Of a DNA stretch of 43,145 bases, positions 1-43,145 are shown piece by piece (positions within the stretch are counted from its first letter, which is position 1; the number at the start of each line of letters is the position of its first letter). The notes under the pieces were generated by a model. It saw nothing but the letters and a program-made list of their open reading frames with translations, was not told the origin of the DNA and searched no databases. The DNA lies in contig VXPE01000089.1 in assembly GCA_009839745.1 (NCBI GenBank), positions 1-43,145 on the forward strand, given 5' to 3'. Made by a program: the position numbers and the translations under genes. This DNA is from Candidatus Poribacteria bacterium. GTDB lineage: Bacteria > Poribacteria > WGA-4E > WGA-3G.

Positions 1-321
1 GCTACGGGTGTCTTAAAATCCGACCGCTCTCCTTCCGAATGTAACAAAAGGTATGTTTTGTGCAATTCGGCAGTCCCCTCCTTCCCTTAGCTGCGTAACA
101 TTTTCATCTGAACCCCGATCTCTCCATAGACGTGCCACCCACTTTCTCGGATTCTATAGATATATCCCCCGTCATGACACCCCTTTTGTTGGAGGGGTTT
201 CCAACCCCGATCCTTGTGTATGAAGAAACTCGCGCTTACAAAGCCCTTCTGCAATCTCTGTGAAATGGGGTTCATGAAGTTTCAGAAAATAAATCGGTAA
301 TCCAATATTTTCCCCGGCCCG

Positions 322-346
322 GTAGGTGCGGTTTCCTAACCGCACC
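322..346 (+). repeat. GTAG-headed hairpin, REP-like
   Basis: GTAG at 322-325 runs into a perfect 9-bp stem (GGTGCGGTT at 325-333, AACCGCACC at 338-346) with loop TCCT. It is one of nine hairpins in the window that begin with GTAG, which is the signature layout of REP elements. It lies between genes. Confidence 0.65.
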
Positions 347-455
347 GGACCCGTTAGGAAATTACCGAATTAATAAATTAATCTTCATTAACCCCATGAC
401 TTGTTCCCGATAATTGACTCAGAAAACCGAAAATTGAATGTCTCTGGATAAAAAT

Positions 456-485
456 TTGTTTCACATTGCAGATGTATGGTATAAT
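456..485 (+). promoter_or_regulatory. Sigma-70 promoter of the Rpn-family gene
   Basis: TTGTTT at 456-461, an 18-bp spacer, and a perfect TATAAT at 480-485 preceded by TGG, which makes an extended -10. Predicted transcription start near 492 gives a leader of about 19 nt containing AAGGA at 501-505, just before the ATG at 511. Confidence 0.65.
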
Positions 486-510
486 TCGTTGAACTCAGAA
501 AAGGAACAGC

Positions 511-1428
511 ATGGCGATCTTTGATACCGTTAGCAAAACACAAGCACAAACGCACCCCATGGACTTCGTCAATCACTGCCTAAACTTTGAGAAAGGCGAC
601 GCTACTTTTGTTGAACTGATCGTTCCTGAACAACCTACCGTTGAAATGCACGAAGCAGATATCGTCATCAAAGTAGAACTTAACGGTGAAGAGGCCTTGG
701 TCCATTTGGAATTTCAGACGACGGACAGTTATGATCCTGAAATGTCACTTCGAATGGCAGGCTATATCATTCGGCTGATCGAGACCTATCGGTTGCCGGT
801 GTATTCAAGTGTCATTTATCTTCGACCGGATGCGGGGCGACGGGATCGTGGCGTTTACGAGCAAAATATAGCAGGGCATCAGATCTTCATTGAATATCAA
901 GTCCTGCGGCTGATTGAAATGGAAGGTAAGCCAATTCTTGATACGAAGCCAACGGGTTTGCTCCCTTTTACACCGCTGATGAAACGTCCTACGGATATGG
1001 ACGCTGAAGAATGGCTGCGTCGCTGTGTCCAAACCGCAGATAGCGTTGATGTCCCGAATAAGCCAGCATACCTCGGGAGCCTTGCGGTTTTAGGGAATTT
1101 AGTTTACAAATCGGAACTGATTTCAAATATTATTCTGGAGGAAACCATGCAGCAATCTAATATTATCGAATACTGGACGGAGAAAGCAACAGCGGAAGCA
1201 CACCAACAGGGACTTGAACAGGGACTTGAACAGGGTATGAAAAAACGCGCCCGTGAGGACATCCTTGAAGTCTTAGAACTTCGCTTAGAGCCTGATGCGG
1301 CAAGCGCTTTCAAACGGGTATTAGAAACAATTGAGGATTCCCAATATCTTAAGCAGCTACATCGCGCCGCGATCTTAGCAGAAAGTCCAGAGGATTTCCG
1401 ACGAGCTTTAGCGTCAAACGGCGATTGA
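511..1428 (+). CDS. Rpn/YhgA-family PD-(D/E)XK nuclease-like protein
   Basis: Predicted 305-residue protein of the Rpn (recombination-promoting nuclease) / transposase_31 type. The N-terminal half carries the PD-(D/E)XK-like core: D50 in the strand EADIVIKV and E67-F-Q69 in VHLEFQ, followed by the family-typical MSLRMAGYIIRLIETYRLPV segment. Characterised Rpn proteins are DNA endonucleases that stimulate recA-independent recombination; activity here is inferred. The C-terminal part is helical and contains GLEQGLEQG, encoded by a 12-bp tandem repeat around 1207-1235. Such QG-rich variable tails are common in the family. The start is fixed by AAGGA five nt upstream and by the promoter at 456-485. 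Gene stands alone; the next gene begins 102 bp later. Confidence 0.8.
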   Translation: MAIFDTVSKTQAQTHPMDFVNHCLNFEKGDATFVELIVPEQPTVEMHEADIVIKVELNGEEALVHLEFQTTDSYDPEMSLRMAGYIIRLIETYRLPVYSSVIYLRPDAGRRDRGVYEQNIAGHQIFIEYQVLRLIEMEGKPILDTKPTGLLPFTPLMKRPTDMDAEEWLRRCVQTADSVDVPNKPAYLGSLAVLGNLVYKSELISNIILEETMQQSNIIEYWTEKATAEAHQQGLEQGLEQGMKKRAREDILEVLELRLEPDAASAFKRVLETIEDSQYLKQLHRAAILAESPEDFRRALASNGD

Positions 1429-1530
1429 AACTGTCCACCGGCGATGAGGCCGATGACGTGTGAGATGCGGATTTGAGAACGCACGTTAAAGATGGAACGC
1501 ACGTTGTTTCTCCCCAAGGAAAATTAAAAT

Positions 1531-2457
1531 ATGGCGACACATCACTTTGAACCGAGGGTCTATTACACAGCAATTGGTGCACACGAACCGGTACTTCATA
1601 TTGAGAGCGGGGATACCGTTTTCACAACCACTGTGGACAACGCAGGCTACGATGCCACCGATACACAGGTAACCGAAAGAGGAAACCCACAAACAGGTCC
1701 CTTTTATATTGAATCGGCAGAACCGGGGGATACGTTAGCAGTTCATTTCGATCGGATCCTCCCGAATCGTCCCATCGGACGGACGGCTATGACTGTTGCT
1801 CCGAATGTCCTCGACCCGGACTACGCAGCGTCCGAGATGCCGGAAGGCGGTCGTGGTCTCGCAGAGTGGCATGTGGATGTGGAGAAGTGGACGGCGACGT
1901 TAACGACACCAGAAACACAGTTGGGTAAACTCACACTCCCGCTTGAACCGATGGTGGGGTGTTTCGGGGTTGCGCCGCCGCGAGGACAAGCGATCTCGAC
2001 AGCGACCTCCTCCACACACGGCGGTAACATGGACTACCGCGGTTTTCAGGAGGGTGTCACCGTCTATTTTCCAGTTTTTGTCCCCGGCGCGCTCTTTTTT
2101 CTGGGTGATGGACACGCCGTGCAAGGTGATGGTGAAATCGTCGGGACTGGGATCGAAATCTCTTTTGATGTCCAGTTCACGGTTGAAGTACTCAAGGGAA
2201 AAAGCATCAACTGGCCCCGTGCGGAAAACAACGATTATATTCTGGCAGCGGGGAATGCGCGTCCGTTGGATCAGGCGGTGCAACACGCAACGACGGAACT
2301 GCTCCGGTGGTTGGATGAACTCGGTTTGGAGAAACGTGCCGCACACACCTTGTTGGGGCAAGCGGTAGAATACGATATGGGGAACGTCTTCGATCCAGCG
2401 TATACGATGGTCTGTAAAATCAAAAAGTCGATATTACGGGATATTGGGATTATGTAA
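1531..2457 (+). CDS. Acetamidase/formamidase family protein
   Basis: 308-residue member of the FmdA/AmdA family, which hydrolyses formamide or acetamide to ammonia and the acid. Family hallmarks seen in order: ESGDTVFTTTVDNAG near the N-terminus, GPFYIESAEPGDTL, the central VGCFGVAPP, STHGGNMD and LGDGHAVQGDGE. Full length for the family, no signal peptide, so probably cytoplasmic. The ATG is preceded by AAGGAAAATTAAAAT, a partial copy of the dispersed leader motif seen before several other genes here, with AAGGA about 10 nt upstream. The substrate cannot be told from sequence; many relatives act on small amides of unknown identity. Confidence 0.9.
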   Translation: MATHHFEPRVYYTAIGAHEPVLHIESGDTVFTTTVDNAGYDATDTQVTERGNPQTGPFYIESAEPGDTLAVHFDRILPNRPIGRTAMTVAPNVLDPDYAASEMPEGGRGLAEWHVDVEKWTATLTTPETQLGKLTLPLEPMVGCFGVAPPRGQAISTATSSTHGGNMDYRGFQEGVTVYFPVFVPGALFFLGDGHAVQGDGEIVGTGIEISFDVQFTVEVLKGKSINWPRAENNDYILAAGNARPLDQAVQHATTELLRWLDELGLEKRAAHTLLGQAVEYDMGNVFDPAYTMVCKIKKSILRDIGIM

Positions 2458-2569
2458 CGCGTGCGCACAAGTCCCCATAGTGATAGACCTCGCTCTAAAG
2501 TCCGAGGAAACCTCCACAGCGTCATACAGAAGCACTTGTGGAATTCAGAAGCAGGTCTGACGTCCTGAC

Positions 2570-3355
2570 CTAAAGCTTCGGGATTCTATTAGACATAAGG
2601 GGATTTTTGGGACCCCGCTTTTTGCGTCGCTTCGCAAAAAGCGGGCTTGTTTCCTCAATTTCTTTGACGCGATCGAGGAAGTACAACCGCATTTGTGGTG
2701 CCGTTTTGTAATGTGGATTGTCTACGAGTAGATCAGGTTCGCCCAGTAGGTCGCCTATTAATCCCTTCGTCCAGCCACGTTCGGAGATCAGGCGTGATTG
2801 CGTGATTTTTACTTTCTCACGGATTTCTTTGCGTCTCGCGGCTCGCTTTTCTTTTTCTCCCTGCCACAAAGCTTTATACTCTTCGGATCTCTCCACTTTG
2901 CGGACGGCCGTCTTAGAATAGATCACATATTCGATACGCACATCAAGAAGAGACGTGGAAAACGACTCTGGTTCTAAGAACATGTTGATCCGTTCTTCCG
3001 TCCAGTGTCCGCGGTCTAACAACTCGGTTCTCGAAAAATGTGTCTCTGGGTGGCTGGGCATCTTTATGCCGTGAATCTCACAATAAATTTCTCGTAGTGC
3101 GCGATCGTGGATATTCAGAAGCATCTTCTCTCGCTCAGCTTCAACGATCGAATCGAAGTGGAAAAATCTGGGTCGGTTTAAGTCGTCGAAGGTTATGATA
3201 CCAGGTGTCTTCATTTCCCTCTCCTGCTCAAACGCCATCAGTTCGCCCTCGGTCAGTATTGTGCCGCGATGGCGCAACTGGGATTTCGTGATGTGTCCAC
3301 TCTTTCTTACGTGCCATCGATGCGGACGCATCGGACGACCGGGAAAATCAAACAT
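2570..3355 (-). CDS. Uncharacterised basic protein with HTH-like segment
   Basis: 261-residue protein I cannot name. It is rich in Lys, Arg and Glu. Near the C-terminus is SRLISERGWTKGLIGDLLGE followed by a PDLLVDNPHYKTAPQMRLYF stretch and a short helix; a similar RGWT...LGEPD...NP.Y..A..M.LY pattern recurs in small bacterial proteins and looks helix-turn-helix-like, so DNA binding is a guess. I place the start at ATG 3355, which has AGGAG six nt upstream (CAGGAGACCAAG). A longer frame to 3451 would run into an inverted-repeat element (3401-3519) and is rejected. The 3' end encodes a Lys/Arg cluster that forms a perfect 13-bp hairpin in the DNA. Confidence 0.6.
   Translation of the reverse strand: MFDFPGRPMRPHRWHVRKSGHITKSQLRHRGTILTEGELMAFEQEREMKTPGIITFDDLNRPRFFHFDSIVEAEREKMLLNIHDRALREIYCEIHGIKMPSHPETHFSRTELLDRGHWTEERINMFLEPESFSTSLLDVRIEYVIYSKTAVRKVERSEEYKALWQGEKEKRAARRKEIREKVKITQSRLISERGWTKGLIGDLLGEPDLLVDNPHYKTAPQMRLYFLDRVKEIEETSPLFAKRRKKRGPKNPLMSNRIPKL
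2614..2645. repeat. Perfect 13-bp inverted repeat inside a gene end
   Basis: CCCGCTTTTTGCG (2614-2626) and its exact complement CGCAAAAAGCGGG (2633-2645) flank the loop TCGCTT. It lies within the last codons of the minus-strand unknown gene, where it encodes the FAKRRKKRGP segment. It could be an inserted repeat or part of a transcript-end structure. Confidence 0.7.
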
Positions 3356-3400
3356 CTTGGTCTCCTGTTTTCGCGCGCCTTTTGGGTTAAAGTTTTGTTG

Positions 3401-3519
3401 TAATACCATTTCTGATTGAAAATGCTTCAATAAACGAGTGCTTTGTAGCATAGGCTGTTAGCCTGTGCAGTCTTTGAGGTGATCTGTCAATGCAATATAA
3501 TCTTTTAGAAATGGTATAA
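3401..3519. mobile_element. Inverted-repeat element, copy 1 (119 bp)
   Basis: The left end TAATACCATTTCTGATTGAA and the right end, whose complement is TTATACCATTTCTAAAA, form imperfect terminal inverted repeats around TACCATTTCT. Inside is a GTAG-headed hairpin (GTAG 3445-3448, stem AGGCT/AGCCT with outer GCA/TGC). There is no coding capacity, so this is a MITE-like non-autonomous element. Two relatives are at 9812-9958 and 22168-22309. It lies immediately upstream of the minus-strand gene starting at 3355. Confidence 0.65.
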
Positions 3520-3645
3520 GGGATATACCCCCCTTGCCTGAAGAATGGAAAGAACCCCTTTGTCCCGCTTATCAGAGGGGTAAAAGGACACCGCCATTTG
3601 CTCTTGCCCGATTGTTGTTTTATCCTGTCTCACTATCATCTCCAA

Positions 3646-4476
3646 TCACTTCTCTTTGTTCATATTTAACTCTGCCATGGAGCGGAGATTCAATAGCGGT
3701 GTCATCACGCCACCAGCGGCGGGGAGGACGACCCCGGTATCGTAAAGTCGCATCGCAGAAATCGTGGCGTGGGCGACATCCTCAGGCGCGCCAGCACGGA
3801 CCATGAAGATATAGCCTTTCTCCGCGGCTTCCTCATAATCGGGTATACGGACGCGCGAGAGGTCGGTATCAATTACACCCGCAGCGATGCCGTTCACCTT
3901 AATACCGTGTCCTGCTAAGCGTCCCGCAAAGGCACGCATGCTCATCTCTAACCCTGCTTTTGAGATACAATAAGCGGTTCGGTTGTCGGACGCCATAATA
4001 TCGGAAATCGAGAGCGTATAGATAATACAACCACGAATCTCGTTTGTCACCATGTAGTTGGCGACGCGTTGCGTCAGAAAGTGGGTTGCCTTGAGGTTGG
4101 TGTTAACAATCAGATCGAACTGTTCCGGTGTTTCTTCAAGAATGTCAGCGATACGGGTGATGCCGGCGTTGTTGATGAGGATATCTACCTTTCCGAAGGC
4201 ACTATGTGCGGTATCAAGTAGTTTTTCGTGTGCCTCCAGGTCGCTGATGTCGGCTTGGATAATAACCGCTTTTCTACCGAGTGCCTCTATTTCCTGTTGG
4301 ACGGATTCGGCGGCATCCCGATTCTGGTTGTAGTTGATAAGGACATCAGCACCTTGGCGCGCCAATTCAATGGCGATTGCGCGTCCGATACCACGACTGG
4401 AACCTGTAACGATCGCTGCTTTGTCGGTGAATGAAACATCTGTTGCAAAGAATCCGAGGTCCATGTTTGTTGGCAT
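3646..4476 (-). CDS. SDR-family NAD(P)-dependent oxidoreductase
   Basis: 276-residue short-chain dehydrogenase/reductase of the FabG-like classical type. It has the Rossmann motif TGSSRGIGRA, the NNAG motif, and the active-site pattern with Ser in LSISDIMAS and Tyr-x-x-x-Lys in TAYCISKAG. The substrate is unknown; the FabG resemblance does not prove a role in fatty acid synthesis. The start is ATG 4476, with GGGAG five nt upstream. A longer frame to 4587 would translate an intergenic GTAG hairpin and is rejected. The gene follows the ABC transporter permease by 73 bp on the same strand, so it may be the last gene of that operon and act on an imported compound. Confidence 0.88.
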   Translation of the reverse strand: MPTNMDLGFFATDVSFTDKAAIVTGSSRGIGRAIAIELARQGADVLINYNQNRDAAESVQQEIEALGRKAVIIQADISDLEAHEKLLDTAHSAFGKVDILINNAGITRIADILEETPEQFDLIVNTNLKATHFLTQRVANYMVTNEIRGCIIYTLSISDIMASDNRTAYCISKAGLEMSMRAFAGRLAGHGIKVNGIAAGVIDTDLSRVRIPDYEEAAEKGYIFMVRAGAPEDVAHATISAMRLYDTGVVLPAAGGVMTPLLNLRSMAELNMNKEK

Positions 4477-4524
4477 TTTTTCTCCCAAAAAAACAATAGA
4501 GGTAAATTGCTGGATTTTGCGGAC

Positions 4525-4547
4525 GGCACACGGAGTGTGCCTGCTAC
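4525..4547 (-). repeat. GTAG-headed hairpin, REP-like
   Basis: Read on the minus strand, GTAG (4547-4544) precedes CAGGCACAC, with a 7-bp perfect stem GGCACAC/GTGTGCC around a 3-nt loop. It sits in the gap between the permease stop and the SDR start. Confidence 0.6.
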
Positions 4548-4549
4548 TT

Positions 4550-5632
4550 TTAATCTGAATAGGGATCCGCTGCGTCGCGGAGGGCATCTCCTAAGAAGTT
4601 AAAGGCAATCACGACAATAAGTACTGGGAGTGCTGGGAAAATGAGCCACGGATAATGGAGTAGCACGGTAACACGCTGCGCCTCCTCCAAGAGGACCCCC
4701 CAACTCGTCATCGGTGGACGAATTCCTAACCCCAAAAAACTGAGGGCAGTCTCTCCAAGGATCATACCCGGAATAGCGAGTGTAGCGATAACGATGATAT
4801 GACTGTAACACCCGGGTAACAAATGCCTTGTGATGATGTGCCAATGTCCCGCGCCCGCGGCACGCGCCGCCATCACGAAATCACTTTCCCGATACGCCAA
4901 GACCTTACCGCGGACCTGCCGTGCCAATCCCCCCCACCGTATAATCGATAAAATAATGGTGATACCGAAATAGATTTGGATACTCGACCAACCGGGCGGC
5001 AGTGCGGCACCGAGTGCCATCCATAGCGGGATGTCCGGGAACGCCGAAAGGACTTCAATAATACGTTGGATGAGATTGTCTACCCATCCGCCCCAATAGC
5101 CAGAGATAGTGCCGAGGATAGAACCGAGAATGATGCTCAAAAACACACCGACCAAGCCGAGTGTCATAGAGACGCGTGCTCCGTACATAATACGCGAGAG
5201 CAGGTCGCGTCCCATCCGATCAGTGCCTAACAGGAACATGGGACCCGAGGAACTGAATAGGTGCCGTTTGCCTTCGGCATCCTTGAAGAAGAATTCAACG
5301 GGGTGACGTCGTGCCAAGTCTTTGGTGAATTCCAACTCAAGACTTTCTGGATTCCGGACGGACTTTAAGCCGTGAACATAGAACCCATCTTCGACCGAGA
5401 AATGGAGACGTTGGGGCGGCACATGGCGCAGTCGCATATTGATATCGTTATAGTGATAGGGTGCAAAGAAATCGGCGCCACTGGCGAGAATATAAAAGAC
5501 CAGCAAGAGGACCCCCGCAATAACCCCCATCCGATTCTTGCGAAACCGGCGCCATATCAGTTGGCGATAACTCAGTTGCCCTACTTCGGCTGCATCCTTA
5601 ACTTCTTCCGCAGTCTCAATTGTAGATTGCAT
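4550..5632 (-). CDS. Peptide-type ABC transporter permease, DppC/OppC family
   Basis: 360-residue inner-membrane permease. The N-terminal OppC domain has RRFRKNRMGVIAGVLLLVFY as first transmembrane helix, then a periplasmic loop and the LLGTDRMGRDLLSRIMYGAR motif typical of the family. Several helices follow, with the EAA loop AARAAGAGHWHIITRHLLPG that contacts the ATPases, ending in GDALRDAADPYSD, also typical. Forms the pore with the DppB-type partner encoded 48 bp upstream. The periplasmic loop (roughly residues 55-130) is longer than in enteric DppC. Same strand and order as the binding-protein and permease genes upstream, so one transcription unit is likely. Confidence 0.92.
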   Translation of the reverse strand: MQSTIETAEEVKDAAEVGQLSYRQLIWRRFRKNRMGVIAGVLLLVFYILASGADFFAPYHYNDINMRLRHVPPQRLHFSVEDGFYVHGLKSVRNPESLELEFTKDLARRHPVEFFFKDAEGKRHLFSSSGPMFLLGTDRMGRDLLSRIMYGARVSMTLGLVGVFLSIILGSILGTISGYWGGWVDNLIQRIIEVLSAFPDIPLWMALGAALPPGWSSIQIYFGITIILSIIRWGGLARQVRGKVLAYRESDFVMAARAAGAGHWHIITRHLLPGCYSHIIVIATLAIPGMILGETALSFLGLGIRPPMTSWGVLLEEAQRVTVLLHYPWLIFPALPVLIVVIAFNFLGDALRDAADPYSD

Positions 5633-5680
5633 ATATTAATCCAAACTGTGTAGCCCGTAATGTAAAGGTAAAATTAAAAA

Positions 5681-6667
5681 TCACTCATAACGAATCCTTG
5701 GATCTACCCAAGCGAGGGCTATATCCGCGAGCAGGTTGCCGATAACCAAAAGGAGGCTCAGCATCATAATCAACGTCCCCGCGAGATAGATGTCCTCGTT
5801 CAATAAACTGCGTAAAAGAATCGGTCCGACTGTCGGTAACCCCAAGACGATTGAGACAATCGCTGAACCGGAGAGAATACCGGGTAGACTCATCCCTAAA
5901 ATGCTGATGAGTGGATTGATCGCAATCCGCACTGCATGTTTACTCACCACAACGATCTCTTTAAGCCCTTTCGCTCTCGCTGTTTGGACGAAAGGCTGTC
6001 CGAGAACGTCGAGCAGGTTACCCCGCATGATCCGCATCAAACTCGCGGTCCCGTTAATCCCGACGACGATAACAGGGATCCACAGGTGCTTGAACAGGTC
6101 GTTGAGTTTGCCCCAGGTCCACGGCGCGCCTTCATAGTAAGCCGAGAATAGCCCAAACAGTGGAACACCGAAGATGTCAAAGGCGAATACCATCAACGAG
6201 AGTGCCAAGAGAAACGCCGGTATGGACATCCCGACAAAACTGAGGAAGGTCAGAAAGTGGTCTGACCACTTGTATTGGTGTGTTGCGGAATAGACACCGA
6301 GGGGAATAGCGATAACATAGGTGAAGATAAGCGATCCTACAGAGATAATCAGAGTAAAGGCGATCCTATCCCATATCAGTTCGTGGACTTCCCGTTTATA
6401 CTCAAACGACTCGCCGAAGTTCCCGCGCACAAAACCGGTTATCCAGATAAAGTAGCGTTTCCAGAGTGGTTCGTTCAAACCGTAGCGTTCCCGCAATTCC
6501 TCAACATGCGCCAGTGAACTGCTATCGCCGAACTCCTCTTCTAACCGCTGAATTTCGCGGTCGAGGTAATCGCCTTGCGGGAGCTGGATGATGATAAAAG
6601 AGATGATGGAAATCGCCATGAGTGTCGGAATTGCGATCAAACATCGGCGAATGATATAGGTAATTAT
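5681..6667 (-). CDS. Peptide-type ABC transporter permease, DppB/OppB family
   Basis: About 328-residue integral membrane permease: first helix in YIIRRCLIAIPTLMAISIIS, then the family's RERYGLNEPLWKRYFIWI segment, the EAA loop TARAKGLKEIVVVSKHAVRI, and C-terminal ALAWVDPRIRYE. The start is unusual. Homologous proteins begin exactly at ITYIIRR, where the DNA reads ATA ATT ACC; AAGGAG lies eight nt before the ATA and the ATAATT overlaps the TAA stop of the upstream binding-protein gene. An ATA (6667) or ATT (6664) start is therefore plausible. Otherwise translation starts at ATG 6733, giving an extra 22 residues and a 70-nt overlap. A sequencing error is the third option. Confidence 0.85.
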   Translation of the reverse strand: MITYIIRRCLIAIPTLMAISIISFIIIQLPQGDYLDREIQRLEEEFGDSSSLAHVEELRERYGLNEPLWKRYFIWITGFVRGNFGESFEYKREVHELIWDRIAFTLIISVGSLIFTYVIAIPLGVYSATHQYKWSDHFLTFLSFVGMSIPAFLLALSLMVFAFDIFGVPLFGLFSAYYEGAPWTWGKLNDLFKHLWIPVIVVGINGTASLMRIMRGNLLDVLGQPFVQTARAKGLKEIVVVSKHAVRIAINPLISILGMSLPGILSGSAIVSIVLGLPTVGPILLRSLLNEDIYLAGTLIMMLSLLLVIGNLLADIALAWVDPRIRYE

Positions 6668-8664
6668 GGGTGTGTCTCCTTGGATAGCCAGCACTGTTCG
6701 GGATAACTGGTCGCGGGGGTAACAATCGCCCATGGACCCAAAATGCCGTCGTTGGGGACGTTGTGAAAATGGTTTGATACAACTAAAAGCGATGGTGAAC
6801 GCGCCGCAGAACCGAGGTGAAACGGTCCCTCGTCAATGTGAATCCTGACTGCATCCCGGACGTATTGATGTCGTTGTTTTTCATCGGGTTCCTTCTTAAT
6901 CTCGTCGTATAAATCAAGCAACTTTTTTAGGGGTCCGGTAGGGGGTTCACCCTTTTCACCCCCCGTCTCATACCACTTCCCGACCTTCGGATGCCAATAC
7001 TTCGGAAGTGTCGGAAACACCCAATCGGGATACGTGAAGAGATCCATCTCCGCTTCACCGTGCATACTGATCGTGAATTTACCGAGCGTGCGCCGCAGAC
7101 TTAATTCGGCACCCGGAGGCGTATAAAGCAGGGTTTTCAAACCGAGCTGCTCCCATCCCTCCTGAATAATTAATCCGATATCGTTCTCTTGGCTATTCAG
7201 ATTAGAACTCGGCACGTCCATGAGCATCTCAATCGGTTTGCCATCGGGACGGAGTCTATAACCGTCCTCATCACGTGCTATGAGTCCCATTTCATCGAGA
7301 AGCCGGTTTCCTGCATCAATATCAAAGTCTGCATCGGCGCGTTTCCATTCTTCAAAGAGGGTCTGTCCATCTTCATCGGCGAAGTGCCACCCCTCTTGGC
7401 TGACGGTTGCTGCTTGGGGTTCCAACAAGCCGCGCCATGCGATTTCATTACATTTCACACGATCAATACCATAAGCGAGTGCCTTTCGGAAACGCTGATC
7501 TCGAATGAGTTTTCTTAACACAGGATCGGGGGCGGTCCAGTTAATCAAAATAGCGGGTTGTGCGCCAGCCGTGCTTTTCCAGCGACGGACCTTATAGTTT
7601 CCCTTCTCCTGTCCCTTCAAATAGAGTGCGAGATCGCGGAGTTCCATCCCGCGGTATTGGCAGTCGATCTCCCCTGCGAGGATTTTGAGCACGCGCACCT
7701 GCGGCTCAGGCACCAAACTCGTTTTGACGCTGTCAATATAAGGGAGCTGCCTGCCGAGTTCATCAACGACATAGTAATACGGATTGCGCTCGAGCTCAAC
7801 CCGGAAACCGCCCTTCTCATATTTTATCACCCGCCAGGGCCATAACGTGGGGCGCTCCGGGTTTTGGTGTGGGATGTTTTCCTTCTCAAATCGGATGAAG
7901 TCTTTGTATTCCGGATTTCCATCCGGGTGGAACTGCATCATGTAGTGCTTGGGAATGTTATACTGATTACACCACCAAAAACCCGTCGCCAACCAGAGCG
8001 GCACGAGCCAATTGGGACCTGCGAATTTCATTACAATCGTGTAATCATCGGGGGTTTCGACTTCCATCGGAATACCGTTGACCTTGCACCAAACCGGTGG
8101 GCTGTATTTGTATCGTTCATCAAGGCAGAGGTCATAATAGAAAGCAAACGAGGCAGAGGTATACGGATGTCCGTCCGACCATTTGACCCCCTTGCGGAGA
8201 TGCAAGGTCAAGATACTTCCATCCTCATTAAACTCCCATGTTTCAGCAAGACCGGGTTCCAGACCAGAGGCATCAAATTTCCATCGGATGAGTGGCGCAT
8301 ACCCGGCTGTCATCTTCCATGTCCCCAAATCCGGATGTGTATGGAACCGGTGCCACGTGCCGCCATAGGGACCGGGACGTTCATAGCCATCAAAATTCGT
8401 CTTGGCGACGAGCGGATTTTCTGGGAGCCGTTCCGCGAGAGAGGGGAGTTTGTCTTCAGCAACGAGCTTTGCCCACATCGGTGCCTCTTTCGCTTCAATT
8501 CCACTCGGAAAATCGGAGGTATCCTCTAACGGGTTTCCTGAACAACCCGCAATGAAAATCAGTAAGATAATTAGAGTTTTCGCTGCATTCCGAAGGATTT
8601 GCAGTTGCTCGAGTCGCTTTCTACATTCGGAGAGTTGGTCTGCAGACATCTTTGGTTTTGACAT
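6664..8664 (-). CDS. ABC transporter substrate-binding lipoprotein, family 5
   Basis: 666-residue extracytoplasmic solute-binding protein of the SBP_bac_5 (peptide/nickel) family. A signal peptide with a long N-region ends in the lipobox LIFIAGC, so it should be a lipid-anchored lipoprotein. Family signatures: GLAETWEFNEDGSILTLHLR, KWSDGHPYTSASFAFYYD and RKALAYGIDRVKCNEIAWRG. It is longer than typical DppA (about 535), like the large family members common in marine and Gram-positive bacteria. I choose ATG 8664, with GGGAG seven nt upstream; a GTG one codon earlier overlaps the ATPase stop. It delivers ligand to the permeases downstream and ATPases upstream. Peptide specificity is inferred from the family only. 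Confidence 0.9.
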   Translation of the reverse strand: MSKPKMSADQLSECRKRLEQLQILRNAAKTLIILLIFIAGCSGNPLEDTSDFPSGIEAKEAPMWAKLVAEDKLPSLAERLPENPLVAKTNFDGYERPGPYGGTWHRFHTHPDLGTWKMTAGYAPLIRWKFDASGLEPGLAETWEFNEDGSILTLHLRKGVKWSDGHPYTSASFAFYYDLCLDERYKYSPPVWCKVNGIPMEVETPDDYTIVMKFAGPNWLVPLWLATGFWWCNQYNIPKHYMMQFHPDGNPEYKDFIRFEKENIPHQNPERPTLWPWRVIKYEKGGFRVELERNPYYYVVDELGRQLPYIDSVKTSLVPEPQVRVLKILAGEIDCQYRGMELRDLALYLKGQEKGNYKVRRWKSTAGAQPAILINWTAPDPVLRKLIRDQRFRKALAYGIDRVKCNEIAWRGLLEPQAATVSQEGWHFADEDGQTLFEEWKRADADFDIDAGNRLLDEMGLIARDEDGYRLRPDGKPIEMLMDVPSSNLNSQENDIGLIIQEGWEQLGLKTLLYTPPGAELSLRRTLGKFTISMHGEAEMDLFTYPDWVFPTLPKYWHPKVGKWYETGGEKGEPPTGPLKKLLDLYDEIKKEPDEKQRHQYVRDAVRIHIDEGPFHLGSAARSPSLLVVSNHFHNVPNDGILGPWAIVTPATSYPEQCWLSKETHP

Positions 8665-8666
8665 CA

Positions 8667-9662
8667 CTACACTCCCTGTAACGCCAACGTATCACTATGA
8701 TGACATGCCACCTGAACACCCGATGCTACCTGACGGAGTTCCGGGGTTTCCTGTTTGCATATATCGGTTGCGTATCGGCACCGCGGGTGAAAATAGCATC
8801 CAGGGGGCGGTTGAGACGGATCGGGGACATCCCCTTCAAGACGGATGTGTTCACGTTTGCGCTGCGCACTCGGATCTGGCAGTGGCACAGCGGATATTAA
8901 TGCCTCCGTATACGGATGCTTCGGCGATTGATAGAGGGTTTCAGCATCACTGATCTCCACGATTTTTCCGAGATACATGACAGCGACGCGGTCGCTGATA
9001 TGTTCAACGACACTCAGATCGTGCGCGATAAAGATATAAGAGAGTTGAAATTTTTCACGGAGCTCCGCCAGCAAATTGAGAATTTGTGCTTGGACGGAAA
9101 CATCTAACGCCGAGACGGGTTCATCTGCCACGATGAGTTCAGGTTGGAGTGCTAACGCCCGCGCAATACCGATACGTTGACGTTGCCCACCACTGAAGGC
9201 GTGTGGATATCGGCGCGTATCCTGCGATCTCAAACCTACAGATTCCAGTAACTCAACAATCCGGTCTTGAAGTGCTGTTCCTTTCTCGGTCCGGTTGACG
9301 CGCATCGGTTCTCCGACGATGTCTCCTACCGTCATCCGTGGATTGAGCGAGGCATGCGGGTCTTGGAAGATCATCTGGATACGTCTACGATACGGGCGCA
9401 TCTCATGGTGAGTCAACTTCGCTAAATCTACCTCTTCCTCACCGAAAACGAAACTCCCGCTTGTGGGTGGAATCAATCGGAGCAAGCATCGTCCTGCTGT
9501 GGTTTTCCCGCAGCCACTTTCACCGACGAGTCCGAGCGTCTCACCGCGTTGGACATCAAAATTGATACCATCGACCGCCTTGACATAACCGACAGTGCGT
9601 TGAAAGATACCTTTCTGTATCGGAAAATATTTTCTGAGATCGTTCACCTGAAGCAATTTCAT
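8667..9662 (-). CDS. Peptide ABC transporter ATP-binding protein, OppF/DppF type
   Basis: 331-residue ATPase. Walker [11 protein letters not shown]-loop [11 protein letters not shown], signature [14 protein letters not shown], Walker [13 protein letters not shown] and H-loop [11 protein letters not shown] are all intact. The C-terminal oligopeptide-transporter extension includes GCYFHPRC, whose cysteines in this subfamily can bind an Fe-S cluster. Its stop touches the start of the binding-protein gene, so translation is coupled. The ATG is preceded by one dispersed leader unit (9665-9747), AAGG lying about 12 nt away. Confidence 0.93.
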
Positions 9663-9664
9663 TC

Positions 9665-9747
9665 TTTAATTTTTCCTTGCGGTTCGGTCGGGTAGGTTTG
9701 AACTTTATCTGCCTCTCCGTAGACTCGCCCTCCGCTACGCTTACGGG
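9665..9747 (-). repeat. Dispersed leader unit, full copy (83 bp)
   Basis: In minus-strand sense it starts with CCCGTAAGCGTAGCGGAGGG and ends with GACCGAACCGCAAGGAAAAA plus TTAAA, directly before the ATG at 9662. Related full units: 17020-17104, 23661-23742 and 25463-25574. The end near the gene provides an AAGG that may serve as ribosome binding site. A second partial copy of the gene-proximal end is at 9771-9796. Confidence 0.65.
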
Positions 9748-9811
9748 CTAAGCACTTCAGTTTACCGATTTTTAATTTTTCCTTGCAGTTCGGTTAGGTG
9801 AGTTTGGCAAA

Positions 9812-9958
9812 TAATACCATTTCTGATTGAAATTGTAGCATAAACTTTTAGTTTGTGCTTGCTTGTAGCATAGACTGGCGAATGCGCGTGTGGCATTCGC
9901 AAAGACTCTGTGCACTCAGGTGCGGTTAATGCGATATAAACTTTTAGAAATGGTATAA
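9812..9958. mobile_element. Inverted-repeat element, copy 2 (147 bp)
   Basis: Left end TAATACCATTTCTGATTGAA is identical over 20 nt with copy 1; the right end CTTTTAGAAATGGTATAA also matches copy 1. It carries two GTAG-headed hairpins: GTAG 9835 with stem AAACT/AGTTT, and GTAG 9865 with a perfect 8-bp stem GCGAATGC/GCATTCGC (9878-9885, 9893-9900). No coding capacity. Confidence 0.7.
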
Positions 9959-10083
9959 TGTTCATCGACGTATATCCGCCTGCGTGTTTTTGCGAATCAG
10001 AATCAACGGTATGAGGTCTCCCGTGTGGGCTTCCCTGGGTATGAAGGTTCTCCGTGTGACATTCCCCGGGGCATTTCTGTGTA

Positions 10084-10160
10084 TTGTTGCAGGCTACAGG
10101 TTTGGGTAAAAAAAGAAACGTCAAAATTTCCAAACTCAGTAAAACTTAATCGAAAACCTG
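10084..10160. repeat. Copy A of a 77-bp imperfect direct repeat
   Basis: Starts TTGTTGCA(G)GCTAC and contains AAACGTCAAAATTTCCAAAC followed by TCAGTAAAA. The same order of words occurs at 12866-12942 in the upstream region of the ECF sigma factor gene. Both copies lie upstream of minus-strand genes that also have the dispersed leader motif, so they may be parts of one larger upstream cassette. Confidence 0.55.
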
Positions 10161-10197
10161 CGCGTAATGAAATGGAGCGCAGCCCAGGAGCAATAAA

Positions 10198-11220
10198 TTA
10201 AAAAGTATGAAGCCAGCATCGGACAGCGTGTCCGCGATTTTCCGTTTCTCCCATGAGTTCCGGCATCTGTTCACACGCTGGCATCCGCTCCGAACACCGG
10301 GCTTGAAACGAGCATCCGACCGGCAGTGTCAAGGGGTGTGGCACCGTCCCGGGTATGGAGGGCAAGGTTTTCTGCGGCGTCTTCCCGAGGACGGGTATGG
10401 ACTTTAGCAATCCCTGCGTGTAAGGATGCAGCGGATTATAGAAGATGTCATCAACCGTGCCTTTTTCGACGACGCGCCCTGCATACATGACAACGACTTC
10501 ATCCGCGAGATCGGCGATAACGCCGAGGTCGTGAGTGATGAGCATAATTGCCATCCCCATCTCCGCTTGGAGTTCCTGCATGAGACCCAGCACCTGCGCT
10601 TGGATGGTCACATCGAGAGCGGTCGTGGGTTCGTCTGCAATGAGGAGTGTCGGTGAACAACAGAGTGCCATTGCAATCATGACGCGTTGACGCATGCCAC
10701 CCGAGAGTTGGTGTGGGTATTCATCGACGCGTTGTGTAGGGGCAGGTATACCGACACGCGCGATCATCTCAATTGCGCGTTCACGTGCCGTCTTTTTATC
10801 GACCTGCTCGTGTAAGACAATCGCTTCAGCAATCTGGTTTCCGATCGTATAGACCGGATTGAGGGAGGTCATGGGTTCCTGGAAAATGATGGCAATTTCG
10901 TTGCCGCGGATTTCGCGCATCAATTCGCTTTTTGGTGCCACCTGTGCAATGTCTAACGGAGCCTCTTCACCGTTGCGATAAAATTGGATCTCACCGGCTT
11001 CAATACGTCCGGGTGACGGCACGAGTTGCAGCAGCGAGAGTCCAGTGATGCTTTTTCCGCAGCCACTTTCGCCGACAACCCCGACAGTCTGCCCGCGATC
11101 AATTTTAAAACTGACATCGTTCACGGCGTTGACGATACCATCGTCTGTTGGGAAAACCGTTTTTAAGCCTGAAATTTCCAAGAGCGGTTTTTCGTGGGAT
11201 GTATTTTGCACTGAAGCCAT
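10198..11220 (-). CDS. Peptide ABC transporter ATP-binding protein, OppD/DppD type
   Basis: 340-residue ATPase with Walker A GESGCGKS, Q-loop IFQEPMTSLNP, signature SGGMRQRVMIAMAL, Walker B LLIADEPTTALD and H-loop LITHDLGVIADLADEVVVMY. The C-terminal segment HPYTQGLLKSIPVLG...GCSFQARC is the oligopeptide-transporter extension. It should pair with the second ATPase at 8667-9662, although 535 bp of repeats separate them. A consensus promoter lies at 11331-11359, giving a leader of about 105 nt. AAAGG in AAAGGTAAAATTAAAAA lies upstream of the ATG. Likely first gene of the transporter operon. Confidence 0.93.
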   Translation of the reverse strand: MASVQNTSHEKPLLEISGLKTVFPTDDGIVNAVNDVSFKIDRGQTVGVVGESGCGKSITGLSLLQLVPSPGRIEAGEIQFYRNGEEAPLDIAQVAPKSELMREIRGNEIAIIFQEPMTSLNPVYTIGNQIAEAIVLHEQVDKKTARERAIEMIARVGIPAPTQRVDEYPHQLSGGMRQRVMIAMALCCSPTLLIADEPTTALDVTIQAQVLGLMQELQAEMGMAIMLITHDLGVIADLADEVVVMYAGRVVEKGTVDDIFYNPLHPYTQGLLKSIPVLGKTPQKTLPSIPGTVPHPLTLPVGCSFQARCSERMPACEQMPELMGETENRGHAVRCWLHTF

Positions 11221-11330
11221 TCTCTTTTTTTAATTTTACCTTTGTGCCGGTGTTGCAAGATTGCGATTTTGTGCCTAATTTTAATACCAATACAGGATCG
11301 TTATCCGTGAGGTATACCTAACTTTAGGCG

Positions 11331-11359
11331 ATTATACACAAAAAACGGTTGTGTGTCAA
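11331..11359 (-). promoter_or_regulatory. Consensus sigma-70 promoter of the transporter operon
   Basis: In minus-strand sense: TTGACA (11359-11354), a 17-bp spacer and TATAAT (11336-11331), a perfect match at both boxes. Predicted start near 11324, about 105 nt before ATG 11220. The spacer contains the inverted repeat ACACAA/TTGTGT, a possible regulator site. Confidence 0.8.
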
Positions 11360-11405
11360 TCTTTTTTGATGCTGGTAAGCGTAATTATGGAGCCTAAGGG
11401 CAAGT

Positions 11406-11430
11406 GTAGGCGCGGTTACTAAACCGCGCC
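11406..11430 (+). repeat. GTAG-headed hairpin, REP-like
   Basis: GTAG (11406-11409) leads into a perfect 9-bp stem GGCGCGGTT/AACCGCGCC with loop ACTA. The stem differs from the hairpin at 322-346 only by a compensating base-pair change. It lies between the transporter promoter and the end of the anti-sigma gene. Confidence 0.7.
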
Positions 11431-11492
11431 TGCGTTAACGGAAGGATTTTTAAAATGAAGGCACTCCGAGCAGCACAGGCGTGCTGGTATAC

Positions 11493-12218
11493 CTACAACT
11501 CGGTTTTAATGTGATTCCAAAATACGGTAAGTTTCTGACTTCCGACATTTTGGGAATAACTCACAACGCTGGCTTCACCTGTTTGTTCTTCATAATCTAC
11601 GGTATCGGTGGGCCACATCTTCGATGCATCCTGTGTTGGACTGAAGAAATAATCACGTGCATGCTGGACAGCAATCACAGGCTGTTTCGGTGTGCCCAGG
11701 TTCCCCACCTTTGTTTCAGTGCCTTTAACCAGTGCCCATGGAGACGGTGAGATCTTGACGTGTTCAAGCCGTGTCCTCTCCATTGCGGTTAGACCTAATT
11801 CGGGTTCCTGTGATTCCGTAAAGAATGCCAGTTTCATGACAAAACCGGAAGCGACGAGAAAGAAGAGTAAGACGACAGCATTGACGAACCGAGGCGAGAG
11901 ATCCACCTTCAATCGGTCAAGGCACCATGCTAACGGACCCGCGAAGAATGCAAGTTGCTGTTGTCGATGGAGTTGCCGAACGCTGCGTTGAATGTTCCCG
12001 ACTAATTCCGGCGGTGGCACCGGAGCCTCTGTCGTCTCCAGCACGCTTGCGGTGTGCCACAACGCTTCGTATTCCCTTTGGCAGCCTGGACAGGTCCGCA
12101 GATGCTCCAACAAGGTGCGTCGCGAAATTCCCTCAGCAGTCGGTTCTGCTGTCCGCGTCTCTCCGTTTAGAACGAGGTGTGGCAAATTGTTAAGAGTCTG
12201 TTTGCAATTCAAATTCAT
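11493..12218 (-). CDS. Anti-sigma factor with zinc-finger (zf-HC2-like) domain
   Basis: 241-residue membrane protein. The N-terminal domain has an upstream Cys (MNLNCKQTL) and H-x-x-x-C-x-x-C in LLEHLRTCPGCQREYEAL, the pattern of zinc-binding anti-sigma domains. One transmembrane helix (FVNAVVLLFFLVASGFVMKL) follows, then a periplasmic domain of about 95 residues I cannot name. It would hold the ECF sigma factor at the inner membrane until a signal arrives. The start codon ATG 12218 overlaps the sigma factor's TGA by one base (TGATG), so the two are translationally coupled. A longer frame to 12314 would overlap the sigma gene deeply and is rejected. Confidence 0.85.
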   Translation of the reverse strand: MNLNCKQTLNNLPHLVLNGETRTAEPTAEGISRRTLLEHLRTCPGCQREYEALWHTASVLETTEAPVPPPELVGNIQRSVRQLHRQQQLAFFAGPLAWCLDRLKVDLSPRFVNAVVLLFFLVASGFVMKLAFFTESQEPELGLTAMERTRLEHVKISPSPWALVKGTETKVGNLGTPKQPVIAVQHARDYFFSPTQDASKMWPTDTVDYEEQTGEASVVSYSQNVGSQKLTVFWNHIKTEL

Positions 12219-12790
12219 CAAGCCCCCCCTTCCAAGAGATAATATTTGCTCAATTTCCGCTTGAGATTTTTCAGTGCCTGATTCAACCGTGAAGCCACAG
12301 TGCCTTCCGAACACTTCAATATCTCAGCGATCTCCCGGTACTTGAGGTGCTGCATATAGTATAATATGACGACCTCGCGCTGTTTCTTCGGTAACCGACT
12401 GATGGCACCTTGAACCATTTCGTTCTGTTCTGTATTGACCACTGCGCCTTCAGGGGATCCGGTTTCAGAAACCGCGCCATCTATTTCCGCTTCTCTGGTA
12501 TAAGCGGTAAGTTTGCGTTCATGCGATTGCGATTTACGGATATACTGCTGGCAGGTATTGATGCCGATACTATAGAGCCATGTCCCGAACTGCGATTGAA
12601 ATCGAAACGCTTTAATTGACTTGTATGCCTCTAAAAACGTCTCCTGTGTCGCGTCAGCGGCATCTTCGGGATTGCGGAGCATTCGGTACGCAAGCCCATA
12701 AATCTTTGAATGATGCCGATTGACGAGTTCGTTGAACGCCTCGGCATCGCCCTCCACTGTCTGGTGGACGTAAACATCATCAGGAATCAT
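12218..12790 (-). CDS. ECF-family RNA polymerase sigma factor
   Basis: 190-residue sigma-70 family protein with only regions 2 and 4. Region 2: AYRMLRNPEDAADATQETFL and FRFQSQFGTWLYSIGINTC. Region 4: LPKKQREVVILYYMQHLKYR then EIAEILKCSEGTVASRLNQA, the DNA-recognition helix. It should direct RNA polymerase to promoters under control of the anti-sigma factor encoded immediately downstream. The ATG follows a dispersed leader unit (12791-12851) with AAGG about 14 nt upstream. The stress signal and target promoters cannot be read from the window. Confidence 0.93.
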   Translation of the reverse strand: MIPDDVYVHQTVEGDAEAFNELVNRHHSKIYGLAYRMLRNPEDAADATQETFLEAYKSIKAFRFQSQFGTWLYSIGINTCQQYIRKSQSHERKLTAYTREAEIDGAVSETGSPEGAVVNTEQNEMVQGAISRLPKKQREVVILYYMQHLKYREIAEILKCSEGTVASRLNQALKNLKRKLSKYYLLEGGA

Positions 12791-12851
12791 TTTTTTAATT
12801 TACCTTGCGGTTCGGTCAGGTGGGTTTGGGCTTTTACCTGCCTCTCCGTAG
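12791..12851 (-). repeat. Dispersed leader unit, partial copy
   Basis: In minus-strand sense it reads CTACGGAGAGGCAG ... CCTGACCGAACCGCAAGGTA then AATTAAAAAA, ending at the sigma factor ATG. It is closely similar over about 60 nt to the unit upstream of the OppF-type gene. Confidence 0.65.
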
Positions 12852-12865
12852 AACCGCTTGCGCCG

Positions 12866-12942
12866 TTGTTGCAAGCTACTGCTTTGGTTTAAGGATAGAA
12901 ACATCAAAATTCACAAACCCAGTAAAAACGCATCAAAAACCG
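12866..12942. repeat. Copy B of a 77-bp imperfect direct repeat
   Basis: TTGTTGCAAGCTAC ... GAAACATCAAAATTCACAAA then CCCAGTAAAAA, parallel to 10084-10160. Copy A and copy B are in the same orientation relative to their downstream minus-strand genes. Confidence 0.55.
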
Positions 12943-13112
12943 CAATTGATTTCCCCTTCACTTTTTTCAAAAGCGGCAAACGCGCCCATAAATTGGGACA
13001 TTATTTGTTTTGTTGCGTCGGCATCAATTTTCCTTCATTTTTTTTCAAGAGCCCCAAAAAAGAGAGAAACCCTTTACTAATTTTCTATGACTGATTGATT
13101 AAGTCTTGAACG

Positions 13113-13679
13113 TTATACGGATTCGCACGCCTCACAGACGAAGGCGAAACGTTTAGTGCCGTTTGTCTCAAACTCGGTCTCGTAATCATAACTGACCGGC
13201 ACGTTTGACTCGCCACACCAATCACAGCGTCCAGCAAAGGTATGTGCTTTCTGTCCCAACAACACTTCCTTCTGCTCCTCAACTTTTCGGGTGGCAGCAA
13301 TGAGGTCGAGGGCATTTTGGCGGAGCCTCGGATCCGTTTCCTCTTTAGCGATCCTTTCAAGGAGCGGTTGCAGTCTCGGATCGTTCGGATTCCCGCCGTC
13401 GTCGAGTGTATGCCACGCGGCTTTTCGGACGCGCAGATCGGGATCAACCAAGCCTTTGTAGAGCGCCACCCACACTTTGTCAATGCTTTTCCGAACGTGG
13501 CAGGGACAGAGGTTGTCCATCGCCTCGACGCGATCATCGGCGTTGGAAGAATACGCGAGGGAGAGGTAGTATTCGACCTCATTACCGCGCAGTCGGTCTT
13601 CACCCCGGCGATGTGCTTTCTTCTGATATTTGTTCATGCCTCTCAGTTTTTTTGCCTTCGGAATTCCATGTTTTGGCAT
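13113..13679 (-). CDS. HEAT-repeat-like protein with C-terminal zinc-binding cysteines
   Basis: 188-residue predicted cytoplasmic protein of unknown role. The N-terminus is strongly basic (MPKHGIPKAKKLRGMNKYQK). The middle (about residues 40-130) has helical pairs typical of HEAT-like repeats, for example DPDLRVRKAAWHTLDD and DPRLRQNALDLIAATRK. The C-terminus has two Cys pairs, CDWC and CEAC, about 36 residues apart, forming a likely zinc ribbon. The start ATG 13679 has GGAGG six nt upstream. An overlapping frame at 13085-13603 lacks these features and is a shadow. A nucleic-acid or protein-binding adaptor role is inferred only from architecture. Confidence 0.75.
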   Translation of the reverse strand: MPKHGIPKAKKLRGMNKYQKKAHRRGEDRLRGNEVEYYLSLAYSSNADDRVEAMDNLCPCHVRKSIDKVWVALYKGLVDPDLRVRKAAWHTLDDGGNPNDPRLQPLLERIAKEETDPRLRQNALDLIAATRKVEEQKEVLLGQKAHTFAGRCDWCGESNVPVSYDYETEFETNGTKRFAFVCEACESV

Positions 13680-13901
13680 CTGTTTCCTCCAAAAAATATA
13701 ATTCTGAATCGCGGATTGTCGCGAATTTATCAGATTTCGCGGATTTTAGCATCCTCTTATTGCTTCAACTTTGACTTTGAGATCGGGTCTTCGGATTCTG
13801 TAAAATGAGGGTAGACATCCCTTCCGCCTGTGGGATTTTGAGCAAGTCGCGAAGCGGCTGTTCCTGTGGGTTATTATAGGTGGCTGGACACTTTACCGCC
13901 A

Positions 13902-14246
13902 TCAACTGAAGAGGGCAATCAGGGCGATAATCACTGCCGCAATTGCTGCCCCTGTCGTGAAGACAGTCAATATTCTACCGCTGCCTTCCTGCTTCCCCTC
14001 CAATTTTCCTTTGACCCATCCGACATCGTGCTTCAATTGCCCGACGTGGGTTTCAATAGCATCGAGTCGTTTTTCTAAGCGTTCGTTATCCTTTTCCCTT
14101 TGTGTTTCAATGGCATTAAGGCGTTTTTCTAAACGCTCGTTATCCTCTCTTCTCTGTGTCTCAATGGCATCGAGTCGTTTTTCTAAACGCGATTCAATTC
14201 CCGACAAGGCTTCAAAAATTCTGTCCTGAAAATCTTGCTCTGTCAT
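13902..14246 (-). CDS. Coiled-coil protein with C-terminal membrane anchor
   Basis: 114-residue protein: a short N-terminal helix, a coiled coil of 18-residue repeats (units of the form LDAIETQRREDNERLEKR), and a C-terminal transmembrane helix FTTGAAIAAVIIALIALF. The repeats are visible in DNA as 54-bp units (14055-14190). Similar small proteins with coiled coil plus tail anchor are common and have no assigned function. The start has GGGAGG eight nt upstream. A promoter is at 14293-14322, so this is a monocistronic gene. Confidence 0.75.
   Translation of the reverse strand: MTEQDFQDRIFEALSGIESRLEKRLDAIETQRREDNERLEKRLNAIETQREKDNERLEKRLDAIETHVGQLKHDVGWVKGKLEGKQEGSGRILTVFTTGAAIAAVIIALIALFS
14055..14190. 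repeat. 54-bp tandem repeat (about 2.5 copies)
   Basis: Units 14055-14108 and 14109-14162 plus a partial 14163-14190, sharing AATGGCAT...TTTTTCTAA and CGTTATCCT. They encode the 18-residue coiled-coil repeat. Copy number may vary between strains. Confidence 0.8.
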
Positions 14247-14292
14247 TTCTATCGCCTCCCTTGGTACCTCATTTCCATACGATGCATAGTGT

Positions 14293-14322
14293 AGTTTAGC
14301 ACGATTTGCCTGTTAGAATCAA
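14293..14322 (-). promoter_or_regulatory. Sigma-70 promoter of the coiled-coil gene
   Basis: Minus-strand TTGATT (14322-14317), 18-bp spacer, TAAACT (14298-14293) with TGC before it (extended -10). Predicted start near 14286, leader about 40 nt. Confidence 0.5.
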
Positions 14323-14402
14323 CTGAAAATCAACGGGGGTGTAAATATTTTGTCAATTGTCTGAATCGCGGATTGACGCGGAGGACACGGAGGACGCGGA
14401 TT

Positions 14403-14618
14403 TTAAGAAAGGTCTTCAAATGTGAAGTGCCCTTCATTTTCTTTTCTGGACTGCCTTGGAAACGAAATACCACTGACAGGTTCTTCGGGTTCATAACTGA
14501 TGAGTGCCTCCAAAAGGGATCTTTCACTGTTGCCTTGCGGACTCGTTTCAACAGCTAACAAAGCAGCGTCAATAGAACCTTCAAGTATGCTTTTAGTTTT
14601 TCCTTTCCGTAACTTCAT
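14403..14618 (-). CDS. Small protein, possible truncated DUF3644-like N-terminus
   Basis: 71 residues, third gene of the PIN cassette. Its ATG overlaps the stop of the 124-residue gene by four bases (ATGA), which supports translation. The segment KSILEGSIDAALLAVE resembles the N-terminal stretch I associate with DUF3644 proteins (usually several hundred residues), after which this protein diverges into an acidic tail. It may therefore be a truncated relic or an unrelated small partner. The identification is weak. Confidence 0.45.
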   Translation of the reverse strand: MKLRKGKTKSILEGSIDAALLAVETSPQGNSERSLLEALISYEPEEPVSGISFPRQSRKENEGHFTFEDLS

Positions 14619-14989
14619 AGCTGTTTGAAATGCTGCGTGATAAACCTCAATAATCCGTAGCCTTTGAGTTCATCTGCTAAGATCTTAAATCCAAGTTCAT
14701 AGATTTCAATGTCGGTGAGTTCTAACATCCCTTCGCGCCATGCGGCAATCCGCTCGGCTTTGAGGCGTTCCTCCTTTTTCCGCGATGCTGCTCCCTGTTG
14801 GATACGTTTCGCAAGCGTCCGGATATCCGGGTCTTTGTCCATCCATTTATGCCGTTCAGCAGTATAATCATAGGTGCGCGGTTTACAGTTTTGAAGGAAT
14901 TGTGTTGTATACGCGGAGCCGAGTTGTTTTGTAAGTTCTTTAATGCCGAGTTCATAAATCTCAAGATCCGTCATCTGGAAAATGTCCAT
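14615..14989 (-). CDS. 124-residue protein with internally duplicated motif, possible PIN partner
   Basis: The same motif occurs at both ends: MTDLEIYELGIKELTKQLGS (from residue 6) and LTDIEIYELGFKILADEL (from about residue 91). Between them are DYTAERHKWMDKDPD and a charged helix rich in Lys, Arg and Glu. I do not know a named domain for it, though short proteins with LG...FLQ...DYT.ERH.W occur in cyanobacteria-like genomes. Its start (ATG 14989, GGGAGG nine nt upstream) lies 29 nt inside the PIN gene and its end overlaps the next gene by four nt. The tight overlap with a PIN gene suggests an antitoxin or accessory subunit, but this is inferred. Confidence 0.65.
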   Translation of the reverse strand: MDIFQMTDLEIYELGIKELTKQLGSAYTTQFLQNCKPRTYDYTAERHKWMDKDPDIRTLAKRIQQGAASRKKEERLKAERIAAWREGMLELTDIEIYELGFKILADELKGYGLLRFITQHFKQL

Positions 14990-15452
14990 TTCCTGTCACC
15001 TCCCGTAACCATGTTTCTGGATTTTCGACCTGGATGTGAAGCCGTGCTTGGGCCCGTTGTGATCTTCTGAGCAGCCTATCATCCGTTGTTAGGAAAATGT
15101 CAGCCTCGCCACTTTCAGCACAGGCAAGATGCAAGGCATCTTTTTCCTTAAAACCTAACGATTCAAGTTGTAAACCTCTTGATATTTCCTCTGCTCCGAC
15201 AGAGATAATCTGATGCGTAAGCATTAACAAGGTTTCGACCTGCGTGCGTTCTTCCAAATCCGGGGTTTGCTCAACTTCATCTATTATGACATCGCTGGCA
15301 ATCCAATGCCAATCCCCGCGAAAGCAGTAAGTGAGAATTTGATGAGTAGCTTTGGCTTCCTCAATAACACGTGTTTGAGTTGGTGGATCAAAAAGTCGGC
15401 TCAAACAACACGTGTCAAGATAAATTTTCCAGAATGGCGAAAAAGCTTGCAC
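14961..15452 (-). CDS. PIN-domain protein (VapC-like putative ribonuclease)
   Basis: 163-residue PIN-like protein. The acidic residues expected of the nuclease site are present: Asp in KIYLDTCCLSRLFD, Glu in SDVIIDEVEQ, Asp in KEKDALHLACAESGEADIF, and Asp-Asp in LTTDDRLLRR. PIN toxins cleave tRNA, rRNA or mRNA; here only the fold is supported. The usual Asn after the first Asp-Thr is Cys. The start is GTG 15452. The usual small antitoxin gene is not upstream; instead two overlapping genes follow. A 12-bp palindrome sits directly before the start codon. Confidence 0.78.
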   Translation of the reverse strand: MQAFSPFWKIYLDTCCLSRLFDPPTQTRVIEEAKATHQILTYCFRGDWHWIASDVIIDEVEQTPDLEERTQVETLLMLTHQIISVGAEEISRGLQLESLGFKEKDALHLACAESGEADIFLTTDDRLLRRSQRAQARLHIQVENPETWLREVTGNGHFPDDGS

Positions 15453-15454
15453 GC

Positions 15455-15466
15455 GTCTATATAGAC
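15455..15466. promoter_or_regulatory. 12-bp palindrome GTCTATATAGAC, candidate operator
   Basis: Perfect palindrome three nt before the PIN gene start. Its centre TATATA could be a -10 box, so a regulator bound here would block transcription, as in autoregulated toxin-antitoxin operons. No good -35 is visible, so the promoter part is uncertain. Confidence 0.5.
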
Positions 15467-15653
15467 CTCGTTTGATAATTTTCTATCTTGGTATGTATCT
15501 CCCAGAAGGCACATCCACAACTTCACACGCAGGCGCGTGCTCAAGTGCCCCAAGGAGATTCTAACAGGTTTGGCTCATAGGGTCAAGGAAAAATTGAGGC
15601 TCACGATGTGCCCTCTTGCAACTCTTTACTCTATTAGAACTTGCGAAGTGAGG

Positions 15654-16961
15654 CTACCATTTTCTCGCTTGGACAAGTGCTTCGACTTCGTCAATTTCTT
15701 TCGGGACACCGTCCGTCAGCACTTCACACCCGTCCTCTGTGATGAGGATATCGTCCTCTATGCGGACCCCGATGCCGAGATACGCCGGGGGCACATCCTG
15801 TGTATCGTCAGCGACGTAGAGTCCCGGCTCAATGGTCATCACCATGCCGGGTTGGAAGGTTTTGAAATCACCGTTGGATTCGTGGACGCAATTGACATCG
15901 TGGACATCTAAACCGAGCATGTGTCCGATCCGGTACATGTAAAACTGTCGGTATGCCTCTTTCTTTATCAATTTCTTTGCTTTTCCCTTGAGGAGACCGA
16001 GACTGAGCATGCCTTCCGTCAATAACTCAATCGACTTTTGGTGCGGTTCGTCGATGGAAACCCCCGGACAGATAGCATCAATAATGGCAGTGTGTGCGTC
16101 AAGAACAATCTGATAAATCTCTCGCTGCGCTTCAGTGAAGGTGCCGTTCGCGGGAAAGGTTCGGGTCACATCGCCAGAATAGTGACCGTATTCTGCCCCT
16201 GCGTCAATGAGGACGAGGGTTTCGTCTTCAATCCGGCAGTCATTCGTTGTATAGTGGAGCGTTGTCGCGTTTCCGCCACTCGCAACGATAGTGGGAAAGG
16301 CGACACCGTTTGCGCCGTTCATACGGAACGTGGATTCAACGAGTGCTTCCAACTCGTATTCATACAACCCCGGACGCACCGCTTTCATCGCGGCGACGTG
16401 TCCGGCTACGGTAATCTCCGTCGCCAATCGGGTCCGCTGCAATTCCGTCTCATTTTTGATTAACCGCAGCTCGCTGAGAATAGGACTCGGATCCACAAGC
16501 GTATCAAACCCCTTGCCCGATCGGATGCGTGACCTGACCGACTGCGTGAAACGGGCGAGAATTTCACCGTCGACATCCGCATTGGCGCCGAGCGTATAGT
16601 AAAGCCGTTCGGCACCTTGTAGGTATTTCCCGATTTTTTTACTGAATTTCTCTATCGGATAGGCTTTATCTGCCCCGTAGCGTTTACGAGCGTCCTTAAC
16701 GCCAACCCGCTTACCGTTCCAGATTTCCGCCTGCTTATCTTTCGGACGCACGAACAGGATATATTGATGTTTCGGATGATCGGGCGCGATGACACAGATC
16801 GACTCTGGTTCTTCAAACCCCGTAAGGTAATAAAAATTCGGATCCGGACGATAATTATACTCGGTGTCGTGATTCCAGATTGCGGGGGGTGTACTGGCGA
16901 AGATAGCGACCCCGCCACGCCCCATCTTTTCTATAAAGGCTTCGCGATTTTGCTTATACAA
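15654..16961 (-). CDS. pepP: Xaa-Pro aminopeptidase (M24B family)
   Basis: 435-residue metallopeptidase that removes an N-terminal residue linked to proline. The N-terminal creatinase-like domain (about 1-170) contains YYLTGFEEPESICVI; the C-terminal pita-bread catalytic domain has the metal ligands in order: two Asp in IDAGAEYGHYSGDVTR, His in GHMLGLDVHD, Glu in MTIEPGLYV, Glu in GVRIEDDILIT. The length matches E. coli PepP (441). Translation probably starts at TTG 16961 with AGGAG seven nt upstream. Cytoplasmic, no signal peptide. It fits with the peptide importer and M20 peptidase in the window as peptide catabolism. Confidence 0.92.
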   Translation of the reverse strand: MYKQNREAFIEKMGRGGVAIFASTPPAIWNHDTEYNYRPDPNFYYLTGFEEPESICVIAPDHPKHQYILFVRPKDKQAEIWNGKRVGVKDARKRYGADKAYPIEKFSKKIGKYLQGAERLYYTLGANADVDGEILARFTQSVRSRIRSGKGFDTLVDPSPILSELRLIKNETELQRTRLATEITVAGHVAAMKAVRPGLYEYELEALVESTFRMNGANGVAFPTIVASGGNATTLHYTTNDCRIEDETLVLIDAGAEYGHYSGDVTRTFPANGTFTEAQREIYQIVLDAHTAIIDAICPGVSIDEPHQKSIELLTEGMLSLGLLKGKAKKLIKKEAYRQFYMYRIGHMLGLDVHDVNCVHESNGDFKTFQPGMVMTIEPGLYVADDTQDVPPAYLGIGVRIEDDILITEDGCEVLTDGVPKEIDEVEALVQARKW

Positions 16962-17019
16962 ACTATTGACTCCTCATAAAGCGATGGATCCATGGAAGAA
17001 ATGAAAACGAAAACCAAGC

Positions 17020-17104
17020 CCGTAAGCGAAGCGGAGGGCGACGCTTGAGAATGACACGTCAGCGTCCTAATCCACGTCGTTTACCCGCAAGGTAAAATTA
17101 AAAA
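17020..17104 (+). repeat. Dispersed leader unit, full copy (85 bp), convergent orientation
   Basis: Plus-strand CCGTAAGCGAAGCGGAGGGC at 17020 and CCGCAAGGTAAAATTAAAAA at 17085-17104. Here it points toward the 3' end of the AspA-like gene and touches its stop codon, so the unit is not tied to start codons only. Confidence 0.6.
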
Positions 17105-18091
17105 TTAGAGATATTTGATCGGTGTGCCGATTTTGCCGATGATACCACCGCTGGCGACCATTGGATAGACGGGTTTTGCCCAGAAAATACCATCGACTGG
17201 CGCACGGATAGACTCCCGAACCTTGCCAAACACATCGCAGATGTCCGCTATAGGTTGATACATCGCAAGTCGATCATACAATTCCGCCTTGTAATAGACG
17301 AATCCGCCTTCGTTGCTGAGGACGGGTACAAACTTTTTAACAACGATCTGTCGGTCAGGAATCTGTGGTGTTCCGGCAATGAATTTATAATATTGTAAAA
17401 CATTGCGCACACCGCGCACCCCCTTTTCGATGCTCTCTGCATCCCATCCGTGGGTGCCCCCTAATTCGGGATCAATTGTTGGAATGCCGACCTCTGGTGC
17501 CGCTTGCGCGAGTTGTCCTTGGGGTCCCTTCTGATTGAGAATATGTCCTATGCCGAAAACGCGTGCGAGTTCAAGACAGGCACCGTGAAGCGCGTGTTTC
17601 TCGTCAACCCGCACCCGGACCTCGTCGATCATCGGGTGTACCCCACCTTGGTGCAGATCAAGACAATAATCGGCTTGCTGAATGGCGCGTCGAAAGAGAT
17701 GATATGCTGTCCGTTCGCTCGATGTTCCATCGCGCCTACCGGGAAAACAGCGGTTCATTTTACGGTTGTCTACAGGGCTGAGCGCCTGTTTCGTATGAAA
17801 CGCGTGAAAATTGACGAGGGGGACGGCGATAATCTTCCCATATAACTGCTCTGGTGTGATCGTAGAGAGCACTCTGTGAACAACGGCGATTCCGTTGAGT
17901 TCATCACCGTCACTAATCGCTTGTATGTAAAGTGTTTTGCCGGGGTACGTCCCGTTGATTAGCACAACAGGCAATCGGACAGCCGTTCCATCGGGCATAC
18001 TGCCGACTTTGATATGTCCTTCTGTTCGGGTTCCGGGTTCGGCGACTAACTGTCCAACGACCAATTGGCTACGGCGAATTTTATTCCTCAT
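17105..18091 (-). CDS. AstE/AspA-family (M14-like) hydrolase
   Basis: 328-residue protein of the succinylglutamate desuccinylase/aspartoacylase family, zinc enzymes that cleave amide bonds of acylated amino acids. Seen: YIQAISDGDELNGIAVVHRV (first metal motif), DNRKMNRCFPG, and CLDLHQGG (second His). The usual His-x-x-Glu of the first motif reads Asp61-Gly-Asp-Glu64, so one zinc ligand is changed. A C-terminal beta-rich part ends in PMVASGGIIGKIGTPIKYL. I choose ATG 18091; a TTG at 18127 overlaps the -35 box. The start has no ribosome binding site, and the promoter suggests a leaderless mRNA. Divergent from rpiA. Confidence 0.82.
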   Translation of the reverse strand: MRNKIRRSQLVVGQLVAEPGTRTEGHIKVGSMPDGTAVRLPVVLINGTYPGKTLYIQAISDGDELNGIAVVHRVLSTITPEQLYGKIIAVPLVNFHAFHTKQALSPVDNRKMNRCFPGRRDGTSSERTAYHLFRRAIQQADYCLDLHQGGVHPMIDEVRVRVDEKHALHGACLELARVFGIGHILNQKGPQGQLAQAAPEVGIPTIDPELGGTHGWDAESIEKGVRGVRNVLQYYKFIAGTPQIPDRQIVVKKFVPVLSNEGGFVYYKAELYDRLAMYQPIADICDVFGKVRESIRAPVDGIFWAKPVYPMVASGGIIGKIGTPIKYL

Positions 18092-18098
18092 AACGGTT

Positions 18099-18127
18099 AT
18101 TTTACCAAAATCAGCGAAATAAGTCAA
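18099..18127 (-). promoter_or_regulatory. Promoter placing +1 at the start codon (AspA-like gene)
   Basis: Minus-strand TTGACT (18127-18122), 17-bp spacer, TAAAAT (18104-18099) preceded by TGG. The predicted transcription start, about 18092, coincides with ATG 18091, which would give a leaderless transcript. Confidence 0.65.
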
Positions 18128-18193
18128 ATCATTAGCCGTCAGGGGTCAAGGTTTAGATTCGGAGATCCCTCCTACTGGATTTCAGATTATCTC

Positions 18194-18222
18194 TTGATTT
18201 GAACACGATTTTCTGGTAAACT
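18194..18222 (+). promoter_or_regulatory. Promoter of rpiA with almost no leader
   Basis: TTGATT (18194-18199), 17-bp spacer, TAAACT (18217-18222) with TGG before it. Predicted start near 18229, four nt before ATG 18233; an alternative TTATAC at 18222-18227 would put it on the ATG. No Shine-Dalgarno sequence is present. Confidence 0.6.
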
Positions 18223-18232
18223 TATACGTATC

Positions 18233-18922
18233 ATGAACACAGAAAATCAGAAAAAAATTGCTGCAGAAAAAGCGACAGAGCGCGTCCGATCCGGCATGGT
18301 TGTGGGATTAGGGACGGGTTCCACCGTTTACTATGCCCTCCTGAAACTCGGTGCGATGGTGCGGGAAGGGCTTGATATTATAGGGATTCCGACCTCTGCA
18401 GGCACTGAAAAAATTGCGACAGCACAACAGATACCCCTCGCGACGCTCGCTTCACATCCGAGTCTCGATCTGACGATTGATGGTGCCGATGAGGTAGACA
18501 AAGACCTCAACCTCATCAAAGGTGGCGGCGCGGCACTCGTCAGAGAAAAAATCATCGCCAACGCATCTAAAGAGATATTGATTGTTGTCGATGAAAGCAA
18601 AGTATCACGTGTCCTCGGCACGACCTTTCCACTTCCTGTCGAAATTGTGCGATTCGGGTGGGAGGCAACACAAACCGAAGTCAACCGGATTTGTGGAAAA
18701 TCAACGTTACGTCTTTCACCGGCACAGGATGGAAACCAGTTTCCTCTTATCACTGACAACGGAAACTATATCCTCGATTGCCACTTTGATGGGATTCCTG
18801 CGCCTGAAGCGGTTGAGTTGCAACTGAACAACATCCCCGGCGTAGTGGAGAATGGGATATTTGTGAACCGTGCCGACAAAATCATCATCGGCACGCCTTC
18901 CGGTATCCGGTATATGGGCTAA
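18233..18922 (+). CDS. rpiA: Ribose-5-phosphate isomerase A
   Basis: 229-residue cytoplasmic enzyme that interconverts ribose-5-phosphate and ribulose-5-phosphate in the pentose phosphate pathway. Signatures: VGLGTGSTVYYALLKLG (phosphate-binding loop), TIDGADEVDKDLNLIKGGGA (active-site Asp residues), LVREKIIANASKEILIVVDE and FPLPVEIVRFG. The length is normal for RpiA (about 220-235). Translation probably starts from a nearly leaderless mRNA. The next gene begins five nt after the stop, so they share a transcript. Confidence 0.96.
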   Translation: MNTENQKKIAAEKATERVRSGMVVGLGTGSTVYYALLKLGAMVREGLDIIGIPTSAGTEKIATAQQIPLATLASHPSLDLTIDGADEVDKDLNLIKGGGAALVREKIIANASKEILIVVDESKVSRVLGTTFPLPVEIVRFGWEATQTEVNRICGKSTLRLSPAQDGNQFPLITDNGNYILDCHFDGIPAPEAVELQLNNIPGVVENGIFVNRADKIIIGTPSGIRYMG

Positions 18923-18927
18923 CACCA

Positions 18928-19785
18928 ATGGTTAAATACCAAATCTTATTCCTCCTGTTCCTTCTTGCCTTTATCACGATCTCACATCCAGCCAGCGGTG
19001 AAATATTTACAGAAAGCGGATTGGTGGACCTCCCAACGGGGAATGTGCTGAAACACGGGATATTCGGGGCAGGCACATATATGGCGTTCCAGCATTCCTC
19101 GGAAACCCTGCGCGCAATTGGAGAGAATAACGTCTTTGGCAACGCTATTGCGATTCGTCTCAACTTCGGACTGTTTGATCGGGTTGGGGTCGGGTTAAAA
19201 TACCTATGGAACGAACACGACGCTGCATCCTTCATCGATTGGACTGCGACCCTCAAGGTTCAACTTTTAAAAGAACAAGAGGTTGGCACGATTCCGAGTG
19301 TAGCGATAGGGATCGAGACGCTCAGCGATAGACTTTTTTCGGGAAATTCGGAAGCGGAAGAGAACGAAAATCCCGCAGCGTTTCTTGCCATCAGCAAGAC
19401 CTTTAATCTGCCACGGATTCATCAGTTCTCTGGACACCTCGGCGTTGGTACCCAGCGGTTTGCTTTTGGAGAAAGTCCTATCGGTCTGTTTGTCGGACTG
19501 AGCAAAGAATTTCAACCGGCTTTCGCGAGGGGCGACATCACGATGAACTTGGAATTCGATGGTGCAGGTGTGAACGCGGGGATGCGGTATATCACCCCAA
19601 GCGGACTTCAGGTCGCCCTCGGTGCCGAGACCTTGAACACCCCAGACGAATTGCGGTATCTTGCCGCTGTTTCGTGGACAAACGAGCGACTGGTCGATCA
19701 GATCAATGAAACGAGAGGGTTGATTAAACGCGCGACAGAACTCGCTATTGAAGCGAAACGCTCGGTTTCACGGGGTTCTAAATAG
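18928..19785 (+). CDS. Predicted outer-membrane beta-barrel protein (YjbH-like)
   Basis: 285-residue protein with a signal peptide (KYQILFLLFLLAFITISHPASG) and a body of alternating strands such as GIFGAGTYMAF, AIAIRLNFGLFDRVGVGLKY and VGVGTQRFAFGESPIGLFVG, as in outer-membrane barrels. The early motif ESGLVDLPTGNVL recalls YjbH-type proteins. The role is unknown. Co-transcribed with rpiA by spacing (5 nt), though the functions look unrelated. The C-terminal tail (about 265-285) is helical and charged. It ends 10 bp from the convergent OmpA-like gene. Confidence 0.65.
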   Translation: MVKYQILFLLFLLAFITISHPASGEIFTESGLVDLPTGNVLKHGIFGAGTYMAFQHSSETLRAIGENNVFGNAIAIRLNFGLFDRVGVGLKYLWNEHDAASFIDWTATLKVQLLKEQEVGTIPSVAIGIETLSDRLFSGNSEAEENENPAAFLAISKTFNLPRIHQFSGHLGVGTQRFAFGESPIGLFVGLSKEFQPAFARGDITMNLEFDGAGVNAGMRYITPSGLQVALGAETLNTPDELRYLAAVSWTNERLVDQINETRGLIKRATELAIEAKRSVSRGSK

Positions 19786-19795
19786 CAAGCAGAAA

Positions 19796-20698
19796 TTATT
19801 GAGACCCCTTCGTCTCAATAGATTCCATCACCTTTTGGAGGGATGTCAGTAGTTCAGATAAGAAGTCTTGGGGTGGCACGAGTATAATTTCGATTCTCCG
19901 ATTCTTGGCTTTCGCTTCGGATGTGTCGGCGGTATCTATCGGTTGGTAGAACGCGTATCCTGTCGCCGCCAAGCGTTGGGCATCGACCTCCGCATGCACC
20001 TGTAAATATTTTACGGCAGCGATTGCGCGTTCGGTTGAGAGGTTCCAGTTTCGGAGTTCGGAACCACCAATAGGAGCGTCATCGGTATGCCCCTCGACCC
20101 GCACCGCATAATCAGCATAATTCGTATTCAGTAGAACTTCCTCAGCGATTGCATCCAGAAGTGCCTTCCCCTCTGTGCTTAGGATCGCACTGCCTGTCTC
20201 AAACAGAATTTTCCCTTTAACATCGAGTTTCAACCTTCCAGCGTCATCCAATACTGCCCCGACTGTATCTTTAAATTTTTCTTGGATAGCAGCGATTGAA
20301 CGCTGTGATTGTACCCGAATTCGTTGTAATTCCGATTCAATCTCGGTCAGTTTCGCGCGGAGCCCCTCTTTTTCGCGTTCAAGCGCGTTTTTGTCCTGTT
20401 GGAGCGCGTTCCGCTCGGCGGCAATTTTCCGAGCGGCTTCGCTTTCATTTTCTAATATTTCCTGCGTTTGGCTGAGTTCTGAACGCGTTTTTTTCAGCGC
20501 GCCTTGGGTTTCGGTTAACTTTTTCTCCAGATCGGCTCTTGCGGTTTCAGTTCTCCGCAAGGTGGCATGGGTAGCAGCCAGTTCCGCCTGTGTCTGTTCG
20601 AGTTTGCCCGAAGTTGAATGGAGCATCACCGCCAGAACGATGGCAGCGATAACGGCAATACAGATAGATATAATTACGAGGATTCCTTTTTTAGACAT
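19796..20698 (-). CDS. OmpA/MotB-domain protein with membrane anchor and coiled coil
   Basis: 300 residues: N-terminal transmembrane helix (ILVIISICIAVIAAIVLAVM), a long coiled coil (about 30-145), and a C-terminal OmpA-like peptidoglycan-binding domain with ILFETGSAIL, VRVEGHTDDAPI, NWNLSTERAIAAVKYL and AKNRRIEIIL. The anchor and domain order match inner-membrane proteins that reach the cell wall, such as MotB relatives, but no MotA partner is nearby and the charged plug features are absent, so a motor role is not supported. The start overlaps the RNHCP gene end by eight nt, suggesting coupling. Confidence 0.85.
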   Translation of the reverse strand: MSKKGILVIISICIAVIAAIVLAVMLHSTSGKLEQTQAELAATHATLRRTETARADLEKKLTETQGALKKTRSELSQTQEILENESEAARKIAAERNALQQDKNALEREKEGLRAKLTEIESELQRIRVQSQRSIAAIQEKFKDTVGAVLDDAGRLKLDVKGKILFETGSAILSTEGKALLDAIAEEVLLNTNYADYAVRVEGHTDDAPIGGSELRNWNLSTERAIAAVKYLQVHAEVDAQRLAATGYAFYQPIDTADTSEAKAKNRRIEIILVPPQDFLSELLTSLQKVMESIETKGSQ

Positions 20699-20999
20699 TG
20701 TTTAATTCTCCCTGTAGGTTCAGGATCGCCTCGAAGTTGTCGTTTTTTGATGTGTTGTTTTTTTTATCTATACCACACGTTGTGCAGCGGTGGGTCAGGA
20801 TATAATCACCGTGTTTTATCGTAAAGCCTACCGGTTCCATCAAGCCGAGACAGGACGCGGCTCGGTCGCCGGGGTTCACGTCAACATGCCGGCTCCAGAG
20901 GCATTCCGGACAGTGATTGGTATAGCCGTTCCCCTCGACGGCGGCACCACACTGCACGCAGGTAAAGTTTTCAATGTGGCGTTGAAATTTTTTGTTCAC
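20691..20999 (-). CDS. RNHCP-domain zinc-ribbon protein
   Basis: 102-residue small protein with C-x-x-C in FTCVQCGAAV, the family's name motif in the variant TNHCPECLWSRHVDVNPGDR, CLGLMEPVGF, and a final Cys pair in HRCTTCG. Four Cys pairs suggest two zinc sites. The function of the family is unknown. GTG 20999 is the only usable start, because an in-frame stop lies just upstream; its ribosome binding site is poor. It overlaps the OmpA-like gene downstream by eight nt. Confidence 0.82.
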   Translation of the reverse strand: MNKKFQRHIENFTCVQCGAAVEGNGYTNHCPECLWSRHVDVNPGDRAASCLGLMEPVGFTIKHGDYILTHRCTTCGIDKKNNTSKNDNFEAILNLQGELNNV

Positions 21000-21324
21000 C
21001 GGTTAGTACTGACATTTCTCCCTTGACGGATTCGGTCCACTGTTCGCTTTAAACTTGGAGAGGCAGAAGCGGCGCGTTCCAAATCCCAATGGTCTCGGAC
21101 AAACTGAATCAACCGAGGGTTATATTCATTTCCTGTTTTTGCGGTTTTATCGTTTCGTGCTGGCACAAGTGCCTCTCTCAATCTTGTATTTCTGCTCCTT
21201 CGGGCAAGTGATACAAGGAACTCCTTGGGAGAACCGATCTCGTCGGTGTTTCGTGGAATACGATTAACGGGTATGGCTAGAAATTCTGCAACAGAACGAC
21301 AAGAATTACATTGTTTAATCCCAT
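20996..21324 (-). pseudogene. Frameshifted, shortened partner gene of the AAA ATPase remnant
   Basis: An ATG at 21324 overlaps the ATPase stop and opens as MGLNNVILVV, but this frame stops at 21277. The neighbouring frame then reads on without interruption to 20996 with conserved-looking content: SVAEFLAIPVNRIPRNTDEI, SPKEFLVSLARRSRNTRLRE, YNPRLIQFVRDHWDLERAAS and SPSLKRTVDRIRQ. I recall similar text from the C-terminal half of proteins encoded directly after AAA ATPases (DUF4276-like), but cannot verify it. Such partners are usually around 200 residues, so the gene appears frameshifted and internally deleted. Confidence 0.5.
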
Positions 21325-22167
21325 TTTAATAGACTCAGCTGTGCAGCATGTTCAGGACCAGTTTTTGAAAGCACAGCCTCACCGACCGTAAGACCTGCTT
21401 CAAGTAACCTTCGGACGGGCTTAATATCCCACGCTGGTATGACCGTTGTATTCGTTTCTGTGGGTGCTAGCATTAAAACTTCCGTGCCATCAATTCCCTG
21501 CTCTGTGAGAAGTGCATCACTATGGGTGCTAACAAAGACTTGCCGTCGTCTGCTTCTTTGCATCCGAGAAATCAAGGGCGCAAGTTGCGACACAATTCCG
21601 AGGTTCAATGAAAGTTCCGGTTCCTCCAATAAGAGAACCGAGTCACTTTCAAGGAGTGACCATAGAAGTCCAAGCAACCGGAGTGTCCCATCGGAAAATT
21701 GATCTTCTCGTTGCCAAACTCCTTGCGCACGCCAGTGGGAATAGAGCGCCCGCAAATGTGGATGTCCTGTGATTTCGTCGCGGCAAAACTCCAATTGTTT
21801 AAACTGTGGCACAGCGATCTGGAGTGCTGATTCAATTTTTTTCAACCGAGAACGCCGCGTTCTTTCCGTAACACTGGCGACTCGTTCGAGAAATCCCTGT
21901 CCAAAGGGATCTTCTTCAACAATTCTACCCTGAATTGAAGCCGCAAAGCGAAGCAGCTGCGGAACTAAATGGAGGTAGGTAACATTTCCGAGGAACTGTG
22001 CAATCTCTCGGAATTTCGCATTCATATTGACCTGCTCCAGAAAGGTCTGGGTAAGACGATCCTGATCCACTTCATCATCTTTATCCGGTCTTTGTAGAAG
22101 TAATTCACTCTCTTTCCATACTTGTTCATTCAATTTTTTGCAATAAGTCGATTGATAATCATAACAG
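21315..22167 (-). pseudogene. 5'-truncated AAA (ABC-like) ATPase
   Basis: The readable part (272 residues from TTG 22133) contains the end of an ABC-type AAA protein: signature-like FSDGTLRLLGLLWSLLESD, Walker B VLLLEEPELSLN, and H-loop QVFVSTHSDALLTEQG. The N-terminal third with Walker A, essential for ATP binding, is missing. The frame stays open upstream to the edge of an inverted-repeat element at 22168 (reading YDYQSTYCKKLNEQ), and no Walker A is found beyond it. The gene was therefore probably cut by the element or a deletion. It pairs with the decayed partner gene overlapping its stop. Confidence 0.65.
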
Positions 22168-22309
22168 TAATACCATTTCTGAATAACCGTTTCTCATTAG
22201 CGAAAACCCACTCGTAGGGGCGAGGTCCCCTCGCCCGTCTAATCCGTCCGAATCCTCATAGCATTTCAAAATCTCTGAAATGCGAATTTATTTTTCAGAT
22301 TTGGTATAA
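22168..22309. mobile_element. Inverted-repeat element, copy 3 (142 bp)
   Basis: Left end TAATACCATTTCTGA; the right end complement is TTATACCAAATCTGA, so the ends match except for three bases. Internally it has a GTAG-headed hairpin (GTAG 22214-22217; GGGCGAGG/CCTCGCCC). It lies exactly at the truncated end of the AAA ATPase remnant. Confidence 0.65.
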
Positions 22310-22420
22310 GATTCCCTCCACGATAGCGTACAAATATGATATAAAAATCATAACACATTCGGTGAGCAAATGCCATCCCAAAGGATGCTGGAGCTTGGTT
22401 TGCTCCGACTCATTCCAAAA

Positions 22421-23659
22421 CTATAATTCTGCGCGCGTCATGAAGGTTGCGTAGATAGCGGAGGTTCTGACCAGATCAGGAATATGCACGCGTTCATTGA
22501 TGGCATGCCCGCCCTCGCCACTGGGTCCGTAGCCAACGCCGGGTAAGCCTGTATTGACAAAATAGTGCAAGTCCGTAAATCCGGTAGTGCCTTTAAATCT
22601 CGGCTGATTGAAACGGACTCTGCGCACTGCATCGGCGAATGCCTGCGCTATCGGTGAGTTAATATCCGTCAAACACGGCTCAATACGCAAGATGGCTCGC
22701 GCCTCTGCGACCAAATCGGGATAGTATTGGCACGCCCCAGAAATCGCCTCCCGCAATTCGAGCTCGGCAAATTCCAGCTCCTCGTTGGGTGTAATCCGTC
22801 GATCAATGGAGAACGTGACGCGCGCCGGAACGGTGTTGACTTTATCGCCATCGGTGCCGCGGAACGTTCCACCGATGTTCACTGTCGGATACCGATCACT
22901 GCCATCCGTGAGTTTAAATGCCCGCTCAGGCGACCTCAAATTCCGCTTAACCCGTTGTAACGCTGTCACGAGTTCAGCAGCCTTCTCAAAGGCGTTTATC
23001 CCCTTATCCGGCTGTGCGCCGTGCGCTGCTTTGCCTTGGACTTCAACCTCTAACCAGAGGACCCCATTATGTCCGTTGCCGATGTTCATCTCCGAACCAC
23101 CTTCGCAATTGACGACGTAATCCGCACGAACCAACCCTTCCTCAACGACATACCCCGCGCCCAACTCGCCACCGGTCTCCTCATCACAGGTGAAAGAGCA
23201 CTCAATGTTAAACTGCGGTTTGACACCCGTCTCTTGAACCGCCTGAATTGCGAACAGAAGGGCAGCAATGGCATCTTTCATATCGTCGGCACCACGTCCG
23301 TAAAGCCATTCCCCCTCAATCTCGCCGCTGAATGGGTCATTGAAACGCCAGTCGCCTGCAACGGGGACCACATCGTAGTGTGCGTTGAAATGGACAGTCT
23401 TCTCTGCCCCGACATCCCAACGCGCGATGAGATTCAGTCGTGGATGGCTTTCAGCATTCGGGATAACCTGCGCAGCACGCGCTGTGGGGACCTCGGCGAT
23501 CTCGGTCTGCATCCCCAATGCCTGACACTTCGCGTCCAGGAGCCCAACAATTTCGGCATAATTTTCGCCGGGTGGGTTGACAGTGGGAATCCTGACGAGT
23601 TCCTGAAGCAAGGCACAAAGCGCGGCTTGATTGTCCTTAATATAGGTTTGAATGGACAT
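22421..23659 (-). CDS. M20-family metallopeptidase (ArgE/DapE/CPG2-like)
   Basis: 412-residue zinc hydrolase, type ArgE/DapE/carboxypeptidase G2/aminoacylase. Ligand motifs in order: FNAHYDVVP, GRGADDMKDAIAAL, CDEETGGELGAGYV (catalytic Glu), VNCEGGSEMNIG, and C-terminal GEGGHAINERVHIPD. The dimerisation domain (about 200-310) contains KAAHGAQPDKGINAFEKAAE. Cytoplasmic, no signal peptide. The substrate (N-acyl amino acid or dipeptide) is not decidable. The ATG follows a dispersed leader unit with CCGCAAGGAAAAATTAAAG immediately upstream. Confidence 0.92.
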   Translation of the reverse strand: MSIQTYIKDNQAALCALLQELVRIPTVNPPGENYAEIVGLLDAKCQALGMQTEIAEVPTARAAQVIPNAESHPRLNLIARWDVGAEKTVHFNAHYDVVPVAGDWRFNDPFSGEIEGEWLYGRGADDMKDAIAALLFAIQAVQETGVKPQFNIECSFTCDEETGGELGAGYVVEEGLVRADYVVNCEGGSEMNIGNGHNGVLWLEVEVQGKAAHGAQPDKGINAFEKAAELVTALQRVKRNLRSPERAFKLTDGSDRYPTVNIGGTFRGTDGDKVNTVPARVTFSIDRRITPNEELEFAELELREAISGACQYYPDLVAEARAILRIEPCLTDINSPIAQAFADAVRRVRFNQPRFKGTTGFTDLHYFVNTGLPGVGYGPSGEGGHAINERVHIPDLVRTSAIYATFMTRAEL

Positions 23660-23660
23660 C

Positions 23661-23742
23661 TTTAATTTTTCCTTGCGGATAAGTCATAGCATCTGTGAAT
23701 CTAATGCTTTTCGTGTTCGAGTCGTCCTCCACTTCGTTACGG
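23661..23742 (-). repeat. Dispersed leader unit, full copy (82 bp)
   Basis: In minus-strand sense it goes from CCGTAACGAAGTGGAGGA to CCGCAAGGAAAAATTAAA, adjoining the M20 peptidase ATG. A second partial copy of the gene-proximal end is at 23794-23812, so the tandem arrangement parallels that at 9665-9796. Confidence 0.6.
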
Positions 23743-23825
23743 ACTCGGGATCCGATTTTAAGAAGGACATACAAAATAATCACCGGTTCGTATTTTAATT
23801 TTTCCTTGCGGATAATTAAAAACCC

Positions 23826-24239
23826 CTATTTGACAACCGCCTGATCCCCCGCGGACAAATGCGCCACGGTTTCGCCTGTCTCCGTAAAGGTCCGGGTCAC
23901 GCTGACAGACGCATAGGTCCATAGGATTTTCATGGGAGCATCGCTCTCATTCCAAAACCGATGCGGGATACCCGCTGGCACAAATGTCGTGTCAAAGGCT
24001 TTCATGGTAAAGACTTCACCATCAACCTCGCAGGCGGCTTCGCCTTCGAGAATTGTAACGGATTCATCGCAGTTGTGATAGTGACGTGCGATCGCTGCAC
24101 CTGGGTCAAACATTGTCACGCCGTTGGTGAGTGATGTGGAATCAATCCATTTACCGGCTAACGGGACGGTTTTCACGCCGGTGCCTCGGTCGATAGGGTT
24201 CTGTTTCTCAAAGTCGATGATGTGTGCTTTTGCACTCAT
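23826..24239 (-). CDS. Cupin-domain protein
   Basis: 137-residue single-domain cupin. Motif 1: ARHYHNCDESVTILEGEAAC, supplying two His and a Glu; motif 2: DTTFVPAGIPHRFWN, supplying the last His. This metal site is intact. Single-domain cupins include isomerases, dioxygenases and sugar-binding proteins, so no reaction can be assigned. The start has GGTGA seven nt upstream, and a promoter lies at 24273-24301 with a 27-nt leader, so it is expressed separately from BioF. Confidence 0.88.
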   Translation of the reverse strand: MSAKAHIIDFEKQNPIDRGTGVKTVPLAGKWIDSTSLTNGVTMFDPGAAIARHYHNCDESVTILEGEAACEVDGEVFTMKAFDTTFVPAGIPHRFWNESDAPMKILWTYASVSVTRTFTETGETVAHLSAGDQAVVK

Positions 24240-24272
24240 TTTTGATTCACCATCTTTCTTAAGATTTGCCTA

Positions 24273-24301
24273 ATTTTAGCATGAAGGGAGAAAAATTTCA
24301 A
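24273..24301 (-). promoter_or_regulatory. Sigma-70 promoter of the cupin gene
   Basis: Minus-strand TTGAAA (24301-24296), 17-bp spacer, TAAAAT (24278-24273) preceded by TGC. Predicted start near 24266. Confidence 0.65.
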
Positions 24302-24311
24302 GAGATGAAAT

Positions 24312-25517
24312 TTAGGAAAGGACTGCTGCAAATGCGTCAATCGCGCGTTGGATCTCTGCTTCGGTGTGTGTTGCCATGACGGTTAGCCTTAAACGACTCG
24401 TGTCTGGCGGTACTGCTGGCGGACGGATCGCTGGCGCGAACACGCCCTCGGCGAGTAACGCATCCGCAATATCTGTTGTCCGTTTCGGGCTGCCCAAGAC
24501 TACGGGAAGAATCTGCGTTTCACTCGGTAGTAGGGTGTACCCTAAATGCGTCAAGGCAGTTTTGAGACATCTTGCATTCGAGAATAGACGTTGCTGCAGT
24601 TCAGGCGAGGCGCGAATTACATCAAGTGCTGCATTTGCAGCAGCCAACGTTGCCGGTGGCAGTCCTGTCGTGAAGATAAAGCCACGCGCCTTGTTAATGA
24701 GCAATTCAATCAGTGCGCGACTCCCTGCAATATACCCACCGAGCGCGCCAACCGCCTTGCTGAGCGTCCCCATCTGAATAATGTTTTCCGCTTCCAATCC
24801 GAAATGCGCGAGGGTCCCACCTCCGTTCTTCCCTAAGACGCCAAACCCGTGTGCATCATCTACCAGCACCATTGCATCGCGCGCTGCAGCGAGGTTACAA
24901 ATATCGGGTAGGGGTGCAATATCGCCGTCCATGCTGAAAACGCCATCTGTCACGATGAGTCGTCGCTGAAATGCATGGGATTCTGATAACACGGATTTGA
25001 GGTGTTCCATATCGCAGTGTCGATAGACTTTTTTGGTGGCACGGCTGAGACGGCATCCGTCTATGATACTGGCATGGTTAAGCGCATCGCTGAGGATGAG
25101 GTCGCCTTCCCCGGCAAGCACGGGAATCACACTCGTATTCGCAGCATAGCCGGAACTGAAGACGAGTGCGGCTTCGGTCCCCTTTGCCGCCGCAAGATTG
25201 GTTTCCAAACTCGTGTAGCGTTCGCTATTCCCTGAGATGAGACGTGAACCGCTTGCCCCAGTGCCAAACGTCCGCGTCGCCTCGACAGCAGCAGCGATCA
25301 CCTTGGGATGCGTGCTTAATCCCAGATAGTTGTTTGAACCGAGCAATACAACATCGCGCCCATCCAGATTAATTGTCCCTGTTGGGGCACTCCTGACGGT
25401 GCGGAGGTGGCGGCGTAAACCGGCTTCCTCCAGTGTTGCACATTCCACGTCCAACCAGTTTTCTAATTTACCTTGCGGTTCGGTCAGGGGAGTCTTAGGT
25501 CTCATCTTTCTTTGCAT
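24312..25517 (-). CDS. bioF: 8-amino-7-oxononanoate synthase-like (alpha-oxoamine synthase)
   Basis: About 400-residue PLP enzyme. Seen: SNNYLGLSTHPKVI, FGTGASGSRLISGN, DALNHASIIDGCRLS, VDDAHGFGVLG, the PLP lysine in MGTLSKAVGALGGYIAGS, and C-terminal IRPPAVPPDTSRLRLTVMAT, which favours BioF over glycine C-acetyltransferase. BioF condenses pimeloyl-ACP/CoA with alanine for biotin; no other biotin gene is here, so an alternative acyl substrate is possible. The start is doubtful: the frame before LENWLD translates a dispersed leader copy (…LTEPQGK…). ATG 25517 or 25505 are the only conventional starts. Confidence 0.85.
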   Translation of the reverse strand: MQRKMRPKTPLTEPQGKLENWLDVECATLEEAGLRRHLRTVRSAPTGTINLDGRDVVLLGSNNYLGLSTHPKVIAAAVEATRTFGTGASGSRLISGNSERYTSLETNLAAAKGTEAALVFSSGYAANTSVIPVLAGEGDLILSDALNHASIIDGCRLSRATKKVYRHCDMEHLKSVLSESHAFQRRLIVTDGVFSMDGDIAPLPDICNLAAARDAMVLVDDAHGFGVLGKNGGGTLAHFGLEAENIIQMGTLSKAVGALGGYIAGSRALIELLINKARGFIFTTGLPPATLAAANAALDVIRASPELQQRLFSNARCLKTALTHLGYTLLPSETQILPVVLGSPKRTTDIADALLAEGVFAPAIRPPAVPPDTSRLRLTVMATHTEAEIQRAIDAFAAVLS

Positions 25518-25574
25518 AGATCCAGAGGAAATCCGCAGAAATATCCAAGCAAAAACCCTCCGCTTCGCTTACGG
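25463..25574 (-). repeat. Dispersed leader unit, full copy (112 bp), inside the BioF frame
   Basis: In minus-strand sense it goes from CCGTAAGCGAAGCGGAGGG to CTGACCGAACCGCAAGGTAA then ATTA. Elsewhere this end precedes start codons; here it is read in frame as the N-terminus of the BioF-like protein. Confidence 0.6.
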
Positions 25575-25605
25575 ACTTAGTTCTTGAGGCTATACCGTAG
25601 CAGAT

Positions 25606-26520
25606 TTATCCGATGAATTGTCTCAGGAAGATATGGCTTTGGTTTAAGGCGCGCTGCCGCGCTTCCAAGGTCTCTTCGTAGGCTCGATCTTCTACCTCAA
25701 CGCAGACTGCGCCTTCATAACCGGTATCGCTCAAAACAGAGAAGAAACTGCCCCAATCGACATCCCCCAATCCCGGCAGTTTCGGCGTATGATACGACAA
25801 CGGCGTTGCGAGGATGCCGACCTCGTCAAGTTTCGCTCTGTCCAACCGAGCGTCCTTTGCATGCACGTGGAAGATCCGATCCGCAAAGGTAACGAGCGGT
25901 TTCAGGTAGTCCATCTGGAGCCAGATACAATGCGAGGGATCGAAGTTGAGTCCGAAATTCGGGGCGGGAATCTCTTCAAACATCCGTTCCCACACTTCGG
26001 GACAATAGGCGAGGTTTTGTCCGGCGGGCCATTCGTCTTCGGTGAAGAACATCGGGCAATTCTCAATCCCGATGCGGATACCGTGGTCGGCGGCGAATTG
26101 GATTAAGGGGGTCCATACCTGTTTGAAACGGTGCCAATTCGCATCTATCGTGCGGGTCTGGTCTCTACCGATAAAGGTATTCACGATGTCTACGGACAGA
26201 CGTTCCGCCGCCAGCATCAGTTTTTTGAGGTGTTCGCTATAGATAGCGGCTTCCGCTTCATCGGGTGTTAGCGGGTTGGGATAGTAGCCTAATCCGCTGA
26301 TGGTTATCCCGGCATCCGAGACGCATTGCAGGATTTCATCCGCTTCCTTTTCGGAAAGTTCCGCTGCATCCACATGCGTAACACCGGCGTAACGGCGTTC
26401 GGCTTTTCCTTTGGGCCAGCACATCAATTCAACGCAATCATAGCCGGTGTCCGCCGCGAACTGGACAACTTCTGCCAATGTCTGCTCCGGCAAAATTGCA
26501 CTCACAAATCCGAGTTTCAT
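25606..26520 (-). CDS. Sugar phosphate isomerase/epimerase (xylose isomerase-like TIM barrel)
   Basis: 304-residue protein of the AP_endonuc_2 superfamily. Metal-site candidates in order: Glu in [10 protein letters not shown], Asp and His in NFDPSHCIW, His in IFHVHAKDA, and Glu in [20 protein letters not shown]. Relatives isomerise or epimerise sugars and inositols and are often found with Gfo/Idh/MocA dehydrogenases, as here (27655). The start ATG 26520 has GAGG six nt upstream; the frame begins two codons earlier at GTG. A promoter is at 26547-26575. It ends 88 bp before the BioF start. Confidence 0.88.
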
Positions 26521-26546
26521 ACACAACCTCTGTTTCGTTTTCAGAC

Positions 26547-26575
26547 ATTTTACTACAGAAAGGGGCAGTGTGCAA
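26547..26575 (-). promoter_or_regulatory. Sigma-70 promoter of the isomerase gene
   Basis: Minus-strand TTGCAC (26575-26570), 17-bp spacer, TAAAAT (26552-26547). Predicted start near 26540, leader about 20 nt. Confidence 0.6.
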
Positions 26576-26595
26576 GTGTATCTTTAAATAAAAAC

Positions 26596-26694
26596 AGGAC
26601 TTACGCAAATTGGGCAAAAAACAGTGTATTTCCGTGATTTAACCCCCTAAATCCCCCTTATCAGGGGGACTTTAAGAGAAAATGCGTAAGTCCT
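26596..26694. mobile_element. Inverted-repeat element with AGGACTTACGCA ends (99 bp)
   Basis: Perfect 12-bp terminal inverted repeats AGGACTTACGCA (26596-26607) and TGCGTAAGTCCT (26683-26694). The interior holds a hairpin TCCCCC/GGGGGA (26652-26669) in a CCCCTAAATCCCCCTTATCA context that I recognise from many cyanobacterial genomes. It has no coding capacity and looks like a non-autonomous element. It lies between the divergent promoters of the isomerase and PhyH genes. Confidence 0.75.
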
Positions 26695-26706
26695 ATAAAA
26701 AGATAT

Positions 26707-26735
26707 TTGACGGAAACTAAAAGGGTGTGTATAAT
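26707..26735 (+). promoter_or_regulatory. Sigma-70 promoter of the PhyH gene
   Basis: TTGACG (26707-26712), 17-bp spacer, TATAAT (26730-26735). Predicted start near 26742, leader about 37 nt with AGGAG at 26768-26772. Divergent from the isomerase promoter. Confidence 0.75.
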
Positions 26736-26778
26736 TCAGGAAAGCGAACATGTCCAAACAATCCAACAGGAGTGAAAA

Positions 26779-27618
26779 ATGACACCGGAACAACGTTATC
26801 TGTTCGACGTTACGGGCTACTTACACCTCAAAGGCGCAGTCAAAGGCGATGCCCTGAAGGCGGCACAGGCGGCTGTGGATCAATATATCCATACACCGCT
26901 TGATGAACGTCCCGAAGGATTCACGACGCGTCCGCGCGACTTGGAACCCGGCAAAGGCGGAAGATATGAACACGGATTCGCCTTTGATCGGTCGCTTGAA
27001 GCGATGACAGTGCATCCCGCTATCTGGTCCCTTATCAAAGAGTTCACCTTCGACAAACCCCGGTTTGTCACCGGCACGCTTACCCTCGAACAGCACAACC
27101 CGGACAGGCAACCGATGGGGACAAATCCAGCAGGTTTGCACTGCGCACGTGAGGGACGGCACTGGCTCACCCGTTACGAGGTTCAGAACAGCCACATTTA
27201 CTGCAACGATTTTGTGGCGTTTTTCTATCTGACAGATGTGCAGCCCGGTGACGGTGGGCTTATTGTTATCCCCGGTTCGCATAAGAGCAAATTCGAGAGA
27301 CCTGAAGATCTTTTAATCCCGGGACCCGACGGCATTGATCCCGAACCGGATGACGTTTTTACAAACATTACCCCCAAGGCAGGGGATTTCGTTGTCATCT
27401 CTGAACTCCTGACACACGGTATTTTACAGTGGAAACCGAAGGATCGCGACAGACGCTTTCTGATTCTCCGCTATCGTCCGCAATATGAAGGGAACCCGAC
27501 GCTGCCGGAGACAATCATCAACCGACTAACACCTGAAGTCCAGGAGCTGGTGCAAACCGCGTCTTATGGACATACGAAAGAAATCGTCAAACAAGATGTC
27601 GTAGCGTTAAGCGTTTAA
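26779..27618 (+). CDS. Phytanoyl-CoA dioxygenase (PhyH) family protein
   Basis: 279-residue Fe(II)/2-oxoglutarate oxygenase-like protein. Seen: FLTDVQPGDGGL-type core (YLTDVQPGDGGLIVIPGSHK) and the distal LTHGILQWKPKDRDRRFLIL, with His213 as likely metal ligand and the following Arg residues as 2-oxoglutarate anchor. The proximal motif reads LHCA: His121-Cys-Ala123, where the canonical form is His-x-Asp. This could mean altered metal chemistry or that the true ligand lies elsewhere. Cytoplasmic. The start is fixed by AGGAG six nt upstream. The Gfo/Idh/MocA gene follows by 36 bp, suggesting one catabolic unit. Confidence 0.85.
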   Translation: MTPEQRYLFDVTGYLHLKGAVKGDALKAAQAAVDQYIHTPLDERPEGFTTRPRDLEPGKGGRYEHGFAFDRSLEAMTVHPAIWSLIKEFTFDKPRFVTGTLTLEQHNPDRQPMGTNPAGLHCAREGRHWLTRYEVQNSHIYCNDFVAFFYLTDVQPGDGGLIVIPGSHKSKFERPEDLLIPGPDGIDPEPDDVFTNITPKAGDFVVISELLTHGILQWKPKDRDRRFLILRYRPQYEGNPTLPETIINRLTPEVQELVQTASYGHTKEIVKQDVVALSV

Positions 27619-27627
27619 CACCTTACT

Positions 27628-27654
27628 GACCGAACCGCAAGGAAAATTAAAAAA
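27628..27654 (+). repeat. Leader motif copy at the MocA-type start
   Basis: GACCGAACCGCAAGGAAAAT followed by TAAAAAA, ending at the base before ATG 27655. It is the plus-strand equivalent of the gene-proximal end of the units at 9665 and 12791. AAGG lies 12 nt before the start codon. Confidence 0.65.
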
Positions 27655-28698
27655 ATGGGAACGAATCAATATCGTGCTTGCATCGTTGGCTGTGGCAGAA
27701 TGGGTGGCACCATTGATGAAGAGGTCCGTGCGACACCGCACGGGGCATTGCCCTATTCACACGCCGCAGGGTATACCGCTTTCGAGCGGACAGACATTGT
27801 CGCCGCTGCAGATGTCGTCGAAGAGAAGGCACAATACGTCTGTAACAAATGGAATATCCCGAAATACTACTTAGACTATCAAGAGATGATCCTTGAAGAG
27901 AAACCGGATATTGTCAGCATCGCGACACGTCCGGGGAATCATGCCGACATCACGCAGTTCGCAGCGGAAAACGGTGTGAAAGGCATCTATTGCGATAAAC
28001 CGCTGTGTGCGTCTATGGAAGAAGCCGATGCCATGGTAGAAGTCTGCGAAAAATACAACGTCAAGTTCAACCTCGGCACGCAGCGGCGTTACACACCCGG
28101 CTACATCAAGATGCGCGAGATCCTCGAAAGCGGTGAACTCGGTGAAAGACGATCTATCATCGCTTATAGCGGAGGTTCCGCGCTTTGGGGTTACACACAT
28201 GCTGCGGATATGCTGCTCTTCTTGGCAAGCGATTCTCCGATAGAATACGTCCAAGGCAACGTTGCCGTGGATGACGCCGATTTTGAGGACAACCGCACGG
28301 ACACCGATCCTGGGATCGTCATGGGATTCATCCGTTTCCAGAACGGCATTACCGGCATCAGTATTCCCGGCACGGCTTATGAATTTGAGGTGAACTGTAG
28401 CGAAGGCACAGTGCGTGCACTCAATAACGGACTCGGTTTCCATCTCCGCAAACGGCAGGGGGAGTTTAACGAGATTTTGGAAGCGCAATTCCCACCCTAC
28501 GAACGCAAGAGCGGCACGGTTGGCTGCATCGAAGACATCGTCGAGGCGATCGAGACGGATACCGAGACACAAGGCAACATCCACCTCGCACACCGAAGCA
28601 CCGAGATGGTCTTCGCAATCGTTGACTCACAACGGCAGCGGGGACTCCGAGTGCCGATACCGATGGAAAACCGAGGGCTCTACCTCGGCAGGTGGTGA
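27655..28698 (+). CDS. Gfo/Idh/MocA-family oxidoreductase
   Basis: 347-residue NAD(P)-dependent dehydrogenase. N-terminal Rossmann domain: ACIVGCGRMGG dinucleotide motif, IVSIATRPGNHADITQFAAE, and the family Lys-Pro in IYCDKPLCAS (usually EKP). The C-terminal domain has the GYTHAADMLLFLASDSP segment with a candidate catalytic His. Such enzymes oxidise sugars, inositols or amino-sugars; the neighbouring isomerase and PhyH genes suggest carbohydrate or osmolyte breakdown. Start ATG 27655 is preceded by GACCGAACCGCAAGGAAAAT then TAAAAAA, a clear copy of the leader motif. Confidence 0.92.
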   Translation: MGTNQYRACIVGCGRMGGTIDEEVRATPHGALPYSHAAGYTAFERTDIVAAADVVEEKAQYVCNKWNIPKYYLDYQEMILEEKPDIVSIATRPGNHADITQFAAENGVKGIYCDKPLCASMEEADAMVEVCEKYNVKFNLGTQRRYTPGYIKMREILESGELGERRSIIAYSGGSALWGYTHAADMLLFLASDSPIEYVQGNVAVDDADFEDNRTDTDPGIVMGFIRFQNGITGISIPGTAYEFEVNCSEGTVRALNNGLGFHLRKRQGEFNEILEAQFPPYERKSGTVGCIEDIVEAIETDTETQGNIHLAHRSTEMVFAIVDSQRQRGLRVPIPMENRGLYLGRW

Positions 28699-28746
28699 GC
28701 CACCTTTTAAGGATGGACAGGATTCAAAAAATAGGGAGTCAAATTG

Positions 28747-29511
28747 ATGTTCAGAAAACTTGGCGAGTTGACTAAACAGCCTGCCCTGAAATTGCTGATT
28801 GTTAGCGTGGTGCTCCTACTGAGTCACGCCATAAATGCGCAAAATGCGGAGCGTCCAGCCAGCACGCGTTATGCACAGAGAACGCCAAGCCGAGACGGTA
28901 TCGGCAAATTCTACATGGGACGCGAAATCTCTCACGTGATGGGACACCAAGGCGCGGACTGGTTGGAGCGTCCGGAACGTGTACGCGAAGAGATGCCAAA
29001 CATCCTCGTCGAACTGCTGAAACTCAAAGAAGGGGATGTCGTGGCGGATATCGGTGTTGGGACGGGTTACATCGCTCGGCGGATCGCTCCGAAAATCGGT
29101 GAGACAGGAACCATTTACGGCGTTGATATTCAGCAGGAGATGCTCGACCTGCTTGATGAGAAAATGACGGCGGCAGGGATCACGAACGTCAAAGGGGTCT
29201 TGGGCACCATCACCGACCCGAAATTGCCGCCGGCCTCCGTAGACGTGGCGATTATGGTGGATGTCTACCACGAGTTTTCGCATCCGTATGAGATGCTGCA
29301 GAATATCTGCCGAGGTCTCAAAACGGGCGGCAGGGTTGTTTTCGTGGAATACCGCGCCGAAGACAGGCGTGTGCCGATCAAGCGTTTGCACAAGATGAGT
29401 GAGTTGCAGGTGATCAAAGAGGCGACCCCCCATCCGCTTGTGTGGGTAGAAACGCTCGATGACCTGCCGTGGCAGCATGTTATCATCTTTGAGAAGATTG
29501 GGGTCCCGTAG
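28747..29511 (+). CDS. Exported class I SAM-dependent methyltransferase
   Basis: 254-residue protein combining a signal peptide (LKLLIVSVVLLLSHAINAQ) with a UbiE-like methyltransferase domain: motif I VVADIGVGTGYIARRIAP, motif II YGVDIQQEMLDLLDEKM, and the PPASVDVAIMVDVYHEFSHP segment. Before it comes YMGREISHVMGHQGADWLER, common in exported methyltransferases of Planctomycetes-like lineages. SAM is not expected in the periplasm, so location and substrate are open; there is no lipobox Cys. I use ATG 28747 (GGGAG eight nt upstream) rather than TTG 28744. It follows the MocA-type gene by 48 bp. Confidence 0.8.
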   Translation: MFRKLGELTKQPALKLLIVSVVLLLSHAINAQNAERPASTRYAQRTPSRDGIGKFYMGREISHVMGHQGADWLERPERVREEMPNILVELLKLKEGDVVADIGVGTGYIARRIAPKIGETGTIYGVDIQQEMLDLLDEKMTAAGITNVKGVLGTITDPKLPPASVDVAIMVDVYHEFSHPYEMLQNICRGLKTGGRVVFVEYRAEDRRVPIKRLHKMSELQVIKEATPHPLVWVETLDDLPWQHVIIFEKIGVP

Positions 29512-29567
29512 GACATCTCCTTACGATTGAGCATACACCAGATTTCGACAATCAGAACCGGAAATAT

Positions 29568-29596
29568 TTGACAAAAATGCAACCGCATCGTAAAAT
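29568..29596 (+). promoter_or_regulatory. Consensus sigma-70 promoter of the cytochrome/DUF1501 operon
   Basis: TTGACA (29568-29573), 17-bp spacer, TAAAAT (29591-29596). Predicted start near 29603, leader about 120 nt to GTG 29723. Confidence 0.75.
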
Positions 29597-29722
29597 AGCG
29601 TAATATTGCTAAACCTTTTTGTTAACGAAGCGTCACAATTGCTAATACCGTTATAGCAAGCTGCAGCGTGCGTTTTTTATGCCGCATTGCTGCCTACAAC
29701 GCTGAAAAGGGAGAGAATACCA

Positions 29723-32700
29723 GTGAAGACTGCTAACAATACGATTCCACTAACGGGAGCCTTGTTGGTATGTTTCTGTCTCGCCGTATTAGGACTTCCG
29801 ACTGCCTCTGCGGAACACCACGAAACGCCACAAACCCCCCTTAATTACAATCTCGACATCCGCCCGATCCTTTCGGATAATTGCTATGCTTGCCATGGAC
29901 CAGACGCGAAGAGTCGGCAAGCCAACCTACGGATTGATACGAAAGCCGGGGCGTTCTCTGAACCGAGCGGATATCCGGTCATCGTTCCCGGTAAACCCGA
30001 AGAGAGTGAACTCCACATTCGCGTCACCTCCAACGATGACAATTACCGCATGCCGCCTGCGGGTTTCAACAAGACACTGACACCGGAACAAATTGAAGCG
30101 ATTACACAGTGGATCCAAGAAGGTGCGAAATGGGAAGAGCACTGGGCATTCACGACACCCGTCCGTCCAACGCCACCTGCTGTCAAGGACGGCACCTGGG
30201 TCCGAAATCCCATTGATGCGTTCATACTCTCACGCCTTGAAAAAGAAGGTTTACACCCCGCAAACGAAGCCGATAAGCGGACGCTCATCCGACGCCTAAG
30301 CCTTGATCTCACTGGCTTACCCCCGACGCGTGAGGAAATTCACCAATTTCTCGCAGACGATTCACCCGAGGCTTACGAAAAAGTGATTGATGCCTTCATG
30401 GCAAAGCCGGAATACGGTGAACATTTCGGACGCTTCTGGTTAGATGTCGCACGTTACGGCGACACACACGGACTCCATTTAGATAACTACCGTGAAATGT
30501 GGCCCTATCGCGACTGGGTCATCGAGGCATTCAATCAAAATATGCCTTTTGACCAGTTCACGATCGAACAATTAGCCGGGGATCTCTTGCCGGAACCGAC
30601 GCTTGACCAAAAGATCGCCACGGGTTTTAATCGATGCCATGTCACGACCAGTGAAGGTGGCTCGATCGATGAGGAATATTATGTCCAATACGCGATTGAC
30701 AGAGCAGACACCACCTCAACCGTCTGGATGGGACTAACTGTTGGATGCGCCCAGTGTCACGATCATAAATACGATCCGATCACGCAGAAGGAATTCTATC
30801 AACTCTACGCCTATTTCAACAATATTACCGAAAAGGCGATGGACGGCAACCGTAAGGACTCTCCCCCTGTTGTGAAGTTGCCGACGCCAGAGCAGGAAGC
30901 CGAACTCGCCGCGTTTGACGAACAGATCGCCGAACTGGATACGCAGACGAAAGCACCTATCCCTGAAATAGATGCCACGCAAATCGCTTGGGAAAACAGG
31001 ATACCCCGCTGGACAACACTGAAACCGAACTCGCTTTACTCAAAAGGTGACGCGACCCTTGAAGTTTTAGAGGATAATTCTATCTTAGCCAGTGGCACCA
31101 ATCCTGAACAGGAAATCTACGAGATTATTGCGGAACTGCCACCCGGTAAATGGAGTGCCGTTCGTTTAGAAGGTCTCACACACGAATCCCTGCCGGAAAA
31201 TGGGTTCGGTAGAAGTAGTAACGGCAATGTTATTTTGACGGATTTCGCGCTCTTCATCGCGCCCTCCGTAGCGGATAGCGAGGCACCCGCTGAACCGGAA
31301 AGCACGGATACCGAGGTTAATGCTGAAACGCAAGCAGAGACCGGAAGCACCGTCGAGACTGAAGCACAAGCAGAAAATACGCCTACCCTCGAAACCGATG
31401 CCGAAGATCAAACAAACAGCGAATCCACAGATGAAGCATGGGCAGAAGTAGAAAATGAGACTGAAAGCGTCGATACCGATGCCCCGTGGACGCGTATTCA
31501 AGTCGTGCATGCATGGGCAGACCACGAGCAAGCACTCGGAGAAAACAATCTCGAGGGTGTCGTTGCAAATGCGATTGACGAGAAACCGGAAACGGGATGG
31601 GCACTCGACAGAAAGAGTGAAAATCGGCAAGCCATCTTCCTTGTCGCCGCCCCCTTTGGAATGGAAGGTGGCAGATTGAAAATTCGTCTCAAACACGAAT
31701 ATGATTTGCGACAGAAGCAACTCGGACGCTTCCGCCTCGCGCTTACAGATGTCACAACGATCTATCCCATCGGCTCCAAAATCACTTTGGACGACTGGCA
31801 CGCCGCGGGTCCGTTCACTGCTGGACACGGCAACCTCGCTTTTTATAAGGCATACGAACCTGAAACGAAAGAGGTCAACACAGGCGATACCTATGAGGTA
31901 GATGGAAAAACCATCAAATGGGAGAAGCACGCGCATTGGGTTGACGAACAGGTGCATAACGACATCGTTGGTGAAAACAGTGCCACCTATCTCTTCCGAA
32001 ACATCGTCTCTGTTACACAACAGAAAGCACTACTCTATATTGGGAGCAACGATGCCCTGAAGGTTTGGATGAACGGTCAGGAACTCCTCGCCAAAAACGT
32101 TCAACGGGATGCCGCTGCCGACCAAGAGCAGATACAGGTCACTCTCAAGCCCGGTAACAATAAGCTGCTCCTGAAAGTCGTCAATTACTCGGGTCCCTCC
32201 GGTTTCTACTTCCGTATGGAAAGCGAACCCCCGATGGTGCCAGCAGATATTGTCGATATCGCGGGAATATCTCGCGGTGAACGTGAAACCGCACAGATGG
32301 AACAGATTCGAGATTACTACCGGCAGAACATTACGCCAGATAAGACAATCAATGAAAATACCAAGCGCGCCTTCGGGGAACTGAAAACGCTTTTTGCGGA
32401 TCTATCGGAGGTCCAAGGGAAACGGGACACCCTCGATGCTTCGGTTACGACGACGCTCGTCATGCAAGAGCGAGAGGAACCGAGAGGGGCATACGTCTTA
32501 GCACGCGGTGAATACCAGCACCGAGAGGAACAGGTATATCCGCAAACGCCAGCAGTGCTACCAGCCATGCCTGAAGACACAGCACCGAACCGCTTCGGCT
32601 TTGCGAATTGGTTGCTTTCACCCGAGCATCCCCTGACTGCCCGTGTCACGATCAACCGTTTCTGGCAAAACGTCTTTGGGATGGGGATTGTGGAAACATC

Positions 32701-33541
32701 AGAAGATTTCGGGACACAAGGGAAACCGCCGGTGCACCCGGAACTTCTCGACTGGCTCGCGACGGAATTCATCGCCTCTGGGTGGGATGTGCAAGGTATG
32801 CTCAAATTGATGCTCACTTCGGCAACATACCGGCAGAGCGCACAGGTCACGCCCGAAAAATTGGAACGCGATGCAGATAACCTCCTCCTCTCTCGGAGTC
32901 CGAGGTATCGACTCGATGCCGAAATCGTGCGAGATAACGCTCTTGCCCTCAGCGGCTTGCTGTATCCTAAAATTGGCGGTCCGAGTGTAAAACCCCCGCA
33001 ACCCGATGGACTCTGGAAAGCCGTCGGGTTTACCGGATCCAACACGGACACATTTGTTCAAGATACCGGGGCTGATAAGGTATACCGCAGGAGCCTCTAC
33101 ACGTTCTGGAAACGGACGGCACCCCCGCCACAGATGAACATTCTCGACGCGCCTTCACGTGAAGCTTGCACAATCCGCCGTGAACGGACCAACACACCGA
33201 TGCAGGCGTTAATGCTGATGAACGATCCGCAATTCTTTGAAGCGGCGCGTGCGTTCGCAGAGCGCACTATCAAGGAGGGCGGCGAAACACCCGAAGCACG
33301 TATCGCCTATATCTTTGAGATGGCAACGGCTCGCCTGCCGAAACCGAAGGAGGAGGCACTGCTTTTGAAGACGTTCCAAGCCCACTATGCGGAGTTGGAA
33401 ACGGACCCAGAAGCAGCCAAAGAACTCATTGCTGTCGGTGAGTCGCCACCCGATGAAACCTTAGATGCAGTCGAAGTCGCTGCATGGACAATGATTGCAA
33501 ACCTGATTCTCAACCTGGACGAAGTCCTGAATAAAGGGTAG
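29723..33541 (+). CDS. Planctomycete-type cytochrome c, DUF1549/DUF1553 protein
   Basis: 1272-residue exported protein. Signal peptide [20 protein letters not shown]; PSCyt1 domain with haem motif CYACH (54-58) and MPPAGF; DUF1549 with [37 protein letters not shown] and a second C-x-x-C-H (CAQCH, 342-346); a middle region with a very acidic low-complexity stretch (about 518-590) and a beta-rich module (WHAAGPF..., [11 protein letters not shown]) resembling PA14-like sugar-binding folds; then DUF1553 with [20 protein letters not shown] and [18 protein letters not shown]. The function of these proteins is not established. GTG 29723 has AGGGAG nine nt upstream. The DUF1501 gene follows by 20 bp, as in many genomes. 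Confidence 0.92.
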   Translation: [1272 protein letters not shown]

Positions 33542-33561
33542 ATTAAGCAAGGAGATAGACA

Positions 33562-35040
33562 ATGGACCCGGTTAAAGAATATTTGAAACTTGAAACACGC
33601 CGTCAATTCTTCGGTAAATGTGCGTCAGGTCTCGGTGGTGCGGCACTCGCTACGTTGCTACCGAATGCGATTGCCAACGCGCTTGAGAGCCAGGCGACAC
33701 CGAGATTTGGCGGTTTACCAGAGTTACCACACTTTGCGCCGAAAGCCAAACGTGCCATTTACCTATTCATGTCCGGGGCACCCTCCCAACTGGACCTCTA
33801 CGACTATAAACCGAATATGGGGAAATGGTTCGATACGGATCTCCCAGAATCCGTCCGGATGGGTCAACGCCTCACAACGATGACCTCAGGACAGGATAAA
33901 TTCCCGATCGCACCCTCTATATTTGAATTCAAGAAGTATGACAACGGGGGTGACGGTGTATGGCTTAGCGAACTGCTACCGCACACGGGAGCGGTGGCGA
34001 AAGACCTTGCGATTATCAAGACGGTTCATACCGAGGCGATTAACCACGATCCGGCTATCACCTTCTTCTGTACCGGTGATGAAAGTCCGGGTAAACCGAG
34101 TCTTGGGGCATGGTTGAGTTACGGGCTTGGGAGTGAAAACGAAAATTTGCCCGCGTTTATCGTAATGAACGCCACATGGAGCGGTCCGAAGGGCGCACAA
34201 GCACTTTATAATCGACTGTGGGGATCCGGGTTCCTCCCGTCGGAACACCAAGGCGTACTCCTACGGAGTCAAGGTGATCCTGTCCTCTTCCTCTCGAATC
34301 CGGAAGGTGTCAATGAAAAGACGAGAAAACAGATGTTAGATACCCTCGTTGAACTCAACAAGGAACTCTATGAGGAAGTGGGTGATCCCGAAACGCATGC
34401 CCGTATCTCACAATACGAAATGGCATTTCGGATGCAGACGAGTGTCCCTGAACTTACGGATTTGTCCCAGGAACCCGAGCACGTCTTAGAACTGTATGGA
34501 CCTGAGGTCAAAACCCCCGGGACATTTGCCAACTGCTGTATCCTTGCACGTCGGATGATGGAACGCGATGTCCGTCTTGCGCAAGTCTTCCACCGGGGTT
34601 GGGATCAACACGGGGAGCTGCCCAAAAACATCCGCAACCAAGCCCGCGATATCGATCAGCCCTCGGCTGGACTTATCACAGACTTAAAACAGCGTGGAAT
34701 GCTTGATGAAACCTTAGTCGTCTGGGGTGGCGAATTTGGACGAACTGTCTACTGTCAAGGCACGCTTACGCCGGATAACTACGGACGCGACCACCACCCG
34801 AAATGCTTCACGCGCTGGATGGCTGGCGGCGGTATCAAAGGCGGTGTCGTCCACGGCGAAACCGATGACTTCAGTTACAATATCGTCAAAGATCCTGTCC
34901 ACGTTCGCGATATAAATGCGACGATCCTCCATCAACTCGGTATCGACCACGAGCGGTTAACCTTCAAGTTCCAAGGGCTTGACCATCGATTAACGGGCGT
35001 TGAGGAGAGAGCGCGGCTCGTCCGTGAGATTTTAGCATAA
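33562..35040 (+). CDS. DUF1501 protein with Tat signal
   Basis: 492-residue protein of the DUF1501 family (sulfatase/alkaline phosphatase-like superfamily). The N-terminus has a twin-arginine signal, [20 protein letters not shown]. Then the family motifs [82 protein letters not shown] and [17 protein letters not shown], containing the conserved Asp and His residues expected to bind metal. The start has AAGGAG seven nt upstream. Always paired in this type of genome with a DUF1549/DUF1553 protein; the joint role is unknown, possibly extracytoplasmic polysaccharide or sulfated-polymer breakdown. Confidence 0.92.
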
Positions 35041-35041
35041 A

Positions 35042-35221
35042 GGGTTGGACTTCGCACAAGGACGTTTTTCCGAAAGGGCTGTTTTTAATCATTCAAAATT
35101 CCTCGGAAAAATAGATTTCACTTCCGCAAGGTTCGCTATCTCGGCTTCGTATCAGGATGTCCGTTATACGACAAACACAATATGGCAATGGCTTAAGAAT
35201 AAACTCGCCAGTCGAAGTTAA
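35042..35221 (+). pseudogene. Pentapeptide-repeat gene fragment
   Basis: An open frame without a proper start, directly after the DUF1501 stop, encodes about 59 residues: GLDFAQGRFSERAVFNHSKF then LGKIDFTSARFAISASYQDV then RYTTNTIWQWLKNKLASRS. The phenylalanines are spaced like pentapeptide repeats. The later part aligns without gaps to FTAAQFVSVAAFGDVKYTPD TFF in the channel protein at 36915. It is therefore a truncated relative of that gene, lying on the other side of the ATPase gene. A TTG at 35045 could start a short real protein, but no ribosome binding site supports it. Confidence 0.6.
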
Positions 35222-35347
35222 GAATGTCGTAGGTAGTGAGGATGCGTCCATACAAACCGTATCTGACCTTTCAAGATGGCGAGCGTTATCAAATCGCCAT
35301 TGATGCAATCCGAACAAGCAACATCCTATTCCTTCCTTGGAGGCTTC
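35222..35347 (+). other. Spacer before the ATPase, small unrecognised frame
   Basis: Contains ATG 35249 opening MRPYKPYLTFQDGERYQIAI and running into the ATPase gene in another frame for about 55 codons. I do not recognise it; it may be the head of a lost gene. No clear promoter is visible for the ATPase gene. Confidence 0.3.
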
Positions 35348-36856
35348 ATGCCCAAACTATTTGTCAAAAATTTCATAAATATCCGCGAAGCAGAAATCGA
35401 TATGGATAAAACCTTGGTGGTTTTCATCGGTGAAACCGCCAGCGGGAAAAGCGTCCTCGCGAAACTGATCTATCTTTTCCAAGAGTTAATCGGCGACTTT
35501 CGCCAACACATCAGACACATTAATGCCTACCCTCCAGAACATTTGAAAACGCCAGGACAAGAATTGGCGACGGTCTTTCGCACACAAATCGCTCGTAAAT
35601 TCCGTGAGTTTTTTGGTGATGCCAAAGGGTTCGCAAAACTAAATAGTCATCAGCAAGAGATTGGAACGGAAGAGAAGAAGGGTGAAAAAGAGGAGACCCA
35701 TCCCTCCGTCCCTCCACCCCGCGAGCCAAATGTCGATAGCGACTTTGAAATCGTTTATCACTATACAGCTGAAAGTGCCATCAGACTGACGCTAACCGAT
35801 GAGAAATCGCTCCATATTGAATTACCCACCGTTATGGACGAAGTTGAAGACCTGTGTTACAACCTATTGGAGAAACTGAAAAGCATTGACCTAAAACAAT
35901 CCGACAGCACTGAAACGGCGTCTGACGCTCCTAAAGAAACAGATGCGTCTTCAGAAAGTGACGCTCAACTCAATAAGAACGCCGATCAATTCCATTACAT
36001 TTTGAATATGGCGATCGGAATGAGCAAGATCACGGAGAAATTAGCCGGTAAACATCGTGACGGTCTCTTCATTCCGGCAGATAGAAATATCGCTGCCAAC
36101 TACCCAGATGCCCTTAAAAGAATCTTCTATGGTGGCATAAAAAGCGACCTCAATACGCGCGCCGCAACCCGTTCACGTGCCAATCTCCATCTTATCGCAC
36201 GCTTCTTGGAAAAAAATGAAGAATTCCTCGATATCTTCAGCACACAGAACTTCCGGAGCCTTTTTGACGAAAGGATCGAGGAAGAATCGAGAGATGTCGA
36301 TAAACCGATGATGGAATTCCTGCTCAAGAAAATTTCCTTTATCTTAAACGGTGAATACGAAACGACAGACAAAATTTCTCAATCCCGTCTTTTTTTTCAC
36401 CCAGCGGGTGAGAGCACAACATTCTTAGAAAACGCCTCGACAGGGCATCAAAATCTCATTCGGATCCTACAAGATGCCTTCATGAGTATGCTTTACAATG
36501 AAATGATTTTCCGCGTGATTGAAGAACCCGAAGCGCATCTCCATCCAACAACCCAGAAACACCTCATGCATATCATCGCCCTGATGCGAAATTACATTGA
36601 CAGCCAAATCGTTATGACAACCCACAGTCCATATCTTTTGGCGGTGCTTAAAAACCTCCTAACCGCCGGGCGACGGTCAAAGAAAAATCCAGAGGCTGCT
36701 GCTGCAATGGAGGCGCGTGTTCCAAAACTATGTTGGTTAATGCCTGAAGATGTGGAGGTTTATCATCTTAAAGACGGGAGAAGCCATTCTATTGTCCAAT
36801 CGAAAAAGAAGTCGATTCTCAAAAATCCACTTGCCGATCTCCTTTCAGATTTTTAA
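35348..36856 (+). CDS. AAA ATPase of ABC/SMC-like type, possible defence ATPase
   Basis: 502-residue ATPase with N-terminal MPKLFVKNFINIREAEIDMD, Walker A GETASGKS (28-35), a long insertion with an acidic/Ser-rich low-complexity part (about 186-207), STGHQNLIRIL (signature-like), Walker B FRVIEEPEAHLHP (about 386-398), and H-loop VMTTHSPYLLAVL. It resembles AAA_15/AAA_21 ATPases found in OLD-, Gabija- and retron-type defence modules, but has no TOPRIM nuclease domain. I choose ATG 35348 with GGAGG four nt upstream; the frame upstream to 35276 lacks homology-like text. The pentapeptide channel gene follows 58 bp later on the same strand, suggesting a functional pair. Confidence 0.85.
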   Translation: MPKLFVKNFINIREAEIDMDKTLVVFIGETASGKSVLAKLIYLFQELIGDFRQHIRHINAYPPEHLKTPGQELATVFRTQIARKFREFFGDAKGFAKLNSHQQEIGTEEKKGEKEETHPSVPPPREPNVDSDFEIVYHYTAESAIRLTLTDEKSLHIELPTVMDEVEDLCYNLLEKLKSIDLKQSDSTETASDAPKETDASSESDAQLNKNADQFHYILNMAIGMSKITEKLAGKHRDGLFIPADRNIAANYPDALKRIFYGGIKSDLNTRAATRSRANLHLIARFLEKNEEFLDIFSTQNFRSLFDERIEEESRDVDKPMMEFLLKKISFILNGEYETTDKISQSRLFFHPAGESTTFLENASTGHQNLIRILQDAFMSMLYNEMIFRVIEEPEAHLHPTTQKHLMHIIALMRNYIDSQIVMTTHSPYLLAVLKNLLTAGRRSKKNPEAAAAMEARVPKLCWLMPEDVEVYHLKDGRSHSIVQSKKKSILKNPLADLLSDF

Positions 36857-36914
36857 CACAACCTACACCGTCTACTGTATTATATAAAATAAATATCAAG
36901 GTAAAAATAGACAG

Positions 36915-38072
36915 ATGTACGAGAAGCACGGAGAAACAATCAAAGCACAGACCTTCCTTGACGCCTTGCAAAGCGATGCCGTATCCGTTACCTTGACGAA
37001 TTGCACGATCGAAGGGGTTGTTGACCTCTTTTCTATCGAATTGGAACGGGACGCGAATGACCGGATACTCCTCAATAAGAGACTCTCCTGCATCGGGTGT
37101 ACGTTTAAAAACATCGTCAACTTTCGGACAGTCGTTTTCCACCAAGAGGTGGACTTTCGGCGCACGCTTTTTGAGTCGGATCTTGATTTCGATGAAGCGA
37201 TTTTACACGGTCCCTGCGCATTCCGTGAAGCAATCTTCCAACGGCGTGCCGATTTCCACAGCGCAATCTTCCACAAGAGTGCCAGTTTTTGGCGGGCGCG
37301 ATTTTATAACGCCGCTGATTTCCACAGGGTTCAATTCCGTGAAAACGCGGTTTTCCATGAGACGAACTTCCTCACTGAAGTCAATTTTCGTAGCGTGCTG
37401 TTCCAAGGCATCCTCGACTGCACAGGAACATGGTTCCCTGAAACGACAACATTCAGCAACGCCACATTTTTCGGGACTGCCCACTTCACCGCCGCACAGT
37501 TTGTCTCCGTCGCTGCCTTTGGCGACGTTAAATATACCCCAGACACTTTTTTCCACGCTGTGAAAGCCAAACTTGGCAGAAAACAGCACCGTCCGACCGA
37601 ATTCTATTTAGATAGCCGATACATCGACGAGGTCGCGAACCCTTTTTTTCAAAGGTACGTCGCCGACCGGCAGTTCATACGTGCGTTCAATCAGGCAAAT
37701 CCGATATTGGCAAAGTTATGGCGATGGAGTTCCGACTACGGTCGGAGCTTGGTCCTCTGGGCGTTCTGGTCTCTCTTTTTTGCGTTTCTGTTTGCGCTTG
37801 CGTATATGCCGCTCCCGACGTGGATGCCACCTTGGCTGCAAGACTGGACCCCTCGCTTCCATCAATCGACAGGTGCTTATAGTGGTGAGCCGTTAACCTT
37901 CTGGAACTGTTTCTATTTCAGCATTGTTACCTTCACGACGCTCGGTTTCGGGGATATCGTTGCGGATAACGCCGCTGCGCGTTTGCTCGTTACACTGGAA
38001 GTCATTTTCGGGTATTTGATGTTGGGCGGATTAATCAGCATCTTCTCAAACAAATTGGCGAGTCGGAGTTAA
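36915..38072 (+). CDS. Pentapeptide-repeat protein fused to a two-helix K+ channel
   Basis: 385 residues. Residues about 60-215 form pentapeptide repeats with Phe every five residues (AFREAIFQRRADFHSAIF, ASFWRARFYNAADFHRVQF), predicted to fold as a right-handed beta helix. The C-terminus is a two-transmembrane ion channel: TM1 about 278-298, pore helix 329-340, selectivity filter TTLGFGD (341-347, compare TVGYGD), TM2 about 354-377. The soluble part should be cytoplasmic and may gate the channel. The ATG has AAGG 13 nt upstream (AAGGTAAAAATAGACAG). It follows the AAA ATPase by 58 bp and precedes the matrixin/TPR gene by 23 bp. Confidence 0.88.
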   Translation: MYEKHGETIKAQTFLDALQSDAVSVTLTNCTIEGVVDLFSIELERDANDRILLNKRLSCIGCTFKNIVNFRTVVFHQEVDFRRTLFESDLDFDEAILHGPCAFREAIFQRRADFHSAIFHKSASFWRARFYNAADFHRVQFRENAVFHETNFLTEVNFRSVLFQGILDCTGTWFPETTTFSNATFFGTAHFTAAQFVSVAAFGDVKYTPDTFFHAVKAKLGRKQHRPTEFYLDSRYIDEVANPFFQRYVADRQFIRAFNQANPILAKLWRWSSDYGRSLVLWAFWSLFFAFLFALAYMPLPTWMPPWLQDWTPRFHQSTGAYSGEPLTFWNCFYFSIVTFTTLGFGDIVADNAAARLLVTLEVIFGYLMLGGLISIFSNKLASRS

Positions 38073-38095
38073 ATCACGAAAGAAAAAGGTTTTCT

Positions 38096-40522
38096 ATGCA
38101 AACCAGAATTTTACAGACATTCTTCGTTATTACCTTCATAGTATCTGCTTTCACAACACATACAACAGCACATGTAGCACCACAATCGGGAAACGCGGAC
38201 TATGCGGACTATTTTGACTATATCACGCTTTTCTCGCAGGGACGCATCACCCGTTTTACAGAGATGCCGATCCGGGTGTATATCTCCCCTGTCCTTAGAG
38301 AGAGTCCATACCTCCCTGAAATCCGATATGCGATGGAAACTTGGCACACCGCCAGCGAGGGTGCTATCCGCTTCGAAGAAACTGAGACACCGCAGAACGC
38401 AGATATCCGCGTCAGCTGGGGATATACCGGTCTCCTCGCCGATTTCCAAGATACCCGACTCGGCAGTGCAGAACTCACACGCCTCAAAGATAGCGTCCAA
38501 ATCGGCACCTTTTCTAATGGATTAGAGGTGGGTTCTATCACTACGGTTGAAGACCGAGAAACCGAGACACCACAGGAGATCAGTTTTACAGTAGAGGTTA
38601 TCCTCATGTTAGAGGGTTACGGAACTGTCGGGGAATTGTCGCAGGAAGAGATGCGCACGGTATGCGTTCACGAATTCGGGCACGCAATCGGCTTGTGGGG
38701 ACACAGTCCGCATCCGGGAGACATCTGTTATCCGACAGCGACCGCACAACTGCCGAGTGCGCGCGATATAGCCACGCTGCGTAAGCTCTATAATACCCCG
38801 CTTAATATGTCACAACACGATGTCGCTATCAAGGTACTGAAAACTGAGATTGAACAGAAACCCTACGCAGACCCTCAAACGCAGCTGCGGACACGCTATC
38901 TGCTCGGAGCCGTCTACTTCGACAAAGGCGATATACCCGCTGCTATCGCGACCTTCCAAACCTGTAGCGCGTTAAATCCGAAGTTTCAACCCGCACTAGA
39001 AAAACTCATTCACATCTACCACGAAACAGGGAAAACCGATCAAGCAATAGCACTTGTTGAGGAACGGATCGCGGGGAAACCCTCGGCGGCAGATTACAAT
39101 ACGCTCGGCATCTTCTACTACGACAAAAAGGACGTTGAAAAGGCGGTCCACGCCTTTGAAAAGGCACTGCACATCGCCCCGTATCACAAAGCCGCGCGGC
39201 GAAACCTGCATCAACTCCTCCGAGCCAAAGGCTTCAAAGCATTGGCATCAAAAGACTTTGAGACCGCTACCACCGCCTTTGAAAGGGTGTTACAGATGGA
39301 GCCCCTCGACGCCCCTACCTATCAACTCATGGGAAACGGATACGCGCAAGCCGGACACTTTGAGAAGGCTATCGACTACTATCAAAAAGCGATCGACCTG
39401 AATCCCGTGGATGCACTGACACAGCAAAATTTCGCACACTGCTATAACAATTACGGTGTATCGCTACGAAACCGTGGAGAATGGGACGCGGCAATTGAGG
39501 CGTATCGCAACGCTCTACGGTTGATGCCGACGCTCCAAATTGCTCGAACGAACCTGAGCGACGCATTTACCCGAAAGGCGAAGGCACATAGTGAAGCAGG
39601 CGAATTAGATGCAGCCGTGGCGGTGTATCTCGAATTGCAGAAACTCCATCCGAACGACATGCATATTCGGAATTTGCTTGGGGAGTTATATCTCAAAAAA
39701 GGCGACTACGCCGATGCGTTATCGGTATTTCAGCACGTTTATAACATCAATCCAAACGCCGATCACGCCCTACATAACCTCATTGCAGCGTCCCATCACT
39801 ATGCACGAAGCCTCAGCGATATGGAAGACTACGGAACAGCGATTCAACTGCTTGAAAAGGCACTTCAACTCTCACCGACCGATCTGAATTTACGGTTGAG
39901 CCTGGCGAACGCCTATCAAGGTGCTGAGAACTACGAGCGTGCTGCTACGGAAATATCGCGCGTTTTGGCACAGGAACCCGGGAATCCACAGGCAAAAGAG
40001 GAGCAGATTAACCTGAAAATCCGACGGGGCAACGCCCTCATGCGGCAACGACAATACACCGACGCACTCGCTGAATTTGAGGCGATCCCTGAGTCTGCGC
40101 GCGACACCGAGATTTATAACACCATCGGCTATCTCTATCTCGTGGAAGGCGAACATGCGAAAGCGTTCGTTGGCTTTGAAACTGTTCTGCGGAAAGATCC
40201 GATTAACATGCCTGCCTTCAGGAATCTATTGTCATTAGAATCCCAGTTAATCCGCAAACGTGGCACTAAAACGAGAGAGGCTACCCTCGTCAAGGTCCGA
40301 TGTCTGCTTGCCATCGCCTTGATGCATCGAAAGCAATCGACTGCAGCGGTCGAAAAATATCAATTTGCGCTGAATGCTGCGAAAAAATCTGGCACATCTG
40401 AAGATATAGATTCACACCTTATTGAAACCGGTAGACATCTCGCCAAGTGGTTCCAGCAACACGGGGATGCTGAAAACCGAGAGATGATTCTCGATTGGGT
40501 TGAAGAACACAGGGGTAATTGA
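38096..40522 (+). CDS. Exported matrixin-like metalloprotease with TPR repeats
   Basis: 808 residues. Signal peptide (LQTFFVITFIVSAFTTHTTA), a metzincin-like domain (about 55-235) with the zinc site VCVHEFGHAIGLWGHSPHPG, then about 12 TPR-type repeats to residue 750, for example YNTLGIFYYDKKDVEKAVHA and LMGNGYAQAGHFEKAIDYYQ. The spacing between the zinc histidines is one residue longer than HExxHxxGxxH (HEFGHAIGLWGH), as in some bacterial matrixins, and the Met-turn position reads DICYP instead of DIMYP. The start has AAAGG six nt upstream. Co-directional with the channel gene (23 bp), though a functional link is unproven. Confidence 0.85.
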   Translation: MQTRILQTFFVITFIVSAFTTHTTAHVAPQSGNADYADYFDYITLFSQGRITRFTEMPIRVYISPVLRESPYLPEIRYAMETWHTASEGAIRFEETETPQNADIRVSWGYTGLLADFQDTRLGSAELTRLKDSVQIGTFSNGLEVGSITTVEDRETETPQEISFTVEVILMLEGYGTVGELSQEEMRTVCVHEFGHAIGLWGHSPHPGDICYPTATAQLPSARDIATLRKLYNTPLNMSQHDVAIKVLKTEIEQKPYADPQTQLRTRYLLGAVYFDKGDIPAAIATFQTCSALNPKFQPALEKLIHIYHETGKTDQAIALVEERIAGKPSAADYNTLGIFYYDKKDVEKAVHAFEKALHIAPYHKAARRNLHQLLRAKGFKALASKDFETATTAFERVLQMEPLDAPTYQLMGNGYAQAGHFEKAIDYYQKAIDLNPVDALTQQNFAHCYNNYGVSLRNRGEWDAAIEAYRNALRLMPTLQIARTNLSDAFTRKAKAHSEAGELDAAVAVYLELQKLHPNDMHIRNLLGELYLKKGDYADALSVFQHVYNINPNADHALHNLIAASHHYARSLSDMEDYGTAIQLLEKALQLSPTDLNLRLSLANAYQGAENYERAATEISRVLAQEPGNPQAKEEQINLKIRRGNALMRQRQYTDALAEFEAIPESARDTEIYNTIGYLYLVEGEHAKAFVGFETVLRKDPINMPAFRNLLSLESQLIRKRGTKTREATLVKVRCLLAIALMHRKQSTAAVEKYQFALNAAKKSGTSEDIDSHLIETGRHLAKWFQQHGDAENREMILDWVEEHRGN

Positions 40523-40535
40523 TTTTTCGAGAATC

Positions 40536-40556
40536 GCGAGCACAGCTCGCTCCTAC
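40536..40556 (-). repeat. GTAG-headed hairpin, REP-like
   Basis: In minus-strand sense, GTAG (40556-40553) then GAGCGAG, stem GCGAG/CTCGC around a 5-nt loop. Located just after the matrixin/TPR stop. Confidence 0.5.
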
Positions 40557-40578
40557 AGAAATCGCTTTAAAAAGAGAA

Positions 40579-40601
40579 AGGTCGGGCAAAAAACCCGACC
40601 T
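40579..40601 (-). terminator. Rho-independent-like terminator of the Spy-like gene
   Basis: AGGTCGGG (40601-40594 in minus sense) pairs with CCCGACCT, and the hairpin is followed in minus sense by TTTCTCTTTTT. It lies 46 nt after the stop of the minus-strand gene and between convergent genes. Confidence 0.65.
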
Positions 40602-40646
40602 AACGTGCAATAACGAATGAGATTTGCGTTTGCTACTGTGCGATGA

Positions 40647-41156
40647 TTACTGTCTGCCGCCGCCACCACCGCCGCCACGCCAACGGTTCATGCGTTGCTG
40701 CTGGTCCATCTGACGTTTTTTCGTCAATTCGTTGAGCTTCGTCATCTGCTCTTCGGTCAATACCTCTTTGAGGTTCGTTTGGAACTCTTTCCCGACGGTT
40801 GCCGCAAAACTTTGCATCTCCGACATAGCGGCTCTCATGTCACCCGATGCCTGTGCCTCTTTCATCTTCGCTTGAAATTTATCGCGAGCCATCTGATAGA
40901 TAGGACGTGCCTTCACGAGTGTCTCATCATCGACTTTCAGCGTGAAGGTCAAATCGATCCAAGAATTATCGACTAAAGACGCCGGGTTCATCATTCCCGT
41001 CATTCCCCTGCCGCCTCGGTCGCCGCCCTGACGGTTTCCGCGTTGCCCTTGTGCGTTCCGGTCGGGACGCTGTGCTGATGTTGCGTGTTCAAAAACAAAC
41101 AAACCTACGATTGCGATAACTGCGATTGCACCGATTGTCAAAATTTTCTGCTTCAT
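40647..41156 (-). CDS. Spy/CpxP-like periplasmic protein, Gly/Arg-rich ends
   Basis: 169 residues. Signal peptide (ILTIGAIAVIAIVGLFVFEH then ATSA), a Gly/Arg/Gln-rich linker (GQRGNRQGGDRGGRGMTGMM), a helical domain with LTEEQMTKLNEL, the LTxxQ-type motif of Spy/CpxP chaperones, and a C-terminal RWRGGGGGGGRQ tail. The family acts as periplasmic chaperones or stress sensors; here only the motif and location are supported. Met-rich stretches hint at metal exposure. ATG 41156 has AGGAG eight nt upstream; the frame upstream to 41246 is rejected. Confidence 0.7.
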   Translation of the reverse strand: MKQKILTIGAIAVIAIVGLFVFEHATSAQRPDRNAQGQRGNRQGGDRGGRGMTGMMNPASLVDNSWIDLTFTLKVDDETLVKARPIYQMARDKFQAKMKEAQASGDMRAAMSEMQSFAATVGKEFQTNLKEVLTEEQMTKLNELTKKRQMDQQQRMNRWRGGGGGGGRQ

Positions 41157-41319
41157 TTTTATTTCTCCTATTGGAATTTTGATTTTGTGAATGCCTCCAA
41201 TGCTTTTTGAAAGGCGTTCACAATTTGGTTCTGCTTCTTTAGTCATATCTGTTCGGAAAAGGTTCGTTTTTTAATTTTCCCAGCAAATACAAAGATATGC
41301 TTATAGCGGCTTAATATTG

Positions 41320-41343
41320 GTAGGCGAGGTTTCTAACCTCGCC
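41320..41343 (+). repeat. GTAG-headed hairpin, REP-like
   Basis: GTAG (41320-41323) then a perfect 9-bp stem GGCGAGGTT/AACCTCGCC (41323-41331, 41335-41343) with loop TCT. Same design as the hairpins at 322 and 11406. Confidence 0.65.
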
Positions 41344-41387
41344 GATCTTCCCAAGCGGACAGCACGTTATAGCCCCTACAATTTCTC

Positions 41388-41417
41388 TTGAAATTGTCCT
41401 TCACATCCGTGTATAAT
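41388..41417 (+). promoter_or_regulatory. Sigma-70 promoter of the restriction-modification gene
   Basis: TTGAAA (41388-41393), 18-bp spacer, TATAAT (41412-41417). Predicted start near 41424, leader about 39 nt. This rules out the TTG at 41388 as a start codon. Confidence 0.7.
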
Positions 41418-41462
41418 TGGACTTATCCTAAGTTCAACCGCCAAAACACACGGAGAAAACTC

Positions 41463-43145
41463 GTGCCGACACTCAACATCAAATCGACACATAAACCCAT
41501 CAGAAACTACTACACCGAACTTGCCGAATACGCGAAAGTCGGCGCAGAACACGAAGGCGCAGTCCGAACCGCATTCCAAAATCTACTCCAACACTACTGC
41601 CGACAAGCAAACCTCATCCTCGTATGTGAAAAGACACGCTACACCCCACAGAAAAGGCGGATCCAGATAGATGGTGAAGTCGTTGATGCGTTTGACTTGC
41701 CACACGGACATTGGGAAGCAAAAGATACACACGATGACCTCCCGACAGAAGCACGGCAGAAGTCGGAGGCAGGCTACCCGTTTAAAAATATGATCGTTCA
41801 GTCACCGACCCGGGCACTCCTCTACCAAAATGGGTATCTCCGACTTGATGTAGACCTCACGGATCCGAGCAACCTTATCAATCTGTTGAACACCTTCTTC
41901 GCGTATCGGGAAGAAAATATCGTTGATTGGTATGCCGCTGTTGAAGAATTCAAAGAAAAGGTTCCGGTGTTAGGGAGCGGTGTCGCAAAGCGTATTGAGA
42001 TCGAAATGCAGGACAATCCCCAGTTCCGACAAGCCTTCCAGAGTTTCCATCAGCAATGCCGAGCATCCATTGATCCGAACCTCACTGAGGCACAAGTTGA
42101 AGAGATGCTCATTCAACATCTCCTCACCGAGCGAATTTTCCGCACCGTCTTCGATAATCCCGATTTTACTAACAGAAACATCATCGCCCAAGAAATTGAG
42201 AAGGTGATCCAGATCCTCACCCTTCGTTCTCCGAGTCGCTCCGAGTTCCTCCGTCCTCTGGATCCGTTCTACGTTGCGATTGAGAAAACCGCTGCTACTA
42301 TCACCGATTTCTCACAGAAACAGGCGTTTCTAAATACCGTCTACGAGCAGTTTTTTCAAGGCTTCTCCGTCGATATTGCCGACACGCACGGTATCGTCTA
42401 CACACCACAGCCGATTGTCGATTTCATGGTGAAAAGCGTTGAGCATGTTCTTATGACCGAATTTGGACGCTCACTGTCGAATATGGGGGTTCACATTATC
42501 GATCCATTTGTTGGCACTGGCAACTTCATCGTCCGACTCATGCAGGAGATCCGGGGGCGGCGATTGCCACAGAAATACCGTGAGGAGCTCCACTGCAATG
42601 AGGTGATGCTGCTCCCTTACTACATCTCCAGTCTGAACATTGAGCACGCCTATTACGAGAAAACCGGGAATTATGAACCTTTTCCACATATCTGCTTCGT
42701 GGATACGTTTGATACGTTCGGTCTGATGGATGCGCCGCACCAAACTGGAGAGTTTACCTATTTCACACCTGAGAATACGCTGCGGGTGGAGGAACAGAAA
42801 GAGGTCCCAATGTTCGTTGTTATCGGAAATCCCCCCTACAATGCCAGACAGACAAACGAGAACGATAACAATAAAAATAAGCCGCATGCAGGCGTTGATG
42901 CCCACGTCCGAGACACGTTTGCTGCAGATTCTAATGCACAGTCGAAAAACAAACTCTATGACCCGTACATTAAGGCATTCCGATGGGCAATGGATAAAAT
43001 TGATGATAAGGGTATTGTGGCATTCGTAACGAAAACGGTTTTATTGATGGACAAATGTTTGACGGTATGCGGCAACATCTCGTAGATGAATTTGATAGGC
43101 TTTATATTCTGGATTTAGGTGGAAACGTCCGTAAGGGACAATCGG
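41463..43145 (+). CDS. Type ISP-like restriction-modification enzyme, N-terminal part, frameshifted, cut by window end
   Basis: Starts at GTG 41463 (GGAG seven nt upstream) with MPTLNIKSTHKPIRNYYTEL. The first 150 residues look like the nuclease-associated part (YTELAEYAKVGAEHEGAVRT, FDLPHGHWEAKDTHDDLPTE with a possible E-x-K). Then the adenine methyltransferase: IDPFVGTGNFIVRLMQEIRG (SAM motif I, about 346) and IGNPPYNARQ (motif IV, about 455-460). These enzymes methylate adenine and cut unmodified foreign DNA, usually with more than 1000 residues. In this sequence the frame shifts in the A run at 43032-43035: reading GGT TTT ATT GAT onward restores GFIDGQMFDGMRQHLVDEFD to the window end. 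Confidence 0.85.

What the first reader, a model, noticed from the sequence alone, without database searches (positions are those of the whole stretch)
14403..15466. PIN-domain gene with two overlapping downstream genes and a palindromic operator: toxin-antitoxin-like cassette
Seen: PIN gene, then a 124-residue gene overlapping it by 29 nt, then a 71-residue gene overlapping that by 4 nt; a perfect 12-bp palindrome GTCTATATAGAC lies three nt before the PIN start. The 124-residue protein holds the motif TD(L/I)EIYELG twice. Known: VapBC operons normally have the antitoxin gene first and bind palindromes in their own promoter. Inference: an inverted-order module in which the duplicated protein is antitoxin or adaptor.
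Basis: partly seen in the sequence, partly recalled or inferred. Interest (0 to 1): 0.65.

Follow-up and report, generated by a model that had tools for sequence, protein, structure and literature searches.

The report
PIN toxin with an unnamed antitoxin
The locus is very probably a two-gene toxin-antitoxin module in which a PIN-type RNA-cutting enzyme is followed by a small protein of a family that no curated database names; the same pair occurs in bacteria of several phyla, while the third gene and the "operator" are a deletion scar and a chance sequence.

Summary
The two-gene core is real and conserved. PIN (15452-14961) plus the 124-residue partner (14989-14615) is a toxin-first module. 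All 75 intact Poribacteria PINs with enough flank, and all 80 best genome-wide hits (Chloroflexota, Cyanobacteria, Proteobacteria, Planctomycetes and others), carry the partner next to the PIN or fused to it. The reverse fails: 51 of 119 sampled partner genes have only a broken PIN or none. That asymmetry is what a toxin and its antidote predict.

The partner family has no match in Pfam, NCBIfam, PADLOC, PHROGs or PDB. Elsewhere it is a single unit of about 70 aa with the motif (G)(D/N)Y(T/S)xxRHxW. In Poribacteria the unit is duplicated, but 108 of 109 scorable two-unit proteins keep the motif in only one unit. In AlphaFold models the motif segment scores low alone (pLDDT 65-78) and high when joined to PIN (87-96). 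Natural fusions exist.

Two parts of the finding fail. The 71-aa ORF is a deletion scar joining the start of a DUF3644/PDC-S19 gene to the end of hmaB; in relatives this site holds an Hma defence locus. The palindrome is absent from the closest relatives and no commoner than chance. Toxicity and neutralisation are inferred.

The parts
14961..15452 (-). PIN-domain gene, predicted RNase toxin; acidic residues D13, E59, D105 and D124/D125 kept
   Evidence: Pfam PF01850; D13/E59/D105/D124-125 conserved in the alignment; the PIN part of a homologous model matches VapC structures at Z about 9-11; dN/dS 0.13-0.23 against relatives
14615..14989 (-). 124-aa partner, predicted antitoxin: one complete unit plus one truncated unit
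   Evidence: adjacent to every intact PIN sampled; no relevant match in Pfam, NCBIfam, PADLOC, PHROGs or PDB; dN/dS about 0.09-0.31 against relatives
14843..14872 (-). presumed toxin-binding motif YDYTAERHKW (partner residues 40-49), with Arg46
   Evidence: Arg in 138 of 138 distinct motif segments (pattern allowed R, K or W there); motif kept in only one of two units in 108 of 109 scorable proteins; pLDDT low alone, high in the PIN-joined model
14618..14716 (-). second, truncated unit (partner residues 92-124) without the motif; possible pseudo-dimer half
   Evidence: repeat TDIEIYELG; pLDDT about 90 in the window-partner model; alignment
14403..14618 (-). 71-aa ORF: deletion scar (start of a DUF3644/PDC-S19 gene joined to the 3' end of hmaB), not a module component
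   Evidence: 14547-14619 is 86-90% identical to the start of PDC-S19 genes; 14384-14551 is 72-80% identical to hmaB 3' ends
15455..15466 (.). 12-bp palindrome GTCTATATAGAC, most likely chance
   Evidence: not conserved in relatives; palindrome count at expectation
13902..14246 (-). coiled-coil repeat ORF; in relative G066 it lies between hmaB and an hmaC-like gene, so probably a leftover of the lost Hma locus
   Evidence: L225 5629-6048, blastn window 13888-14549 to L225 6062-5351

Best explanation
A toxin-first, type II-like toxin-antitoxin module. Step 1 (inferred from family): the PIN protein is a metal-dependent RNase that would harm the cell if free. Step 2 (shown as gene structure, inferred as function): the partner is read from the same operon through an overlapping start, so it is made whenever PIN is made. 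Step 3 (inferred from conservation and models): the partner's helical N-terminal hairpin self-associates, in Poribacteria with its own second copy, while the segment (G)(D/N)Y(T/S)xxRHxW plus the helix after it folds onto PIN and its conserved Arg neutralises the acidic active site, as Arg64 of VapB does in Shigella VapBC. Step 4 (shown): the partner can outlive the PIN but an intact PIN is not found without a partner, which is the selection expected of toxin and antidote. Autoregulation through the palindrome is not supported. In the window the module is what remains at a site that carries an Hma defence locus in relatives.
For: Two further G000 copies; C111 has the same 29-nt overlap and C85 has PIN broken by an insertion with the partner intact. 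Phylum scan: 104 of 150 listed PINs paired at first look; the 46 others were fetched, and all but L192 (PIN cut at a contig end) and L196 (PIN remnant) carry a divergent, reversed or fused partner. Intact PINs with partner 75/75; partner genes with PIN fragments 23 or without PIN 28 of 119. Genome-wide 80 loci: partner adjacent in 79 and fused in the last. Natural PIN-partner fusions in L108/L053, L069, L185, L188. Motif in one unit only, 108 of 109. pLDDT of the motif segment 65-78 alone against 87-96 joined to PIN, pTM 0.85. Order switches about 4 times on the PIN tree. VapB Arg64 mechanism: PMC3384007.
Against: No toxicity or rescue data. No DNA-binding domain or conserved operator was found, whereas most characterised type II antitoxins are repressors. 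The first helices of the unit are weakly modelled there (69-77). The two models differ in protein and alignment as well as in the presence of PIN. The 51/119 figure comes from a sample partly chosen for lacking PIN.
Confidence: 0.86

Rival explanations
1. The partner is a specificity or activity subunit (adaptor) of a PIN RNase acting on phage or stress RNA, not an antidote; the pair works as one enzyme complex.
For: Obligate association, natural fusions, location inside Hma, Septu-like and restriction loci, partner fused to TPR and trypsin-like domains.
Against: Partner genes persist with PIN broken or gone (51 of 119 sampled) and still under purifying selection (dN/dS 0.09-0.44), while no intact PIN with full flanks lacks the partner; an adaptor should be lost together with its enzyme. 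The single conserved Arg/aromatic motif resembles VapB inhibitory tails.
Confidence: 0.09
2. An ordinary VapBC operon with a rearranged VapB antitoxin of a known DNA-binding family that autoregulates through the palindrome.
For: PIN fold like VapC; palindrome next to the start codon.
Against: No RHH, AbrB, Phd, MerR, DUF433 or UPF0175 match in Pfam or NCBIfam; palindrome not conserved; order opposite to VapBC in 119 of 140 tree members.
Confidence: 0.03
3. A three-gene cassette in which the 71-aa protein is a functional third component.
For: 4-nt ATGA overlap with the partner.
Against: No homologue next to other modules; the ORF is about the first 25 residues of a DUF3644/PDC-S19 protein joined to the last 50 or so of HmaB.
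Confidence: 0.01

Closest known systems
VapBC (PIN toxin with RHH, AbrB or Phd-type antitoxin)
   Same: PIN toxin with the VapC fold and acidic active site; small partner with a conserved Arg plus aromatics, as in the tail of Shigella VapB (PMC3384007)
   Different: Toxin gene first; partner shows no match to any DNA-binding antitoxin family; no conserved operator; the motif is followed by a helix; the partner unit is duplicated in Poribacteria
PIN with DUF433/COG2442, UPF0175/COG2886, DUF104/COG2880, COG1753 or MerR antitoxins (Makarova et al. 2009, PMC2701414)
   Same: Same kind of inference: a small conserved partner gene beside a PIN gene, common in cyanobacteria and Chloroflexi
   Different: No match to these families by Pfam; the partner is not in that paper's list of PIN neighbours
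Toxin-first TA systems (higBA, hicAB, mqsRA, rnlAB)
   Same: Toxin gene precedes antitoxin gene (PMC4803016)
   Different: Different toxin and antitoxin families; not PIN nucleases (established knowledge)
Hma defence locus (HmaA helicase, HmaB methylase, HmaC ATPase; PADLOC, PMC8565338)
   Same: In G062 and G069 the PIN-partner pair lies between hmaA and a Septu-like ptuAB plus hmaB; in G066 the partner lies between hmaA and hmaB
   Different: The pair is a passenger, not part of the Hma definition; in the window and in G065 the Hma genes are gone

Membership tests
Type II toxin-antitoxin module (general) | Two small adjacent co-directed genes, conserved as a pair across phyla | tested here: met
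Type II toxin-antitoxin module (general) | One gene belongs to a known toxin family | tested here: met
   PIN PF01850, VapC fold
Type II toxin-antitoxin module (general) | Toxin not retained without antitoxin, whereas antitoxin may stand alone | tested here: met
   75/75 intact PINs with partner; 51/119 sampled partner genes without intact PIN; exceptions are a contig-end PIN and a PIN remnant
Type II toxin-antitoxin module (general) | Toxin inhibits growth and antitoxin restores it by protein-protein binding | not testable with these tools
   needs expression assays; the models only suggest contact
VapBC | PIN-domain toxin with the acidic active site | tested here: met
VapBC | Antitoxin gene upstream of toxin gene | tested here: not met
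   toxin-first in the window and in 119 of 140 tree members; antitoxin-first in 17, fused in 4
VapBC | Antitoxin with a recognised DNA-binding domain (RHH, AbrB, Phd, HTH) | tested here: not met
   no such match by Pfam or NCBIfam; at fold level nothing was found, which is inconclusive
VapBC | Palindromic operator in the promoter, bound by the complex | tested here: not met
   the window palindrome is not conserved and is at chance frequency; binding itself is not testable here
VapBC | Antitoxin tail places an Arg in the PIN active site | tested here: inconclusive
   conserved Arg and confident motif in the PIN-joined model, but no coordinates to measure contacts
PIN antitoxin families DUF433, UPF0175, DUF104 | Sequence membership in the Pfam family | tested here: not met
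   no such match at E up to 1
Hma defence system | hmaA, hmaB and hmaC genes present | tested here: not met
   only an hmaB 3' scar remains in the window; the genes are present at the same site in relatives

The most novel reading that the evidence does not exclude
A widespread, undescribed antitoxin family (a helical hairpin plus a (G)(D/N)YxxxRHxW clamp) controls a distinct PIN RNase subfamily as a defence-island module. In Poribacteria it diversified by unit duplication with one clamp kept, order reversal, and fusion to TPR, trypsin-like or methylase domains that could act as sensors releasing the PIN toxin on phage attack.
Probability: 0.2. Interest if true: 0.75.

Novelty: new variant of a known kind. 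Interest (0 to 1): 0.55.

Why it matters
It gives a testable antitoxin identity to a family of "hypothetical proteins" found beside PIN genes in cyanobacteria, Chloroflexota, Proteobacteria, Poribacteria and others, and so a way to annotate many PIN proteins now called only "PIN domain-containing". The kept-once motif points to the residues that should do the neutralising. The locus also shows a TA pair outlasting the defence locus it sat in: the Hma genes were deleted while the pair stayed. Limits: only open-access papers were searched, so an earlier mention in a large prediction set (for example TASmania) is not excluded.

Tried and rejected
Palindrome as operator: rejected on conservation and count. 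Third ORF as component: rejected as a deletion scar. Known families for the partner: Pfam, NCBIfam, PADLOC, PHROGs and PDB sequences gave nothing relevant. Fold match for the partner model: Foldseek found nothing with E below 6 and VIA nothing with Z of 2 or more; this does not show a new fold. First attempts at a joint PIN-partner alignment (A5, A6) were misaligned and discarded; A7 with three bridging rows was sound. The search for related loci with the partner profile failed for lack of a conserved stretch, so the PIN profile was used. The genome search could not be centred on a cyanobacterial plasmid. The PADLOC hit of the PIN to PDC-M11A (E 0.005) was judged a generic PIN match. Literature: no paper found describing the partner.

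Full report
OBSERVATION. The window (G000:C89) lies in a Poribacteria genome: contigs of its held relatives match records titled Candidatus Poribacteria by length. On the minus strand lie PIN (15452-14961), a 124-aa partner (14989-14615, 29-nt overlap) and a 71-aa ORF (14618-14403, 4-nt overlap). The palindrome GTCTATATAGAC is at 15455-15466.

CONSERVATION OF THE PAIR. G000 has two more partner genes: at C111 with an intact PIN and the same 29-nt overlap, and at C85 with the PIN broken by an insertion that shares translated sequence with an ORF at window 9762-10133. Scans of 85 genomes of the phylum found partner matches in 59 and PIN matches in 56. Of 150 listed PIN places, 104 paired at once, 94 toxin-first and 10 antitoxin-first. 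The other 46 were fetched. With a more sensitive profile they carry a partner beside, upstream of or fused to the PIN, except L192 (PIN 5' end cut off by a contig end) and L196 (a short PIN remnant). Even PINs at only 29-33% identity (L198-L203) have it. In the fetched Poribacteria loci 75 of 75 distinct intact PINs have a partner, but of 119 partner genes 23 stand beside PIN fragments and 28 beside none. Some loci were fetched because they lacked a PIN, so 51/119 is not a rate; the 75/75 is the informative side.

BREADTH. A genome-wide scan with the PIN profile gave 80 best loci, 51 of them outside Poribacteria (Chloroflexota, Cyanobacteria, Proteobacteria, Planctomycetota, Latescibacterota, Armatimonadota and others by record title). 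The partner is adjacent in 79, and the eightieth (L108) is a natural PIN-partner fusion. Outside Poribacteria it is always toxin-first with a single unit of roughly 65-80 aa. Five plasmid records also carry the unit. In four cyanobacterial ones it follows a PIN or PIN-like gene, and in Planktothrix it lies between type I restriction genes.

ANATOMY OF THE PARTNER. The unit is two helices (TDxEIYELGxxxLxxxLG...RF), then (G)(D/N)Y(T/S)xxRHxWL, then a helix. Arg is present in 138 of 138 distinct motif segments, though the search pattern itself required R, K or W there. The window protein has one complete unit and a second cut off before the motif. Of 112 distinct two-unit proteins, 93 have the motif only in unit 1, 15 only in unit 2, 1 in both and 3 in neither by the pattern used; of these three, two show one-letter variants (YDHTAER, YDYAAER) and one is cut by a locus end. 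Selection for one motif per protein fits one toxin-binding site per protein (inference). Both genes are under purifying selection.

MODELS. AlphaFold2 on an in-frame read-through of a Chloroflexi pair (L126, TAG read as Gln; alignment A7) gave mean pLDDT 90.6 and pTM 0.85. The motif and following helix score 87-96, the unit's first helices 69-77. The window partner alone gave the reverse: hairpin 85-96, motif region 65-78. This is consistent with a motif that orders on the PIN, but the two runs differ in protein and alignment, and no coordinates could be examined. The PIN part matches VapC structures at Z about 9-11. The partner alone has no structural match, which is inconclusive. In Shigella VapBC, aromatics and Arg64 of VapB plug the VapC active site (PMC3384007); the motif has the same ingredients (analogy, not proof).

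SITE HISTORY. In G066 the same site (aminopeptidase P on one side, HEAT-repeat gene on the other; flanks 95-97% identical) holds hmaA, the partner (its PIN gone), hmaB, a coiled-coil ORF and an hmaC-like gene. In G062 and G069 the order is hmaA, PIN, partner, Septu-like ptuAB, further genes and hmaB. In G065 the pair stands without Hma. The family calls by PADLOC profile were made on the G062 genes and the G066 hmaA end; the others are by sequence likeness. In the window, 14547-14619 is 86-90% identical to the start of a DUF3644/PDC-S19 gene and 14384-14551 is 72-80% identical to the end of hmaB, meeting at a 3-base shared GAA. The "third gene" is therefore the scar of a deletion that removed the Hma genes, and the coiled-coil ORF 13902-14246 is another leftover. 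Hma is a candidate defence system often found with Septu (PMC8565338).

PALINDROME. It is unique to the window. Relatives whose PIN is 85-86% identical read GTTTAGAGAGAC and GTTTAGATAGAC, and both paralogues lack it. Seven perfect 12-bp palindromes in the window is no excess. With no DNA-binding domain recognised in the partner, autoregulation by this site is unsupported.

VARIATION. Gene order switches about four times on a PIN tree of 140 rows (few columns; at least one switch forced by strong branches). Partners are fused to TPR repeats (L015), to a trypsin-like domain plus TPRs (L099) and to an N6_N4 DNA methylase (L037).

LITERATURE AND NOVELTY. Makarova et al. 2009 list the PIN-associated antitoxin families known then; this one is not among them. 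No profile in the four protein libraries names it. Only open-access text was searched, so "undescribed" means not found here. It is filed as a new variant of a known kind: a PIN toxin-antitoxin module with an unnamed antitoxin family and toxin-first order. It works like VapBC; it is not filed as VapBC because gene order, DNA-binding domain and operator were tested and not met. Toxicity, neutralisation and the RNA target remain to be shown.

Noticed in passing
G000 relatives: L224, L225, L229, L230 against window 9000-20000: The site between aminopeptidase P (15654-16961) and the HEAT-repeat gene (13113-13679) is a defence hot spot in Poribacteria: Hma with Septu-like ptuAB or HepT-like passengers in some genomes, only the PIN pair in others.
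   Followed up: yes
L037:2-2866 (G069:C158): The partner is fused in frame to the C-terminus of an N6_N4 DNA methylase; no PIN match was listed there.
   Followed up: partly
L099:2937-4646 and L015:45-1277: Partner units fused to a trypsin-like peptidase plus TPR repeats, or to TPR repeats alone; possible sensor versions of the antitoxin.
   Followed up: partly
L002:1871-2289 (G000:C85) and window 9762-10133: A repeat element whose translation reads PFLKVYIALTAPECT...VYATSKHKLKVYATISIRNGI interrupts the PIN gene at C85 and also occurs in the window; looks like a miniature mobile element.
   Followed up: no
window 13902-14246: Coiled-coil ORF with near-identical repeats (ERLEKRLDAIETQREKDN); a homologue lies between hmaB and an hmaC-like gene in G066.
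   Followed up: partly
L185 (G027:C33) 1139-2967: A natural PIN-partner fusion followed by three more partial PIN-tail plus motif copies in a row, a local amplification of the antitoxin end.
   Followed up: no

Follow-up and report, generated by a model that had tools for sequence, protein, structure and literature searches.

A probably sensor-gated potassium channel at a chromosomal locus of Candidatus Poribacteria, with an ABC-type ATPase as a variable neighbour

The locus described here is best read as a chromosomal, vertically inherited one that probably encodes a sensor-gated potassium channel, and the adjoining ABC-type ATPase appears to be an old, dispensable neighbour, any tie of which to the channel would amount at most to optional regulation. 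It lies in the window, the whole stretch of 43,145 nucleotides that was analysed, a contig of a MAG of sponge-associated Candidatus Poribacteria. Two of the genes are intact, those for channel A and the ATPase, and a second channel gene, paralogue B, is decayed. The variability of the ATPase among relatives and the decay of the second channel copy here argue for an old inherited membrane locus, not for a demonstrated antiviral system; gating of the channel by the ATPase and an antiviral role are unproven. The features of the locus are:

29687..33541, + strand: PSCyt1/PSCyt2/PSD1 (DUF1549/DUF1553) protein, conserved left flank (Pfam; family-wide neighbour)
33562..35040, + strand: DUF1501 protein, conserved left flank (Pfam, 7.6e-152; family-wide neighbour)
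35041..35229, + strand: decayed remnant of channel paralogue B, frame 35045-35221 (DNA identity to an intact relative)
35348..36856, + strand: AAA_15 ABC/OLD-like ATPase without Toprim, 502 aa (Pfam; alignment with invariant motifs; dN/dS)
35429..35452, + strand: Walker A, GETASGKS, residues 28-35 (ATPase orthologue alignment)
36434..36451, + strand: ABC signature, ASTGHQ, residues 363-368 (same alignment)
36515..36532, + strand: Walker B, VIEEPE, residues 390-395 (same alignment)
36623..36625, + strand: H-loop histidine, H426 (same alignment)
36915..38072, + strand: channel A, predicted pentapeptide beta-helix sensor fused to a two-TM K+-type channel, 385 aa (Pfam; model; K+ channel pore matches)
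36915..37529, + strand: pentapeptide right-handed beta-helix, residues 1-205 (model; solved matches)
37749..37805, + strand: TM1, residues 279-297 (model)
37899..37955, + strand: pore helix and selectivity filter TTLGFGD, filter at 37935-37955 (alignment, pore matches, model)
37971..38066, + strand: TM2, residues 353-384 (model)
38096..40522, + strand: matrixin-like/TPR protein, conserved right flank (Pfam; family-wide neighbour)

Channel A begins 58 bp beyond the ATPase gene and carries Pfam matches to Pentapeptide_3 (4e-19) and Ion_trans_2 (2.9e-11). In its AlphaFold model, a monomer with pLDDT 82 overall and 61-78 in the TM part, the N-terminal half adopts the right-handed quadrilateral beta-helix that A(D/N)LXX-type repeats form in pentapeptide-repeat proteins, matching the solved structures of EfsQnr, QnrB1 and MfpA at Z 15-17. 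It is followed by linker helices (residues 243-275) and by a predicted two-TM potassium channel layout, in which a pore-region helix (residues 329-342) and the TTLGFGD filter lie between two TM helices. For the pore, the sequence matches solved K+ channels (among the matches listed) and the fold matches KirBac, and the filter is invariant across 26 A and B sequences. Sequence and model together support a K+-type channel of predicted selectivity and activity, and they uphold the initial annotation, which had read the gene as pentapeptide repeats fused to a two-helix channel with this filter. A scan for promoters and terminators gave signal at chance level.

Two-TM prokaryotic K+ channels such as KirBac3.1 and the MthK-type pores share the two TM helices, the pore helix and a TTxGFGD-type filter, but carry a C-terminal Kir or RCK domain, whereas channel A carries an N-terminal pentapeptide beta-helix. 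By analogy with this channel family, from which tetramer and topology are taken, we infer a tetramer that would conduct K+, with four subunits making the pore and four pentapeptide beta-helices acting as cytoplasmic sensors. A ligand or partner on the beta-helix would open the pore by displacing the linker helices and TM2; K+ would then flow out and the membrane potential would change. The ligand or input of the beta-helix is a direct, testable question. In one relative (G081, L123 8543-11078), an IS605 OrfB/TnpB (Cas12f-like) gene interrupts channel A after residue 320, with the last 69 residues lying downstream.

Paired A and B paralogues are the original state of the family. Their pores are near-identical and their sensors divergent; the sensors may answer different inputs, and A and B subunits may mix within one tetramer. 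In the window, the start-less frame upstream of the ATPase holds about 52 residues of the pentapeptide region joined to the last codons of a channel gene, and aligns with channel A at 35% identity over residues 167-223 (E 1e-4). An intact paralogue B occupies the same position in G074 (L109 9725-10888, - strand), with 95% DNA identity to the remnant, and in G053, with 91%. Compared with the G074 gene, 614 bp between copies of ATAA and 486 bp between copies of AATAA have been lost from the window: the first of these losses took out the start codon along with most of the beta-helix, and the second the linker together with the entire pore, so that the fragment now runs straight into the NKLASRS end. 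These two deletions at 4-5 bp repeats explain the remnant base by base; in the window lineage they destroyed B and left A, and what remains cannot yield the original protein. The initial annotation was right that a start-less frame aligns with the pentapeptide region of the channel (the alignment is above chance), and its suggestion that a pentapeptide neighbour had been lost is borne out by the intact copies. Its description of the frame as a pentapeptide fragment was correct as to homology and overlooked the channel C-terminal end: since it closes with the last residues of the channel, NKLASRS and the stop, the frame derives from a channel gene by internal deletion and is more than a pentapeptide piece.

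The ATPase lies in an open reading frame at 35276-36856 on the + strand, and its real start is the ATG at 35348, with GGAGG directly upstream, a start common to 14 of 14 aligned orthologues. The protein matches Pfam AAA_15 (2e-23, residues 27-454 of the 526-aa frame). Residues G33, K34, S35, S364, G366, Q368, E392, E393 and H426 are invariant in 15 orthologues, which confirms the intact Walker A, Walker B and H-loop noted from the sequence at the outset. Purifying selection is evident (dN/dS 0.08-0.21), strongest in the core at residues 213-450 (0.07), and the constraint analysis delimits two variable inserts; structure prediction from a 15-sequence alignment reached pLDDT 36. The ATPase superfamily is common among defence systems, and the protein is close in sequence to PtuA/MAD3/OLD-type ATPases. 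In the G029 orthologue (L136 8322-9734), which lies beside channel B, EGPEAYLYP replaces EEPEAHLHP at Walker B, a change that may leave that ATPase catalytically impaired.

To place the locus among its relatives, 60 annotated regions were surveyed. The family gene order runs from PSCyt/DUF1553 through one or two DUF1501 genes, then B, a GFO_IDH_MocA oxidoreductase, the ATPase and A, to matrixin/TPR; B, the oxidoreductase, the ATPase and A are variably present. Of the 59 genomes of this Poribacteria family, 56 have channels and 29 have an ATPase orthologue (27 of these belong to the window's genus, the others are G028 and G029), which leaves 27 channel-bearing genomes without the ATPase. The ATPase adjoins a channel in 28 of its 29 genomes, always on the same strand and with gaps of about 40-205 bp. 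These include G029, whose ATPase is only 49% identical; in G028 it lies 2.3 Mb from the channel, amid unrelated genes. In genus g4 the oxidoreductase is flanked by A and B with no ATPase between them, and in G073 A and B are adjacent. By Pfam, the flanks of the locus are genes other than defence genes. The adjacency count is high, but all the cases are one vertically inherited locus of one family, and because DUF1501 and matrixin/TPR are equally constant neighbours, ATPase-channel adjacency alone weighs little. The locus is a clean case of conserved adjacency due mostly to shared descent, and it counsels care in calling defence systems through guilt by association.

The two genes also part company in their histories. 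For INDEPENDENCE of the ATPase and channel genes, two changes on the channel A tree suffice to account for the presence of the ATPase: one subclade of the window's genus lacks it and so does g4, with G074 as the exception. In this genome the ATPase (95%), DUF1501 (98%) and matrixin/TPR (94%) are all window-like, but channel A belongs to the ATPase-less type: it is 89% identical to the copies of G073 and G068 and 79% to that of the window. In the coordinates of the window, the switch begins near 36.9 kb and ends near 38.0 kb, and it is mosaic in the middle. As it is limited to the channel and both flanking genes are window-like, the channel gene alone was exchanged, and the ATPase has stayed intact after the replacement. 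The replaced copy, L109 6874-8031 (window equivalent about 36900-38000), is a single-gene recombination patch. Median dN/dS of channel A is 0.085 with the ATPase, and 0.071 (g4) and 0.112 (g1 subclade) without it. With both genes constrained, and the channel equally so without the ATPase, these rates indicate that both proteins are functional and that the channel does not need the ATPase.

A rather unlikely alternative is that ATPase and channel are unrelated and stand together only through regional synteny, the ATPase having a role of its own, for example a DNA-related or stress-response one. The equal conservation of DUF1501 and matrixin/TPR, which have no plausible link to the pair, speaks for it, as do the loss of the ATPase from whole clades that kept their channels, the solitary ATPase of G028 and the exchange of the channel allele in G074. 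Against it, ATPase and channel keep their order between g3 and g1, across 49% ATPase identity, while the genes between B and the ATPase vary. An intact ATPase under purifying selection, found beside the channel even in the 49%-identical G029, is compatible with real cooperation. Together with the frequency of its superfamily among defence systems, this counts against the preferred reading of a sensor-gated channel locus in which the ATPase is at most an optional regulator.

The dedicated ATPase-channel defence cassette proposed by the initial annotation, in which the ATPase would sense infection and gate the channel through the beta-helix so that K+ loss halts the infected cell, is unlikely. 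Such a two-gene membrane-effector immune system would fit the tight same-strand pairing, the intact motifs and closeness to PtuA/MAD3/OLD-type ATPases, the weak likeness in fold, over the whole length of the channel, to the defence channel HalA, phage-borne solo relatives of the channel, and a type IIG RM gene and an HEC-01A-like fragment in the same window. These points are outweighed by a single fixed locus of vertical descent with no mobility, by a channel far commoner than the ATPase, equally constrained without it and swapped independently of it in G074, by the lone orthologue of G028, and by flanks other than defence genes. Distant channel relatives likewise lie without an ATPase nearby, and neither protein has close plasmid or phage relatives.

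Membership of known ATPase-based systems was considered separately. PARIS AriA, Septu/retron PtuA and OLD/Gabija GajA share the ABC ATPase core and motifs of the window protein, which differs from them in having no Toprim, no AriB, PtuB or GajB partner found and weak scores against curated models. OLD/Gabija GajA, which requires a C-terminal Toprim nuclease domain, is rejected, as no Toprim match was found. The PADLOC AriA match (6.6e-30) spans the AAA_15 domain only, residues 27-454, and the neighbours are DUF1501, the channel and matrixin/TPR; since the match is so confined and AriB is absent, PARIS membership is rejected. For Septu/retron Ec78, the PtuA model scores 28.8 bits against a cut-off of 500, and no PtuB HNH nuclease or RT lies alongside; this membership is rejected too.

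A further and quite improbable explanation is that the channel itself is HalA-like: a nucleic-acid or nucleotide ligand bound to the beta-helix would keep it closed until an attack set it free, whether or not the ATPase takes part. The first-ranked PDB match of the channel model in Foldseek is HalA with oligodeoxyadenylate, spanning both domains (E 0.023, TM 0.23-0.26), with a VIA Z of 11.9 over 259 residues (model 25-383), and HalA is the sole defence protein with a beta-helix and channel layout in the list of fold matches. HalA, of the Hailong system, is described as an ion channel that poly-dA adducts of HalB block (2026 paper, PMC13275509). However, the E value is above 0.001, the TM scores are low, and many unrelated beta-helices score the same or a higher Z. 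No sequence link to HalA was seen with the window channel or a phage-borne channel (best 60 matches), nor with the linker alone. Hailong also has a HalB nucleotidyltransferase partner, whereas the window channel stands without one at a fixed chromosomal locus; no nucleotidyltransferase Pfam match occurs among the genes flanking it, which speaks against Hailong membership. The fold likeness over the whole length of the model, weak as it is, leaves room for an immune role. It is highly improbable that the channel belongs to a widespread, undescribed HalA-like immune family whose beta-helix is read by interchangeable partners, the Poribacteria partner being the ABC ATPase and the A/B paralogues tuning sensing.

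The combination of a two-TM channel with a pentapeptide beta-helix sensor turns up repeatedly, from Poribacteria to archaeal plasmids and phages, and no functional study of such channels was found in the literature searched. Uncharacterised channels with a beta-helix and two-TM pore, named 'pentapeptide repeat-containing protein', occur in other Poribacteria families (G001, G002, G011 with four copies, and G015), on Acaryochloris (cyanobacterial) and haloarchaeal plasmids, the plasmid copies being tblastn matches only, and on the IMG/VR contigs L151 and L153. Unlike the window locus, they lie in other contexts with no AAA_15 ATPase neighbour; for other phyla this adjacency result rests on a small sample, the wider genome scan covering Poribacteria. 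Copies from the Poribacteria phylum and L151 also share with the window channel an SSxYGRS-type linker and an LGGLISI.ANK.ARR-type ending. In G015 a different contig carries a partial and distant match to the ATPase. The window ATPase has no match on plasmids and no relatives in IMG/VR, and its matches in phages, from two records, are partial and distant; the window channel has no match in phages and only partial pentapeptide matches on two plasmids. The pattern of a mobile or defence-island system is therefore not seen: the locus is fixed in one family, and no copy of the pair was found on plasmids or in phages.

Several further observations concern the surroundings. At 21315-22133 on the - strand of the window lies an HEC-01A-like AAA_21 protein (3e-101) that lacks ~113 residues at the start of the model, the Walker A region among them, and no intact start was found upstream in any frame. 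At 41388-43085 on the + strand lies a Type IIG/ISP restriction-modification frame (9e-128, model positions 6-526 of 1024), which stops 60 bp before the window end; similar genes occur near the locus in several relatives. Among relatives, a block of about 5.6 kb lies between the channel and the matrixin/TPR gene (L092 8672-14258, with equivalents in G079, G075, G080, G064 and G050), containing an unknown protein of ~360 aa, a WD40 protein of ~860 aa and an unknown protein of ~580 aa. Solo pentapeptide two-TM channels without an ATPase lie among phage-like genes at L151 4380-5402 (portal/terminase-like) and L153 3783-5168 (integrase, lysis-like), and may possibly be phage cargo with an exclusion role.
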